Shown in pieces: positions 1 to 53,555 of a DNA stretch of 53,555 bases. Below the pieces are notes generated by a model. That model was given only the letters and a program-made list of their open reading frames with translations. It was not told where the DNA came from and searched no databases. Within the stretch, counting starts at the first letter, position 1, and each line of letters opens with the position of its first letter. Source of the stretch: Bacteroidales bacterium (GTDB lineage Bacteria > Bacteroidota > Bacteroidia > Bacteroidales > F082); contig JAFZKP010000023.1 in NCBI GenBank assembly GCA_017553625.1, positions 1-53,555 on the forward strand, read 5' to 3'. The translations under genes were made by a program, and so were the position numbers.

Positions 1-22
1 ACAAGTTTAACAATTTTGTTGA

Positions 23-217
23 TTACATGAGAAGCATTTCTCTTACAGCTGCCATGTTGGCCTGCTCCACAATTGTCTGATGACCTAAAGCGCGTTTACG
101 TTTGTTGGTCTTCTTTGTCAAAATGTGGCTGTGATAAGCGTGCTTTCTCTTGACTAAACCGGTGCCAGTGATTCTGAAACGTTTCTTGGCAGCGGATTTT
201 GTTTTCATTTTAGGCAT
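23..217 (-). CDS. rpmI: 50S ribosomal protein bL35
   Basis: A 64-residue, very basic protein beginning [20 protein letters not shown], the standard N-terminus of bL35, and of normal length for the family. It is a structural protein of the large ribosomal subunit. It lies 40 bases downstream of infC and is the third gene of the thrS-infC-rpmI group; rplT usually follows and would lie off the left end of the window. Identification is secure from sequence and order. Confidence 0.97.
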
Positions 218-257
218 TTTAAAACTATTTTTTAAAGTTTATGAATGAGTGTCTTTC

Positions 258-821
258 TTATTTCTTAGGAGCTATTATCATCAACATGCGCTTGCCTTCA
301 AGTTTCGGCAACGACTCAACCTTGCCTACATCCTCCAAAGCCTGAGCAAACTTGAGCAAAACCAACTCTCCCTGCTCCTTGTAGGCGATGGAACGTCCGT
401 GGAAGAACACATCGACTTTCACCTTAGCACCGTCCTCGAGGAACTTCTTGGCGTGGTTCAACTTGAACTCGAAGTCGCTGTCGCCAATCTGAGCACCGAG
501 ACGTAACTCCTTGATAACCACTTTGGTAGCCTTAGCTTTGATTTCTTTCTGTTTCTTCTTCTGGTCGAAGAGGAACTTCTTGTAATCCATGATCTTACAG
601 ACCGGTGGATTTGCGCTTGGTGAAATCTCCACTAAATCGAGACCTGCCTCATCGGCCATTCTGATGGCTTCGCGAATCGGGTGTATCTCGTTGTCACCGG
701 CCTCGCCGACGACTCTCACCATTGGTGCCGTGATCCTGTTGTTAATTCTATGAGGATCATCGTTTTGCTGCTTTCTTGGAGGTCTGTTCTGGTTGCCTCC
801 GTTGTTTACTGGAAGTGCTAT
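258..821 (-). CDS. infC: Translation initiation factor IF-3, probable AUA start
   Basis: IF-3 binds the 30S subunit and monitors the start codon and initiator tRNA. The N-domain (linker with KKFLFDQKKKQKEIKAKATK) and C-domain (GKVKVDVFFHGR-like segment, ending IIAPKK) are both present. The first ATG (722) falls inside the conserved N-domain. The same frame continues upstream through residues reading HRINNRITAP, the usual IF-3 beginning, and reaches a TAG stop at about 834-836 with no ATG, GTG or TTG on the way. The ATA at 819-821 sits 9 bases after an AGGAG ribosome-binding site, giving a 187-residue protein of normal size. Use of a non-AUG start is known for infC in other bacteria and allows autoregulation. 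The start choice is inference; the product is secure. It lies 30 bases after thrS. Confidence 0.93.
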   Translation of the reverse strand: MALPVNNGGNQNRPPRKQQNDDPHRINNRITAPMVRVVGEAGDNEIHPIREAIRMADEAGLDLVEISPSANPPVCKIMDYKKFLFDQKKKQKEIKAKATKVVIKELRLGAQIGDSDFEFKLNHAKKFLEDGAKVKVDVFFHGRSIAYKEQGELVLLKFAQALEDVGKVESLPKLEGKRMLMIIAPKK

Positions 822-836
822 GGTATGTATCTCCTA
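822..836 (-). promoter_or_regulatory. Ribosome-binding site that fixes the infC start
   Basis: On the minus strand an AGGAG stands 9 bases before the ATA at 819-821, within the short thrS-infC spacer. Strong Shine-Dalgarno sequences are uncommon in this group, so its position supports ATA rather than an internal ATG as the start of IF-3. Confidence 0.6.
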
Positions 837-851
837 TATTAATTTAACAAT

Positions 852-2798
852 TTATTTATATTCAACTTTCTGCTCTTCAGCAACCTGGTCGTTGACCATC
901 TTGATGAAGTCGGCGATTGGCATCGAGCCGAGGTCACCCATGCCGCGCTTACGCACTGAAACGAGGCCCTCGCCTTCTTCCTTCTCGCCCACGATGAGCA
1001 TGTAAGGTATCTTCTTCAATTCGGCGTCACGGATCTTACGGCCGATCTTCTCGCTACGGTCGTCGAGCAACGCTCTGACTTCCGAATTCTTCAATGTAGC
1101 GAACACCTTCTCCGAATATTCCTGATATTTCTCGCTGATAGGCAACACTATAGCCTGGTCAGGAGCGAGCCACAACGGGAAGTCGCCGGCGCAGTGCTCG
1201 AGCAACACGGCCACGAAACGTTCCATCGAGCCGAATGGGGCACGGTGAACCATCACAGGACGGTGTTTCTCGTTGTCCGAACCGATATAAGTGAGGTCGA
1301 AACGCTCTGGCAAGTTGTAGTCAACCTGGATGGTGCCGAGCTGCCAACGACGACCGAGTGCGTCTTTCACCATGAAGTCCAACTTAGGACCGTAGAATGC
1401 AGCCTCGCCGAGTTCTTCTCTTGCTGGAAGGTTCTTCTCAGCGCAGGCCTCTCTGATAGCCTGTTCTGCTCTCTCCCAGTTCTCGTCTGTTCCAACGTAT
1501 TTTGTGGTGTTGTTAGGGTCACGAAGCGAAATCTGAGCCTCGAAGTTATCGAATTTCAAAGCCTTGAAGATGATTTCGATGATGTTCATCACGCGGATGA
1601 ACTCGTCTTTCACCTGGTCAGGACGGCAGAAGATGTGAGCGTCGTCTTGTGTGAACGAGCGAACACGTGTCAAGCCGTGCAACTCGCCGCTCTGCTCGTA
1701 ACGATACACTGTACCGAACTCTGCCAAACGGAGCGGGAGGTCTTTGTATGAACGTGGCTGCCACTTGTAAATCATGCAGTGATGAGGGCAGTTCATAGGT
1801 TTCAGCAAGTAAATCTCGCCTTCCTCAGGAGTGGTGATCGGCTGGAAGCTGTCCTTGCCGTAATGATCCCAGTGACCTGATGTAACATAAAGATTCTTGT
1901 TTCCGATATGAGGAGTGATAACCTGCTCATAACCATAGTGTTTCTGAATCTTTGTGAGATATTCCTGAAGGCGGTTGCGCAGTGCTGTACCTCTTGGGAG
2001 CCACATCGGGAGACCTTTGCCAACCATGTCGGTGAACATGAAAAGCTCAAGCTCACGACCGAGTTTGCGGTGATCGCGTTTCTTAGCTTCCTCAAGAAGA
2101 ACGAGGTATTCCTCAAGTTCTTTCTGCTTAGGGAATGTGATGCCGTAGATACGAGTGAGCTGCTTGCGGTTCTCGTCACCACGCCAGTAAGCGCCGGCGA
2201 TTGAAGTCAACTTCACAGCCTTGATGCATGATGTATCAGGGATATGAGGTCCGCGGCACAAATCAGTGAAACTTCCTGATTTATAATATGTTATGGTACC
2301 GTCTTCAAGCTCGTTGATAAGCTCTACTTTGTACTCATCGCCTTTCTCGGTGAAATATTTCAGTGCGTCGGCCTTGCAAACGTCAACACGCTCAAATGCC
2401 TGTTTTTCCTTGGCGAGCTCGAGCATCTTTTTCTCGATCTTCACAAGGTCTTCTTCGGTCAATGTCATGTCGCCTGTGTCGATGTCATAGTAGAAACCGT
2501 TCTCGATAGCCGGACCGATGCCGAATTTCACGCCTTTGTAAAGCTGCTCGATAGCCTCAGCCATGAGGTGAGCCGAAGAGTGCCACACTGTAGCTTTTCC
2601 CTCAGGGTCGTTCCATGTAAACAACTGAATATTAGCGTCTTCGTTAATCGGACGAGTTGCATCCCACATCTTGTCATTCACCTTTGCTGACAACACGTTG
2701 CGAGCCAAGCCTTCGCTGATGCTTTTGGCAATGTCCATTGGCGTTACGCCCGCTTCAAACTGTCTGACTCCACCGTCAGGAAATGTAATATTTATCAT
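852..2798 (-). CDS. thrS: Threonyl-tRNA synthetase
   Basis: A 648-residue class II aminoacyl-tRNA synthetase that charges tRNA-Thr. In order: the TGS domain (residues 1-60), the editing (SAD) domain with [11 protein letters not shown] near residue 73, the catalytic core with the zinc and motif 2 region around [11 protein letters not shown], and the C-terminal anticodon-binding domain ending near [10 protein letters not shown]. Length is normal. It heads the thrS-infC-rpmI order common in bacteria. A -7 element lies about 30 bases upstream of its ATG, so it has its own promoter. Confidence 0.98.
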
Positions 2799-2827
2799 AT
2801 CAAATTATTTTTCGCAAAAAAGCGCTG

Positions 2828-2835
2828 CAAAATTA
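2828..2835 (-). promoter_or_regulatory. Promoter -7 element for thrS
   Basis: TAATTTTG on the minus strand matches the Bacteroidetes TAnnTTTG element and ends 29 bases before the thrS ATG. No clear -33 TTTG was found, so this is a moderate call. Confidence 0.5.
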
Positions 2836-2877
2836 CGAAATTTTTTAACACGAAATTCACTGATTATCAAAAAATTT

Positions 2878-4485
2878 TCAATCAATTTTAACACGCCTCA
2901 AATCCAGTAAATTCACGGGGTTTCCGTCGAATCCGCTCACTCTTTTTTTGACAAACCGCAACACCTCGTCGTAAAACAGTATCACAACAGGCGCCTCGCT
3001 CATCATCAAAGAGTCCATTTCGTGATATATTTCAGCTCTGGTTTTCAAGTCATTAGTGGCAATCGCCTTCGCGTAAAGCTCATCATATCTCGGGTTGGAA
3101 TAATGGGTGTAATTCGGACCTTTCGGAGCAAAATTTTCGGTCGTGAACAACGAGAGATAATTCTCCGCATCAGGATAGTCGGCCACCCACGACGAGCGGA
3201 AGAACGGCAGGCTGCATTGGGCGCGTTTCTCACGCAAAGCCGCAGGCATCATTTCCTCAACTTTGTACACCAATCCCACATCGGTCACCGACGACTGCAC
3301 AAACTTCGCCAAATCGATGTATTCCTTTGTGGTATAAAGCTTTATCTCGCTTCCTTGCAGATGATATTTCTCGATAATCTCGAACGATTTCTGTTGATTA
3401 AAAGCACATCCGATTTGTCCCAACGAGTCATATCCTGGCAGTCCTGCAGGGATAATTCCGCCATTTCCAGGAGTTCCAATTCCATTTCTGAGATAGCGCA
3501 ACATCTTCTCCCTGTCAATCGAATAATTCACCGCCTGGCGCAATGCCACCTGACGTTCTTTATCGTCTCTTTCCTCCTGATTATCAATGTAAAACGAGAG
3601 ATATTCAGTATTTAGATACGGCTCACGAATCAGATAAAAGCGGTCTTCATATTTGCTTCTCAAAAAGCCGTCGCGAGTCAGAAGTTCGTCCTTGTAACGC
3701 GCATCCACACCCGACATAAAATCGGTTTTTCCTTTCACAAACTCCATGAAAGCCACTTGCTTGTCGATGAGAAAACTCACCGAAACGGCATCGATATATG
3801 GCAAGCGTTCGCCATTTTCAAACTCAAAATACTCAGGATTTTTGCGCAAAACCAAGCGCACGCCTTCCTTCCAATATTGGAATTTAAACGGTCCGGTTCC
3901 CACTGGATGACGACCGAAATTTTCACCGTAAAACTCAACCGCTTCGTGAGGCACCACCGAGGCGTAAGTCATTGATAATATGCCAAGAAACGCCGGAAAA
4001 GGCTTGTCGAGTTCAACTTGAAAAACCGAGTCATTCAAAGCCTTGAAAGCATATCCGTTTTCATCTTGTTTCACTTGAGCAAAAATCCAGGTTCCTGGCG
4101 AGCTTAACTTTCTGTCAATCAATCTATTGAATGAGTATTCAAAGTCTTGAGCCACCACCCTCCTACTCTGTCCGTTGAAGCAGCTGTCGTTGTGGAAAAA
4201 CACATCGTTGCGAAGCAAAAAAGTGTAGGTTTTGCCATCCTCGGAGATGTCCCAACTCTTCGCTACCGCCGGCACCACGTTCATTTCGTTATCGAAGGCT
4301 ACGAGGCTGTTATACAATTGGTTACAGGCCCAGATATGCGGCTGGTCCTTAGCATAAATCGGGTCCAAAGTGAGGATCCCCGCCGCCTCGTTGTACTTGA
4401 AAATCTTCAAGTTCGAATCAGCGTCGCGCTTTCCGCAGGAAGCGAGAAGTAACAATAATATCGATACAAATAATAATTTCTTCAT
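2878..4485 (-). CDS. Peptide/oligopeptide-binding lipoprotein (SBP family 5)
   Basis: About 535 residues. The ATG at 4485 starts a lipoprotein signal MKKLLFVSILLLLLASCGKR with lipobox LASC; more upstream starts would add an implausible N-terminal extension. The mature part matches family 5 extracellular solute-binding proteins (OppA/DppA-like): ILTLDPIYAKD near the start, GTGPFKFQYWKEGVRLVLRKN in the middle, and AVNYSIDREKML. It would bind peptides in the periplasm for an ABC importer. No permease or ATPase genes lie nearby, so the partner is elsewhere or the protein acts alone; orphan family members are common in this phylum. Confidence 0.9.
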   Translation of the reverse strand: MKKLLFVSILLLLLASCGKRDADSNLKIFKYNEAAGILTLDPIYAKDQPHIWACNQLYNSLVAFDNEMNVVPAVAKSWDISEDGKTYTFLLRNDVFFHNDSCFNGQSRRVVAQDFEYSFNRLIDRKLSSPGTWIFAQVKQDENGYAFKALNDSVFQVELDKPFPAFLGILSMTYASVVPHEAVEFYGENFGRHPVGTGPFKFQYWKEGVRLVLRKNPEYFEFENGERLPYIDAVSVSFLIDKQVAFMEFVKGKTDFMSGVDARYKDELLTRDGFLRSKYEDRFYLIREPYLNTEYLSFYIDNQEERDDKERQVALRQAVNYSIDREKMLRYLRNGIGTPGNGGIIPAGLPGYDSLGQIGCAFNQQKSFEIIEKYHLQGSEIKLYTTKEYIDLAKFVQSSVTDVGLVYKVEEMMPAALREKRAQCSLPFFRSSWVADYPDAENYLSLFTTENFAPKGPNYTHYSNPRYDELYAKAIATNDLKTRAEIYHEMDSLMMSEAPVVILFYDEVLRFVKKRVSGFDGNPVNLLDLRRVKID

Positions 4486-4491
4486 AACAGA

Positions 4492-4564
4492 GGATTTCTC
4501 CATTCCGCTTCGCTTCAGTCGAAATGACAAACCGCTGTCATTTCGAGCTTGTCGAGAAATCCTT
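4492..4564. repeat. Dispersed inverted repeat, family 2 copy
   Basis: Inverted repeat with outer arms GGATTTCTC / GAGAAATCC and inner arms TCGAAATGACA / TGTCATTTCGA. It sits in the divergent spacer between the peptide-binding lipoprotein and the next plus-strand gene. Related inverted repeats built on AATGACA / TGTCATT lie near 29871 and 46299. Confidence 0.7.
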
Positions 4565-4567
4565 TTG

Positions 4568-4575
4568 CAAAGTTA
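4568..4575 (-). promoter_or_regulatory. Promoter -7 element for the peptide-binding lipoprotein
   Basis: TAACTTTG on the minus strand (TAnnTTTG consensus). The resulting leader of about 75 bases would include the family 2 inverted repeat. Confidence 0.5.
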
Positions 4576-4588
4576 TCACTTTTTTGTT

Positions 4589-4596
4589 TACTTTTG
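4589..4596 (+). promoter_or_regulatory. Promoter -7 element for the gene at 4614
   Basis: TACTTTTG preceded by TTTG at 4564-4567 with 21 bases between, close to the Bacteroides -33/-7 pattern. It lies 17 bases before the ATG at 4614, which supports that start. Confidence 0.6.
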
Positions 4597-4613
4597 CAAA
4601 AATTTTTCACTCA

Positions 4614-5168
4614 ATGCGCATTAAGAAAATCCACAGCGACCGCGGCGTCCTCGTCATCACCGATTTCGGTGACCGCACGATAGTCATTCCATTGAACAAC
4701 CGTGACAAACTGTTGAGTTTCATGCGCTCAAACGCCACCAACGTGCCGCTCTTCCCCATGGAAGTGATTGACAGTCTTGCCGATGTGGCGTCACACAAGG
4801 TTCAAATAAAGATGGAGGCGAAGAAAATTCTTCCCGAGTGGCCTTATTTCGTTCTCGACGTAAACTTCAGGTATTCAAAGAGTTACGACATCTCGTTTGA
4901 GGAGCCGTTCTTCAAGTTCTCTCACCCTCTCGACGATGGATCAACCTTTTTCCGCGTCGAATACGAGGAGATTGAGAGCGACTTCACGCCCAACGGCAAA
5001 TATCGTGGTGCTCACGCCCGCCGCTACCATCTCGACGAGATAATGGAAAGTCTGGAATATCTCGCAAAAGATACCCCAGACCTAAAACTTGAAGCTGTGA
5101 TTCAAACAACCGCCGGAGAAGTTTATACCTCAGAAAAGATTTTATTTAGACAGGATTTACAAGATTAA
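4614..5168 (+). CDS. Unknown protein whose 3' end is repeated downstream
   Basis: 184 residues, beginning MRIKKIHSDRGVLVITDFGD. I do not recognise a family; no signal peptide or membrane segment is visible, so it is probably cytoplasmic. The ATG at 4614 is chosen because a promoter lies just upstream and the preceding in-frame codons fall in a dispersed repeat. The last part of the gene (from about 5004; residues MESLEYLAKDTPDLKLEAV onward) occurs again at about 5935, 7570 and 8468. The final residues RQDLQD come from a separate AT-rich repeat (ACAGGATTTACAAGATTAAC) rather than from the gene's own homology block, so the present C-terminus is probably a junction. Confidence 0.75.
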   Translation: MRIKKIHSDRGVLVITDFGDRTIVIPLNNRDKLLSFMRSNATNVPLFPMEVIDSLADVASHKVQIKMEAKKILPEWPYFVLDVNFRYSKSYDISFEEPFFKFSHPLDDGSTFFRVEYEEIESDFTPNGKYRGAHARRYHLDEIMESLEYLAKDTPDLKLEAVIQTTAGEVYTSEKILFRQDLQD

Positions 5169-5176
5169 CAGGATTT
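5004..5176 (+). repeat. Gene-tail repeat, copy 1 (fused to the gene)
   Basis: This is the 3' end of the gene at 4614, ending in the AT-rich repeat ACAGGATTTACAAGATTAAC that overlaps the stop codon. It is the reference copy of a tail that recurs downstream with mostly third-position differences. Confidence 0.85.
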
Positions 5177-5211
5177 TAAACATTCTTGCTTCTTACTTCT
5201 GGATTCTCAAC

Positions 5212-5772
5212 TCACTTATTATTCTCCTTTTTCCGAACAACTTTGTGTCTCAGTTTCACCACAGCGAAATTCAGCTCGAATTCTGATTCGGTTTCAGTGG
5301 TTTTCAGGTCGTCTCCTATAATATCGGATATGATGTTGTCGCTCTTTTCAACCAATTGCTGCTGAATTTCCTTATCTTGAGGTTGCAACATCTGTGAGAT
5401 TGTTCTTCCCAGTTCTCTCAATTTTGCAAAAGTCTCGATGATTGCAATCGTTGTATCAGTGGCTTTCTTGCTTTTCAGGATTGTTGCGAGCATGTAAAGT
5501 CCCCTCTCAGTGAAAGCTTTTGGATTACTCTTGAAAAATTTAATTCTTTCGAGGATGTCAAAATTTTTGATATCCTCTAAATCTTTGTCAGTAGTAGCAA
5601 ACACATAACCTTCCGGAAATTTTTCAGGATTGTTTTTAACAGCCTGATTTACAATTCTTGTTTCAACTCCATACAACGAGGCAACATCCATGTCAAGGAT
5701 AACTTGTTTGCCTCTCAATTCGACAATCATGTCTTCGATTTGCTCGAATTTTACAATACTTTTCTTTGCCAT
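5212..5772 (-). CDS. ORF6N-domain protein, copy 1
   Basis: 186 residues starting MAKKSIVKFEQIEDMIVELR. The N-terminal ORF6N domain (residues about 5-95) shows LRGKQVILDMDVASLYGVET and FPEGYVF, typical of this family, which is found in phage and Bacteroidetes genes and is believed to bind DNA. The C-terminal tail (about 120-186) is charged and helical, with LVEKSDNIISDIIGDDLK. It has its own promoter -7 element just upstream and stands opposite to the gene whose tail precedes it. A second copy lies at 6866. The two differ strongly at residues 60-90 but are almost identical in the C-terminal third. Its regulatory target is unknown. Confidence 0.88.
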   Translation of the reverse strand: MAKKSIVKFEQIEDMIVELRGKQVILDMDVASLYGVETRIVNQAVKNNPEKFPEGYVFATTDKDLEDIKNFDILERIKFFKSNPKAFTERGLYMLATILKSKKATDTTIAIIETFAKLRELGRTISQMLQPQDKEIQQQLVEKSDNIISDIIGDDLKTTETESEFELNFAVVKLRHKVVRKKENNK

Positions 5773-5798
5773 AATAATAATTTTTAAAGTTTACATGG

Positions 5799-5806
5799 CA
5801 AAGTTA
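5799..5806 (-). promoter_or_regulatory. Promoter -7 element, ORF6N copy 1
   Basis: TAACTTTG on the minus strand, 26 bases before the ATG. The same spacing and surrounding sequence (ATGGCAAA on the plus strand) recur before copy 2. Confidence 0.55.
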
Positions 5807-5934
5807 TAGTCAAAAAATTGAACACCTATTAAAGTGATGTCAATTTTTGCCGGTTTAAATTGATTTTTAACATAAGTTTCACGAAAATGAAGGAAATCTA
5901 AAAATATTTTAACAGTTTCACATCGTCATTTCGA

Positions 5935-6078
5935 CCGTGGCGCCCACGCCCGCCGCTACCACCTCGAAGATATAATGGAAAGTCTGGAATATCTCGTAAA
6001 AGACACCCCAGACTTAAAACTTGAAGCAGTGATTCAAACCATCGCCGGAGAAGTTTATACTTCTGAAAAAATAATTTT
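5935..6078 (+). repeat. Gene-tail repeat, copy 2 (detached)
   Basis: Repeats the last part of the gene at 4614, starting at CGTGGCGCCCACGCC and remaining open in the same reading frame through the YTSEKIIF-encoding end. It has no upstream gene body, so it is a displaced 3' end. Its differences from copy 1 are mostly synonymous. Confidence 0.85.
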
Positions 6079-6109
6079 CAAAAATAGCTGCACGGTTCAA
6101 AAATATTTG

Positions 6110-6117
6110 TATCTTTG
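6110..6117 (+). promoter_or_regulatory. Promoter -7 element of putative small RNA 1
   Basis: TATCTTTG fits TAnnTTTG. The preceding 40 bases are shared with the second copy at 7779, including AGCTGCAC near the -33 position, although no clean TTTG is present there. Confidence 0.6.
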
Positions 6118-6121
6118 CACC

Positions 6122-6207
6122 CAGAAATCAATAGGGGAACAGTCCAGTTTAGACGTCCATAATTTGGTGATGACCTCGTCGGAGAGAGCCAACCTGTCGG
6201 TTTCTTT
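6122..6207 (+). ncRNA. Putative small RNA 1, convergent with a 137-aa protein gene
   Basis: About 85 bases between a promoter -7 element and a terminator. The sequence AGAAATCAATAGGGGAACAG and the later part GGAGAGAGCCAACC are the same in the copy at 7792, although the surrounding DNA has drifted. Two small hairpins can be drawn: CTC-GTCG-GAG and the terminator AACC-TGTC-GGTT followed by TCTTTTTTT. A reading frame exists across it but has no conserved start, and the second copy carries an indel, which argues against coding. I do not recognise a known RNA family. The RNA ends immediately before the stop codon of the convergent gene. Confidence 0.6.
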
Positions 6208-6208
6208 T
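6189..6208 (+). terminator. Intrinsic terminator of putative small RNA 1
   Basis: A short stem AACC/GGTT with loop TGTC followed by a run of T. It is identical in the second copy. Confidence 0.6.
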
Positions 6209-6209
6209 T

Positions 6210-6623
6210 TTATGCCTTTATCGCTGTAATACAGTATTGTATCTTCTCCCCTGACTTTTTAATACCGACAGTCATTTTTACCATCCCTATACCAACCAAA
6301 TCATATTTCATAACTTGAATTTGGACAAAATTGTCCTGATTCTTGCTTCCTCTTTTTGTTGGTTTTGGTTTACCAACTTTGACAGCATAGCGCAATATTG
6401 TATCTAGTTGCAGCAATGCCAATGTGGATGTATAACTTTTAGCTGCATGACGTTTTGTTTCGGTTATCGACAAATAACGAATGTTTATATAATCTTTCAA
6501 CGACCGATTATACACACGTTTATCCGGGTTTTCTTCCGTCCAACAACGATACACTTGTAATATAATTTCTTCTCTAATTTTAAAATTTTCTTTACTGTTT
6601 TCAAAAGGTATATTCATACGCAT
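6210..6623 (-). CDS. Unknown 137-aa protein paired with a small RNA, copy 1
   Basis: A 137-residue protein beginning MRMNIPFENSKENFKIREEI. It is mostly helical in its first 85 residues (YNRSLKDYINIRYLSITETK) and basic in the middle (KPKPTKRGSKNQ), then has a beta-rich end (LVGIGMVKMTVGIKKSGEK). No signal peptide or membrane segment is seen, and I do not recognise the family. The stop codon abuts the terminator of the opposing putative RNA. A -7 element about 109 bases upstream gives a long leader shared with copy 2 (7879), which is about 80% identical by eye. The basic middle and the RNA partner suggest nucleic-acid binding, but this is inference. Confidence 0.75.
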   Translation of the reverse strand: MRMNIPFENSKENFKIREEIILQVYRCWTEENPDKRVYNRSLKDYINIRYLSITETKRHAAKSYTSTLALLQLDTILRYAVKVGKPKPTKRGSKNQDNFVQIQVMKYDLVGIGMVKMTVGIKKSGEKIQYCITAIKA

Positions 6624-6731
6624 TTTAAATATTAAATTTATTCAACAATTCATAACCATTTCGCAATCAAGCGATTTCATCCTCTTCAATAAATTTTACG
6701 ATGCTCTTTGGAGTTTGATTCAAAATCAGTT

Positions 6732-6739
6732 GCAAAAAT
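6732..6739 (-). promoter_or_regulatory. Promoter of the 137-aa gene, copy 1
   Basis: TATTTTTG on the minus strand, with TTG (6760-6762) 20 bases further upstream, a good Bacteroides-type pair. It lies about 109 bases before the ATG, so the transcript has a long leader, conserved in copy 2. Confidence 0.6.
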
Positions 6740-6784
6740 AAGGCAAAAAAGGTTCGTTGTCAAGTGGTTTTTGGCAAACTTGAC

Positions 6785-6826
6785 AAGATTTTATTTAGAC
6801 AGGATTTACAAGATTAACAGGATTTA
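6785..6826 (+). repeat. Gene-tail repeat, copy 3 (short, terminal part only)
   Basis: Matches only the last 40 or so bases of copy 1 (AAGATTTTATTTAGACAGGA and the ACAGGATTTACAAGATTAAC repeat). It is followed, as in copy 1, by a pyrimidine-rich stretch and the 3' end of an ORF6N gene. Confidence 0.8.
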
Positions 6827-6865
6827 ATATTCTGTCTCCTGGATTCTGGCTTCTGTCTTCTCAAC

Positions 6866-7426
6866 TCACTTATTATTCTCCTTTTTCCTTACAACCTTAT
6901 GCCTCAGTTTGACCACGGCGAAATTCAGCTCAAATTCTGATTCGGTTTCAGTGGTTTTCAGGTCATCACCGATAATATCAGAAATGATATTGTCACTCTT
7001 TTCGACTAATTGTTGCTGTGTTTCTTTATCTTGAGGTTGCGACATCTGTGAAATAGTTCTTCCCAGTTCTCTCAATTTTGCAAAAGTCTCGATGATTGCA
7101 ATCGTTGTTTCAGTTGCCACATCGCTTTTCAAAATGGTTGCCAACATGTAAAGGCCTTTTTCAGTGAATGCTTTCACAGGCACGTATGAATGTTTCAAAT
7201 TAGCGAACTGGTCAAAATTTTTGACCAGTTCCATTTCTTCGTTAGTCGCAGTAAATACATAACCTTCCGGGAATTTCTTCGGATTGTTTTTAACAGCTTG
7301 GTTAATAACTTTTGTCTCAACTCCGTACAAGTCAGCGACGTCTGCGTCGATAATAACTTGCTTCCCACGCAAATCGATTATCTTATCTTCGATTTGCTCG
7401 AATTTCACAATACTTTTCTTTGCCAT
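6866..7426 (-). CDS. ORF6N-domain protein, copy 2
   Basis: 186 residues, the same length as copy 1, starting at the ATG of MAKKSIVKFEQIEDKIIDLR; upstream in-frame starts are not used because a promoter lies between. It has the same ORF6N domain (LRGKQVIIDADVADLYGVET) and charged C-terminal tail. Against copy 1, residues about 60-90 are largely different (NEEMELVKNFDQFANLKHSY), while the last 65 residues are nearly identical. This uneven divergence suggests recombination or selection on the central segment. It lies next to gene-tail copies on both sides. Confidence 0.88.
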   Translation of the reverse strand: MAKKSIVKFEQIEDKIIDLRGKQVIIDADVADLYGVETKVINQAVKNNPKKFPEGYVFTATNEEMELVKNFDQFANLKHSYVPVKAFTEKGLYMLATILKSDVATETTIAIIETFAKLRELGRTISQMSQPQDKETQQQLVEKSDNIISDIIGDDLKTTETESEFELNFAVVKLRHKVVRKKENNK

Positions 7427-7450
7427 AATTATAAATTTTAATTTACATGG

Positions 7451-7458
7451 CAAAATTA
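7451..7458 (-). promoter_or_regulatory. Promoter -7 element, ORF6N copy 2
   Basis: TAATTTTG on the minus strand, 24 bases before the ATG, in the same context as copy 1. Confidence 0.55.
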
Positions 7459-7569
7459 TATTCAAAGAACCAAAAGTCAATTATTGTCATACTGTTTTTT
7501 GCAGTCAAAAAGTGATTTTTAACTAAAAAAGCATGAAAATGAATTAAATCTTAAAAAGTTTTAACAATT

Positions 7570-7688
7570 CCACCTCGACGAAATAATGGAAAGTCTGGAA
7601 TATCTTGCCAAAGACATCCCAAACTTAAAACTTGAAGCAGTGATTCAAACAACCGCCGGAGAGGTTTACACCTCCGACAAAATTATTT
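7570..7688 (+). repeat. Gene-tail repeat, copy 4 (detached)
   Basis: Repeats the gene tail from CCACCTCGACG to the codons for YTSDKII, open in frame, with mostly third-position differences from the other copies. It is followed by a pyrimidine-rich stretch and the second small-RNA module. Confidence 0.85.
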
Positions 7689-7778
7689 GCACAAGACTTA
7701 GCATTCTGACTTCTGCCTCCTGGCTTCTGTCTTCTTAAAAAATTTTTCAAAAACAGCTGCACTTATTAAAAAAGTTTG

Positions 7779-7786
7779 TATCTTTG
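7779..7786 (+). promoter_or_regulatory. Promoter -7 element of putative small RNA 2
   Basis: TATCTTTG, identical to copy 1, again preceded by AGCTGCAC. Confidence 0.6.
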
Positions 7787-7791
7787 CACCC

Positions 7792-7880
7792 AGAAATCAA
7801 TAGGGGAACAGTCCGTATCGACGTCCACAATTTGGCGATGACCTCTTCGGAGAGAGCCAACCTGTCGGTTTCTTTTTTTT
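7792..7880 (+). ncRNA. Putative small RNA 2, convergent with a 137-aa protein gene
   Basis: Second copy of the putative RNA at 6122, about 90% identical by eye. The small hairpin becomes CTC-TTCG-GAG, changing the loop from GTCG to the stable UUCG tetraloop while keeping the stem; the terminator stem AACC/GGTT and T run are unchanged. One base is missing relative to copy 1 near GTCCGTATC, which would break any shared reading frame. The T run just overlaps the stop codon of the opposing gene. Confidence 0.6.
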
Positions 7881-8292
7881 ATGCCCTTATCGCTGTAATG
7901 CAATATTGAATTTTCTCCCCGTTACGTTTAATTCCAACCGTCATTTTCACCACCCCAATGCCCACCAATTCATAATGCATTTCCTGAATTTGCATAAAAT
8001 GCTCCTGATTTTTTACGCCTTTCTTGGGACGTTTGGGGTTGCCGAATTTTACAGAATATCTCAATATTGTATCAAGTTGAAGCATAGCTAAAGTCGAATA
8101 ATAGCTCTTAGCAGCATGATGCTTGGTCTCTGTAATCGACAAATAACGAATGTTTATATAATCTTTCAATGACCGATTATACACACGTTTATCCGGATTC
8201 TCCTCCGTCCAACGACGATACACTTGTGAAATAATTCCTTCACGAATTTTAATGTCTTCTTTACTGTTTTCAAAAGGTATATTCATACGCAT
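7879..8292 (-). CDS. Unknown 137-aa protein paired with a small RNA, copy 2
   Basis: 137 residues beginning MRMNIPFENSKEDIKIREGI, the same length as copy 1 and about 80% identical by eye. The N-terminal helical part (TEENPDKRVYNRSLKDYINI) and the last 20 residues are best conserved; the basic middle (GNPKRPKKGVKNQ) varies. Conservation of length and frame indicates that both copies are real genes. Upstream lies the same leader of about 110 bases with its own promoter. The function is unknown. Confidence 0.75.
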   Translation of the reverse strand: MRMNIPFENSKEDIKIREGIISQVYRRWTEENPDKRVYNRSLKDYINIRYLSITETKHHAAKSYYSTLAMLQLDTILRYSVKFGNPKRPKKGVKNQEHFMQIQEMHYELVGIGVVKMTVGIKRNGEKIQYCITAIRA

Positions 8293-8401
8293 TTTTAATT
8301 TTAAACTTATTCAACAATTCATAAACATTTGGCAATCAAGCGATTGCTTTTTCTTCAATAAATATTACGATGCTCTTTGGAGTTTGATTCGAAATCAGAT
8401 G

Positions 8402-8409
8402 CAAAAATA
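8402..8409 (-). promoter_or_regulatory. Promoter of the 137-aa gene, copy 2
   Basis: TATTTTTG on the minus strand, about 110 bases before the ATG, equivalent to the element at 6732. Confidence 0.6.
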
Positions 8410-8467
8410 AGACAAAAAAGGTTTGTTGTCAAGAGGTTTTTGGAAATTTTGACATTTATACAGAATA

Positions 8468-8599
8468 AAAGTCTGGAATATCTCGCAAAAGACACCCCAG
8501 ACTTAAAACTTGAAGCTGTGATTCAAACAACCGCCGGCGAGGTTTATACTTCAGAGAAGATTATATTTAGACAGGATTTACAAGATTAACAAGATTTTT
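8468..8599 (+). repeat. Gene-tail repeat, copy 5 (end of the array)
   Basis: Repeats the gene tail from AAAGTCTGGAATATCTCGC to the stop codon and the ACAGGATTTACAAGATTAAC repeat, open in frame throughout and the closest to copy 1 at its 3' end. It closes the array; the next feature is the end of a minus-strand lipoprotein gene. Confidence 0.85.
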
Positions 8600-8621
8600 A
8601 CAAAGACTACATATGTCATAA

Positions 8622-10001
8622 CTAATCATTTCTTCTGACATTTATGTTCCTAGGTTTATTCAAAACAGCATTAAGGCTTTTTATGTAGTCAGCCCTAAAA
8701 TAATATAAACAAATCTCATTCCATGGGTTGTGTGAGTCATATTTTCCACACATAACGCTATTATCTATTTTGTTTCTATAAATCGATATAGTATCATTCA
8801 GAGTAGTTTCAAATGTAAAATTCTCTTCAAGATAACAATTAAGCAAATGCTCCACAGTAGGTCTAATATATAAATCCGCCTCAAAATAACTTCCATTATC
8901 AAAGCAAAAGTCCATTTCACCGCATGCATATGAATAGCCATTATAACCTGTATATTGGTAAACCAAAAGCGTATCGTTAACATATCCTGCTTGATAAGGA
9001 TTGCCATACAATTCTCTTATCCTATCACCGCCACATCCAAATTCAAAAGTCGGCTCTCTAAACAAATCAACAATTACATCAATTGTTAAACTATGAAAAC
9101 CATTGTCCAATGTTACTTGAGCACTCCCAACATTCTTTCCAGTCAAAATACCATCTTCCGAAACTGTTACATACATATTGTTAGAAGATGTATAGATTAT
9201 AGGATATGCTGAAGAATCAACAATCTTGTGTTCCTCCCTTAAAGCCATATGAATTGGATTATCATCATAATAATACAATTCATCCCACATTTGCTGTGTT
9301 GTAAACACTTTTTCTTCTCCAAAATAACACTGCATCCCATCTAATGCGTAGGCTCTAACATGATATGTTGTATTTCCAACAAGACCAGTAATAGTACATA
9401 CAAAAGGCTCATTCCAAATATCTGTCGACACAAAATTATCACTTGGCAAAGGATTTCCTTCAGTATTCCAACATACACCCAATTCCGTTAATGATAAGCC
9501 ATTGGTTACAACAGCATCACCACCACAAACGGCAGAGCATGTAGTAATTTCCTGTGGAGTATATGTATGAATCGTAATATTTGTAGGGTTTAGTGTTGTC
9601 GTAAATGTTTTTATCTCGCCATAATAGTATTCCAATCCTCGCAAAGCATAAGCTCTTACATAATAACGCGTTTCTGGTTCAAGTCCAGTTATTGTGCATA
9701 TAAATGGTTCATCCCACACTTCCGTAGACACATGATTATCATTTGCTTCTGGATTTCCTTCTGTATTCCAGCAAACTCCAATTTCAGTTAACGATAGTCC
9801 TTGGATAACAACGACATCGCCACCGCACAAAGCACTCGTATTAGAAATGTTTTGTGGAGAATAAGTCGTTACCTTCACATCACTATTAGTATTACCTCCG
9901 CTTCCACCTAAATTTGACGTATTGTCAGAATCTTTTTTACACCCAGAAACAATAATGGTCAACATTATTATTCCAATCAATAATTTAATAGAATCTTTCA
10001 T
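8622..10001 (-). CDS. Fibronectin type III-like repeat lipoprotein
   Basis: About 459 residues from the ATG at 10001, which starts the lipoprotein signal MKDSIKLLIGIIMLTIIVSG followed by Cys (lipobox VSGC). Two tandem copies of a fibronectin III-like domain follow (about residues 45-137 and 144-240), each with SLTE(I/L)GVCWNTEGNP and CTITGL...YVRAYAL, then a bacterial Ig-like segment (VTVSEDGILTGKNVGSAQVT). The C-terminal 130 residues are not recognised. Surface lipoproteins of this build are common in Bacteroidales. A long composite hairpin lies 52 bases upstream of the start. Confidence 0.8.
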   Translation of the reverse strand: MKDSIKLLIGIIMLTIIVSGCKKDSDNTSNLGGSGGNTNSDVKVTTYSPQNISNTSALCGGDVVVIQGLSLTEIGVCWNTEGNPEANDNHVSTEVWDEPFICTITGLEPETRYYVRAYALRGLEYYYGEIKTFTTTLNPTNITIHTYTPQEITTCSAVCGGDAVVTNGLSLTELGVCWNTEGNPLPSDNFVSTDIWNEPFVCTITGLVGNTTYHVRAYALDGMQCYFGEEKVFTTQQMWDELYYYDDNPIHMALREEHKIVDSSAYPIIYTSSNNMYVTVSEDGILTGKNVGSAQVTLDNGFHSLTIDVIVDLFREPTFEFGCGGDRIRELYGNPYQAGYVNDTLLVYQYTGYNGYSYACGEMDFCFDNGSYFEADLYIRPTVEHLLNCYLEENFTFETTLNDTISIYRNKIDNSVMCGKYDSHNPWNEICLYYFRADYIKSLNAVLNKPRNINVRRND

Positions 10002-10339
10002 GGTATTTAATTTAAATATGATAACAAAAAAACCGCGAACTATTTCTGTCTCGTACCTGAGGTTCGGCAAAACCCATACTACTAAACAAGAAAGCTCACG
10101 GTGTTGTGAGCATTTCTCCTTTCTTGCCGTAGTATTACACTAAAATTTGCCGATTTCAGGTACACCAAGAAAAGCGAAAACGCCTTTTTATGTCTTTTAT
10201 CTATCTAAATGTCTGTTTCTTAATATTATTTGTTAGTTTGACAAGGCAAAGATAAACAATTTTTTGAAATAACGGACAAAAATAACAAAACTATGCAAAA
10301 TTTTTGAAGTCGAAATTTTCGACATCAAGATTAACCAGA
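10002..10339. other. Gene-free stretch with composite hairpin
   Basis: 338 bases between the lipoprotein start and the end of the RAYT gene. It holds the composite hairpin at 10053-10163, its short tail with a GCG-AAAA-CGC stem and T run (10174-10190), and AT-rich DNA with nothing else recognised. Confidence 0.7.
10053..10163. repeat. Composite hairpin element, copy A
   Basis: Five nested stems on one axis: GTACCTGA 10053-10060 with TCAGGTAC 10156-10163; TCGGCAAA 10064 with TTTGCCGA 10146; ATACTAC 10076 with GTAGTAT 10129; CAAGAAA 10087 with TTTCTTG 10120; GCTCAC 10094 with GTGAGC 10106. Copy B at 41408 has the same architecture with different but still complementary bases in several stems. 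Read on the minus strand it is a potential 5' leader of the lipoprotein gene. It could be a mobile palindrome or a structured RNA. Confidence 0.8.
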
Positions 10340-10837
10340 TTATTCTTTCCAGTTTTTCACATTATCATTGATATAGCCGATAACATTTTGTAAATCATCG
10401 TTTTTCCAGATTATTTCATCATTGTAGTTCCTCTCCCATTGAAACAGCAAACCATTTTCATTGGCATATCTGGTCACTCGTGCCTTCAGACCACGAATTA
10501 CCGTGCCAATAGTTTTGTTTTTCATTGGATTTTTGTCCTCGTCAACCAGATGTGATTTATGCCAGTCAATTTTTAAAATTAAATGTACATGATGCGGCAT
10601 TATCACATAATTTGGAATCTGCGCGTAATCATAATATAGTCCAATGTTTTGAATCAATTCATCAAGAAAATTACCAATTTTCGACAAATGCATTGATTTA
10701 TTGTAGATTTCACCAAAATAATGTCGCCGATTTTCAGTACAAATTGTAATAAAATACGTCGCACCAAATTCGCCATTATAATCATGACGTTGGCTGCGAT
10801 TTGATTCAATACGATATTTGTTTTTATACAATGTCAT
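10340..10837 (-). CDS. RAYT (REP-associated tyrosine) transposase, IS200-like Y1 family
   Basis: 165 residues. It carries the HUH motif in IMPHHVHLILKI (about residues 80-90) and the catalytic-tyrosine helix near the C-terminus (NVIGYINDNVKNW), the pattern of single-strand transposases of the IS200/IS605 type. The start FGATYFITICTENRRHYFG is typical of REP-associated members. Such enzymes process palindromic REP sequences rather than long insertion sequences. A REPIN-like double palindrome lies 59 bases upstream of the ATG, supporting that assignment. Length is normal and the active-site residues appear intact. Confidence 0.88.
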   Translation of the reverse strand: MTLYKNKYRIESNRSQRHDYNGEFGATYFITICTENRRHYFGEIYNKSMHLSKIGNFLDELIQNIGLYYDYAQIPNYVIMPHHVHLILKIDWHKSHLVDEDKNPMKNKTIGTVIRGLKARVTRYANENGLLFQWERNYNDEIIWKNDDLQNVIGYINDNVKNWKE

Positions 10838-11151
10838 AAATTTCGATTTTTAATTATACATTCATTTTTTCATCCCAATCATCCAATTCTTCCCCGTAGA
10901 GACGCGATTCATCGCGTCTCATGATGATGCGATTTAAATCGCATCAAAATATATCGTAATTATTATGAAACGCGTTTCATAATCTGGAGACGCGATGAAT
11001 CGCGTCTCTACACGGCGTTGATTAATGTTTTGGGATAAAATAATGCAATCACATCATTCATTATCCCGAATTTCATATTCGTATTCCCCATTCATATTAC
11101 ACATTTACAAACCACACCCCATATTTCACAATCACATCCTGTATTTATTGG
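10838..11151. other. Gene-free stretch with REPIN-like palindromes
   Basis: 314 bases between the RAYT start and the end of lon. It holds the palindromes at 10896-11011; the remainder is AT-rich with nothing recognised. Confidence 0.7.
10896..11011. repeat. REPIN-like double palindrome next to the RAYT gene
   Basis: Two inverted copies of a REP palindrome, GTAGAGACGCGATTCATCGC... at 10896-10920 and its mirror ending ...GCGTCTCTAC at 10987-11011. Between them are two further perfect palindromes: a 20-base one centred at 10935 (GATGCGATTT and complement) and a 16-base one at 10965-10980 (ATGAAACG and complement). Paired inverted REPs beside a RAYT gene are the expected arrangement. Confidence 0.85.
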
Positions 11152-13647
11152 TTACGCTTTAAATCCCGTAACCTTCCGATGCGAATCCACCAAGAACTTA
11201 TTGTAATCCAATGAATTAACCTCCTGCTCCTTCTCCAGGGCAAGGTCCAAAACCTCGAGCATGTTGTCGACGAAATGGAACTGCAGGCCTTCGATGTATT
11301 CCTTCTTGATATCCATGAAATCGCGCTCGTTGTCACGTGACAAAATGACATCTGTCACATCGTTGCGCTTGGCGGCCAGCATCTTCTCCTGAATGCCTCC
11401 AACCGGCAACACCTTGCCACGAAGCGTGATTTCGCCTGTCATCGCAAGCTTATCCTTGACACGACGCTGAGTGAATGCCGACGTTAACGCTGTCAGCATG
11501 GTGATACCTGCCGACGGACCGTCCTTAGGTGTAGCGCCTTCCGGAACATGGATGTGAACGTTCCATTCCTCAAACACTATTGGATTGATTTTCAACTCGT
11601 TGGCATGTGCCTTGATAAACTCGTATGCTATCGTCGCCGACTCCTTCATCACGTCGCCGAGATTGCCTGTCATATTCAGCGCTCCCCTGCCCCTGCTCAA
11701 GCTGACTTCAATCGACAGAATCTCGCCGCCGACTGGTGTCCAAGCCAATCCGATAGCGACACCTGGCATAGTATGTTTCACCTCCTCCTCATCGTGATGC
11801 ATAGGCACACCAAGGGCTTTCTTTAAATCGTCCTCGGTGACTTTCTTCTCATAATCGCCACCAACAACGATTGCTTTCGCCTTCTTACGAATCACGTCGG
11901 CGATTCTGCGTTCAAGGTTACGAACGCCAGCCTCACGAGTGTAGTCGTCGATGATTTTGTAGATTATTTCCTCAGAAAACTGCACATCTTTTGCCTTCAA
12001 GCCGTGTTCCTTGAGCTGTTTTGGAATCAAATGGCGTTTTGCAATCTGATATTTCTCCTCACGCAGATAACCGTTCAAATCGATGATTTCCATCCTGTCG
12101 CGCAAGGCCGGGTGAATGGTCTGAAGGTTATTCGCGGTGGCGATAAACATCACCTTCGAGAGGTCGTAATCCAACTCGATGAAGTTGTCATTGAAGGTGT
12201 TATTCTGTTCAGGATCAAGGATTTCGAGCAAAGCAGCCTGCGGGTCGCCGCTGATGTTGTTGCCGCTCACCTTGTCAATTTCGTCAAGAATGAAAACAGG
12301 GTTCGACGACTTCGCTTTTTTCAGATTCTGAATGATTCTGCCAGGCATTGCGCCGATGTATGTCTTACGGTGTCCACGCAACTCTGATTCATCACGAACG
12401 CCACCCAACGACATACGTATGTATTTGCGTCCCAACGCTTTAGCTATCGACTTACCCAACGATGTCTTACCAACTCCTGGAGGTCCCACGAGACATAAAA
12501 TCGGGGATTTCATGTCGTTTTTCAGCTTCAAAACCGCCAAATGCTCAACGATTCTGTCCTTGATTTTGTCGAGTCCGAAATGGTCTTTATCGAGAACTTT
12601 TTGCGCATGCTCCAAGTCAAAGTTATCCTTTGTATATTCATTCCACGGAAGCTCAACAAGTGTTTCGAGATAATTATGCTGGATGCCGTAATCTGCCTGC
12701 TGTGGGTTCATACGCTGCAACTTCTGAAGTTCCTTGTCGAAAACTTCCGCCACTTCCTTGCTCCATTTCTTTTTGGCAGCTTTTTGTGTCAGTTCCTTGA
12801 CATCCTGCTCATTTGGTGTTCCACCGAGTTCTTCCTGAATAGTTCTAAGTTGCTGGTTCAAAAGGTATTCGCGCTGCTGCTTGTCGAGGTCTGTCTTAAC
12901 CTTGCTTTGGATCTGCTGTTTGAGGTCGACCATCTGCAACTCATTTGTCAGAAGTTCCAGCAATGCCGTGGCAAACTTGGTGATATCATCAATCTCAAGC
13001 AGTCGTTGCCTATCCTCCATGTTGGCGACAAGGTTACTGCCGATGAAATTCACCATAAACCAAGGGCTTTCGATGTTTCGGATGGCAAATGTCGCCTCAA
13101 ACGGCACTGCTCCTGATTTCTGAACTATCTGCATCGCCATGTCCTTGATGCTCTGTATCAGCGCCTTAAACTGACGGTCACGCGGCACCACCTGATTCAC
13201 GCCGAAAGGCGTAATCCTACCCATAAGATATGGCTCGGTGCCGGTTATCTCCTCAAGTCTGAAACGGCGCTTGCCCTGAATTATAACGGTGGTATTGCCG
13301 TCAGGCATCTGCAGTGTCTTCATCACCTGCGCAATAGTGCCGATTTCAAAGAGATCAGCTTGCTGAGGCTCCTCCACCTTGGCGTCGCGCTGGGCGATGA
13401 CACCAATATCCATACCTTTTTTATATGCGTCTTTCACAAGACGTGTGGTCTTGTTTCTGCCCACTGTGATTGGTATCACCACACCAGGGAAAAGCACGGC
13501 GTTACGCAAAGCCATAATAGGCAACTCCTCGGGGAGCTGCTCAGCATTCATCAGTTTTTCGTCTTCAGGCGAGAACAGTGGAATAAATTCAGTCTCAGTC
13601 TCCACAATGTCGCTGAAAATTATATCGTGGTTGATTTGATTACCCAT
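11152..13647 (-). CDS. lon: ATP-dependent protease La (Lon)
   Basis: About 831 residues from the ATG of MGNQINHDIIFSD. It degrades misfolded and regulatory proteins in the cytoplasm as a hexamer. In order: the LON substrate-binding domain (ALRNAVLFPGVVIPITVGR), a coiled-coil region, the AAA+ domain with Walker A GPPGVGKT near residue 385 and Walker B FILDEIDK, and the protease domain with Ser in PKDGPSAGITM near 710 and Lys in GGIQEKMLAAKR near 753. The dyad is intact and length is slightly above average because of an N-terminal extension, as usual in Bacteroidetes. It lies downstream of the bL31 gene, with a terminator between. Confidence 0.97.
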   Translation of the reverse strand: MGNQINHDIIFSDIVETETEFIPLFSPEDEKLMNAEQLPEELPIMALRNAVLFPGVVIPITVGRNKTTRLVKDAYKKGMDIGVIAQRDAKVEEPQQADLFEIGTIAQVMKTLQMPDGNTTVIIQGKRRFRLEEITGTEPYLMGRITPFGVNQVVPRDRQFKALIQSIKDMAMQIVQKSGAVPFEATFAIRNIESPWFMVNFIGSNLVANMEDRQRLLEIDDITKFATALLELLTNELQMVDLKQQIQSKVKTDLDKQQREYLLNQQLRTIQEELGGTPNEQDVKELTQKAAKKKWSKEVAEVFDKELQKLQRMNPQQADYGIQHNYLETLVELPWNEYTKDNFDLEHAQKVLDKDHFGLDKIKDRIVEHLAVLKLKNDMKSPILCLVGPPGVGKTSLGKSIAKALGRKYIRMSLGGVRDESELRGHRKTYIGAMPGRIIQNLKKAKSSNPVFILDEIDKVSGNNISGDPQAALLEILDPEQNNTFNDNFIELDYDLSKVMFIATANNLQTIHPALRDRMEIIDLNGYLREEKYQIAKRHLIPKQLKEHGLKAKDVQFSEEIIYKIIDDYTREAGVRNLERRIADVIRKKAKAIVVGGDYEKKVTEDDLKKALGVPMHHDEEEVKHTMPGVAIGLAWTPVGGEILSIEVSLSRGRGALNMTGNLGDVMKESATIAYEFIKAHANELKINPIVFEEWNVHIHVPEGATPKDGPSAGITMLTALTSAFTQRRVKDKLAMTGEITLRGKVLPVGGIQEKMLAAKRNDVTDVILSRDNERDFMDIKKEYIEGLQFHFVDNMLEVLDLALEKEQEVNSLDYNKFLVDSHRKVTGFKA

Positions 13648-13690
13648 AAAAAAACGTCTTTCTGGAAACCCTCCAATCAAAAATCATGCC

Positions 13691-13721
13691 AAAAAAAGCC
13701 CTTGTCATTTCTGGCAAGGGC
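13691..13721 (-). terminator. Terminator after the bL31 gene
   Basis: On the minus strand, GCCCTTG pairs with CAAGGGC and is followed by seven T. It separates the bL31 gene from lon. Confidence 0.85.
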
Positions 13722-13761
13722 AAAACTTCATTATGAAAAATTTAACAAACCTATTCTTGGA

Positions 13762-14028
13762 TTATTTTTTCTTGGCTTCCTGGAATTTTTTGTACTTGTT
13801 GTTGAACTTATCAACGCGACCTGCTGTGTCAACAAGTTTCATCTTACCAGTGTAGAATGGGTGTGATGTGTTTGAAATCTCAAGTTTCACCAACGGATAC
13901 TCGTTGCCGTCTTCCCAAACGATAGTCTCTTTGGTATTGATGGTGGAACGTGACATGAAAGCGTGGTCGTTTGACATGTCTTTAAACACGACCAGTCTGT
14001 AATTCTTTGGATGTATGTCTTTTTTCAT
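13762..14028 (-). CDS. rpmE2: 50S ribosomal protein bL31, type B
   Basis: 88 residues beginning [20 protein letters not shown], with the type B signature ([16 protein letters not shown]). The zinc-binding cysteines of the other bL31 type are absent, and this form is longer, as expected for the zinc-independent paralogue. It is a large-subunit protein at the central protuberance. It has its own promoter element and terminator, so it is monocistronic. Confidence 0.96.
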
Positions 14029-14059
14029 TGCTGTATAATTTTCCTTTCAATTCGGACGG

Positions 14060-14067
14060 CAAAAATA
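14060..14067 (-). promoter_or_regulatory. Promoter -7 element for the bL31 gene
   Basis: TATTTTTG on the minus strand, 31 bases before the ATG. Confidence 0.5.
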
Positions 14068-14140
14068 CAACATTTTATTATACAAAAAGCATTTTTATGA
14101 AAATTTTTTAAAAAAAATATTTTTGTTGATATTCAGCATG

Positions 14141-15031
14141 TTATAAATTCTTTAAAAATTCCATCGTCTCCCCTGTCATATCTTTTTTCTGAAAATTTGT
14201 CATGATTTCTGACAAAGATTCATATTCATGGTAAAAAATTTCTCCTACATGTGGATTATAGTCACCAGATTTCCTCAAAATCACGAAGCCGTTGTCGATG
14301 CAAGGTGTCTTTCCTATGATACACGCCGACTTCCAGTATTCATAATTGTTGAAATATCGCGCATGATGTCTTATGTGCTCCCATTTTGCGAAAGCTGACA
14401 AAAGCGGCTTAAAATCATAGCCTTGCGGAACAAAAAGATTTCTAACCGAACCGTCTCCCCTTCCAAAATTGACAAAGCATTTTTTTGCAATCTCTTCAAG
14501 TTCATCCTCGGTTTCATCGCCTTTAAGATATTGAATACCATCATCTTCAACATGAATGAGGTGCGGTTTCCCTGCAAGATAATTCTCCAAGACAGCACAA
14601 TTTTGCCTGTTTCCGCTCAGAATTATCGCGTCATATTTTCCGAAAGGACCGTTTACGAATGAAATCTCCGAAGCTATTTCCGGCTCGGCGGAAATCAAAG
14701 CCTCAACAAACGCCTGGACAAGAATATTGTCGTCGGGAGAAAGCTTTCCGACGAATTTGTTCCCCGAAACGATAACTATAAGCAAATCGTACAAGCTTTC
14801 CAACGGTGTCATGCCATTCATGACAACAGCAACCGTATGGCAGCAGGCAGAATGAATGTCGGTTTGCGACAACCGCCGAATAAAACTCTCCAGGTTTTTT
14901 ATCGCTTCGGCAATGTTATCCTCCGTAAACCACACATTATTATATATAGCTTTCCGGATCAAATCATCAGTAAATATTTCTCTGATATTCAATGCGTTAA
15001 AAGCTGAAAATATTTTTTTCACATCTTTCAT
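14141..15031 (-). CDS. LuxC-like acyl-CoA reductase family protein
   Basis: 296 residues, resembling the acyl-CoA reductase (LuxC, aldehyde dehydrogenase-like) proteins that in Bacteroidetes often stand divergent from serC. Features seen: NNVWFTEDNIAEAIKNLE near the start, HTVAVVMNGMTPLESLYDLL, SGNKFVGKLSPDDNIL, and the core FGRGDGSVRNLFVPQGYDF, followed by NNYEYWKSACII and DNGFVILRK. Where family members usually have a catalytic Cys in GLGCRNVSK, this protein reads GRGDGSVRN, so the Cys is replaced. It is also shorter than the usual 340 or so residues. It may lack reductase activity; the substrate is unknown. Confidence 0.72.
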   Translation of the reverse strand: MKDVKKIFSAFNALNIREIFTDDLIRKAIYNNVWFTEDNIAEAIKNLESFIRRLSQTDIHSACCHTVAVVMNGMTPLESLYDLLIVIVSGNKFVGKLSPDDNILVQAFVEALISAEPEIASEISFVNGPFGKYDAIILSGNRQNCAVLENYLAGKPHLIHVEDDGIQYLKGDETEDELEEIAKKCFVNFGRGDGSVRNLFVPQGYDFKPLLSAFAKWEHIRHHARYFNNYEYWKSACIIGKTPCIDNGFVILRKSGDYNPHVGEIFYHEYESLSEIMTNFQKKDMTGETMEFLKNL

Positions 15032-15090
15032 GAGCGAACATTTATTTATGCAAAGATAACAAAAATCATTAAAATAAAAACATTTTTCAC

Positions 15091-15125
15091 TTTTGTGTTT
15101 TATATTAAATTAATTAGTAACTTTG
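15091..15125 (+). promoter_or_regulatory. Promoter for serC
   Basis: TTTTG at 15091-15095 and TAACTTTG at 15118-15125, with 22 bases between, slightly longer than usual. The serC ATG follows 64 bases later. Confidence 0.55.
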
Positions 15126-15189
15126 CAACGCAGAAAAAGCAGAATTTTTTAATGAATTTTTAAATAATAACAACTTAAAATATAACGTA

Positions 15190-16287
15190 ATGAAACACAA
15201 TTTCAATGCGGGACCATGCGTCCTTCCAAAAGAAGCCGTTGAGTCAACAATCAACGCAATTCGCAATTTTGACAACACAGGTATCGGTTTGATGGAGATT
15301 TCACACCGTACTCCAGGTTGGGAGCGTATCATGGAAGAAACACGTCAGTTGTGGCGCGACATCCTCAATATTCCTGCAGAATATGAGGTCCTCTTCCTCG
15401 GTGGCGGCGCAAGCACACAGTTCTTCACAGTGCCGGCTAACCTTCTGAAGACTAAGGCAGCTTACCTCCAGACAGGTGTTTGGGCAAAGAAAGCAGCTAA
15501 AGAAGCCAAATTGTTCGGTAAAGTCGAGATCGTAGCTTCATCAGAAGACAAGAACTACACATACATTCCGAAGGGCTACACAATCCCAACAGATGCTGAC
15601 TACTTCCACATCACAACAAACAACACAATCTACGGTACAGAGATCCGCACCGATATGGATTGCCCAGTGACACTTGTTGCTGATATGTCATCAGACATCA
15701 TGAGCCGTCCAGTCGACGTGAAGAAATACGGTTTGATCTACGGTGGCGCTCAGAAGAACGTCGGTCCTGCTGGCGTGACATTCGTCATTGTCCGTAAAGA
15801 CCTCCTTGGCAACATCGGCGACCGCGCTTATATGAACCCACTTCCAACAATGGTTGACTACAGAACACACGCTGCAGAAGAAGCTAAGAACGTCAGTATG
15901 TTCAACACACCTCCAGTACTTCCTATCTTCGTTATGCACGAGACATTGACATGGTTGAAGAACACCATCGGTGGTGTCGAGGCTATGAACAAGCTCGCAG
16001 TTAAGAAGTCAAACCTCCTCTACGAAGAAATCGACCGCAACTCAATGTTCGTCGGTACAGCTGAAAAAGACTCACGTTCAATCATGAACCACTGCTGGGT
16101 GATGGCTCCAGGTCGTGAAGACCTCCAGGACGCTTTCATGGCATTCGCAAAAGAACGCGGCATGGTCGGTATCAAGGGTCACCGTTCAGTCGGCGGCTTC
16201 CGCGCTTCATTATACAACGCCTGCCCAATCGAGTCAGTTGAGGCTCTCGTCCAGTGCATGCAAGACTTCGAAAAAGCTAACAAGTAA
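15190..16287 (+). CDS. serC: Phosphoserine aminotransferase
   Basis: 365 residues; converts 3-phosphohydroxypyruvate and glutamate to phosphoserine and 2-oxoglutarate, the second step of serine synthesis. It starts [20 protein letters not shown] and has the PLP-phosphate segment [11 protein letters not shown] and the Schiff-base lysine in [12 protein letters not shown] (near residue 198). It ends with [20 protein letters not shown], the family hallmark. Length is normal. It is first in a plus-strand set with serA and a DUF1015 gene. Codon use is strongly biased, suggesting high expression. Confidence 0.97.
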
Positions 16288-16391
16288 AAATTATCGTCAT
16301 GGAAATCAGGGATGTTCGCTTCGGTTTTGAAAAAAAGATTGATAAGGAATATGCTTGTGTTTTCCAGGATCAAATAAAGATTTATAATAAA

Positions 16392-17309
16392 ATGAAAGTT
16401 TTAGTAGCAACAGAAAAGCCATTCTCAGCAGCAGCTGTCAATGGAATCCAGAAAATAGTCGAAGAAGCTGGTTACAACTTCGCAAAACTCGAGAAATACA
16501 CCGACGTGCAGCAGTTCTACGATGCAGTCGCTGACGCTGACGCTCTCATCGTGCGTTCAGACAAAGTGACCAAGGAAGTCATCGACCACGCCAAGAACCT
16601 CAAGATCGTGGTTCGCGCCGGCGCAGGTTTCGACAACCTCGACCTCGCAGCTTGCACAGCAAGAGGTATCGTCGCTATGAACACTCCAGGTCAGAACTCA
16701 AACGCAGTTGCTGAATTGGCAATCGGTATGATGATCTACATGGCACGTAACACATTCAAACCTGGCACAGGTTGCGAATTGAAGGGCAAGAGAGTCGGTA
16801 TCCAGGCTTACGGTAACGTCGGTCGCCTCGTGGCTGAAAAAGCCAAGGCTCTCGGCATGGAAGTCTGGGCATTCGACCCATTCGTACCAACAGAGAAGAT
16901 GGAAGCTGAAGGCGTTCACGTCCCTGCAACACTCGAGGAACTCTACGCACACTGCGACTACATCTCATTGCACATCCCGGCAAACGACCAGACAAAGAAC
17001 AGTATCAACTACGCTCTTCTTTCGAAGATGCCAAAGGGTGGCTGCTTAGTCAACACAGCTCGTAAGGAAGTCATCAACGAGGCTGACATGGAGAAGATGC
17101 TCGCTGAAAGAGCAGATTTCAAGTATGTCACCGACATCGCTCCAGCAAACGCAGAGGCATTGGCACAGTTCGCTCCACGTTTCTTCGCAACACCTAAGAA
17201 ACAAGGCGCTGAGACAGCTGAGGCTAACATGAACGCAGGTCTTGCAGCAGCTCGCCAAATCGTGGGCTTCTTCAAAGATGGTTGCACAAAATTCCAAGTC
17301 AACAAATAA
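16392..17309 (+). CDS. serA: D-3-phosphoglycerate dehydrogenase, short ACT-less type
   Basis: 305 residues from the ATG of MKVLVATEKPF; upstream codons in frame are not family-like. It oxidises 3-phosphoglycerate to 3-phosphohydroxypyruvate, the first step of serine synthesis. The nucleotide-binding loop reads GIQAYGNVGRLV and the catalytic Arg is in NTARKEV. At the usual catalytic His (TPH-GA-T in most 2-hydroxyacid dehydrogenases) the sequence is ATPKKQGAETAEAN, a Lys replacement also seen in other short forms from this phylum as far as I recall. There is no ACT domain, so feedback inhibition by serine through that domain is not expected. It is 104 bases after serC. Confidence 0.93.
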   Translation: MKVLVATEKPFSAAAVNGIQKIVEEAGYNFAKLEKYTDVQQFYDAVADADALIVRSDKVTKEVIDHAKNLKIVVRAGAGFDNLDLAACTARGIVAMNTPGQNSNAVAELAIGMMIYMARNTFKPGTGCELKGKRVGIQAYGNVGRLVAEKAKALGMEVWAFDPFVPTEKMEAEGVHVPATLEELYAHCDYISLHIPANDQTKNSINYALLSKMPKGGCLVNTARKEVINEADMEKMLAERADFKYVTDIAPANAEALAQFAPRFFATPKKQGAETAEANMNAGLAAARQIVGFFKDGCTKFQVNK

Positions 17310-17318
17310 TAAAATGGC

Positions 17319-17346
17319 GTAGAGACGATGTGCACATCGTCTCTAC
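17319..17346. repeat. REP-like perfect palindrome
   Basis: A 28-base perfect palindrome, half-site GTAGAGACGATGTG. It shares the GTAGAGACG end with the REP copies beside the RAYT gene. It lies between serA and the DUF1015 gene. Confidence 0.8.
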
Positions 17347-17381
17347 AATATTAAAATTTGAATAATTAAATCGATAAAGAA

Positions 17382-18650
17382 ATGTCAGTTATAAAACCTT
17401 TCAAAGGATATCGTCCACCGGTTGATATCGTTGAGAAATTAGCTTCAAGACCATACGACGTTTTGAACACTGAGGAAGCACGTGAGGAATGCAAAGGCAA
17501 CCCTTACAGCCTTCTCCACGTGACCAAAGCTGAAATCGACCTTCCAGCCGGCCACAAAGACAGCGACCTTGAGACTTACATCAAAGTTGTTGAGAACTTC
17601 AACATGTTCAAAGACTACGGATGGCTCGTCCAGGACAACGAAGAGAAGCTGTACATCTACGCTCAGAGCATGAACCCGAAAGCTGCCGACGCACACTGGC
17701 AGTATGGTATCGTGGCATGCGCATGGAGCGAGGACTACATCAACAAAGTCATCAAGAAGCACGAGTTAACACGTAAGGACAAGGAAGAGGACCGTATGAA
17801 ACACGTCCGCATCACCAACGCCAACGTGGAGCCAGTGTTCTTCGCATATCCTGCAGTGAACGAGATTGACGCCATCGTCAACAATATCGTCCGCCACGAT
17901 AAGCCAATCTACGACTTCATCGCCAAGGAAGACGGTTTCGGTCACCGTTTCTGGGTCATCGACGACAAGGCTACCATCGCCAAGTTAGTTGAACTCTTCG
18001 ACAAGAAAGTCCCTGCAATGTATATCGCTGACGGTCACCACCGCAGCGCTGCAGCAGCATTGGTCGGACAGGAAAAGAAAGAGCACAACCCACATCACAC
18101 TGGCAAAGAGGAATACAACTTCTTCATGACAGTTATCTTCCCTGACAACCAGCTGAACGTCATCGACTACAACCGCGTTGTTAAGGATTTGAACGGCTTG
18201 AGCAAAGACGAGTTCATCAAGGCTCTCGGCAAGACATACGAAGTCACCGACATGGGCACAGAAATCTACAAGCCAGCCAAGTTGCACGAGCACAGCATGT
18301 ACCTCGACGGTCACTGGTATAAGATGTCAGCAAAACCTGGCACTTACAACGACAGCGACCCAATCGGCGTTCTCGATGTTACAATCTTGAGCAACAACGT
18401 GTTGGACAACATCCTCGGCATCAAGGACCTCCGCACCGACAAGCGCATCGACTTCGTTGGCGGTATCCGCGGTCTCGGCGAGTTGAAACGTCGTGTTGAC
18501 AACGGCGAGATGAAGGTCGCATTCGCAATGTATCCTGTTTCAATGAAACAGATCATCGACATTGCTGACACTGGCAACATCATGCCACCTAAGACCACAT
18601 GGTTTGAGCCGAAGCTCAGATCAGGATTGGTAATCCATACACTGGAATAA
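17382..18650 (+). CDS. DUF1015 protein in the serine operon
   Basis: 422 residues, starting MSVIKPFKGYRPPVDIVEKL. The region VPAMYIADGHHRSAAAAL (about residues 210-225) carries the D-G-H-H-R motif that marks DUF1015, with SDPIGVLDVTILSNNVLDNI later. The gene often follows serC and serA in Bacteroidetes. The GHHR motif resembles that of ParB/sulfiredoxin-fold serine kinases (SerK, SbnI), so a role in serine phosphorylation or its reverse is possible, but this is inference from one motif and gene order. A REP-like palindrome separates it from serA. Confidence 0.85.
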   Translation: MSVIKPFKGYRPPVDIVEKLASRPYDVLNTEEAREECKGNPYSLLHVTKAEIDLPAGHKDSDLETYIKVVENFNMFKDYGWLVQDNEEKLYIYAQSMNPKAADAHWQYGIVACAWSEDYINKVIKKHELTRKDKEEDRMKHVRITNANVEPVFFAYPAVNEIDAIVNNIVRHDKPIYDFIAKEDGFGHRFWVIDDKATIAKLVELFDKKVPAMYIADGHHRSAAAALVGQEKKEHNPHHTGKEEYNFFMTVIFPDNQLNVIDYNRVVKDLNGLSKDEFIKALGKTYEVTDMGTEIYKPAKLHEHSMYLDGHWYKMSAKPGTYNDSDPIGVLDVTILSNNVLDNILGIKDLRTDKRIDFVGGIRGLGELKRRVDNGEMKVAFAMYPVSMKQIIDIADTGNIMPPKTTWFEPKLRSGLVIHTLE

Positions 18651-18662
18651 TCCGATGAAAAT

Positions 18663-18698
18663 AAGAAATCCCGCCGAATGGCGGGATTTCTTTGTTTT
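18663..18698. terminator. Bidirectional terminator
   Basis: GAAATCCCGCC pairs with GGCGGGATTTC around loop GAAT, followed by TTTGTTTT. It stands between the convergent DUF1015 and DUF5618 genes. Confidence 0.88.
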
Positions 18699-19089
18699 AA
18701 ACCATTGCTTCGCAGCGGTCAATAATGGTGTTTGCTAGTCGAAAACCCTCGTCACTTACACCTTTAGCTTGATTACCATCATAATTCATATACAGATGCA
18801 TCACATCATAACCATCGTTAACATAATCAAGTAGCTTTCTGTCGCGTTTCCCTATCGCATCCAGATAGTTATTAATATCTACCCGTGTCCTGCGATCTTT
18901 CCGCACATGAAATACTGCATCAAGAGCCATAAGCACGCCAAGCCAAAGATAATTACCAGCAGCTCTTACGTATTTTTCATCTTCATAGCGTTTTGTTTCG
19001 ACATTTAATTCACCATTCTCGCTTAATGTCTTGCGGGCGTTTTCCACATAACGTCTCGCTTCTGCAATAGGATCCTTTTGTTTTTTCAT
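18697..19089 (-). CDS. DUF5618 family protein
   Basis: 130 residues, starting MKKQKDPIAEARRYVENARK, which matches my memory of DUF5618 proteins of Bacteroidetes. The segment YVRAAGNYLWLGVLMALDAV and the final LANTIIDRCEA are helical, in keeping with a HEPN-like bundle. No partner gene is adjacent. It has its own promoter. Function unknown; a nucleotide-modification antitoxin-toxin role is only a guess from the fold. Confidence 0.75.
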   Translation of the reverse strand: MKKQKDPIAEARRYVENARKTLSENGELNVETKRYEDEKYVRAAGNYLWLGVLMALDAVFHVRKDRRTRVDINNYLDAIGKRDRKLLDYVNDGYDVMHLYMNYDGNQAKGVSDEGFRLANTIIDRCEAMV

Positions 19090-19114
19090 AAAATTGAATT
19101 TTAATTCTGTTAAA

Positions 19115-19122
19115 CAAATATA
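19115..19122 (-). promoter_or_regulatory. Promoter -7 element for the DUF5618 gene
   Basis: TATATTTG on the minus strand, 25 bases before the ATG. Confidence 0.5.
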
Positions 19123-19243
19123 ATACGCTACAAAATTACAATGCTTTTAGCTTCTTGTCAAGAACATTTTTCTTAAAAAATTTTAAGATTTTATTCACAA
19201 AAATGAATTTTTTGTTAAAAATTTCAGACATAGATACAAGATT

Positions 19244-19276
19244 TTGCATTTTCACCATACAAAATTTGTATTTTTG
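19244..19276 (+). promoter_or_regulatory. Promoter for the ureohydrolase gene
   Basis: TTTG at 19244-19247 and TATTTTTG at 19269-19276, 21 bases apart; the ATG follows at 19293. This also excludes the longer upstream reading of the gene. Confidence 0.65.
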
Positions 19277-19292
19277 CAAAAATTTAAACATT

Positions 19293-20321
19293 ATGTCAGA
19301 GAAATCTTTTGACCCCAATGCGGCGGCGGCTTTAGGCTCCGGAATTTACGGATTGCCTTGCACGGCTGAAGAAGCCGAGATAATAATCATTCCTGTGGAA
19401 TGGGAGTTAACCACAAGTTACAACCGTGGCACCGTTGACGGTCCAAGTGCGGTGTTCGACGGCTCGATGCAGGTGGATTTGTGCCATCACGACTATCCGG
19501 ATTTGTGGCAACGCGGCATCTGGATGGATGAGTTTCCAAAAGAGTTGCGCGAACTTCACGACAAGCTTGCACCTATCAGCGAAGAGATTATCGAGGCGAT
19601 AGAAAACGGTGATGCCGACGAGTTCCCATGGAAATACGAGGCGAAATACAAAGCCATAGAAGACGGATTCGAGAAGATGTTCGCTTGGCTTCGTGAGCGC
19701 ATTGCATATTGGAAGAAACAAGGCAAGAAAGTGGGGCTTTTGGGTGGCGACCATAGCACGCCCCTGCCCTATCACCAATACCTTAATAATATAGGTGTCA
19801 AGTACGGCGTTCTGCACGTCGACGCTCACAGCGACCTGCGTGAGCGCTTCGAAGGCTTCGAATATTCGCACGCTTCAATATTTTACAATGTCTTGAAACT
19901 CGAAAAAGTCGAGAAATTGGTGCAGGTGGCAATTCGCGACTACTGCCATCAGGAGAAGCAGCTGGTGCAAGACTCCAATGGACGCGTGAAGGTGTTTTAC
20001 GACCGTGACAACCGTCGTCGTATGTACGAAGGCTCCAACTGGAAGCAGATTTGCGATGAAATCATCGACGCATTGCCTGAAAAGGTATACATCTCAGTTG
20101 ACATCGACGGATTAGACCCGAAACTCTGTCCTAACACCGGCACTCCGGTTCCAGGAGGCATGGAGTACGAAGAGTTGATGTATTTGCTTAACAGAATCAA
20201 GGAATCAGGAAAAGAAATTATCGGCTTTGATTTATGTGAGGTCTCGCCTGGCGAAGACGATGAATGGGATGGAAATGTCGGGGCAAGGGTGCTGTACCAC
20301 CTCTGCGGAGTTATCAGTTAG
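19293..20321 (+). CDS. Agmatinase/arginase family ureohydrolase
   Basis: 342 residues from MSEKSFDPNAAAALGSGIYG. The manganese ligands are all present: GGDHSTP (about residue 150), DAHSDLRERFEG (about 175), and SVDIDGLDPKLCPNTGTPVPGG (about 265-285). The enzyme hydrolyses a guanidino compound to urea; agmatine is the likeliest substrate for this group, but sequence alone does not decide between agmatine and related substrates. No decarboxylase gene is adjacent. The start is set by the promoter 17 bases upstream. Confidence 0.88.
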   Translation: MSEKSFDPNAAAALGSGIYGLPCTAEEAEIIIIPVEWELTTSYNRGTVDGPSAVFDGSMQVDLCHHDYPDLWQRGIWMDEFPKELRELHDKLAPISEEIIEAIENGDADEFPWKYEAKYKAIEDGFEKMFAWLRERIAYWKKQGKKVGLLGGDHSTPLPYHQYLNNIGVKYGVLHVDAHSDLRERFEGFEYSHASIFYNVLKLEKVEKLVQVAIRDYCHQEKQLVQDSNGRVKVFYDRDNRRRMYEGSNWKQICDEIIDALPEKVYISVDIDGLDPKLCPNTGTPVPGGMEYEELMYLLNRIKESGKEIIGFDLCEVSPGEDDEWDGNVGARVLYHLCGVIS

Positions 20322-20324
20322 TCA

Positions 20325-20428
20325 GTTGTTCAGTTAATCAGTTTAATACAAAAAAAAGAAAGCAGCAATCGCTGCTTTTCTTTTTTAACTGACCACCTGA
20401 ATAACTGGTTAACTGAATAACTGAACAA
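20325..20428. repeat. Octamer-type inverted repeat around a terminator
   Basis: CAGTTAGTCAGTTGTTCAGT units on the left and AACTGAATAACTGAAC units on the right form an imperfect inverted repeat around the terminator at 20351. The same word family occurs near 29938 and 50783. Confidence 0.65.
20351..20386. terminator. Bidirectional terminator
   Basis: AAAAGAAAGCAGC pairs with GCTGCTTTTCTTTT around AATC, with T runs on either strand. It serves the convergent ureohydrolase and yebC genes. Confidence 0.85.
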
Positions 20429-21139
20429 TTATTCCATGTTGGTGTAAACTGCCTGAACGTCCTCGTCGTCTTCAACTTTGTCGAGGAAGTTCATGATGCT
20501 TTCGATTTGCTCATCGCTGAATGCAACAGGATTGTTGGCAAAACGCTGAAGGTTGGCTTTCACAATATTAATCTTCATACCTTCCAAAGCCTCGTGCATG
20601 GTGCCGTATGCTGTCCAGTCGCTGTATGCGAATGTGCCGTCTTCTGTCTCTTCGATTTCTTCGAGACCAGCGTCGATGAGTTCGAGCTCAAGGTCGTCCT
20701 TGCTCATTCCGGCAGGGATTTCAATCTGGAACACAGCCTTGCGTGTGAACATATATTCAAGCTGACCGGTCTTCAGAAGCTCGCCGCCCGCTTTGTTGAA
20801 ATATGAACGGACGTTGGCTACTGTACGTGTAGTGTTGTCTGTCGCGCATTCCACAACGCAGAGAACGCCGTGAGGACCCTTGCCTTCATAGACGATTTCA
20901 ACCATGTCAGCCGTGCTCTTATCTGTAGCACGTTTGATAGCTGCATCGATATTGTCTTTAGGCATGTTTTCCGCCTTGGCGTTCAAGATAGCCTGACGGA
21001 GTTTAGGGTTCATATCTGGATCTGGACCACCTTCTTTTGCTGCGATTGTGATAATTTTTCCGAGTTTCGGGAACACTCTTGACATGTGCCCCCATCTTTT
21101 CATCTTAGCCGCCTTGCGGTATTCAAATGCTCTTCCCAT
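20429..21139 (-). CDS. yebC: YebC/PmpR family protein (TACO1-like)
   Basis: 236 residues starting MGRAFEYRKAAKMKRWGHMS. The family motif EGGPDPDMNPKLRQAI and GPHGVLCVVECATDN are clear, and length is normal. These proteins are annotated as transcription regulators, and recent work on the family points to a ribosome-associated role in relieving stalls; which applies here cannot be read from sequence. It is followed by a shared terminator with the convergent ureohydrolase gene. Confidence 0.95.
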   Translation of the reverse strand: MGRAFEYRKAAKMKRWGHMSRVFPKLGKIITIAAKEGGPDPDMNPKLRQAILNAKAENMPKDNIDAAIKRATDKSTADMVEIVYEGKGPHGVLCVVECATDNTTRTVANVRSYFNKAGGELLKTGQLEYMFTRKAVFQIEIPAGMSKDDLELELIDAGLEEIEETEDGTFAYSDWTAYGTMHEALEGMKINIVKANLQRFANNPVAFSDEQIESIMNFLDKVEDDEDVQAVYTNME

Positions 21140-21215
21140 TTTATTACAATTTTATTTTTCGGGCGCAAAATTAAGAAAAATTTTTCTTACATTATAAATA
21201 ATGTGCAAAATTTTT

Positions 21216-21286
21216 AATGTGCCACTAACGCGGAATGTGCCGCTAACGCGGAATGTGCCACTAACGCGGAATGTGCCACTGCGTGG
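21216..21286. repeat. 18-base tandem repeat
   Basis: Four head-to-tail units of AATGTGCCACTAACGCGG, one with a single change and the last shortened. An inverted relative (CACACATTGGAGCGCAGCGA) follows to 21340. It lies between the yebC start and the end of the next minus-strand gene. Confidence 0.85.
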
Positions 21287-21349
21287 AATGTGTTGCGCTT
21301 CGCGCAATTGACCGAAGGTCACACATTGGAGCGCAGCGACCACATTTTA

Positions 21350-22624
21350 TCAGGTTTTTTGCTTTTTCTTTTTTGCTGCGGGAAACAACACATTATTTAA
21401 TATAAGTCGGTATCCCGGTGAGTTCGGGTGCATGTCGAGCTCGGTTGGAGGGTCGCCGACGAGATGTTGGTAGTCTTCCGGATCGTGACCGCCGAGGAAC
21501 GTCCAGAAACCGTTGCCGTAATCGCCATGGATATAGCGATCCTCTTCAAGAGCGGCGTTGTCACCAAGAATCACAACAGTGGGCTTCACGTATTTCTTGT
21601 CGAAAGCCGTGGTCTGTCCCATAAAGCCTTTTATCAGTTTCTCGTGACATTGCGTGAGCATGGTTGGAACAGGATCCCATTTTGCGGAAAAATCGAACAA
21701 AAGAAAGAAATCGTTACCTTCTTTCACCGATTTCGGTCTGCGCAACGTCACGTCGATGTTTGAGACCTCGTATTCCTGAGGGTTTGTCGAGACGGTGAAG
21801 TCCGTGAACGCGAAGCAGTTATCGAAATTGAGTCTGTTTGGGTCGCCGGGACGTATGCCGTCGCCGTCAAACATCACGTCGCAGATGTCGAGACCTTCGG
21901 CAGCGAGAGCGATGTCGAAGCTGTCTGGCGCAGAACACATCGCGAAGAGGTAGCCGCCACCCGCCACGAAGTCACGGATTTTTTTCGCCACAACGAGTTT
22001 CATCTGCGAGACCTTGGCAAAACCATGACGTTTAGCCGTCTCTTCCTGTTTCTTTACGTCTTCCTGATACCACGGATAATTTCTGTATCTTGCCCAAAAC
22101 TTGCCGTATTGCCCAGTAAAATCCTCATGATGCATGTGTAGCCAGTCGTAAGTGGGCAGCACGCCATCCAAGACCTCATCGTCGTAAATCACATCGTAAG
22201 GTATTTCAGCGTAAGTGAGCACAAGTGTCACGGCATCGTCCCACGGAAGGTTGTTTTTGGGTGCATAAACTGCCAAACGCGGCACTTTCTGCAGCTTCAT
22301 CTCGTCCATGTTAACGCCAGGGTCGGCTATTTCAGCTAAAATGCCTTCCGCCTGCACATCGGCAATGACCTGATATGACACATTTCTGAGTTTGCATTCG
22401 CGCTCAAACATATCGTGATATGGCACAAGATAACTGCCACCTTTATAATTCAGAAGCCAGCTGATCTCGACCTCTCTTTCAAGAATCCAATATGCCACGC
22501 CGTAGGCCTTCAAGTGGTTGGTCTGGGTCTCGTCCATCGGAATCAAGATATAGGCGGCAAAGATTTCAGGAATCGCCAACATCATGATTATCAAGAAGAT
22601 TATATATCTTTTAATATTTTTCAT
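21350..22624 (-). CDS. Secreted GATase1-like protein of the group labelled asparagine synthetase B in Bacteroidetes
   Basis: 424 residues from the ATG of MKNIKRYIIFLIIMMLAIPE, a signal peptide or N-terminal anchor. I recognise the group, which databases often label asparagine synthetase B, but no asparagine synthetase domains are present. It contains VAGGGYLFAMCSAPDSFDIA, which resembles a class I glutamine amidotransferase-like nucleophile region (Cys within CSA), and PTVVILGDNAALEEDRYIHG. It ends with a basic KKKKQKT tail. Probably periplasmic or surface; function unknown. It shares a divergent promoter region with gcvT. Confidence 0.65.
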   Translation of the reverse strand: MKNIKRYIIFLIIMMLAIPEIFAAYILIPMDETQTNHLKAYGVAYWILEREVEISWLLNYKGGSYLVPYHDMFERECKLRNVSYQVIADVQAEGILAEIADPGVNMDEMKLQKVPRLAVYAPKNNLPWDDAVTLVLTYAEIPYDVIYDDEVLDGVLPTYDWLHMHHEDFTGQYGKFWARYRNYPWYQEDVKKQEETAKRHGFAKVSQMKLVVAKKIRDFVAGGGYLFAMCSAPDSFDIALAAEGLDICDVMFDGDGIRPGDPNRLNFDNCFAFTDFTVSTNPQEYEVSNIDVTLRRPKSVKEGNDFFLLFDFSAKWDPVPTMLTQCHEKLIKGFMGQTTAFDKKYVKPTVVILGDNAALEEDRYIHGDYGNGFWTFLGGHDPEDYQHLVGDPPTELDMHPNSPGYRLILNNVLFPAAKKKKQKT

Positions 22625-22642
22625 CTTTATCAAAATTTAATG

Positions 22643-22672
22643 CAAAGATAACAAATTTTTTTTCTATTTTTG
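22643..22672. promoter_or_regulatory. Divergent promoter elements between the GATase-like gene and gcvT
   Basis: TATCTTTG on the minus strand (22643-22650) serves the GATase-like gene, and TATTTTTG on the plus strand (22665-22672) serves gcvT. The two lie 15 bases apart, so their transcription may interfere. Confidence 0.65.
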
Positions 22673-22713
22673 CAGGTTGAAATATTGAAAATTTAATTTT
22701 TATACGTAATATT

Positions 22714-23832
22714 ATGGAAAACACAGAATTGAAAAAGACTGCATTGAACGCAATGCACTATGAAATGGGCGCCAAAATGGTTCCATTTGCAGGTTTCGAC
22801 ATGCCAGTTCAGTTTGAAGGCGTGAACGTTGAACACGAGACAGTCCGCAAGGGCGTTGGTGTTTTCGACGTGTCACACATGGGCGAGTTCCGCGCAAAAG
22901 GTCCTAAGGCTTTCGCATTGGTACAGCGCTGCACCTCAAACGACGTGGCGGCATTGGTTGACGGCAAGGTCCAGTACACCTGCCTCCCGAACGGCAAAGG
23001 CGGCATCGTCGACGACATGCTCGTTTACCGCATCTCAGCTGACGAATATTTCATGGTTCCTAATGCAGCCAACATCGATAAAGACTGGGCTTGGATGTCG
23101 AAAGTCGCTGAAGAGATGGGCATGAAGCTCGGCGTCGACTTCATCAACGAGAGCAACCAGTGGTCACAGCTCGCAGTGCAGGGTCCTCTCGCACTCAAGG
23201 CTATGCAGAAGCTCACAAAGGCTAACGTCGTTGATATGGAATACTACACCTTCAAAATCATTGAATTTGCTGGCGTGAAAGACATCATCTTCTCAACGAC
23301 AGGTTACACTGGCGCAGGCGGATGCGAGATCTACATACCGAATGCAGAAGCAGTGAACGTTTACAAACAGGTTCTCGAAGCAGGCAAAGAGTTCGGCATC
23401 AAACCTATCGGTCTCGGCGCTCGCGACACTCTTCGTCTCGAGATGGGATTCTGCCTCTATGGCAACGACATCTGCGACACAACCTCACCTATCGAGGCTG
23501 GTCTCGGCTGGATTACCAAGTTCGTTGACGGCAACGACTTCATCGACCGCGCTTACAACGAGAAACAGAAAGCTGAAGGCGTCACACGCAAACTCGTCGC
23601 TTTCGAAATCACAGGCAAGGGAATCGCACGTCACGAATATGAGATCTGCGACGCTGAAGGCAACCACATCGGTGAAGTGACTTCAGGCACAATGGCTCCA
23701 TCAGTGAAGAAAGCTATCGGTATGGGCTATGTGAAGAAAGACTTCTCAAAGGTCGGAAGCGAGATCTTCATCAAGGTGAGAGAGAAACTCATCCCTGCAG
23801 TCGTGGTGAAACTGCCTTTCTACAAAGGTTAA
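22714..23832 (+). CDS. gcvT: Glycine cleavage system T protein (aminomethyltransferase)
   Basis: 372 residues. T protein transfers the methylene group from the aminomethyl-lipoyl H protein to tetrahydrofolate. Seen: MVPFAGFDMPVQFEGV, GVFDVSHMGEFRAKGP near residue 50, GYTGAGGCEIYIP near 200, and GLGARDTLRLEMGFCLYGND near 235, which are the folate-binding and catalytic regions. Length is normal. No H or P protein genes are adjacent. It ends at a strong terminator. Confidence 0.97.
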   Translation: MENTELKKTALNAMHYEMGAKMVPFAGFDMPVQFEGVNVEHETVRKGVGVFDVSHMGEFRAKGPKAFALVQRCTSNDVAALVDGKVQYTCLPNGKGGIVDDMLVYRISADEYFMVPNAANIDKDWAWMSKVAEEMGMKLGVDFINESNQWSQLAVQGPLALKAMQKLTKANVVDMEYYTFKIIEFAGVKDIIFSTTGYTGAGGCEIYIPNAEAVNVYKQVLEAGKEFGIKPIGLGARDTLRLEMGFCLYGNDICDTTSPIEAGLGWITKFVDGNDFIDRAYNEKQKAEGVTRKLVAFEITGKGIARHEYEICDAEGNHIGEVTSGTMAPSVKKAIGMGYVKKDFSKVGSEIFIKVREKLIPAVVVKLPFYKG

Positions 23833-23849
23833 TCGACTGACAACCAATT

Positions 23850-23880
23850 AAAAAAGGCGACCTTTCGGTCGCCTTTTTTT
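23850..23880 (+). terminator. Terminator after gcvT
   Basis: AAAAAAGGCGACC pairs with GGTCGCCTTTTTTT around TTTC. It probably also acts on the convergent DUF5723 gene. Confidence 0.92.
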
Positions 23881-23896
23881 GTCTTATATAAGACTG

Positions 23897-25336
23897 CTAT
23901 TCAGCATTGCTCTTCGAGAACAGTCTCTTCAAGCTCTGGTATTTTCCGAGTGTCAGAACGACACCGACACGGAAGTTTGCCGAATCAAACGAAGTCATCA
24001 TCTCCATTGTTGAAGAAAACATTTTTGAAGCAATCGATATATTGTCGGTAACGGCGTAAAGATTAAGTATTCCAATATGGAGACCGATACCTGCGCCCAA
24101 TGAACTGCCAGCGTATTTTGAATTGGTGTAGCTGAGCGACAGATTCAGGAAATTCAGGAACGCGCCGCTATAAGCCACTGTCATCGCAGGTCTCATCTGC
24201 CCGTTGACATAATACATCTGAGCCACAGCGGTAAAACGAATCGTAGGATGCAGCTCATAATATCCCTGAAGCATAATCTTGCTCTTCAGATATGTAGTGT
24301 AGTCATCACCGGCGACCAACGAATCGTTGCCCCATACCTGTTTCACCACATTGTCGAGCATCGACTCATAGTCCAACTGCATATCTGTAATCTGTGAAAT
24401 ATCATTAAACAGGGTCTTGTTTATCTCCAAGTTTTCTTTGCTTACATTCTTGACTTTGGTGTTCTTCCATCTTATAAAACCGATGTCGTAAGCACCAGCC
24501 GACAGTCCGAAGTGCTTGTTGAACACGTATGAAAGTCCGAAGTCAACACCCATACCGAAATTCTTCTGTATACTGAAGAAATCCTTCAGTTCCATGTTCT
24601 CAATATCGACAAATTTGATGATATCACCCATGCGTTCCATGCTCGCATTAAACGTGTTTGCCATCCTGATATTAAGATTCACATCTGCTGAGATGGAATA
24701 ATCATCGGCATCAGTATAAATCTTCGTTCTTTCATTATTCACCTTGACATTGGCGATACCGACAAGAAGTTTCGGACGCACGCCGATGGTTAAGTGCTCA
24801 GTCACATCATATTGCAAACCGACACCCAGCTCCGAATAAATCGTTCCGTCGACACCTATATTGAAATCGCAAGGATTATCGCCGACATAATAGCCGTTAC
24901 CTTTAACAAAAAATCCGACAAAGTCTTTAGAATACTGGAACTCGGAATTAATCTTGTTCCTGTAGTCAATATTAACAAACAACTTATTGATTCTGAATCC
25001 GATATTGAACACATCGAACGACATATTGAAGTTGATGAAGTTGTCCTGTTCCTCCAGACTGTTAAACAACTTCACTCCGTCGATGACATCCTCGCCAGCA
25101 GCGTTTTTACCATAAATATTCCCATATTTCAAACTTGAGCTGTAAACCGACAAGTTGATGTTTGAGACACCAACTCCGACAATCGCCTTATAAGGCACTC
25201 TAATACCCGGATTGAAGAAATTCGAATAAGGCATTTGCGGAAGCAGAGTGAATGTGACACCGTCATTTTGAGCTTTTGCGCCAGCTGTGAGGCAAATCAA
25301 AGCCAACAAAACAAATAATCTATATAATCTTTTCAT
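23897..25336 (-). CDS. DUF5723 outer-membrane barrel-like protein
   Basis: 479 residues with signal peptide MKRLYRLFVLLALICLTAGA followed by KAQ. It resembles DUF5723 proteins of Bacteroidetes: early PYSNFFNPGIRVPYKAIVGV, then alternating aromatic beta-strands with VGLQYDVTEHLTIGVRPKLL, SYVFNKHFGLSAGAYDIGFI and NLSLSYTNSKYAGSSLGAGI. The pattern fits an outer-membrane beta-barrel related to the PorV/PorQ/FadL type. It follows a lipoprotein gene by 15 bases and is probably co-transcribed with it. Confidence 0.78.
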   Translation of the reverse strand: MKRLYRLFVLLALICLTAGAKAQNDGVTFTLLPQMPYSNFFNPGIRVPYKAIVGVGVSNINLSVYSSSLKYGNIYGKNAAGEDVIDGVKLFNSLEEQDNFINFNMSFDVFNIGFRINKLFVNIDYRNKINSEFQYSKDFVGFFVKGNGYYVGDNPCDFNIGVDGTIYSELGVGLQYDVTEHLTIGVRPKLLVGIANVKVNNERTKIYTDADDYSISADVNLNIRMANTFNASMERMGDIIKFVDIENMELKDFFSIQKNFGMGVDFGLSYVFNKHFGLSAGAYDIGFIRWKNTKVKNVSKENLEINKTLFNDISQITDMQLDYESMLDNVVKQVWGNDSLVAGDDYTTYLKSKIMLQGYYELHPTIRFTAVAQMYYVNGQMRPAMTVAYSGAFLNFLNLSLSYTNSKYAGSSLGAGIGLHIGILNLYAVTDNISIASKMFSSTMEMMTSFDSANFRVGVVLTLGKYQSLKRLFSKSNAE

Positions 25337-25351
25337 ATCAGCCTCCTTGTT

Positions 25352-26905
25352 TTATATGTCTTCAATATTCACTTCCGAGGTCTTGGTGCGAATCCTCATC
25401 CTCAGGAACAAATCATCCGTGTCCATCATCATAATCATATTCTCTCCAGGTGTTGTGGCGCCCAGTTTGAGAACCATTTTGTTAGCCCTAAGCACATTGT
25501 TGAGCTTATTGCCAGTCACCTCGCAAGGGTCGAGATGAGACAAAGAACTTCCATATTCAATAGCCTGAGGATTGTCGTACAATGTCTCAATCAAAACATT
25601 GTCATACAAGAATTCGGCTTGGAACTCCACATTGATTCTGATGCCGCTGCGATAATCGACATAGAAGTCAATCTCGTCGATGTAATCGTAAATCTCACTG
25701 GCTCCGCTTGCGCCAGAGAAGTCGACAGCAAAGGTGTCAGTATAGTGCATATCGCTCAGTTTCAACGAGAACGGTATTTCAATATCTGCCAGCACATCAA
25801 TCGCGGATGTGTCGGAAACGGATATCTTGCCATCGCCGAAGAGCATTCTCACTCCACCGTCAAAGTCCATCCTTGTATATCCTGCAAGGGCGTCGATATT
25901 CTCAGTAAAGCCTGTTATTCTGCTATGATACCATTCGCCGTTTGTAGGATATAGATTGACATCAACACTGTCTTGTGCCAGAAGATTTGTCACCAACTGG
26001 TTGTTTGTGTTGACAAAATCGAGTTTCGAGACATATCCGCCCGCGCCAAAACCGAAGGTGTTTCTATAGGTAATGTAGATACGAGGAATCGGCAGGTAAG
26101 CTTCGCCTGATATTCCATTGATACCGAAATCAATGTTTGTATTATCGGTATAGGTCGAATCCATCGGTGTTGAAATTGTTCCGTAGACCGTCTTGAATTT
26201 CACATTCTTCAGTCCGCCGGTGAGCGCACACTGAAAATCGCCGCCTTCAAAGACGAAGCCAGCGTCGCAGTGCATCGTCACCCTTGACGAGAAGCTAACG
26301 GTGTCGTTTTCAGGAACGATTCTGTAATTGGAGAGATCGACGTGCTGATCACCTTTATTATAATTAAGGACCAGCGAGAACGGCTCACCATCTTTGTCTA
26401 AGAGCTGATTGGAATACAATTCGATGCTTTTCAGCCACGGAATCGCCGGGATAACCTCGAAACCGAACGAGAAGTCGCCGCTTCGCAGAATCACTTCGTC
26501 GATGCCGAATCCGTCGTAATGGAACGGGATTGTTGCAAATTTGTCGACCAACAAGACCGTGTCTTGCGTGTTCTCATTCTCAAATTCAGGCAAGGTGAAA
26601 TTAGTTTCCGTGTTAAAATTCACGTCGTTGATATTGCCGAGGAGGTCGCTCGCCTTTATGACGTCTTTAACGGAATCGGCATAATATGCGAAAATCGAGT
26701 CCTCTCTCACACGCAGCCAGTTTTGTGTGGTGATGTCCATTTTACCCAAAATCTCCCTCAGTGAAATAGTATCACAGAACAAAGAGACTGCCATCTGATT
26801 GTCAACAACCACCTTCTTAATGCCTTGTTTCTTGCACGACACCGCCGTGACAAGCAGCAGAGCGACAAGTGCTGTTGAGATTAATGTTGTAAATTTAGTT
26901 CTCAT
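25352..26905 (-). CDS. Large lipoprotein in an operon with the DUF5723 gene
   Basis: 517 residues with a lipoprotein signal MRTKFTTLISTALVALLLVT followed by AVSCKKQ (Cys near residue 24). The rest is beta-rich, with LREILGKMDITTQNWLRVRE near residue 50 and no family I recognise. It is separated by 15 bases from the downstream barrel-like gene and has its own promoter, so the two probably act together at the outer membrane. Confidence 0.7.
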   Translation of the reverse strand: MRTKFTTLISTALVALLLVTAVSCKKQGIKKVVVDNQMAVSLFCDTISLREILGKMDITTQNWLRVREDSIFAYYADSVKDVIKASDLLGNINDVNFNTETNFTLPEFENENTQDTVLLVDKFATIPFHYDGFGIDEVILRSGDFSFGFEVIPAIPWLKSIELYSNQLLDKDGEPFSLVLNYNKGDQHVDLSNYRIVPENDTVSFSSRVTMHCDAGFVFEGGDFQCALTGGLKNVKFKTVYGTISTPMDSTYTDNTNIDFGINGISGEAYLPIPRIYITYRNTFGFGAGGYVSKLDFVNTNNQLVTNLLAQDSVDVNLYPTNGEWYHSRITGFTENIDALAGYTRMDFDGGVRMLFGDGKISVSDTSAIDVLADIEIPFSLKLSDMHYTDTFAVDFSGASGASEIYDYIDEIDFYVDYRSGIRINVEFQAEFLYDNVLIETLYDNPQAIEYGSSLSHLDPCEVTGNKLNNVLRANKMVLKLGATTPGENMIMMMDTDDLFLRMRIRTKTSEVNIEDI

Positions 26906-26928
26906 ATTTTATCAGTTAAATCACGCCT

Positions 26929-26936
26929 CAAAGATA
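26929..26936 (-). promoter_or_regulatory. Promoter -7 element for the lipoprotein/DUF5723 pair
   Basis: TATCTTTG on the minus strand, 23 bases before the ATG. Confidence 0.6.
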
Positions 26937-27187
26937 GTGATTATTTTGAATAAACCAACATCAAAATCCATTTTTTTAGCATTCATCAAAACGAATGGAA
27001 TTGACAGCAGTCAGTTTTCACGTGTTTCATCATCATATTTGTCAAAATAAAACTGGCAGAAGAGGTTAAAAAAAGCTCATTTACATTTAAACCCATCCGA
27101 AACAAGCTAAAATTTTAGCACAAAAATAGACGTATAATATTGAATTTCAACAAAATATAAGATTTTGAAATTATTTGCAAAAATTTG

Positions 27188-27217
27188 TTTGTTGTAAACA
27201 AAAATGTATTATTTTTG
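27188..27217 (+). promoter_or_regulatory. Promoter for rpsO
   Basis: TTTG at 27188-27191 and TATTTTTG at 27210-27217, 18 bases apart, a close match to the Bacteroides consensus. Confidence 0.75.
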
Positions 27218-27246
27218 CAGTCCGAAAAGAAAGAAAGAAAAAAGAT

Positions 27247-27516
27247 ATGTATTTAACTGCAGAAAAGAAACAAGAGATTTTCACAGAATACGGTAAAAAC
27301 GCACAGGATACCGGTTCTGCAGAGGGACAAATTGCATTGTTCACATTCAGAATCAAGAATTTAACAGAACACATGAAGGGCGCAAAGAAGGACTTGGTCA
27401 CAATGCGTTCATTAGTTTCTCTCGTAGGTAAGAGAAGAAAGCTCCTCGCCTATCTGAAGAAGAAAGACATCGAGAGATATCGTACCATCATCAAAGAATT
27501 AGGTATCAGAAAATAA
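27247..27516 (+). CDS. rpsO: 30S ribosomal protein uS15
   Basis: 89 residues starting MYLTAEKKQEIFTEYGKNAQ, with DTGSAEGQIALFTFRIKNL and the RRKLLAYLKKKD rRNA-binding segment. Length is normal. The ATG at 27247 lies 29 bases after the promoter -7 element; longer readings upstream are excluded. A terminator follows, then pnp, the usual neighbour. Confidence 0.97.
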   Translation: MYLTAEKKQEIFTEYGKNAQDTGSAEGQIALFTFRIKNLTEHMKGAKKDLVTMRSLVSLVGKRRKLLAYLKKKDIERYRTIIKELGIRK

Positions 27517-27540
27517 AGCATTGTAGATCAATGCGCTTGC

Positions 27541-27573
27541 AAAAAAAGGCAACGTCATGATTGCCTTTTTTTT
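27541..27573 (+). terminator. Terminator after rpsO
   Basis: AAAAAAAGGCAA pairs with TTGCCTTTTTTTT around a nine-base loop. Read-through would reach pnp. Confidence 0.88.
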
Positions 27574-27633
27574 GCATTGTTGTATACCTAAACAAAAGCG
27601 GTTTTATTTAATTAATTATTAAAAGTTTTTATT

Positions 27634-29856
27634 ATGGGTTCAGAAGGTATCAAACAAACCATACAGACTGGTAAGGATATTATTACCATCGAGACAGGTC
27701 GTTTAGCCAAGCAGGCTGACGGCGCTGCTGTTGTGACATGCGGCAAGACAATGTTGCTCGCCACTGTCGTAGCTGCAAAAGAAGCCAAAGACGACGTAGA
27801 TTTCCTGCCACTTTCAGTCGATTATAAAGAAAAATACGCTGCCACAGGCAAGTTCCCTGGCGGTTTCTTCAAACGCGAAGGCAAGCCATCAGACTATGAG
27901 ATTTTGATCTCACGTCTCGTCGACCGCGCCATCCGCCCATTGTTCCCAGACGATTTCCACGCAGAAATCCAAGTGCAGATAACATTGCTTTCAGGCGAGC
28001 AGAACGTGCTTCCTGATGCTTACGCAGCATTGGCGGCATCAGCGGCTATCGCAGTGTCAGACATCCCGTTCCACGGTCCTATCTCAGAAGTCCGCGTCGC
28101 AATGATCAACGGCGAATACGTCATCAACCCGCGCGCTGACGAACTTGAGAACGCCGACCTCGAACTCATGGTGGGTGCCACAATGAAAGACATCTGCATG
28201 GTGGAAGGCGAGTCAAAAGAAATCTCGGAAGCACAGATGATCGGCGCTTTGAAAGCAGCTCACGAGGCCATCAAAGGCCAGGTGCAAGCTCAGCTCGACC
28301 TCGCTTCAAAGGTTGAGAAGGCACAGACAAAACGCGAGTACTGCCACGAAGTCAACGACGAGAATTTGCGCGCCGACATGATGGAGTGCTGCTACAAGCC
28401 ATGCTACGACTTCGCCCTCACCGGCAACGCCAACAAACACGAGCGCGAGGACGCATTCCAGGCAATCCTTGACAACTATCTCACAAAATACACCGAAGAG
28501 GAACTCGAAGAGAAAACCTCGATGGCAAAACGTTACTTCCACGACATCGAGCGTAAGGCAGTGCGCGACGCCATTTTGATCGAGCGCAAACGTCTCGATG
28601 GCCGTAAACTCGACCAGATCCGTCCTATTTGGACAGAAGTCGATGTTTTGCCGTCATGCCACGGCTCAGCCATCTTCACACGTGGTGAGACACAGGCATT
28701 GGTGACAGTGACATTGGGCACCAAGCTCGACGAGCAGACCATCGACGGCGCTGTCGTTGAAGGCACAAGCAACTTCATGCTGCACTACAACTTCCCGAGT
28801 TTCGCAACAGGTGAATGCAAGGCAAGCCGCGGTGTAAGCCGTCGTGAAATCGGTCACGGCAACCTCGCTGAGAGAGCTTTGAAGAACATGATTCCTGCCG
28901 GTGACGAGAATCCTTACACAATCCGTGTGGTTTCCGACATTCTCGAGTCAAACGGTTCATCATCAATGGCTTCGGTGTGCGGTGGCACATTGGCATTGAT
29001 GGATGCTGGTGTTAAGATGAGAAAGCCTGTAGCAGGTATCGCAATGGGTCTTATCACCGACAACGAAAAATACGCTGTCTTGTCAGACATCCTCGGCGAC
29101 GAAGACCACCTCGGCGACATGGATTTCAAGGTCACCGGTACTGTCGACGGCATCACAGCATGCCAGATGGATATCAAGGTTGACGGTTTGTCATACGAAG
29201 TTTTGAGCGAGGCTCTCGAGCAGGCAAAGGCTGGCAGAATGCACATCCTTGGCGAGATGGCGAAGACCATCACCGAGCCGCGTGCCGACTACAAAGAGTC
29301 AGTACCACGCATCGAGAAGATCATCATCCCTAAAGACTTCATCGGCGCTGTCATCGGACCTGGCGGAAAGGTAGTCCAGGAGATTCAGAAGACCACCAAC
29401 ACCGTCATCGTCATCACTGAGGACGACAAATGCGGCATCGTCGAGATTGCTTCTACAAACAAAGAAGACCTCGAAGCAGCAAAGGCAAGAGTGCGTGCTA
29501 TCGTTGCAGTACCTGAGGTCGGCGAGATTTACGACGGCACAGTTAAGTCAATCATGCCTTTCGGCGCTTTCGTCGAGATTCTTCCTGGCAAGGACGGTCT
29601 GCTCCACATCTCGGAAATAGACTACAAACGTCTTGAGACCATGGACGGCGTTTTGAACGAGGGTGACAAGATTCAGGTGAAGCTCATCGACATCGACCAG
29701 AAGACTGGTAAGCTCCGTCTTTCAAGAAAGGCTTTATTGCCGAAACCGGAAGGTTACGTTGAGAAGCCTGAGAGACCACGTGGCGAGCACAAGGGCGGTG
29801 AACGCAAAGGCGGCGACCACAAAGATCATAAAGGCCCAAGACACGAGAAGAAGTAG
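27634..29856 (+). CDS. pnp: Polynucleotide phosphorylase
   Basis: 740 residues. It degrades RNA 3'-to-5' using phosphate and can add tails. In order: first RNase PH domain ([33 protein letters not shown]), helical linker, second RNase PH domain ([48 protein letters not shown]), KH domain with the GPGG loop ([17 protein letters not shown], about 565) and S1 domain ([20 protein letters not shown]). The C-terminus is a basic Gly/Lys/His tail ([17 protein letters not shown]). Length is normal. It follows rpsO as in many bacteria. Confidence 0.97.
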
Positions 29857-29870
29857 TTAATAAGTTGATG

Positions 29871-29940
29871 AGATTACTCGCTTCGCTCGCAATGACAAGA
29901 TTGTCATTCCGAACCCTTTAGGGGTGAGGAACCTCATCAA
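29871..29940. repeat. Dispersed inverted repeat, family 2 copy
   Basis: Outer arms GATGAG / CTCATC, inner AATGACA / TTGTCATT, with CTCGCTTCGCTCGCAATGAC between. It is related to the copies at 4492 and 46299. It is followed by octamer words AACTGAATAACTGAACAACT to 29966. Confidence 0.75.
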
Positions 29941-29979
29941 CTGAATAACTGAACAACTGAATAACTTAATAAATAAAAT

Positions 29980-30843
29980 ATGAGGCAGTTAAAGATTACC
30001 AAACAAGTTACCAACAGGGAAACAGCTTCTTTGGACAAGTATCTCCAGGAGATTGGTAAGGTTGAATTGATAACGGCTGACGAGGAAGTCGAGCTTGCGC
30101 AGAGAATCCGTCAGGGCGACATGGCCGCTTTGGAGAAGCTCACGAAAGCCAACTTGAGATTCGTGGTGTCAGTGTCGAAACAGTACCAAAATCAGGGATT
30201 AAGCCTCCCCGACCTCATCAATGAGGGCAACCTCGGACTTATCAAGGCGGCGCGCCGTTTTGACGAGACAAGAGGTTTCAAGTTCATCTCTTACGCTGTG
30301 TGGTGGATTCGTCAGTCCATCCTCCAGGCTCTTGCAGAACAATCACGTATCGTCCGACTCCCCTTGAACAAAATCGGCTCGATCAATAAAATCAACAAGA
30401 CATACGCAAAGCTGGAGCAGGAATTCGAGCGCGAACCAAACGCTGAAGAGATAGCTGAAGTCCTCGACTTGACCGAAGCCGAAGTCAAGGAATCGATGAA
30501 AAACGCAGGTCGTCACGTGTCGATGGACGCTCCGCTCGTGCAGGATGAAGACAACAACATGTACGATGTCTTGAAGAGTGACGAGGTGGTGACACCTGAA
30601 ACACAGCTCCTTTACGAGTCACTTCGCAAGGAAATCGACCGCGCCATCTCGACTTTGACACAACGCGAGGCCGACGTCGTCCGTCTCTATTTCGGACTCA
30701 ACGGCGGTCACCCGATGACTTTGGAGGAAATTGGCGAGAAGTTTGACCTCACGCGCGAGCGTGTTCGTCAGATTAAGGAGAAGGCAATCCGCCGCTTGAA
30801 GCACACAAGCAGGAGCAAGATTCTCAAGAGTTATCTTGGTTGA
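29980..30843 (+). CDS. rpoD: Primary sigma factor, Bacteroidetes type
   Basis: 287 residues, the short group 1 sigma factor of Bacteroidetes, which lacks the long region 1.1. Region 1.2 [20 protein letters not shown], regions 2.1-2.4 [20 protein letters not shown] and [18 protein letters not shown], region 3 [14 protein letters not shown], and region 4.2 [20 protein letters not shown] are complete. It would recognise the TTTG / TAnnTTTG promoters seen through this window. It ends at a terminator. Confidence 0.95.
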
Positions 30844-30869
30844 TCTTATTATTTGATTATTGAGGATTT

Positions 30870-30900
30870 AACAGGGCTGGCGACGGTCCTGTTATTTTTT
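30870..30900 (+). terminator. Terminator after the sigma factor gene
   Basis: AACAGG pairs with CCTGTT around a 12-base loop, followed by ATTTTTT. Confidence 0.75.
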
Positions 30901-31254
30901 ATGCTCACTTGATTTAACAGACCAAGGCGCTTTCTCATGATGTAGCAGCCAATTTATATAATCATTGGCAAGTTCCGCAAGGCTTGCGCGAGCCACATCG
31001 GTGAGACGCATCTCAGTTTCCTTTGATGTGGCATGACGCGAGTTGCCTTCAGCGATATTTGCCGTAACCGAACGCGCAGCCTGTGTCATTTGGTCGTACT
31101 GACGTCCGCAGGGATCGTTAGTGCGGTTAAGGTAGCGGATGCAAATTTTTGTCAATAATTTTAATTTAATGTCAAAAATTTGCGTATCTTTGCAGTCGAA
31201 ATATTTGCGTAAATACGCAAAAAAATCGAACAGAATGATAGTACAACGAGACAC
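30892..31254 (-). pseudogene. Truncated four-helix-bundle (S23/bAvd-like) protein
   Basis: The frame shows the core of four-helix-bundle suffix-domain proteins, RQYDQMTQAARSVTANIAEG then KETEMRLTDVARASLAELAN and DYINWL. The first 40 residues do not resemble the family, and the region they come from doubles as the promoter of the divergent ATPase gene. The C-terminus stops soon after WLLHHEKAPW, where longer relatives continue. It is best read as a remnant; a short expressed protein starting near 31140 is possible. It marks the left edge of the accessory island. Confidence 0.6.
31179..31221 (+). promoter_or_regulatory. Promoter and palindromic operator of the DUF4143 ATPase
   Basis: TATCTTTG (31185-31192) is the -7 element. 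A near-palindrome, TTTGCGTA-AA-TACGCAAA, lies at 31204-31221, just after the expected transcription start, and an extra half-site TTTGCGTA at 31179-31186 overlaps the -7 element. The arrangement suggests a repressor binding two sites; no regulator gene is adjacent. Confidence 0.65.
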
Positions 31255-32491
31255 CTATATTGAAAAGCTTTGGAGTCGAAGACACAATGGTCTGATAAAA
31301 ATAGTGACCGGTATGCGCCGTTCCGGCAAATCGTTTCTTTTGTTTAACCTCTTTGTTAAACAGCTAAAAGACAACGGTGTTGATGACAACCATATCATTG
31401 CGATAGATCTGGAAGACTATCGAAATGTTTCGCTTCGAAAACCTGACGAACTGCTTCATTTTGTCGACAGCAAGATTGTCGACGATTCGATGTATTATCT
31501 GCTTATTGATGAGGTGCAACGTCTGGAGTTCTTTGAGGAAGTGCTTAATAGTTTCCTGAAAAAAAGCAATGTTGATGTCTATGTCACTGGCAGCAACGCC
31601 CGATTCCTTTCGCGTGATGTGATTACAATCTTCCGTGGCAGAAGTGATGAAGTGAGGGTCCATCCCTTTTGTTTCAAAGAATTTATGTCCACACAAGATA
31701 GTCTTAACCACGAACAGTGCCTTCGCCAATACCTTACCTATGGGGGAATGCCACAGGCAAGCACTATGAATTCCAACGAACAACGCAAGACTTATCTCCA
31801 GGACCTATTCACAGGCACTTATCTAAGGGATATCAAAGAACGCTACAACCTGCGCGACGATGCCGATATGGAAGAGCTTATGGATGTGCTTGCCAGCAGC
31901 GTTGGCTCTCTTGTCAATCCCACCAAGTTGAAAAACACCTTCCATTCTGTAAAACAGAGCACCATTACGGTAGACACCATAAAGACCTACCTTGACCTGC
32001 TACAAGATGCTTTTTTGGTAGAAAAGGCAGTAAGATACGATATCAAAGGCCGCAAATATATTGGTACTCCGTCAAAATATTACTTTGACGACCTCGGTTT
32101 GCGCAATGCTCGGCTCGGATTCCGCCAAGTGGAATTCACTCATTTGATGGAAAATCTCATATACAACGAACTGCGTGCAAGAGGGCAACTGGTTGACGTG
32201 GGGCAAGTCACATTAAATACCAAGAATGCTGAAGGCAAAAGCCAGCGCACTCTTCTTGAAGTCGACTTTGTGTGCAACCAAGGAGACAATCGCATCTATA
32301 TTCAGTCGGCATTTAACCTCCCTGACGAAGAAAAGACCTTGCAAGAAATACGTCCCTTGATGCAAATAGGAGACAACTTCCAGAAAGTGGTCATTGTCGG
32401 AGGCCTCCAGCCCACTTATAGGAACGATAAAGGTATCCTTATTCTAAACATATTCGACTTTTTGCTCAATCCAGACTCTATTGAGCTATGA
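31235..32491 (+). CDS. AAA ATPase with DUF4143 domain
   Basis: 418 residues from the ATG of MIVQRDTYIEKLWSRRHNGL; the longer upstream reading crosses the promoter. Walker A is GMRRSGKS (about residue 25) and Walker B is YLLIDEVQRLEFF (about 90), with ITGSNARFLS-like sensor VTGSNARFLSRDV. The C-terminal DUF4143 part includes RYDIKGRKYIGTPSKYYFDD and LENLIYNEL-like MENLIYNELRARG. This ATPase family is abundant and variable in Bacteroidales; its function is not settled, though some are linked to toxin-antitoxin or defence loci. Active-site residues are intact. Confidence 0.88.
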   Translation: MIVQRDTYIEKLWSRRHNGLIKIVTGMRRSGKSFLLFNLFVKQLKDNGVDDNHIIAIDLEDYRNVSLRKPDELLHFVDSKIVDDSMYYLLIDEVQRLEFFEEVLNSFLKKSNVDVYVTGSNARFLSRDVITIFRGRSDEVRVHPFCFKEFMSTQDSLNHEQCLRQYLTYGGMPQASTMNSNEQRKTYLQDLFTGTYLRDIKERYNLRDDADMEELMDVLASSVGSLVNPTKLKNTFHSVKQSTITVDTIKTYLDLLQDAFLVEKAVRYDIKGRKYIGTPSKYYFDDLGLRNARLGFRQVEFTHLMENLIYNELRARGQLVDVGQVTLNTKNAEGKSQRTLLEVDFVCNQGDNRIYIQSAFNLPDEEKTLQEIRPLMQIGDNFQKVVIVGGLQPTYRNDKGILILNIFDFLLNPDSIEL

Positions 32492-32638
32492 CAATAATAA
32501 CTACCGGAACCCTTGTCTGCTAGATTGCCTTCACACCACGGTGAAGTCTCGGTAGCGCTTCGAAAAGATACTAACGCATTCTTGGTGCCCTCTACGTAGT
32601 TTCTTTTGGTTGGTTATACAAGCCTTCTTGGTTATTCA

Positions 32639-32860
32639 CTATTGCAGGAGATTCTGGCTAATCCATTGACGGGAAAATAGATCGTCCACCTCATAATGGG
32701 TGCTACGCACAACGATACCAGACTTAATCATTCTCAACAATGAGCTATAGGAAGTACTCGTCGCCTGATTTCGATTCTGCAAAGGTTGCCTGTTTAGCAC
32801 CAGTTGTTTAAGCGTAAACCTATCAGTCCTGTTCAAATTCTGCCATGCCGCACACATCAT
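32639..32860 (-). pseudogene. Remnant resembling the end of an ATPase
   Basis: The frame reads FTLKQLVLNRQPLQNRNQAT, then SYSSLLRMIKSGIVVRSTHY and VDDLFSRQWI. This layout (winged-helix end closing on a D-F-W motif) is like the C-terminus of archaeal-type ATP-binding proteins common in Bacteroidetes. No ATPase body precedes it, so it is probably a leftover fragment. The call is weak. Confidence 0.35.
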
Positions 32861-32969
32861 CCAATGTTAGAGACAGATTATGCCCACCGTTAAGTCTGTC
32901 CGCTTGTACGGCAATGCCCTTAAGCATGCTCAGGCTGTTTTTTAGTAATTCCATGTCATTTTTGTTCAT
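32823..32969 (-). CDS. Small protein of 48 residues, unknown
   Basis: Starts MNKNDMELLKNSLSMLKGIA and ends DDVCGMAEFEQD. A TATCTTTG element (32986-32993, minus strand) lies 16 bases before the ATG, so transcription is plausible. It overlaps, in another frame, the ATPase-like remnant at 32639, so it may be the start of a frameshifted gene rather than an independent one. Confidence 0.35.
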   Translation of the reverse strand: MNKNDMELLKNSLSMLKGIAVQADRLNGGHNLSLTLDDVCGMAEFEQD

Positions 32970-33226
32970 ATCATACTTTTTTGTGCAAAGATACGGGAAT
33001 AACATTTGGAAATACTATCGAATATTTTTCGACACACTAACCCACTGGGCATCAATTATTTTGATGATATTTGCAAATATCAAAACTTAAATTTGGCTGT
33101 TTACCGACCAAATATGAACAAAAATCTTTGCGGTTTCGCAAGATGTGAGATTGTGATGTTTACATCATGATATAACTATGAAAATATGTCTTAATTCAGA
33201 TCATCTTATAATACCGAATTATGTAG

Positions 33227-34984
33227 CTACATATTACTTTTGTGAAAAACAACTAGTCTCATAAGGCACATAAATACCAAAACAGCTTTTTCGCAGGTAA
33301 AATCTTGTGGTATATAGAAACCATGAGCAATATCGTTGCGAATATTGAACCCCTTTTTTATAAATGTATATTCAAACAACAACATATCATCATCACTAAA
33401 GATTCTTTCTCCATTTTCAAAAACAAGATCTTTTGCCTCCTCTAATTCTTTTTCTAAAAGTATTTCTCTTATTACCTCTTTAGACGCTCCTAATTGTTTT
33501 ATGCTTCCATTGCCATACACGTTGATATAATCACGCAAAATACTCTCAAACTGAATAGTCATCATTGTAAGTGATGTTCTCCAATCTACGCGCTTCTTCG
33601 CAATAATATTATTAAACTGTTTTATAAAATCTTTTAATGCAACACTTATTTTATCAAACCAACAATAGGTTATCTCAGTATTTCCCCTCCTGACAGAAAA
33701 TAGTTCCCCGAAATTCGTTTGCTTAATCAAAACTCTGCGCATTTTTGTATAAGTCAATTTTTTCTGTTCCATTAACGATAAAATAGTATTGACAATAATT
33801 TTGAAAGAATTTATGTAGTGATTTTGAAAAAACTCATATTTCCATGTATCTTCATATGTGGATTGATATGCATTATTATTTAAGTCCATTTGGACCGATG
33901 TTAATATCTTCGCATGTAGATATTCCTTTTCTTCAGCTAACTTATACATATTATCCATAGTTTCAGATGAAATGAAAAACAAGTTATTGTGAACCGACAG
34001 TAATAGAAGAGCATCTTTCAATTTTGCTCCTTTTATTTTATTCATAAAATCAATTATATAATTCTTTAATTCTGGTGTTATTTCCGCCTCTTTTGTAATA
34101 GTCATAAACTTGAGTTTGTTTTTGTTTTCAATGTATCTCCTTGAAGTTATATTGTATTTGTCTTTGTTTTTTGCCAAATCATAATAGCGAAGCATTTTTT
34201 CAAATATACCTTGGTTCTCATGTGGTATCAATATATTATCAGGTTCTGCATCTGGGTCTTTTATGTTTCTTTCCTCATTATCCCCCAGTTTCTCATAATA
34301 CCAAGGCAATAATGATTTATTATGTTTTTCAGCAAAGAACAATCCGAGTTTTAAGATATTAGCATTCCATGTATAATCATCAATTTTATCTAATAAATCC
34401 ATGCAAACATCATGGATAAAGTCCAATTGCATTAATTTACATGTTTTGTCATTCTGATGCAAATAATACAATAACCAATACCTCAATCTTAAACCATTGT
34501 TACTATCTTTTATAACACTTAATAATTCTTGTGCAATTTCAGGCCTTTGTGAAGATTTTATATTATTAGATAACTTCAGTATAATGTCCCATATTTTACC
34601 AATGGTGTATTCTAAATGCTCACCCGATGTATCAACCATATATGTTTTGACCAATTCTCTATAGCCATTAATTGACTTTTCTGCATAATTGTTATGCTTG
34701 CATAAATTCCATAGTGTTTGGTTGTATCTAGCAATTAAAAAAGTATTCTTTGTGCTATCTAGTCGCTTTTTCAAATAACGGATAATCTCTTCCTTTGTAT
34801 CTTGATTATTACAAATATCCAATTTGTCTCCACGAAGAATACTTTGTTCTGTCATTATAATATAATGATCCATACCCGACAATGCATTTTGCGGTGAATT
34901 GTAGTGATAATCACCGTAAAAAGTAGCAGTATTCTCAAGAACACTATAAAAATCTTTTATGTTTTGTGAAACAATAAATTCCAT
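33227..34984 (-). CDS. DUF4209-like protein with C-terminal HEPN motif
   Basis: 585 residues from the ATG of MEFIVSQNIKDF. The first 450 residues are helical and AT-rich in coding, without a family I can name. The C-terminal part has FIKKGFNIRNDIAHGFYIPQ; RNDIAH fits the R-x4-H signature of HEPN nucleases and resembles the end of DUF4209 proteins. HEPN proteins in such places often cleave RNA in antiviral or toxin systems. It lies 79 bases after the methyltransferase gene, with its own -7 element in the gap, so it could be co-transcribed or independently expressed. The nuclease assignment is inference. Confidence 0.6.
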   Translation of the reverse strand: MEFIVSQNIKDFYSVLENTATFYGDYHYNSPQNALSGMDHYIIMTEQSILRGDKLDICNNQDTKEEIIRYLKKRLDSTKNTFLIARYNQTLWNLCKHNNYAEKSINGYRELVKTYMVDTSGEHLEYTIGKIWDIILKLSNNIKSSQRPEIAQELLSVIKDSNNGLRLRYWLLYYLHQNDKTCKLMQLDFIHDVCMDLLDKIDDYTWNANILKLGLFFAEKHNKSLLPWYYEKLGDNEERNIKDPDAEPDNILIPHENQGIFEKMLRYYDLAKNKDKYNITSRRYIENKNKLKFMTITKEAEITPELKNYIIDFMNKIKGAKLKDALLLLSVHNNLFFISSETMDNMYKLAEEKEYLHAKILTSVQMDLNNNAYQSTYEDTWKYEFFQNHYINSFKIIVNTILSLMEQKKLTYTKMRRVLIKQTNFGELFSVRRGNTEITYCWFDKISVALKDFIKQFNNIIAKKRVDWRTSLTMMTIQFESILRDYINVYGNGSIKQLGASKEVIREILLEKELEEAKDLVFENGERIFSDDDMLLFEYTFIKKGFNIRNDIAHGFYIPQDFTCEKAVLVFMCLMRLVVFHKSNM

Positions 34985-34996
34985 GTTGTTTTTTTG

Positions 34997-35004
34997 CAAA
35001 AATA
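34997..35004 (-). promoter_or_regulatory. Promoter -7 element before the HEPN-like gene
   Basis: TATTTTTG on the minus strand, only 12 bases before the ATG, which would give a very short leader. The -33 match is poor. Confidence 0.45.
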
Positions 35005-35063
35005 CAAAAAAATACTATTGACACGGCCAACTTTTCAATAGGATTTAATAAAAAAACAGCTAT

Positions 35064-37991
35064 TTAATTGCTCCGCTCAATCACTGCAATTTCTTCAGGA
35101 GTAAGCCCATAAAGTTGATAAACAACATGGTCTATTTCAGCTTCTAATTCAAAGGTGTTAAAATAAGGATTGTTACTTTTGGATGATATAGCGCTTTTTA
35201 CGACCGAACAAATACTTTCTTGTTCGTCACTTGTAACACGAGGAATTGGGATGATATCTAATGCAGGTATTGTAATTTGCCACCCCATAAATAAACTTGA
35301 GTAAAAGTAATCTATAAGCTTAGAGTTAAATATGCCTAATATGAATTCCATTTTGTACTTATCACTTTTATTCAAACATATATATGCTGTATTCAAGGCG
35401 TAGAATTTGTGATAATCGATAGTGGCTGTGATTTTTGTTGCCCTTCTAGGCATCAAAATCTTTTCAGCTGCCAAGAAAAGTCTTTCTTCTCGAGGCCTAT
35501 GCAATTTATTGGTGTAAGATAGATACTTATCATATTCTTTTATATCCCAATTAATCCTCCATTTTGTAATATCTCGACCATCCAAGATGGGTTTATATGT
35601 ATGGTCTTTTATATAGTCAGCAAAAATATCCTCTTTAGATTGTCCAGTATATATTATTCCTTGTTGAATCTCCATTATCTCACCTATTCTATCGTATTGA
35701 TCCGACAGAAGCAATTTCTCTATTATTTTTTTATTATCTCCTTCTAGTTTAACTGGCATAAGGTAATATGGAATTGTTGATATATCGGCTTGACTCATCT
35801 TAATGTTTGTTGGTTTCGTATCCACATCAATTAGAATACTCTTATTCTTTTTGCACTTTTTAAATACTGATAGTATCGTGGTGTCAACAGAAGCCTCAAA
35901 CACGCGTTGAGTAAATGTGCAAATACGGTTCAAATAACATTTTTTCACCAACATTTCTCTCGTATATCTATATTCAATATTTGAGTATATGCCTTCTGGA
36001 ATAATTAAACAGAAGCACCCGTCTTCTTTACACAACTCATAAAACAATTCAGTAAACAATGTAAAAAGATTAAATCTGCCTTTACCAGTCTCAAATCTAT
36101 TCGAATAGAGTTCTTTATCTTTTGCCGAGATGGCTTTTACACTAACATATGGAGGGTTAGCAATCACAATATCAAATCCTCCTCCATCAAATATATCCTT
36201 AAACCAAGTGTGCCAAAGGAAGAAGTCTTGGTTGGCGGAAGGGTCAAGATCGTTAAGTTTCGAAATGAATGAAGGAGTGCCGCCTGCGCTGTTGAGTATG
36301 AGACGTTTCACTTCGTCGTTGATAGCTTGGCGCATGGTGGCTTTCTTCACGTGGTCGGTTACGGAGAAATAGTCACGCAACAGGCGTTGTAGATTCTTAC
36401 GGCTCAAGTCGCTGTCGAGACCTAAAACCAATTGCGTGGCTGTGGATGGACGACCAACAGTCTTGCCCGCAATACGGCTGAGGTCGAAACCGCCATAACT
36501 CTCAATCAGACTGTTGCCTTGCATAAACTTGTAGTCGAAGTTGGGCAACGGCTCCGCCTTATCGCTGTCCACAACTATGCTCAACCAGAAACGCAGACGA
36601 GCGATGTCGATGGCGCCACGCTCGATGTCCACGCCATAGATGTTGTTTTCAATAATCTCTTTTTTTAATTGAAGACGGGATAACCCGATTCCGAGAGCTT
36701 CACGGCAACGCCATAATTCATTTAATAATCCCATTGGGAACGCTCCACTACCGATGGCAGGGTCGCAAATCTTCACATCACGAAGAGCATTGCTGAGAGT
36801 GTCTCGATAAGGCTCCAACTCGGGCTGCATTTCATGGGTTTCAACGAAAGTACGTATAACTATTTCAGATACATCAGGAAGTTTTGAGGCAAGATGTGCT
36901 ATCAACGATTCTTTGCACATGTAACGTACAATCTCCTTGGGTGTGTAGAAAGCGCCTTTGGCCTTGTTGTCTTCCAAAAGGCTCTCAAAAATCTTGCCCA
37001 ACATCTCTGGGTCAACGCCAATCTCGGCATCGTCAGGGTCGTTCTCATCAACAGTGAAATTGTAGGAAGCCAAGAAACTGAAAAGATCGTCAAACAGCGA
37101 AGCCGGCAACTTGATATTCATCTTGTCAATCTCGTCACGCTCAAACAGACCGCCGTTCAGATATGGCATACTCTCCCACTCTTTCAGCAAGTTCTTGTCC
37201 CAATGCTCGCTGGCAAACAATTTCTCACGTTGCCCTTTTTCGGTGTTGAAAATCCCGAAAAACAACGGTTCCAGCACTTGGTCGAGAAAATCATCCTTAT
37301 GTGGGCTGAAGAAGAACAAATCGCGCAAGAATGTAGGATTGCCGTTGAGCCATCCTTTCTTTTGCAAAAAGTGCAGAAACACTATGCGTCCCATCATCTT
37401 TTTGACATAATCGTGATAAACGGCACCAGTCATACCCAGTCGTGCCAACGCTGCCACAATGATGTCATAATGGTCATGATACGCTTTAAAGAATTCGTCG
37501 CTGAGGGCTTCTACAGAGAAAGCATCGTGGATATCTTCAAGTTTTATGCGTTTTCCTGCCAATTCCGAAAGACGATTGACAGGTGTAACGTACATTCCCC
37601 CATCGCCCATGATATAAGAGAATCGTTTTGCAGCAGTCACACCGCCTTTCAAATCGCACATATACGACAGACGCCAGTGCTCTTTGTCGGCAAAAACGGT
37701 AATTGCAGCATCAACTCCAAAGTCCGTGTATTTCTTCATCATTTTACGAAATCCCACACGTTTATGACGAACATCACCTTTCGTCACATTTGTGTAGTAC
37801 AAACCAATTTCTTTACCGTCAGCATCACGAAGATAACCCAAGCCATAAATTCGGTCACCATCGTTGGTTTCCTCAAGAAATTCGGGTTCGCGCATCAATT
37901 CTTGCGCATGTAACAGGTTTTGTAATATCACTTTGCGGTATTCGCTATAATTGAACTTTTGTCTGAAAAGATCTCTCAAAGTCTCTTTCAT
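35064..37991 (-). CDS. Eco57I-type adenine-N6 DNA methyltransferase (class IIG-like)
   Basis: 975 residues. The methylase core carries motif I CDPAIGSGAFPMGLLNEL (about residue 415), IYGVDIERGAIDIARLRFWL, and motif IV IANPPYVSVK (about 615). The C-terminal 330 residues are a target-recognition region (DRIGEIMEIQQGIIYTGQSK). The N-terminal 250 residues (FGVDAAITVFADKEHWRLSY) are the usual extension in this class and may hold a nuclease fold, but I cannot place a catalytic triad. It starts 12 bases after the PLD-helicase gene, so the two form an operon. DNA 3' of about 36190 is more AT-rich than the rest, suggesting the recognition half was acquired separately. Confidence 0.88.
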   Translation of the reverse strand: MKETLRDLFRQKFNYSEYRKVILQNLLHAQELMREPEFLEETNDGDRIYGLGYLRDADGKEIGLYYTNVTKGDVRHKRVGFRKMMKKYTDFGVDAAITVFADKEHWRLSYMCDLKGGVTAAKRFSYIMGDGGMYVTPVNRLSELAGKRIKLEDIHDAFSVEALSDEFFKAYHDHYDIIVAALARLGMTGAVYHDYVKKMMGRIVFLHFLQKKGWLNGNPTFLRDLFFFSPHKDDFLDQVLEPLFFGIFNTEKGQREKLFASEHWDKNLLKEWESMPYLNGGLFERDEIDKMNIKLPASLFDDLFSFLASYNFTVDENDPDDAEIGVDPEMLGKIFESLLEDNKAKGAFYTPKEIVRYMCKESLIAHLASKLPDVSEIVIRTFVETHEMQPELEPYRDTLSNALRDVKICDPAIGSGAFPMGLLNELWRCREALGIGLSRLQLKKEIIENNIYGVDIERGAIDIARLRFWLSIVVDSDKAEPLPNFDYKFMQGNSLIESYGGFDLSRIAGKTVGRPSTATQLVLGLDSDLSRKNLQRLLRDYFSVTDHVKKATMRQAINDEVKRLILNSAGGTPSFISKLNDLDPSANQDFFLWHTWFKDIFDGGGFDIVIANPPYVSVKAISAKDKELYSNRFETGKGRFNLFTLFTELFYELCKEDGCFCLIIPEGIYSNIEYRYTREMLVKKCYLNRICTFTQRVFEASVDTTILSVFKKCKKNKSILIDVDTKPTNIKMSQADISTIPYYLMPVKLEGDNKKIIEKLLLSDQYDRIGEIMEIQQGIIYTGQSKEDIFADYIKDHTYKPILDGRDITKWRINWDIKEYDKYLSYTNKLHRPREERLFLAAEKILMPRRATKITATIDYHKFYALNTAYICLNKSDKYKMEFILGIFNSKLIDYFYSSLFMGWQITIPALDIIPIPRVTSDEQESICSVVKSAISSKSNNPYFNTFELEAEIDHVVYQLYGLTPEEIAVIERSN

Positions 37992-38003
37992 ATCGTTAAT
38001 GTT

Positions 38004-41000
38004 TTAAGCGATGAATGTTTCTGAAATAATAATATCCGGCACTGAATTGCCTCCTGAGTTATTTGTTGACTCCTCAACATCAGGACAATAGATTTCTGCC
38101 AAGTCAATTATCTGCTGCTCCAAATCCTCTTTGCTGAATGGATTTGCGCTACGTTGTTGTTTCGCCAAATCGCCCAATTGACGAGGGAGTGAATTATACA
38201 CACCTTGCTCCACCAAAGACTGCAGTCTGCGGCATAAACCACGTCCATGCTCATCGCTCATTGTTGCCGCAGCCTCTGTTCGCAAGAATTTCAAAGCTCC
38301 AAGCACTACTTTATCGTGTGAATTTATTCGCATAGAAACCGTTGTATCCTGCTCTTGAAGCATGTGGTTGTACAACTCAATGGCACGGTTTACCTGAATG
38401 AAATGCCGCTTCTCCATATCACTGATAGGAAATCCGGGCTCATCAGGAGCGGCTTTAAGTTTCTTTACGGCTTCCATAAATGACAAACGATTAGGTGCGT
38501 CGTCACTTCCAACCAGCACGTAATCCACCCTTTCTTTTGATGCAAGAAACACCAATGTGGAACCATCGTTATTGTTTTCGCAATATGAGACCGACCTTAA
38601 ACAACGGCTTTTCGGCGGCAGATTCTTTATGCGTTCATATAGTTCAGGATTATCCTTGTGCAATTCGCTAACCTCATGGATAAGAGCAAGTTTGTCGTCA
38701 TTTTCATCATGCACATTTTTATTGAACAATTCAAACTCTTTGACAATTTCTTCGTGAGAATAAATCTGCGAATCCTCACCAAGTGCCGAATGGAATCCCT
38801 GGAGTTTGATAAGCGCGTTACTGTAGAGTTGAATCTGCTTATCACCCTCTTGTGACGGGTAGAACATGTAATTGTAAATGAGATCAGATGTTGAGCCGAT
38901 TCGGTTAACACGTCCATTACGCTGCATCAGACGGCTTGCATTCCACGGTGAGTCATAGTTGACGATGACATTGGCACGATGGAGGTTGACACCTTCCGCC
39001 AGCACATCGCTTGTTACAATAATATTAAACTCGTCCAATTGTTTTTCACTATAGTTTGCGTCGAAGTTGGCGGCTATTCGTTTACGCTCCTTATCACGGT
39101 TTTTGGCAGTGATACGCAATACATCTGTACGCCCAAGACGCTCGGTCATAGTACGATAAAGACAATTAACAGTATCTACGCTTTCGCTGAAGATGACAAG
39201 TTTATGATTCTTGTTTTCCCGCGGATTGAATAACTCGCCTTGCAACATATTGACAAACAGTTCCAATTTGGGATCGTAATCGACCGCATCCCATTCGTCA
39301 CATAGTGCTTTAAGCTGAGCTTCATCCTCCCGAAGCATATCAAGAAGTATTGGCTGGAAATCGGCAGAATGATAGACAAAGTCTTTGCGCTCAACACCTT
39401 TACTTTCAATGTATTGAATAATATCGTCCAAATCCATCTCTTTCTCAACCTGAAGCTGTTTCACATTGTATTCTGGGGCAATAAGCACTTTGTCAGCAGT
39501 AAACATGTCAATCATGCCTGTGGTAATGTTAAGGAACGTATGGAGGGACTTCTTAAATGCCTCGAAACTACTTTCCAAACGTTTCACCATGTGGGTGCGG
39601 AAAATACCGGTAAGCAGCAATGCCACATGTTTACCTTGTTTGCCTTTATATGGCACTCCTGGTCTGAAAAACTCAACGGCACGATAGCGTGCATAATGCA
39701 CACCTGTTCCTTTAGGATTATCTTCAGACGGCGTATCTGTTAATATCTGCATGGTGCGTCCAAAAAGATGGGCAAGATAGTCATCCATCTTGTATTGTCG
39801 GTCGCGAATTGATGCAAACTTCGGAAATTTGATTCCCTGCTCCTCAATATCAATGCGATATGGATCATAGTTGAGAATGTTGTTACGAGTACGGCGAACC
39901 ATAATGGGTTCAAGTACACGATGTCTCACCTCCTCCATTATCTTATCAACAGCTTTCACAAAGACATCGTGTGGCAACGTGTCACGATCGCGCATTAATT
40001 GCTTGTATCTGCTTATCCAATCGGAGAAAGAGCCAGTGATGTCGCCCAGACCTTCAATGGTGCAGTTGCGTGCATCTTGAAACAGCAGCAACTGATTACG
40101 GATATCCATAGGAGTATTGTTGTAAGGTGTTGCAGAAAGAAGCAAAACTTTCTTTCTCAATCCTTCCACGCGGCCTCGATTGGCACGGGGGGCTTTACAG
40201 ATGCGCTGCAGATATTGGTATCCGGTATTGCCATCGTTGCGGAAGTTGTGCGCCTCATCAACGATAATCATGTCATACTCATTCGGCAAACGGTAATTGT
40301 CACGCCCATCAACCACCTTATCCAAACTGCCACTGGTTACAAACCAAGCATATTTGCTTATTTCAAACTTTTTGAACGTTCTTTCCCATTCATGACGCAT
40401 GGCTGGCGGCATTATGACGAGGATGCGGGTGTAGCGGCCATTTTCCATGATAAACCTTTTAGCTATCATCGTGGCTACAGGAGTCTTTCCGAGACCAACC
40501 ACGTCGGCGATGAAACATCCATTATGCCTAATCATGGTCTGATAACCTTGGATGACAGCGTCACGCTGATAGCTGAGGTCACGGAAGCCATAGCGTGTTG
40601 GGTCAAGCTCGAAATTGTCCTCGACCATATTGCCAAAGGTGTCAATAAGCACCTTCATATAAAGTTCGTATGGAGTAGGCGGTTTCTCGTTGTCAAGATG
40701 TGTTGAGCACCGAGCCTTTTGCATGTCCTCAATACTCACAGGAACGCTTTCTTCCCATAAATGCCAAAATTCATCTTCACAGTAGCGAACATCATCATAA
40801 TCTTTCATGGCTACGTTGAGCTCATAACGATGGTCGTTTACAGTTCCAAGACCTTGGTCAGTAAGATTGCTGCTGCCCATTATGACCCATCCATCACTAT
40901 GTTCAGAGAAATTGGATGGCAAACATAGGTAGAACTTCGCATGCAGATTTCGTGTTGCATGAATACGCAGTTGTAACTTGCCGCTTGCAATGTCATCAAA

Positions 41001-41339
41001 CATCTGTATAATTCCGTGTTCGGTATCTGCATCATAGTGCGATTTGCGAATGTCGTCGATAAGATGCCGACGATATTGTTCCACCACTTCATCCGGATGG
41101 CTGTCGGCAGTAAAAAGCAGATTTGCATTATGGTGACTTAGGATGGAGTCGATATTTATTCCTACAAGAATTCGTATCTCGCTGACATTTTCCAGTTCCT
41201 TACGCAGTTTGAAGTAGCCGCTGGAACGAAAATAGCCAACCACAGCATGGAATATGTCGAAGTTGGCCATTGCAGAGGCGATTCCATGGAACTTGTCCAT
41301 CAGTGTCGACTCGATATTGTTGAAGAATTTAGTGCTCAT
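38004..41339 (-). CDS. PLD-nuclease / SNF2-type helicase fusion
   Basis: 1111 residues. The N-terminal 200 residues are a phospholipase D-like nuclease domain with NLHAKFYLCL and GSSNLTDQGLG (the H-K and S-N pair of one HKD motif). The helicase part has Q-motif LSYQRDAVIQGYQ, Walker A VVGLGKTPVA, DEAH box IIVDEAHNFRND, motif III LLLSATPYNNT, and motifs V-VI SDVLAEGVNLHRANVIVNYD and MQRNGRVNRIGS. A C-terminal extension of about 250 residues is unrecognised. It is a probable DNA translocase with its own nuclease, paired with the methyltransferase gene 12 bases downstream. The composite hairpin copy B lies 69 bases upstream of its start. Confidence 0.9.
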   Translation of the reverse strand: MSTKFFNNIESTLMDKFHGIASAMANFDIFHAVVGYFRSSGYFKLRKELENVSEIRILVGINIDSILSHHNANLLFTADSHPDEVVEQYRRHLIDDIRKSHYDADTEHGIIQMFDDIASGKLQLRIHATRNLHAKFYLCLPSNFSEHSDGWVIMGSSNLTDQGLGTVNDHRYELNVAMKDYDDVRYCEDEFWHLWEESVPVSIEDMQKARCSTHLDNEKPPTPYELYMKVLIDTFGNMVEDNFELDPTRYGFRDLSYQRDAVIQGYQTMIRHNGCFIADVVGLGKTPVATMIAKRFIMENGRYTRILVIMPPAMRHEWERTFKKFEISKYAWFVTSGSLDKVVDGRDNYRLPNEYDMIIVDEAHNFRNDGNTGYQYLQRICKAPRANRGRVEGLRKKVLLLSATPYNNTPMDIRNQLLLFQDARNCTIEGLGDITGSFSDWISRYKQLMRDRDTLPHDVFVKAVDKIMEEVRHRVLEPIMVRRTRNNILNYDPYRIDIEEQGIKFPKFASIRDRQYKMDDYLAHLFGRTMQILTDTPSEDNPKGTGVHYARYRAVEFFRPGVPYKGKQGKHVALLLTGIFRTHMVKRLESSFEAFKKSLHTFLNITTGMIDMFTADKVLIAPEYNVKQLQVEKEMDLDDIIQYIESKGVERKDFVYHSADFQPILLDMLREDEAQLKALCDEWDAVDYDPKLELFVNMLQGELFNPRENKNHKLVIFSESVDTVNCLYRTMTERLGRTDVLRITAKNRDKERKRIAANFDANYSEKQLDEFNIIVTSDVLAEGVNLHRANVIVNYDSPWNASRLMQRNGRVNRIGSTSDLIYNYMFYPSQEGDKQIQLYSNALIKLQGFHSALGEDSQIYSHEEIVKEFELFNKNVHDENDDKLALIHEVSELHKDNPELYERIKNLPPKSRCLRSVSYCENNNDGSTLVFLASKERVDYVLVGSDDAPNRLSFMEAVKKLKAAPDEPGFPISDMEKRHFIQVNRAIELYNHMLQEQDTTVSMRINSHDKVVLGALKFLRTEAAATMSDEHGRGLCRRLQSLVEQGVYNSLPRQLGDLAKQQRSANPFSKEDLEQQIIDLAEIYCPDVEESTNNSGGNSVPDIIISETFIA

Positions 41340-41407
41340 AAGGCTGGGCGTTATAAGCGCTTAGCCTTTCATAGCATCACAAAAAAAGAATCCGTGATAC
41401 TTTCAAT

Positions 41408-41521
41408 GTACCCGAGGATTTACTGGACTACCTACTACCATACAAGAAAGCTCACGGATATTCCGTGAGCGTCTCGCCTTCTTGGAATGGTAGTACATGA
41501 AAGTGTCCAGTTTTCGGGTAC
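41408..41521. repeat. Composite hairpin element, copy B
   Basis: Nested stems: GTACCCGA 41408 with TCGGGTAC 41514; ACTGGAC 41422 with GTCCAGT 41505; TACTACCAT 41433 with ATGGTAGTA 41487; CAAGAA 41443 with TTCTTG 41479; GCTCACGG 41450 with CCGTGAGC 41463. Compared with copy A at 10053, the outer two stems have changed on both strands and remain complementary, while the core CAAGAAAGCTCACGG and the tail AAGAAAAGC-AAAACGC are retained. On the minus strand it lies upstream of the PLD-helicase gene. Confidence 0.8.
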
Positions 41522-41621
41522 TCCTAAGAAAAGCAAAAACGCTTTATATTTATTTGTTATTTATTCTATTCTATTTCTATCTCCTTGATGTTTTTCTCAA
41601 TATGTCTATTGTAAATTATTC

Positions 41622-41819
41622 TTACTTCTTCTCCATCACCTCATCCGCCAGATACCTATCTCCCATCGTATAAAGCATCGTATTCGGATCACGCATCAGC
41701 TGATTTGTGCGTGAACGATAGAACTTGTCCAACGCATCCGCTGGACTGATGCCAAGGTCTTTCTGTATCAAAGTCACTATTCGGCCTATCTTGTTCCACA
41801 TCAACAACGGACTTAACAT
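41622..41819 (-). CDS. Small DUF3791-like protein, third gene of the toxin-antitoxin-like cluster
   Basis: 65 residues from the ATG of MLSPLLMWNKIGRIVTLIQK, ending YTMGDRYLADEVMEKK. ISPADALDKFYRS and the short helical layout resemble DUF3791 proteins. Its ATG is 4 bases after the stop of the DUF3990 gene, so the two are co-translated. An upstream start at 41867 would overlap the DUF3990 gene and is less likely. Confidence 0.6.
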   Translation of the reverse strand: MLSPLLMWNKIGRIVTLIQKDLGISPADALDKFYRSRTNQLMRDPNTMLYTMGDRYLADEVMEKK

Positions 41820-41823
41820 AGCA

Positions 41824-42306
41824 TTATATCTTATATGATTCAACAAAATGCAAACACTCATCCACAACCTTTTGGCTTCGGATACACAATTGATTATTCG
41901 GTCGATGCTCGGAAAGATTCTTTAAAGCAGTCTCTAACGTCATCATGTTTGACATATATGCCTCAACAGTGTCAATTACCCTATCATTTGCCACACCACC
42001 TTCCACAACATCGTAATTTTCTACAAAACCATCTCCTCTGCGATTGGCAACAATGAAATTCAACCATTCAAAATCGTACGCATCAAACTTCTTGTATGAA
42101 TACTTATCTTTTGCAATCACCTCATCAAACTCATATACACTGACGATGCCCTCACCAAGACGGATTCGTGCCATGCGGTCTGCCCACAGCTCAGCTTGTT
42201 TCAGAAGGTCAGTAATATAGAAACCTTTACCGAAATCAAGACCCTCGCGTCCTTTTGACACCTGCGGAAGTTCGACAATTTCCGTGCCACCATGATATAC
42301 TTTCAT
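41824..42306 (-). CDS. DUF3990 protein, ADP-ribosyltransferase-like
   Basis: 160 residues starting MKVYHGGTEIVELPQVSKGR, with the hallmark GLDFGKGFYITDLLKQAELW and the later NNQLCIRSQKVVDEC. DUF3990 is considered to have an ADP-ribosyltransferase-like fold, with YHGG and GKGFY as the NAD-binding parts. The gene sits between two small helical genes, with a four-base overlap with the first, a layout typical of toxin-antitoxin operons. Toxic activity is inference. Confidence 0.82.
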   Translation of the reverse strand: MKVYHGGTEIVELPQVSKGREGLDFGKGFYITDLLKQAELWADRMARIRLGEGIVSVYEFDEVIAKDKYSYKKFDAYDFEWLNFIVANRRGDGFVENYDVVEGGVANDRVIDTVEAYMSNMMTLETALKNLSEHRPNNQLCIRSQKVVDECLHFVESYKI

Positions 42307-42596
42307 ACCACAACTCCTTTCTTCGCTTCACGGCGACGTAGAGCTTCAAGGATATCCTCGGTGACAATGCGACGACTTTGGGCGTGCAACGTGTCATAGC
42401 AAGGATATATCAACTCAACAAATAGATTCACAGCCTTCATGCGCTCATACATCTCCTCGGCACTGACACCTTCAGCTTCTGCCACCGACTCAACGCATGA
42501 CGCTGCAAAAATATTTCGCAACTCATCACTGCTTGGAGCAGCAAAACCGTTGTCCGACATCAGTCCATTTAGTTTTTCACCATTCATTTTCATCAT
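42303..42596 (-). CDS. DUF3791-like protein, first gene of the cluster (putative antitoxin)
   Basis: 97 residues, starting MMKMNGEKLNGLMSDNGFAA. The C-terminal half EAEGVSAEEMYERMKAVNLF and IYPCYDTLHAQSRRIVTEDI is a good match to the DUF3791 pattern. Its stop overlaps the ATG of the DUF3990 gene by four bases. A -7 element (42608-42615) lies just upstream, so it heads the operon. Confidence 0.7.
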   Translation of the reverse strand: MMKMNGEKLNGLMSDNGFAAPSSDELRNIFAASCVESVAEAEGVSAEEMYERMKAVNLFVELIYPCYDTLHAQSRRIVTEDILEALRRREAKKGVVV

Positions 42597-42607
42597 ATTT
42601 CACTTTG

Positions 42608-42615
42608 CAAATATA
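42608..42615 (-). promoter_or_regulatory. Promoter -7 element for the DUF3791/DUF3990 cluster
   Basis: TATATTTG on the minus strand, 11 bases before the first ATG, with TTG 20 bases upstream (42636-42638). Confidence 0.55.
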
Positions 42616-42727
42616 CAAACTTTTGATGCAAAACACAAGAAATTTTAATAATTAATATTCAAAAGTGGACAACAAACTCCAACTTCGAACAATTCTTTAT
42701 ATACATCACATCACTTTCCACTTTCTT

Positions 42728-43459
42728 TTACTCGTTTTTAACCAAAACAGTGCTGTCATTCCCCTTGATACAATTATGTTCATACTTTTCAATATTCTTT
42801 TGGGCAATAGCAATAAGTTCTGCGGTGTTCTCTCCAATACTAAAACCTGCCTTGCACATAGCCAAATCACAATAACCAATTTCCGCATTAAACCAATCCA
42901 TAAGATCTTGCTCCACTGGATTTATTCCATCGTTTTTCTCCAGTAATTCCTTTTGTAATTCATCCAAGAAACCTTGGTAAAGCTTTTTAATATCTGCAAT
43001 ATTAATGACATCGCCGATACCTAATCCCAACAACAAAAAGCACACACCAGCCTTTACGATATCGTTCTTCACCAAATCCTTAGTTTTTGAAATAACATCT
43101 TCAGGTGACAAACCAGCCAATTTACGACAAGACGGGTAATCTTTTAAAGGAATAGCAGTACATGTCCTTGCTTTCAAATCAAAAAGCATCTGACCAAGAA
43201 TATAAAATGACGCATCAACAAGCAAAGGGTCGTCAACACGAAAACATCTATTGGTTTTTTGCTTGCATTTAGCAACTCCCCAAAGACTTGGTTCATAACA
43301 TTCGTCTAACATACAGTCAATATCATGGCAACATTGTCTCATGATTGTTCTTCGCTGCACGTTAGTTGTAGAATTAACCGTTTGATACTTTTGAATTATC
43401 TCGTCTATTCTACTTAAAACGTATTCTTTATCTTTTTTTAATATAAAAAACTCATTCAT
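42728..43459 (-). CDS. Unknown protein, third gene of the RloAB-like operon
   Basis: 243 residues, starting MNEFFILKKDKEYVLSRIDE. I recognise no domain. It has about ten cysteines, several close together (RQCCHDIDCMLDECYEP; VAKCKQKTNRC), a hydrophobic helix near VKAGVCFLLLGLGIGDVINI, and a predicted helical C-terminal half. The cysteine spacing is not a standard zinc finger. It starts 22 bases after the RloB-like gene and is likely co-transcribed with it, so it may be a sensor, regulator or extra effector of that pair. Confidence 0.65.
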   Translation of the reverse strand: MNEFFILKKDKEYVLSRIDEIIQKYQTVNSTTNVQRRTIMRQCCHDIDCMLDECYEPSLWGVAKCKQKTNRCFRVDDPLLVDASFYILGQMLFDLKARTCTAIPLKDYPSCRKLAGLSPEDVISKTKDLVKNDIVKAGVCFLLLGLGIGDVINIADIKKLYQGFLDELQKELLEKNDGINPVEQDLMDWFNAEIGYCDLAMCKAGFSIGENTAELIAIAQKNIEKYEHNCIKGNDSTVLVKNE

Positions 43460-43481
43460 GTTTGTTAAATTTATTCATATC

Positions 43482-44093
43482 TCATTCACTTTTAATTCCC
43501 AAAGCATCAAATAGCTCTGCCATTTGAGAATACGTGTAGTCTCTTCCTGTTTCCTCTTTTTCTTTCATTGATTTTGCCGCATTGCTCAAAGCTTTCTTAA
43601 AATCGCCGCCTTCTTTCTCAAAATATTGATGAAGCGAGTGCTTTTTGAAAAACTCTTCTGTTTTCTCATAAACACATTTTTTGTTCAATGCTTTAAGTAA
43701 TTCCGGTTGATTTTGGAAGCATCGGGTTGTATATGCAAAATAAAACAAGAAAAAGATTTCGGTACAGCGTTCGTTTTCAACAAACCGTATTTCATATTTT
43801 GTTCGAGGTTTCTTTGTATAATGAACGCCTTGTAAACGATTTTTAAACTTTATGTATTTATCTTTCTCATCACCCTGTTTCTTGTTATCCATATCAATGA
43901 CGCAGATAATCAGTGAATATCCAGCATCAATCGCCTTATCGATTTCTTGTTCAAGATAATCCAAACCCGTTGAATGCTTGGGATAGCTCGGTTTAATATT
44001 GATTTGACGGAATTTATCTTTCAACGAATTGAGATAATAATACTCCGTTACGCCCTCACCAATTACTGCTATAGGATCTTTAATCTTCTTCAT
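43482..44093 (-). CDS. rloB: RloB-like TOPRIM-type protein
   Basis: 203 residues. GEGVTEYYYLNSL near the start (conserved Glu) and IICVIDMDNKKQ (about residue 65; D-x-D) fit the TOPRIM-like fold of the RloB family. FVENERCTEIFFLFYFAYTT is also typical. It overlaps the ATPase gene by 14 bases, showing translational coupling. ATPase plus TOPRIM pairs (RloAB, OLD-like, PARIS AriAB) form antiviral systems in which the TOPRIM part is a nuclease; activity here is inferred from the acidic residues. Confidence 0.8.
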   Translation of the reverse strand: MKKIKDPIAVIGEGVTEYYYLNSLKDKFRQINIKPSYPKHSTGLDYLEQEIDKAIDAGYSLIICVIDMDNKKQGDEKDKYIKFKNRLQGVHYTKKPRTKYEIRFVENERCTEIFFLFYFAYTTRCFQNQPELLKALNKKCVYEKTEEFFKKHSLHQYFEKEGGDFKKALSNAAKSMKEKEETGRDYTYSQMAELFDALGIKSE

Positions 44094-45363
44094 CTTCCAA
44101 GTACAATATTGGTGAACCTAATTGTGGGATTGCTCCCAAACGACCATTCCTATATGATTTGTATAATGAAAGATTCTTATGCAACCCATATTCATCAGCA
44201 CGCGTATACTCGGAATAAGCACCTTCACGATTTTTTTCAGCAAAAAACACAAAATCACGATGCGCATTCAGCAAGTCTTCACTCAACAATGATGTCTCCT
44301 GACTGGTAAAAATCAACTGCGATTCTTTAGTATTCATCAAAAAGACATTCAAGAAATAAAGCAATAAATCATCGTGTAACTCGGAATCAATTTCATCTAT
44401 AAGAAACACATGATTGTCTGTTATAGCGCTATATAGGGCTGACAGATTCGACAAGAATTTCTTAGTTCCTGCCGATTGCTCGTCATAACTTAATGTAAAT
44501 TTATCTTTACCTGCTTGACAAACAAAATATACTTTTACTCGCTCCAATTGAATCACCCCATCTTCAGAAGCATGAGAGTCGTTATCAAAGACAAGAAAAT
44601 CCGGTCTTTGAATTTTCTCTGTAATTGTTTCCGTGTAAAAATCCACTATGTTAATATCCGCTTTTTGTAACAATTGAAGATAGAATCGCTTCGCTTTTTC
44701 CTTTGTCTCTATGGACTTCATCCTTTTCTCTAGCAACCCTTTTTGGCTGTTTATCTCATGCATATATGATGCTATCCAATAATAGAGATCGGCCAATTGC
44801 TTGGCATCTTCACTGAATGAGTTTTTACCAAAACAAGCCAAAACTGAATGGTTATTGAGCGTATTTTGTAGAAAAGCATCCTTTGTTTTTGAAGAGATAT
44901 TTAAACTCGTACCAAATTTTATACTCGCCTGTGCTTCCTGCGACACATAATGTCTTTCGTAGAAAAGAGATTTCGAACCATTGGGGTACCATTCCAATAA
45001 CTCATCAATGATATGATCTTTTGTATATAAAACATCATAATCATATCTTTTATGATTGGCATAAAACGAAACAAACATCCGGGTCGGCACTTCTTGATTT
45101 AAAGCAAATGGTCTTCTTGAAACTACAGGATTTTGTCGATTGGTTCTGTGGTAAAACAATATTTCAAAAACAGTCTGTATGGCCACAAGCATGTTTGATT
45201 TTCCAGACGCATTGGCTCCATAAATCACAGCTAATTTATTAACACGCTTTTCACCTCCCATATCCACTGAAGCCCATTCATCTTCTTTTAATCTTGTTTC
45301 AAAGTTCAACGTTTGTCGTTCCTTAATTGACAGGAAATTTTCGACCCAAAACTCTCGTATCAT
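44080..45363 (-). CDS. rloA: RloA-like ABC-type AAA ATPase
   Basis: 427 residues. It begins MIREFWVENFLSIKERQTLN, with Walker A VIYGANASGKSNMLVA (about residue 50), an ABC signature-like DEQSAGTKKFLSNLS (about 310), Walker B HVFLIDEIDSELHDDLLLYF (about 335) and the switch IFTSQETSLL. This is the AAA_15/AAA_21 layout found in RloA and AriA. It heads a three-gene operon with its own promoter. The pair is expected to sense infection and trigger the TOPRIM partner. Confidence 0.85.
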   Translation of the reverse strand: MIREFWVENFLSIKERQTLNFETRLKEDEWASVDMGGEKRVNKLAVIYGANASGKSNMLVAIQTVFEILFYHRTNRQNPVVSRRPFALNQEVPTRMFVSFYANHKRYDYDVLYTKDHIIDELLEWYPNGSKSLFYERHYVSQEAQASIKFGTSLNISSKTKDAFLQNTLNNHSVLACFGKNSFSEDAKQLADLYYWIASYMHEINSQKGLLEKRMKSIETKEKAKRFYLQLLQKADINIVDFYTETITEKIQRPDFLVFDNDSHASEDGVIQLERVKVYFVCQAGKDKFTLSYDEQSAGTKKFLSNLSALYSAITDNHVFLIDEIDSELHDDLLLYFLNVFLMNTKESQLIFTSQETSLLSEDLLNAHRDFVFFAEKNREGAYSEYTRADEYGLHKNLSLYKSYRNGRLGAIPQLGSPILYLEDEED

Positions 45364-45394
45364 AATTATTTCTCTTTAAATTGTAATTCGACTA

Positions 45395-45402
45395 CAAAAA
45401 TA
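45395..45402 (-). promoter_or_regulatory. Promoter -7 element for the RloAB-like operon
   Basis: TATTTTTG on the minus strand, 31 bases before the ATG of the ATPase gene. Confidence 0.5.
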
Positions 45403-45597
45403 GATAAAATTTTTAATACAACAACAAATTTATTTAACTTTTTTGTAAAAATATTACGATTTAACATAAAATAAAGCTAATTCACCTTCAAAAAACAACA
45501 GTTTTTACGTTTGTCGTCAAAATCAATCATAAAACACATATAATTCAAGCATAAACGTAATTTTCAGATACGTTTATCACTAAAAATCGTTTAAATC

Positions 45598-45628
45598 TTG
45601 CACCTTATAAAAATAAATTGTATTTTTG
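45598..45628 (+). promoter_or_regulatory. Promoter for rpe
   Basis: TTG at 45598-45600 and TATTTTTG at 45621-45628, 20 bases apart, followed by the ATG at 45650. Confidence 0.7.
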
Positions 45629-45649
45629 CAGTTACAAAAAAATGACAAA

Positions 45650-46297
45650 ATGAACAAACTTATCGCTCCATCCCTGCTTTCAGCTGATTTCCTCCACCTT
45701 TCGCAGGATATCGACATGGTGAATAAAAGTCAGGCGGATTGGTTCCATTGCGACATCATGGACGGGGTGTTCGTGCCGAATATCTCTTACGGCATCCCGC
45801 TGGTGCAAGCCATTAAGAAAGAAGCACTTAAGCCTCTCGACGTGCATCTCATGATAGTCGAGCCAGACCGCTATTTTGAGAAGTTCCGCGACGCTGGAGC
45901 CGACATCATAACATTCCATTACGAGGCAAGCACTCACATCCATCGCAGCGTGCAGATGCTGAAATCACTTGGCGTGAAAGCCGGCGTGGTGCTCAATCCA
46001 CATACATCGGTGACGCTCCTCGAAGATATTCTGGGCGATTTAGACCTTGTATTATTAATGTCAGTGAATCCAGGCTTCGGAGGTCAGAAATTTATTGAAA
46101 GAACGTATGCAAAAATTGAAAAACTGCGTCAAATGATTGAAAATCAAGGATTAAAAACCATGATTGAAGTCGACGGCGGAGTGAATGTCGAAAATGCACC
46201 GAAACTTTTCAATGCAGGAGCAGATGTTTTGGTCGCTGGAAACGCAGTTTTCAAATCGAAAGACCCGATTAAAACGATTGCGATGATGAAACAATGA
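45650..46297 (+). CDS. rpe: Ribulose-phosphate 3-epimerase
   Basis: 215 residues from MNKLIAPSLLSADFLHLSQD. It interconverts ribulose 5-phosphate and xylulose 5-phosphate in the pentose phosphate pathway. Seen: FHCDIMDGVFVPNISYG (metal-binding), DVHLMIVEPDRY, MSVNPGFGGQKFI (phosphate-binding) and EVDGGVNVENAPKL. Length is normal. It sits on the right shoulder of the accessory island with its own promoter. Confidence 0.97.
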   Translation: MNKLIAPSLLSADFLHLSQDIDMVNKSQADWFHCDIMDGVFVPNISYGIPLVQAIKKEALKPLDVHLMIVEPDRYFEKFRDAGADIITFHYEASTHIHRSVQMLKSLGVKAGVVLNPHTSVTLLEDILGDLDLVLLMSVNPGFGGQKFIERTYAKIEKLRQMIENQGLKTMIEVDGGVNVENAPKLFNAGADVLVAGNAVFKSKDPIKTIAMMKQ

Positions 46298-46298
46298 G

Positions 46299-46383
46299 AT
46301 TCCTCGCTGCGCTCGGAATGACAAGGGTGTTTGGTTGGCAAAAACCCTTGTCATTCCGAACCCAAAGGGTGAGGAAACTCGAA
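46299..46383. repeat. Dispersed inverted repeat, family 2 copy
   Basis: GGAATGACAAGGGT pairs with ACCCTTGTCATTCC, with outer GAG(A/G)TT / AACTC-like ends. Related to the copies at 4492 and 29871; here it lies between rpe and pepD. Confidence 0.8.
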
Positions 46384-46418
46384 CATTAAGAATATATTAA
46401 CATTAAATAATAAGTAAC

Positions 46419-47882
46419 ATGAACGAAGTAGTATTAAAACTTAAACCAGAAAACGTTTGGAAGGAATTCCAAGGCATCATGGGCGTGCCACGTCCGTCGA
46501 AGAGAGAAGAAAAAATGGTCGCTTACCTCGAGAAATGGGCAAAAGACCATAAAGTGGAATACAAGAAAGAACCTTGCGGCAACATCATCATGACAGTGCC
46601 GGCAACAAAGGGCATGGAAAACCGCCAGACTGTCATCTTGCAGGCTCATATGGACATGGTGTGCGAGAAGAACGGCGACAAAGTCCACGATTTCGACAAA
46701 GACCCTATCGAGGCTGTGCTCAAAGGCGAATGGCTGCACGCTAACGGCACCACACTCGGCGCTGACGACGGCATCGGAGTGGCTGCGGCATTGGCAGTAA
46801 TCACTGACAAAAACGTGAAACACGGTCCACTCGAGTGCATCTTCACAGTGGACGAAGAGACTGGTCTCACCGGCGCCATGAAACTCGACCCGAAAGATTT
46901 CACAGGCCGTATCCTACTCAACCTCGACTCAGAGGACGAAGGCGAGATCTTCATCGGATGCGCAGGAGGAATGGACACCATCGTCAAGATTTTCTACAAA
47001 CTCGAGAACGCTCCAGAAGGTTATATCCCTTACGACATCAAGGTCAGCGGACTGAAAGGCGGTCATTCAGGCGACGACATCAACAAGAACCTCGCCAACG
47101 CTAACAAGCTGTTAACCAGAATCTTATGGCAGGCGACAAACGACTACGACCTTCGTATTTACGACATCCAAGGCGGTAACCTCCGCAACGCCATCGCTCG
47201 CGAGGCAACAGCAGTGGTCTTCATTCCGAAGGATTGCGCAAAGAAATTCGAGGCAATGGTCAAGAAGTTTGAAAAGAGCTTCAAGAACGAATATCAAGTC
47301 GCCGACCCAGGCATTACTGTGAAAGCTAAGAAATCGGAGACTACAGCCGACGTCGTCATCGATGAGATGACACAGTTCGACCTCCTGAACGGCCTCCTCA
47401 CCTGCCCTCACGGCGTAATCGAGTGGTCACAAACCATCCCAAACTTCGTGGAGACTTCTACAAACCTCGCATCTGTGAAGAAAAAAGAAGGTTATTTCTT
47501 CATCCAGACTTCACAACGCAGCTCAATCGAGTCGGCCAAGGAATATGCAGCAGCTATGGTCGAGGCTTGCTTCAACCTCGCCAATGCAGAAGTGAAACAC
47601 ACCGACGGCTATCCGGGTTGGACACCTAACCCGAACTCGGCAATCTGCGCCATCGCTGAGAAAGTCTACAAGAAACGCTTCGGCAAAGACCCGAAAGTAA
47701 AGGCTATTCACGCAGGTTTGGAATGCGGCCTCATAGGCGACAAGATCGCTGGCATGGACATGATTTCGTTCGGTCCTACCCTCCGCGGCGTGCACTCACC
47801 TGACGAGAGAATCGAAATCGCCACAGTCCAGATGTTCTGGGATTTGCTTTGCGACATTCTCTTGGAAGCACCAAAGAAATAA
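46419..47882 (+). CDS. pepD: Aminoacyl-histidine dipeptidase (M20 family)
   Basis: 487 residues. It cleaves Xaa-His and other dipeptides in the cytoplasm. Metal ligands are visible in ILQAHMDMVCEKN (His near 79), LGADDGIGVAAAL (Asp near 115) and FTVDEETGLTGA (Glu-Glu near 145), with the last ones in AIHAGLECGLIGDKI and FGPTLRGVHSPDERI. Length matches the PepD type. Strong codon bias suggests high expression. Confidence 0.95.
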   Translation: MNEVVLKLKPENVWKEFQGIMGVPRPSKREEKMVAYLEKWAKDHKVEYKKEPCGNIIMTVPATKGMENRQTVILQAHMDMVCEKNGDKVHDFDKDPIEAVLKGEWLHANGTTLGADDGIGVAAALAVITDKNVKHGPLECIFTVDEETGLTGAMKLDPKDFTGRILLNLDSEDEGEIFIGCAGGMDTIVKIFYKLENAPEGYIPYDIKVSGLKGGHSGDDINKNLANANKLLTRILWQATNDYDLRIYDIQGGNLRNAIAREATAVVFIPKDCAKKFEAMVKKFEKSFKNEYQVADPGITVKAKKSETTADVVIDEMTQFDLLNGLLTCPHGVIEWSQTIPNFVETSTNLASVKKKEGYFFIQTSQRSSIESAKEYAAAMVEACFNLANAEVKHTDGYPGWTPNPNSAICAIAEKVYKKRFGKDPKVKAIHAGLECGLIGDKIAGMDMISFGPTLRGVHSPDERIEIATVQMFWDLLCDILLEAPKK

Positions 47883-47883
47883 T

Positions 47884-47911
47884 GTAGGGACAAGGCATGC
47901 CTTGTCCGTAC
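47884..47911. repeat. REP-like palindrome
   Basis: A near-perfect palindrome of 28 bases starting GTAGGGACAAGGCA and ending CTTGTCCGTAC, just after the pepD stop. It shares the GTAGRGAC start with the RAYT-linked REPs. Confidence 0.75.
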
Positions 47912-47979
47912 GGGAGAAAAAGTGGCGAAAAAAATCGTCACTTTTTTATTTTTTATAATAATACGAATGATTTTTTCGT

Positions 47980-47987
47980 TATTTTTG
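47980..47987 (+). promoter_or_regulatory. Promoter -7 element for the T9SS protein gene
   Basis: TATTTTTG, 30 bases before the ATG at 48018. Confidence 0.6.
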
Positions 47988-48017
47988 CAGGCAATTATTA
48001 TATAAACTGGATTAATC

Positions 48018-48482
48018 ATGAAAAAACTTTTAATCACCATTATGATGATCGCAGGGTTTGTCGGCTCCATTATGGCGCAAGACGTAAACTTCACCATAAT
48101 GAGAACCGACGGCACAACTGCCACACACACAATGAGTAGCGACGCAAAAATCTACTACTCCGACACACAGCTTTTCTTCAATAGCAACGGCGAAACGGTC
48201 AGCTATGAACTTTCAAGTCTGAGAAAAGCTTATTTTTCAATTAACGACAACGCGAATGAGATTGAAAATCAGCAACTTGCGATTTATCCTAATCCTGCAA
48301 ATGACGTTTTGAACATCAACAATCTCTCTGAGAACCACATTGTTACCATTTATTCAATAAATGGCGAAATCATCAAGGAAATCAACGTTTCAGGCAACGC
48401 TCAAATAAATATCGGGGACTTGAATCCTGGAATGTACATCATCAATGTAGGCGATATGTTTACCAAATTTGTAAAAATGTAA
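48018..48482 (+). CDS. Small secreted protein with T9SS type A sorting domain
   Basis: 154 residues. Signal peptide MKKLLITIMMIAGFVGSIMA ends before QDV. The C-terminal 75 residues are a type IX secretion sorting domain: LAIYPNPANDVLNINNL, VTIYSINGEIIKEI and LNPGMYIINVGDMFTKFVKM. The mature part before it is only about 60 residues (beta-rich, FTIMRTDGTTATHTM), so the protein is little more than a sorting domain with a short head. It is followed four bases later by a larger secreted protein. Confidence 0.9.
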   Translation: MKKLLITIMMIAGFVGSIMAQDVNFTIMRTDGTTATHTMSSDAKIYYSDTQLFFNSNGETVSYELSSLRKAYFSINDNANEIENQQLAIYPNPANDVLNINNLSENHIVTIYSINGEIIKEINVSGNAQINIGDLNPGMYIINVGDMFTKFVKM

Positions 48483-48486
48483 TGCA

Positions 48487-50781
48487 ATGAAGAGACTTTT
48501 CTTAATTATATCATTGATAATCATAGGATTGTCAGTAAAAGCGCAAGATGGAGAATTTCATGTGCGCATACATGGTCAGGAAAACAAAGGCGTCATTTTG
48601 GACGCTCCGGTCTCTTCCATCGACAGCATGTACATCAACCCTAACGCAAACAATCCTATTAAAATTAGGACAACCAACAACTTGTACTCGTTTGGTTTCG
48701 ACGAGATCGACAGCTTGACTTTCCCGTGGATACCGACAAGCACAGGCGACGTTGTTTATGTAAATTATAACGGGACTACAGCTGAAGTCATAAATCCGTA
48801 TCCTGTAACCGAAGTCATAGTGACAGTAAGCGAAGCAAAAGTCTCTATAACTTCATTAAGCTCGACAAACATAACTTATTGTCTGTCAGGCACCGCCAAT
48901 CCTGGACGATTTGAGATTGAGAGTGCGACAACGCCAACCATCTTGATGAACGGTGTCAACCTCACAAACCCAACAGGCAAGGCCATGGACTTGACTTGCG
49001 AATCAGGAATCATCATGCAGCTTGCTGACGGCACACAGAATTCACTTGCCGACGGCACAACAAGTGACAAGAAAGCAGCTCTCATGAGCAACAACGACTT
49101 ACTCGTTCAGGGCGAAGGCACTTTGACCGTCACCGGTCTTGTCCAGCATGCTGTCAAGGTGAAAGGTCAGTTCAACATGACCTCCGGAAACATCATCATT
49201 GCCAACTCGGTCTTGGACGGCATTCACGCTGAAGGCCTTCTCGTTAACGGCGGTAGCATCACAGTCGAGTCATGCGGCGACGACGGCATCACCAGCGAGC
49301 TCGACGGATACATCAATGGCGGATACATCACTGTGACAAGCGGCAGCACTGACATCAACGGCATCTCCGCCGACAGCACATTGGTCATCAATGGAGGTAA
49401 CATCGAAATCACACTCACCGGCGCTGACGCAAATTGCATAAAAGCTGATAAAGAATTGACTATCAACGGCGGAACATTTGTTTTGATCCATTCTGGTAAT
49501 ATCTCGAAAGGTATTAAGTCAAACCAGACAATCACAATCACAGACGGCGACATCACCATCACTTCAAGCGGTGGCACCGTGGTAACCAACAACGACCCGT
49601 CATACTGCACTGCTATTAAGAGTGATACCGACATCATCATCAGCGGAGGAACCTTCAGCATCACCCTTCCGAGCTCAAACAACGGCGGCAAGGGCATCTC
49701 ATGCGACGGCAACATGACGATTAGCGGCAACAACACCATCGTTATCGAAACCCACGGTGACGGCAGCACTTACACTGCCACATCTGGCACCGACACCTAT
49801 TCAAGTTCATGTCTCCGCGCGAAAGGCAACATGCAGATTTTGAGCGGTAACATCACGCTCACCAGCACCGGAAAAGCCGGCAAGGGCATCAAGGTGGGAA
49901 GCAAGAACGGCAACACCTATACAGGCACTTATACGCAAGGCAACACTGACGGCACTGGTCCTACCCTCACCATCTCCACATCAGGAGCACAGGTGGGCTC
50001 AGGCGGTGGCGGATGGCCGGGTCCTGGAGGCGGAAGCTCGACAGGAACAGCATCAGCAAAAGCTATCAAAGTTGGCGGCGTGGCAACCATTTACGGCGGC
50101 AGCACAACAGTCAACACCTCCACAAGTGGCGCTGAAGGTCTGGAATCAAAGACACAAATCAACATTGAGGGCGGTCAGCATTACTTCAAATGCTATGACG
50201 ATTGCATCAACTCGTCAGGAAAGATTTTCTTCAACGGCGGTGTGACTGTTTGCTTCAGCAACGGCAACGATGCTGTTGACTCGAATGCCGGAACAGCTGG
50301 TGCCATCACCATCGGCAACGGCGTAGCTTTCGCCTACACAACAAAAGGCAGCCCAGAAGAAGGCTTTGACTGCGACAACAATAATTACATCCGTATTACC
50401 GGCACTGGCATCGGCATCAGCGCTGGCGGCTCGCAAGGTGGCGGTGGCTGGCCAGGTGGCGGTGGCAGCGGAGGCACAATCACCAACCCTGCGCAAGGCT
50501 ATAAATTCTATACCAGCAGCTACACCTTCCAAACCGGAAGATACTACACCTTGACGAACACTAACGGCGCAGGCGGCACCAACATGGTGACATTCAGTTT
50601 CGAAGCCAACTGCAGCAGCACCCTCGCCCTCATCACGGCGACAGGCATGGTAAGCGGCAGCACATATTACGTGAACTATAGCACACAGGCGCCAACCAAC
50701 CCGACCACATCGTTCCACGGGCTTTACCTCGGCGGAACCTCGTCGGCATCGACACAGGCGTTTAGCTTTACAGCACAATAA
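48487..50781 (+). CDS. Cthe_2159-like (DUF4353) beta-helix carbohydrate-binding protein
   Basis: 764 residues with signal peptide MKRLFLIISLIIIGLSVKAQ. From about residue 90 it consists of short repeats with the pattern N-G-G-x-I-x-I, for example LVNGGSITVESCGDDGITSE and LTINGGTFVLIHSG, as in Cthe_2159-like carbohydrate-binding beta-helices. Two Gly-rich loops (GGGGWPGPGGGSSTG and GGGGWPGGGGSGG) interrupt it. The C-terminus has no T9SS domain. It starts 4 bases after the T9SS protein, so the two may form a pair at the cell surface. Confidence 0.85.
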   Translation: MKRLFLIISLIIIGLSVKAQDGEFHVRIHGQENKGVILDAPVSSIDSMYINPNANNPIKIRTTNNLYSFGFDEIDSLTFPWIPTSTGDVVYVNYNGTTAEVINPYPVTEVIVTVSEAKVSITSLSSTNITYCLSGTANPGRFEIESATTPTILMNGVNLTNPTGKAMDLTCESGIIMQLADGTQNSLADGTTSDKKAALMSNNDLLVQGEGTLTVTGLVQHAVKVKGQFNMTSGNIIIANSVLDGIHAEGLLVNGGSITVESCGDDGITSELDGYINGGYITVTSGSTDINGISADSTLVINGGNIEITLTGADANCIKADKELTINGGTFVLIHSGNISKGIKSNQTITITDGDITITSSGGTVVTNNDPSYCTAIKSDTDIIISGGTFSITLPSSNNGGKGISCDGNMTISGNNTIVIETHGDGSTYTATSGTDTYSSSCLRAKGNMQILSGNITLTSTGKAGKGIKVGSKNGNTYTGTYTQGNTDGTGPTLTISTSGAQVGSGGGGWPGPGGGSSTGTASAKAIKVGGVATIYGGSTTVNTSTSGAEGLESKTQINIEGGQHYFKCYDDCINSSGKIFFNGGVTVCFSNGNDAVDSNAGTAGAITIGNGVAFAYTTKGSPEEGFDCDNNNYIRITGTGIGISAGGSQGGGGWPGGGGSGGTITNPAQGYKFYTSSYTFQTGRYYTLTNTNGAGGTNMVTFSFEANCSSTLALITATGMVSGSTYYVNYSTQAPTNPTTSFHGLYLGGTSSASTQAFSFTAQ

Positions 50782-50782
50782 T

Positions 50783-50894
50783 AGTTAATCAGTTGTTCAG
50801 TTAGTCAGTTATCCAATCAACTGATTAACTGACTAACTGATTAACTGATTAACTGACTAACTGACTAACTGATTAACTGACTAACTGACTAACT
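50783..50894. repeat. Octamer tandem repeat running into the end of rimO
   Basis: Units AACTGATT and AACTGACT repeat about ten times on the right, and inverted units CAGTTAAT / CAGTTAGT occur on the left, with a short spacer ATCCAATC. The right arm covers the stop codon and the last codon or two of rimO. Confidence 0.85.
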
Positions 50895-52181
50895 AATAAC
50901 GCCGTAGCAATCGAAATAATCGGCTTGAGTAATCTTCACATTGACGAAAGAGCCGATTTCTATTTTGCAATCTTTCATTGAGATAAGCACCTCGTCATCG
51001 ACCTCGGGGGAGTCGTATTGGGTGCGAGCGACATAGTAGCCGCCTTCAGTGCGGTCGATGAGTACTTTTTCGGTTTTTCCGAGACGTTTTTGGTTGATTT
51101 CCAATGAGATATCCTGCTGAACATCCATAAATTTATCAACGCGCGCCTTCTTCACCTCTTCTGGCACATCGTCTTTGAGTTCGTAAGCAGGCGTCCCCTC
51201 CTCAGCCGAGTATGCAAACACGCCGGCGCGCTCGAACCGCATCTCCTTGATGAAGTCTATTAGCTCGTTGAACTGCTCCTCTGTCTCGCCAGGGAAGCCA
51301 ACAATAAACGTGCTTCTGAAAGCGATATCAGGAACGTACGAACGAACTTTCTTGACGAATTCCACGGTCTGCTCGTGAGTCACACCACGACGCATCGCCT
51401 TCAAAATAGGCGTGCTGATATGCTGCAAAGGCAGGTCTATATAATGGCAAATCTTCGGGTTGTCGCGCATCAATTCAAGCAACTCCACCGGAAATCCCTG
51501 CGGATAGCCGTAATGCAGACGAACCCACTCAATGCCGTCGATTTCGGTCAGCTTCTGAACCAACTCCACGATATGCGAATTACCATCTATGTCGTAGCCG
51601 TAATATGTGAGGTCTTGAGCTATGAGAATCAGCTCTTTAACACCTTTATTCGCAAGATTTTCCGCCTCTTTGATGAGGTTTTCCATCGGCACCGACTTAT
51701 GTTCGCCGCGAATCAAAGGAATGGCGCAGAATGCACAATGGCGGTTGCAGCCTTCCGAAATCTTCAGATAAGCGTAATGCGATGGTGTCGAAAGCACGCG
51801 CTCGCAGCAATAATCAGCATGATAATCCGATTTAAGGATGTCGGCAGCGACATGTTGCACCGGCTCCACTCCAAAGAAAGCATCAACTTCATGAATCTCC
51901 TTACGCAACTCTTTCTTGTAACGCTCCGAAAGACAGCCCATCACATATAACTTCTTGATTTTATTTGCCTTACGCAGCTCAGCATATTCCAAAATCGTGT
52001 CAATTGATTCTTCTTTCGCATCGCCGATGAAGCCGCAGGTGTTGATAATCACCACGTCCGATTTCTCATCGGAATCGTGAACAATCTTATATGTGTTGTT
52101 CAACAACGCCGCCAGATGCTCCGAATCGACTTTGTTTTTCGAGCAACCTAATGTTACAATATTTAAAATTGGTTTTTTCAT
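50889..52181 (-). CDS. rimO: Ribosomal protein uS12 methylthiotransferase RimO
   Basis: 430 residues. It methylthiolates an Asp of ribosomal protein uS12 with radical SAM chemistry. The N-terminal MTTase domain has Cys in TLGCSKNKVDSE, NTCGFIGDAKEE and VMGCLSERYKKE; the radical SAM cluster is CNRHCAFCAIP (about residue 150); a TRAM domain closes it (KVLIDRTEGGYYVARTQYDS). Length is normal. An octamer repeat overlaps its stop codon. Confidence 0.96.
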   Translation of the reverse strand: MKKPILNIVTLGCSKNKVDSEHLAALLNNTYKIVHDSDEKSDVVIINTCGFIGDAKEESIDTILEYAELRKANKIKKLYVMGCLSERYKKELRKEIHEVDAFFGVEPVQHVAADILKSDYHADYCCERVLSTPSHYAYLKISEGCNRHCAFCAIPLIRGEHKSVPMENLIKEAENLANKGVKELILIAQDLTYYGYDIDGNSHIVELVQKLTEIDGIEWVRLHYGYPQGFPVELLELMRDNPKICHYIDLPLQHISTPILKAMRRGVTHEQTVEFVKKVRSYVPDIAFRSTFIVGFPGETEEQFNELIDFIKEMRFERAGVFAYSAEEGTPAYELKDDVPEEVKKARVDKFMDVQQDISLEINQKRLGKTEKVLIDRTEGGYYVARTQYDSPEVDDEVLISMKDCKIEIGSFVNVKITQADYFDCYGVIS

Positions 52182-52197
52182 ATTTTATGAATCCAAG

Positions 52198-52270
52198 GGC
52201 AAACGCATGCGTTTGCCCTACGGGATGATATTGTTTTATATCCAGTGGGGGCAAGGCACGCCTTGTCCCA
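52198..52270. repeat. Pair of REP-like palindromes between ftsY and rimO
   Basis: GGGCAAACGCATGCGTTTGC... at 52198-52221 and GGGGCAAGGCACGCCTTGTC... at about 52248-52269, in inverted orientation (ends CCCTAC and GTGGGG) about 25 bases apart. This is again a REPIN-like pair. Confidence 0.75.
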
Positions 52271-53227
52271 TTAATTAAATAATGAATCGACAAATTCTTT
52301 TCTGTCGAAAATCTGCAGGTTCTCCATCTTCTCTCCCACTCCGATGTATTTCACCGGAATCTTGAACTGGTCTGAGATACCGATTACCACGCCGCCTTTT
52401 GCGGTGCCATCCAACTTGGTGAGTGCCAATGCGTTAACCTCTGTAGCGGCAATAAACTGGCGTGCCTGCTCGATAGCGTTCTGTCCTGTTGAAGCATCCA
52501 GAACCAGCAACACCTCGTGCGGTGCATCCGGAACGACTTTCTGGCACACTTTCTTAATCTTCGAAAGCTCGTTCATCAAGCCGATTTTATTATGCAGACG
52601 TCCAGCAGTGTCGATGAGAACCACGTCAGCACCTTGCGCCACAGCCGATTTCACGGTGTCGAAAGCAACAGACGCAGGGTCAGCGCCCATGCCTTGCGAC
52701 ACTATCGGGACTCCCACTCTGTCCGCCCAAATCTTGAGTTGGTCGACAGCAGCAGCGCGGAAAGTGTCTGAAGCTCCGAGCATCACCTTCTTGCCAGCCA
52801 TCTTGAAGTTGTAAGCGAGCTTTCCTATCGTGGTGGTCTTGCCCACTCCGTTCACGCCCACAACCATGATGACGTAAGGTTTTTTATCTTCCGGAAGGTC
52901 GAAAGTGCTGCCGTCGCCAGAGTTGTTTTCCTGCAGCAACGACGCAATCTCTTCTTTCAAAATAGAATTCAACTCATTGGTTCCCACATATTTGTCACGT
53001 GCCACACGTTTCTGAATACGTTCGATAATCTTCAACGTGGTGTCAACGCCGACGTCGGATGTCACCAAAATCTCCTCAAGGTTATCGAGCACATCGTCAT
53101 CGACGGTCGACTTTCCGATAATCGCCTTTGAAATGCGGTCAAACACACTGGTTCTTGTCTTCTCCAGCCCCTTGTTCAGGTCTTCTTTTGCCTCTTTGTC
53201 TCTTTTAAAAAACGAAAAAATACCCAT
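52271..53227 (-). CDS. ftsY: Signal recognition particle receptor FtsY
   Basis: 318 residues. It receives ribosome-nascent chain-SRP complexes at the membrane. N domain starts MGIFSFFKRDKEAKEDLNKG with a short basic lead rather than a long acidic A domain. The GTPase G domain shows MVVGVNGVGKTTTIGKL (about 115-130), DTFRAAAVDQLKIWA, VLIDTAGRLHNK and LTKLDGTAKGG. Length is normal for Bacteroidetes. The DUF4295 gene lies upstream, as is usual in this phylum. Confidence 0.96.
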   Translation of the reverse strand: MGIFSFFKRDKEAKEDLNKGLEKTRTSVFDRISKAIIGKSTVDDDVLDNLEEILVTSDVGVDTTLKIIERIQKRVARDKYVGTNELNSILKEEIASLLQENNSGDGSTFDLPEDKKPYVIMVVGVNGVGKTTTIGKLAYNFKMAGKKVMLGASDTFRAAAVDQLKIWADRVGVPIVSQGMGADPASVAFDTVKSAVAQGADVVLIDTAGRLHNKIGLMNELSKIKKVCQKVVPDAPHEVLLVLDASTGQNAIEQARQFIAATEVNALALTKLDGTAKGGVVIGISDQFKIPVKYIGVGEKMENLQIFDRKEFVDSLFN

Positions 53228-53295
53228 TTTTCTACTCGTTTATAATTATTTGCAAAGATAATATAATTTTCTTTACGCCCAAACGGGCTATTTTT

Positions 53296-53438
53296 ATTCC
53301 TTTTCCCTTGATGGAAAAGGAACCGAGGTTCATCTTTGATCGCTTTGCGGTGCGGTGGCCCGCGCCATACGGCGGTTCGAGCTTCGTATGGCGCTTGACT
53401 TTTTGGTTACTTTTTTGTCAAGAAAAAAGTAACAATTA
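53296..53438. repeat. Complex inverted-repeat region between the DUF4295 gene and ftsY
   Basis: Contains three imperfect inverted repeats: CCTTTTcccTTGATGGAAAAGG, a middle one around CGCCATACGG / TCGTATGGCGC, and GTTACTTTTTT / AAAAAAGTAAC. The last resembles a dispersed repeat known in other Bacteroidetes genomes; it could act as a terminator after the DUF4295 gene. Confidence 0.55.
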
Positions 53439-53505
53439 AATAACCACAAAAAGCTTTCTCGTCGAAACGGGAAAGCCATTTTAAATCAATTCAAAAAACT
53501 TATAA

Positions 53506-53555
53506 TTAGTTCTTTGCGATGAATTCTTGTGCCTGGTCGATCGGGACGATGATCT
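53506..53555 (-). CDS. C-terminal end of a DUF4295 protein (partial)
   Basis: The last 15 codons, read IIVPIDQAQEFIAKN then stop, run off the right edge. The ending resembles DUF4295, a short protein that in Bacteroidetes lies with rpmG and rpmB just upstream of ftsY. Only the end is seen, so the call leans on position. Confidence 0.7.
   Translation of the reverse strand, partial: IIVPIDQAQEFIAKN

Follow-up and report, generated by a model that had tools for sequence, protein, structure and literature searches.

How single defence or toxin-like genes move and pile up without a transposase or integrase is poorly understood. This question is raised by a locus in a 53,555-nucleotide contig of a gut Bacteroidales bacterium (the window, meaning the whole stretch of DNA analysed), where a 184-aa gene is followed by small units with copies of the gene's own tail in between. 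Behind the gene, the order is ORF6N, RNA+LPD3, ORF6N, RNA+LPD3. Each unit is shorter than 1 kb and contains only an ORF6N gene or an RNA+LPD3 pair, and like parts are spaced near-constantly at 1.65-1.67 kb. The features from the gene to lon are as follows.

4614..5168, plus strand: functional 184-aa gene of unknown family, with orthologues in L005-L024; the repeated tail is its last 120-165 nt
5004..5168, plus strand: tail 1, attached to the 184-aa gene, terminating in QDLQD-stop
5212..5772, minus strand: ORF6N protein 1, 186 aa (Pfam PF10543, E 9e-27; PADLOC PDC-S05, E 1.5e-74)
5936..6085, plus strand: displaced tail 2, 50 codons (86% aa, E 4e-23)
6115..6212, plus strand: small RNA copy 1 (R1 match), with promoter-like TTGTATCTTTGCA ahead and a terminal T-run
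6210..6623, minus strand: LPD3 protein 1, 137 aa (PF18798, 28.2 bits, cut-off 27), convergent with the RNA
6782..6823, plus strand: tail stub, the gene's last 33 nt plus about 9 nt
6866..7426, minus strand: ORF6N protein 2, 186 aa (PF10543, E 2e-27; PADLOC PDC-S05, E 6.9e-78)
7562/7565..7700, plus strand: displaced tail 3 (E 5e-17)
7784..7880, plus strand: small RNA copy 2
7879..8292, minus strand: LPD3 protein 2, 137 aa (PF18798, 27 bits, at the cut-off of 27), not a sister of copy 1
8467..8597, plus strand: displaced tail 4 (95% aa over 40 residues, E 6e-18), with the usual gene end
8622..10070, minus strand: fn3-domain protein (Pfam fn3, 25.6 bits, cut-off 25)
10340..10837, minus strand: Y1_Tnp-like (IS200-type transposase) protein (PF01797, E 0.004, 17.8 bits, below the cut-off of 23)
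11152..13680, minus strand: a protein named from its sequence as Lon protease; the far border of the variable site, a right border conserved in relatives

Coordinates and Pfam matches agree with the unit order given in a preliminary description of this DNA, which listed the LPD3 proteins as 137-aa proteins. Of the five tail copies counted there, the attached tail and the copies at 5936, 7562/7565, and 8467 hold up, but the one at 6785 is a stub and not a third of the gene. The punctuation of the array thus consists of three 5'-truncated tail copies (5936, 7565, and 8467) and the 42-bp stub at 6782. No Pfam family scored above cut-off for the 184-aa gene, and its AlphaFold model has a mean pLDDT of 56.5. 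The weak Y1_Tnp-like protein lies inside the gene-lon gap, with no tail adjoining it. No other direct repeats of at least 60 nt were found at positions 14000-53555 of the window.

We asked whether the tails are real and where else they occur. A chance or low-complexity repeat is ruled out by E values of 5e-17 to 8e-49 for the tails and 9e-10 for the stub, and an assembly artefact is unlikely, given similar arrays in three separate genomes. Among 149 genomes of the family, extra tails were present only at the gene-lon locus of the window genome, G081, and G102; L005 carries a tail stub (position 3121). The only matches outside the locus were weak ones in longer frames of G051 and G113, which at 29-32% identity were not scored as having the 184-aa gene. 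The tail is single in 20 of the 23 loci with the gene and lon on one stretch and is repeated only in arrays. The preliminary description had also proposed ACAGGATTTACAAGATTAAC as a repeat at the junctions. Most of ACAGGATTTACAAGATTAAC consists of the codons that close the gene (QDLQD-stop) and can be aligned in distant relatives; the exact 25-nt word also occurs outside the locus in some genomes (any copy in 6 of 100 family genomes). As a mobile element end, the 20-nt junction repeat was rejected, being chiefly the gene's own end.

We scanned 60 loci, each 8 kb or longer and the window among them, for gene tails repeated downstream within 6 kb; the scan took in 803,941 bases, part of them overlapping. 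Matches came from the gene-lon locus (window, L006/L158, and L008) and from L124, L125, and L130. By eye, the 'genes' in L124 and L130 are apparent chance frames in non-coding spacer repeats. The scan gave no sign that tails accompany ORF6N or RNA-LPD3 units in general, and that idea was rejected. Elsewhere in the chromosomes, no gene tail was seen with either kind of unit, so a tail does not belong to any mobile form common to all of them. In L080, L086, and L088, ORF6N does lie between direct repeats (70-115 bp), and a RhuM-like gene in L136 lies between copies of a 113-bp repeat; so far as could be seen, none of these repeats is a gene tail.

Between the gene and lon lies a variable site in which single-gene units accumulate. 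Across 23 loci, window included, the interval is empty in 7, holds one small gene or pair in 11, and holds several genes in 5. This count omits L025/L026 (one genome split over contigs), L005, and L006, for which L158 stands. Related genomes thus carry the gene with no, one, or several downstream units, as anticipated. Empty sites do exist, but in four of the seven the usual C-terminus of the gene is gone; these four are probably derived, because a small gene occupies the site in the most distant relatives. Most cargo here has no tail (single small genes, L007, and L024). Small genes of about 110 aa before lon look RelE/ParE-like by eye; a Pfam search of four of them (L016, L020, L155, and L024) gave no match.

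Junctions in the arrays recur across genomes. The ORF6N|tail joint falls at the same point, or within two bases of it, in the window (tail 3), G081, and G102, and is followed there by different genes (an RNA unit, an AAA gene, and an fn3 gene). The RNA-unit|stub joint is alike in the window and L005, again with different following genes. The passage from window tail 3 into RNA2 matches that from the functional gene into the RNA in L005, and the gene-to-ORF6N junction of G102 matches the stub-to-ORF6N2 junction of the window. The junction of tail 4 with the fn3 gene is the same in the window and G102, where that gene is also present (L008, 87% aa). The fn3 gene is the outermost, older cargo of the window array.

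Codon positions indicate when the tails diverged. Between six tails and their own gene we counted 44 changes, of which 33 fall at third positions; these counts exclude the two stubs (window 6782 and L005 3121) and take tail 4 from codon AGT onward. The third-position share equals that of gene-gene pairs (74.7%) and exceeds the 54% expected with half of the changes free (p 0.006). Among private changes, 6 of 7 in tails are non-synonymous, against none of 4 in functional genes (Fisher p 0.015). The 'close' functional control omitted four of the 21 functional gene tails in one analysis and eight in another. An orthologue-like third-position pattern combined with mostly non-synonymous private changes indicates that the tails diverged while functional and have decayed only since, their release from constraint being recent. 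This supports the earlier view of them as displaced ends of once-functional homologues and contradicts its corollary that they are not decaying.

The tails differ in which gene they resemble. For window tails 2, 3, and 4, their own gene ranks 6th, 8th, and 6th of 21 gene ends and is among the nearest in 2.5-8% of bootstraps, nearest-neighbour results that are weak because the tails give only 84-102 comparable sites. Judged from sequence, the window tails appear closer to other species' genes than to their own, whereas the G081 tails do not: their own gene ranked 1st and 2nd. Three G081 tails carry that genome's unusual gene end (VQDLKF) and at least about 60 bp beyond it. With its own unusual end and its own gene top-ranked, G081 is better explained by duplication within the lineage than by import.

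Some of the cargo may serve in conflict with phages. Both window ORF6N proteins match PADLOC PDC-S05 across profile positions 3-182 of 183, and positions 16-285 of the 375 in PDC-S01 align with the AAA protein of G081. PDC-S05 and PDC-S01 are described as abundant in rumen genomes (PMC13356809). The ORF6N units are thus candidate phage-defence cargo of the PDC-S05 type. ORF6N matches occurred in 3 phage records at 36-41% identity. Both LPD3 assignments are borderline at the Pfam cut-off; LPD3 had no match in viral contigs, plasmids, or phages, and its profile found nothing meaningful among solved structures. Within the set of papers searched, none joined ORF6N with Bacteroidales and none combined three of KilA-N/ORF6N/Bacteroidetes/horizontal.

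The small RNA is a three-way junction, genus-restricted, and not in Rfam. Rfam covariance models gave no match at gathering score in the window and none up to E 1 over positions 5000-8700, and the RNA's 5' word was absent from viral contigs. Its partners are interchangeable, either LPD3 or a PBECR3-like protein (L005), and it may act as an antitoxin or regulator of these genes. In type III toxin-antitoxin systems, the toxin gene is preceded on its own strand by an RNA made up of tandem repeats. We rejected this assignment for RNA+LPD3, in which the RNA is convergent with LPD3 and has no visible tandem repeat.

We propose that recombination inside the end of the gene is what exchanges the units, a reading that we consider about evenly balanced between right and wrong. 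A unit would be cargo joined to a gene tail, passed from one strain or sister species to another. It would enter from a circle or linear fragment of outside origin, through homologous recombination within the tail (100-240 bp). A single crossover would place the cargo behind the resident gene, with a hybrid tail beyond it joined to the earlier content. Units could stack in this way like cassettes while the gene kept a complete end throughout. Each kind of cargo|tail joint would have arisen once by a rare illegitimate join, with the tail serving as an address afterwards. Tail-joined cargo would bring phage-conflict genes (ORF6N/PDC-S05, a PDC-S01-type AAA ATPase, and LPD3 or PBECR-like proteins with the small RNA), and the site would form a small, tail-addressed defence hotspot. 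The data suggest that cartridges are swapped via recombination at the gene end and not by a dedicated enzyme; we infer this mechanism of exchange, having seen no circle, donor, or event. More tentatively, and with somewhat more doubt than belief, we suggest an integrase-free cassette system in which the gene's 3' end is the homology address. Units of a conflict gene or small-RNA pair plus tail would circulate among rumen Bacteroidales by tail recombination, replacing the gene end each time with the frame kept, and the RNA, perhaps an antitoxin or regulator, would travel among them with interchangeable partners.

The strongest alternative is insertion with long target duplication. Each unit would have inserted once, duplicating 100-240 bp of the local gene end, and recombination with relatives would have altered the tails later. 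Long direct repeats do flank the inserts, and the target is single in uninserted relatives. The G081 repeats (198-243 bp, 90-95% identical, with their own unusual end) fit this account, and target duplications on the order of 100 bp are reported for restriction-modification gene insertions (PMC3874152). Pure duplication, however, predicts that the own gene is nearest and that changes are free at all codon positions, and the window tails show neither; neutral in-place duplicates are disfavoured for them by codon positions and shared variants. For one cargo|tail joint to recur in three genomes ahead of different genes, inheritance or transfer as a unit would in any case be needed. We regard this explanation as possible but unlikely.

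Alternatively, a relative's locus DNA, comprising gene end, its own cargo, and the lon side, could recombine on the lon side and join illegitimately on the left. Each tail would then be the cut-off end of a donor gene that natively preceded the cargo to its right. The preliminary description had each insert bring a replacement tail; the detached tails could equally be remnants of the allele on their right. The native-looking left junctions shared with L005 and G102, the varying left ends of the tails, and the foreign appearance of the window tails all agree with this. The near-identical left joints (ORF6N|tail in three genomes and RNA unit|stub in two) speak against a fresh illegitimate join each time, and we judge this scenario improbable.

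Gene 3' ends are known attachment sites, and an integrase acting in trans could have used this one. The e14 prophage integrates at the end of icd; the insert supplies the gene end, and a detached copy of the icd tail, 163 bp long, is left on the far side of the insert (PMC6379469). Here, the units are under 1 kb and without an integrase, and the tails start raggedly and range from 42 to about 240 bp, unlike one core site. A search with PF00589 found three tyrosine recombinases (E 1e-5 or better) in the 87%-complete genome, all off the window contig, consistent with the preliminary statement that no integrase accompanies the units; we give integration in trans very little credence. Equally little attaches to tandem duplication of one ORF6N+tail+RNA+LPD3 block, offered earlier, as ORF6N+RNA, for the second cycle: it would explain the near-constant spacing, but LPD3_1 groups with three other genomes (99/97) and LPD3_2 with a fourth (86/91, not starred), no bootstrap of 200 unites the pair, which rejects the block duplication unless gene conversion later replaced the copies, and ORF6N2 is nearer the G102 protein (84%) than ORF6N1 (81%) in a tree that lacks resolution.

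If exchange by recombination at the gene end is correct, one could look for integrase-free cassette exchange by searching for tail copies behind ordinary genes. In the codon pattern of a tail, its period as a working end can be told apart from its period of detachment, so donor and insertion order could be read from more strains. The RNA adds a structured, Rfam-absent RNA that moves with interchangeable partner genes.

We compared the locus with known systems. Its likeness to PDC-S05 and PDC-S01 is by model match, and the window and G081 members are candidates by that measure. LPD3 and PBECR are known as solo domains of polyvalent proteins (PMC5512222), and LPD3 and PBECR-like proteins are likewise single genes in similar units here. 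The present genes differ in being chromosomal and accompanied by a small RNA, a pairing absent from the passages of PMC5512222 drawn on here. With e14, the locus shares a detached duplicate of the gene tail beyond the insert. However, e14 is a site-specific prophage with its own integrase, whereas here up to four small integrase-free units with ragged tail starts follow one another, separated by tails. For restriction-modification genes, insertion with long target duplication was reportedly described by Nobusato in 2000 and Furuta in 2010. The likeness lies in small gene units, variable target repeats of about 100 bp, and no link to a known mobile element; the differences are the cargo (ORF6N, LPD3+RNA, or an AAA gene), the repeated insertion at one gene end to give an array, and window tails that look foreign. 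In integron cassette arrays, one-gene units stand in a row, separated by a common repeat, and are exchanged as modules; our array shares both the one-gene units in a row and the common repeat. In contrast to integrons, no tyrosine recombinase lies on the contig, so an integron integrase beside the array is absent (genome 87% complete); the repeat is the coding end of a chromosomal gene, and the units have promoter-like sequences of their own.

The array lies on contig C21 of a genome comprising 52 contigs (2.47 Mb, 87% complete), whose closest named relatives are Bacteroidales from the rumen and gut. It extends from a 184-aa gene that has no Pfam assignment. On one side of this gene is a gene for a protein that we judged by eye to be lipoprotein-like and substrate-binding-like, and the gene bordering the site on the other side is presumably lon. 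Two ORF6N genes alternate with two units of a small RNA and a 137-aa protein gene 3' of the 184-aa gene. The gene and the displaced copies of its 3' end (tails) are as follows.

4614-5168, + strand: 184-aa gene
5936: tail 2, the last 120-150 nt of the gene
6782: tail stub, 42 bp
7565: tail 3, the last 120-150 nt of the gene
8467: tail 4, the last 120-150 nt of the gene

Of the five gene-tail copies claimed in the preliminary description, the attached end and three tails hold up, and the copy at 6782 is reduced to a stub. The first ORF6N gene connects to tail 2 through a CGTCATTTCGAC stretch, the same kind of sequence as the intergenic 'GTCATTTCGA' words at window positions 4520-4565 and 5920-5945 and near 6560 in the related locus L016. 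In PADLOC, each of the two ORF6N proteins matches almost the full length of the model for the phage-defence candidate PDC-S05. The 137-aa proteins match Pfam LPD3 at or barely above the cut-off of 27 bits (28.2 and 27 bits). A bigger defence-like cluster lies on the same contig (33227-45363), with DUF4209, an Eco57I-type methylase, an SNF2/PLD helicase, RloB and an AAA_21 ATPase.

We found 22 related loci of the 184-aa gene, which has a match in 24 of 149 family genomes (two weak, G051 and G113). The gene and lon share one stretch in 23 loci, including the window and L158. The site between them is empty (≤92 bp, or overlap) in seven (L009, L013, L014, L017, L018, L019, L021). Six hold about 600 bp with a small gene of about 110 aa (L016, L020, L023, L155-L157), accompanied in L016 and L020 by a short partner gene. 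Five hold a single 133-256-aa gene, lipoprotein-like by eye (L010-L012, L015, L022), and five hold several genes (L007, L008, L024, L158, window). The 184-aa gene occurs with nothing (7), one gene or pair (11) or several genes (5) downstream. Extra tails occur in 3 of the 23 loci, namely the window, L158 (genome G081) and L008 (genome G102), and a tail stub is present in L005, whose contig ends early. The gene-to-lon site has been used repeatedly.

We compared 20 gene ends. The usual ending (QDLQD, KDLQD, QDLQY, QDLKY or QDLKF) occurs at occupied sites, even the distant L020, L023 and L155-L157; the ending deviates in occupied L007, L012 and L022. In four empty sites (L009, L013, L014, L018) the gene runs into the end of lon in place of this ending, and in L017, L019 and L021 it terminates in other ways. 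The usual ending in occupied sites, distant ones among them, and the four genes that run into lon indicate that the empty site is probably the derived state. The repeat previously noticed at the junctions turned out to be chiefly the gene's own end, which relatives share. The exact 25-nt word occurs away from the locus in at least one copy in 6 of 100 family genomes (reversed control, 0). The window genome has exact ACAGGATTTACAAGATTAACAAGAT copies away from the locus at C22:3031, C28:67965 and C44:109; the ends of contigs C28 and C44 are identical in sequence, and the two are probably neighbours.

The clearest unit anatomy is found in G081, where the gene, an ORF6N gene and an AAA_14 gene have joints with 198-243-bp repeats of 90-95% identity. 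The DUF4143 part of the AAA_14 protein is under cut-off, and PADLOC assigns the protein to PDC-S01. The order in G102 is gene, ORF6N, tail and fn3 gene. The ORF6N-tail joint falls at the same point, or at most 2 bases off, in window tail 3, G081 and G102, and the genes beyond the tail differ among the three. Window tail 2 has a start point unlike this common joint. The joint between RNA unit and stub is similar in the window and L005, and here too the followers differ; the L005 follower resembles L010, L011 and L015, a weak likeness over only about 20 nt. On the left side, the functional gene-to-RNA junction of L005 resembles the window junction between tail 3 and the second RNA, and the functional gene-to-ORF6N junction of G102 resembles that between the stub and the second ORF6N gene. 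The left junctions thus look native. The joints where cargo (a gene or pair carried at the site) meets a tail on its right travel or are inherited as units.

The LPD3 tree groups window copy 1 with copies from three other genomes (99/97) and copy 2 with a fourth genome (86/91, under the starred level), and the window pair was united in 0 of 200 bootstraps. The ORF6N tree gave no resolution within the group. Tandem duplication of an ORF6N-RNA block, which the preliminary description had allowed, is ruled out by the LPD3 tree, barring a replacement of the copies through gene conversion. The tree placements show LPD3 units of independent origin.

We counted codon changes in six detached tails (three from the window, two from G081, one from G102; stubs excluded). 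Set against their own gene, they show 44 differences, distributed 6/5/33 over codon positions. The third-position share of 75% equals that among 17 close functional genes (74.7%), and exceeds both 54%, midway between the values for constrained and for free change (p 0.006), and one third (p 2e-8). Changes absent from all functional ends were non-synonymous in 6 of 7 cases for the detached tails, compared with 0 of 4 for 13 close functional gene ends (Fisher p 0.015). The third-position share and these private changes together indicate that most tail divergence arose in a working gene end and that free decay is recent. The tails accordingly fit displaced ends of once-functional homologues, as proposed, but not undecayed ones. 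A window tail's own gene ranks only 6th, 8th and 6th of 21 gene ends for tails 2, 3 and 4, and 8%, 2.5% and 7% of bootstraps place it among the nearest. The own gene ranks 1 and 2 for the G081 tails (55% and 30%) and 5 for the G102 tail (23%). The G081 tails carry that genome's own unusual gene end, which speaks against import. Individual placements are weak because each comparison covers only 84-102 sites, and no clear pattern of crossovers emerged when the tails were divided in half. Window tails look foreign and G081 tails are lineage-shared, all of them from recently working genes.

The RNA (about 85-95 nt) is preceded by a promoter-like TTGTATCTTTGCA, and its 3' T-run overlaps the convergent gene's stop codon. 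It has no Rfam match. A model of 23 sequences predicts a three-way junction in which 99.3% of cells pair. Four pairs changed on both sides (shuffles, mean 0.8, 0/500 as high); further pair types did not exceed shuffles (310/500 reach the count). One slid control also had four such pairs, but only 45% of its cells paired. Helices 3 and 4 provide the support, and helix 2 is invariant. Under stricter filters the model found 28 copies among 99 genomes of the genus, spread over 25 of them, and none in 295 other genomes of the phylum. The usual partner is LPD3. The L005 partner, with the same 5' flank, is a protein of 127 aa whose PBECR3 match stays below threshold (22.8 bits against a cut-off of 30), and in L136 a RhuM-like gene lies directly behind the RNA. 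A 113-bp direct repeat (89%; 7329-7441 and 8551-8663) flanks the latter, possibly another insertion with a long duplication. More distant congeners (L124 in G125, L130 in G028, L133 in G142) have arrays of standalone LPD3, LPD3-like, PBECR and RhuM-like genes, with Pfam run on the L124 proteins; between the genes lie non-coding repeats of 100-500 bp that contain promoter-like motifs. The L130 and L133 arrays adjoin a long gene that we take to be alaS.

Direct repeats also flank ORF6N genes elsewhere: 115 bp in L080 (78%), 107 bp in L086 (89%) and 70 bp in L088 (83%), the L086 repeat being promoter-like sequence immediately before and after the gene. Several ORF6N genes of the genus (L148-L152 and L154) have an AT-rich imperfect palindrome (e.g. 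GAATTGTTAATAAATTTTAACAATTC) about 100-190 bp upstream of their start, near the unit's right boundary. It may serve as an operator or mark where the unit ends.

We propose that units would be exchanged through homologous recombination inside the tail, and that rare illegitimate joins would create new cargo-tail units. A search for the tyrosine recombinase family found no member on the window contig; a weak Y1_Tnp-like protein is encoded at 10340-10837. Less probably, each unit could have inserted with a long target duplication, which G081 favours over the stacking of whole alleles at the site, a still less probable account. Exchange within tails remains our preferred reading. Known systems offer parallels. 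The cargo families have precedents: LPD3 and PBECR derive from polyvalent proteins (PMC5512222), and rumen genomes are rich in PDC-S01 and PDC-S05 (PMC13356809). The array works like e14, which leaves a 163-bp duplicated gene end at icd (PMC6379469), and like restriction-modification genes, whose insertion can duplicate target sequence on the order of 100 bp (PMC3874152). Unlike e14, its units are free of an integrase; unlike restriction-modification insertions, its cargo is small and non-restriction; and it differs from both in stacking at one gene end.
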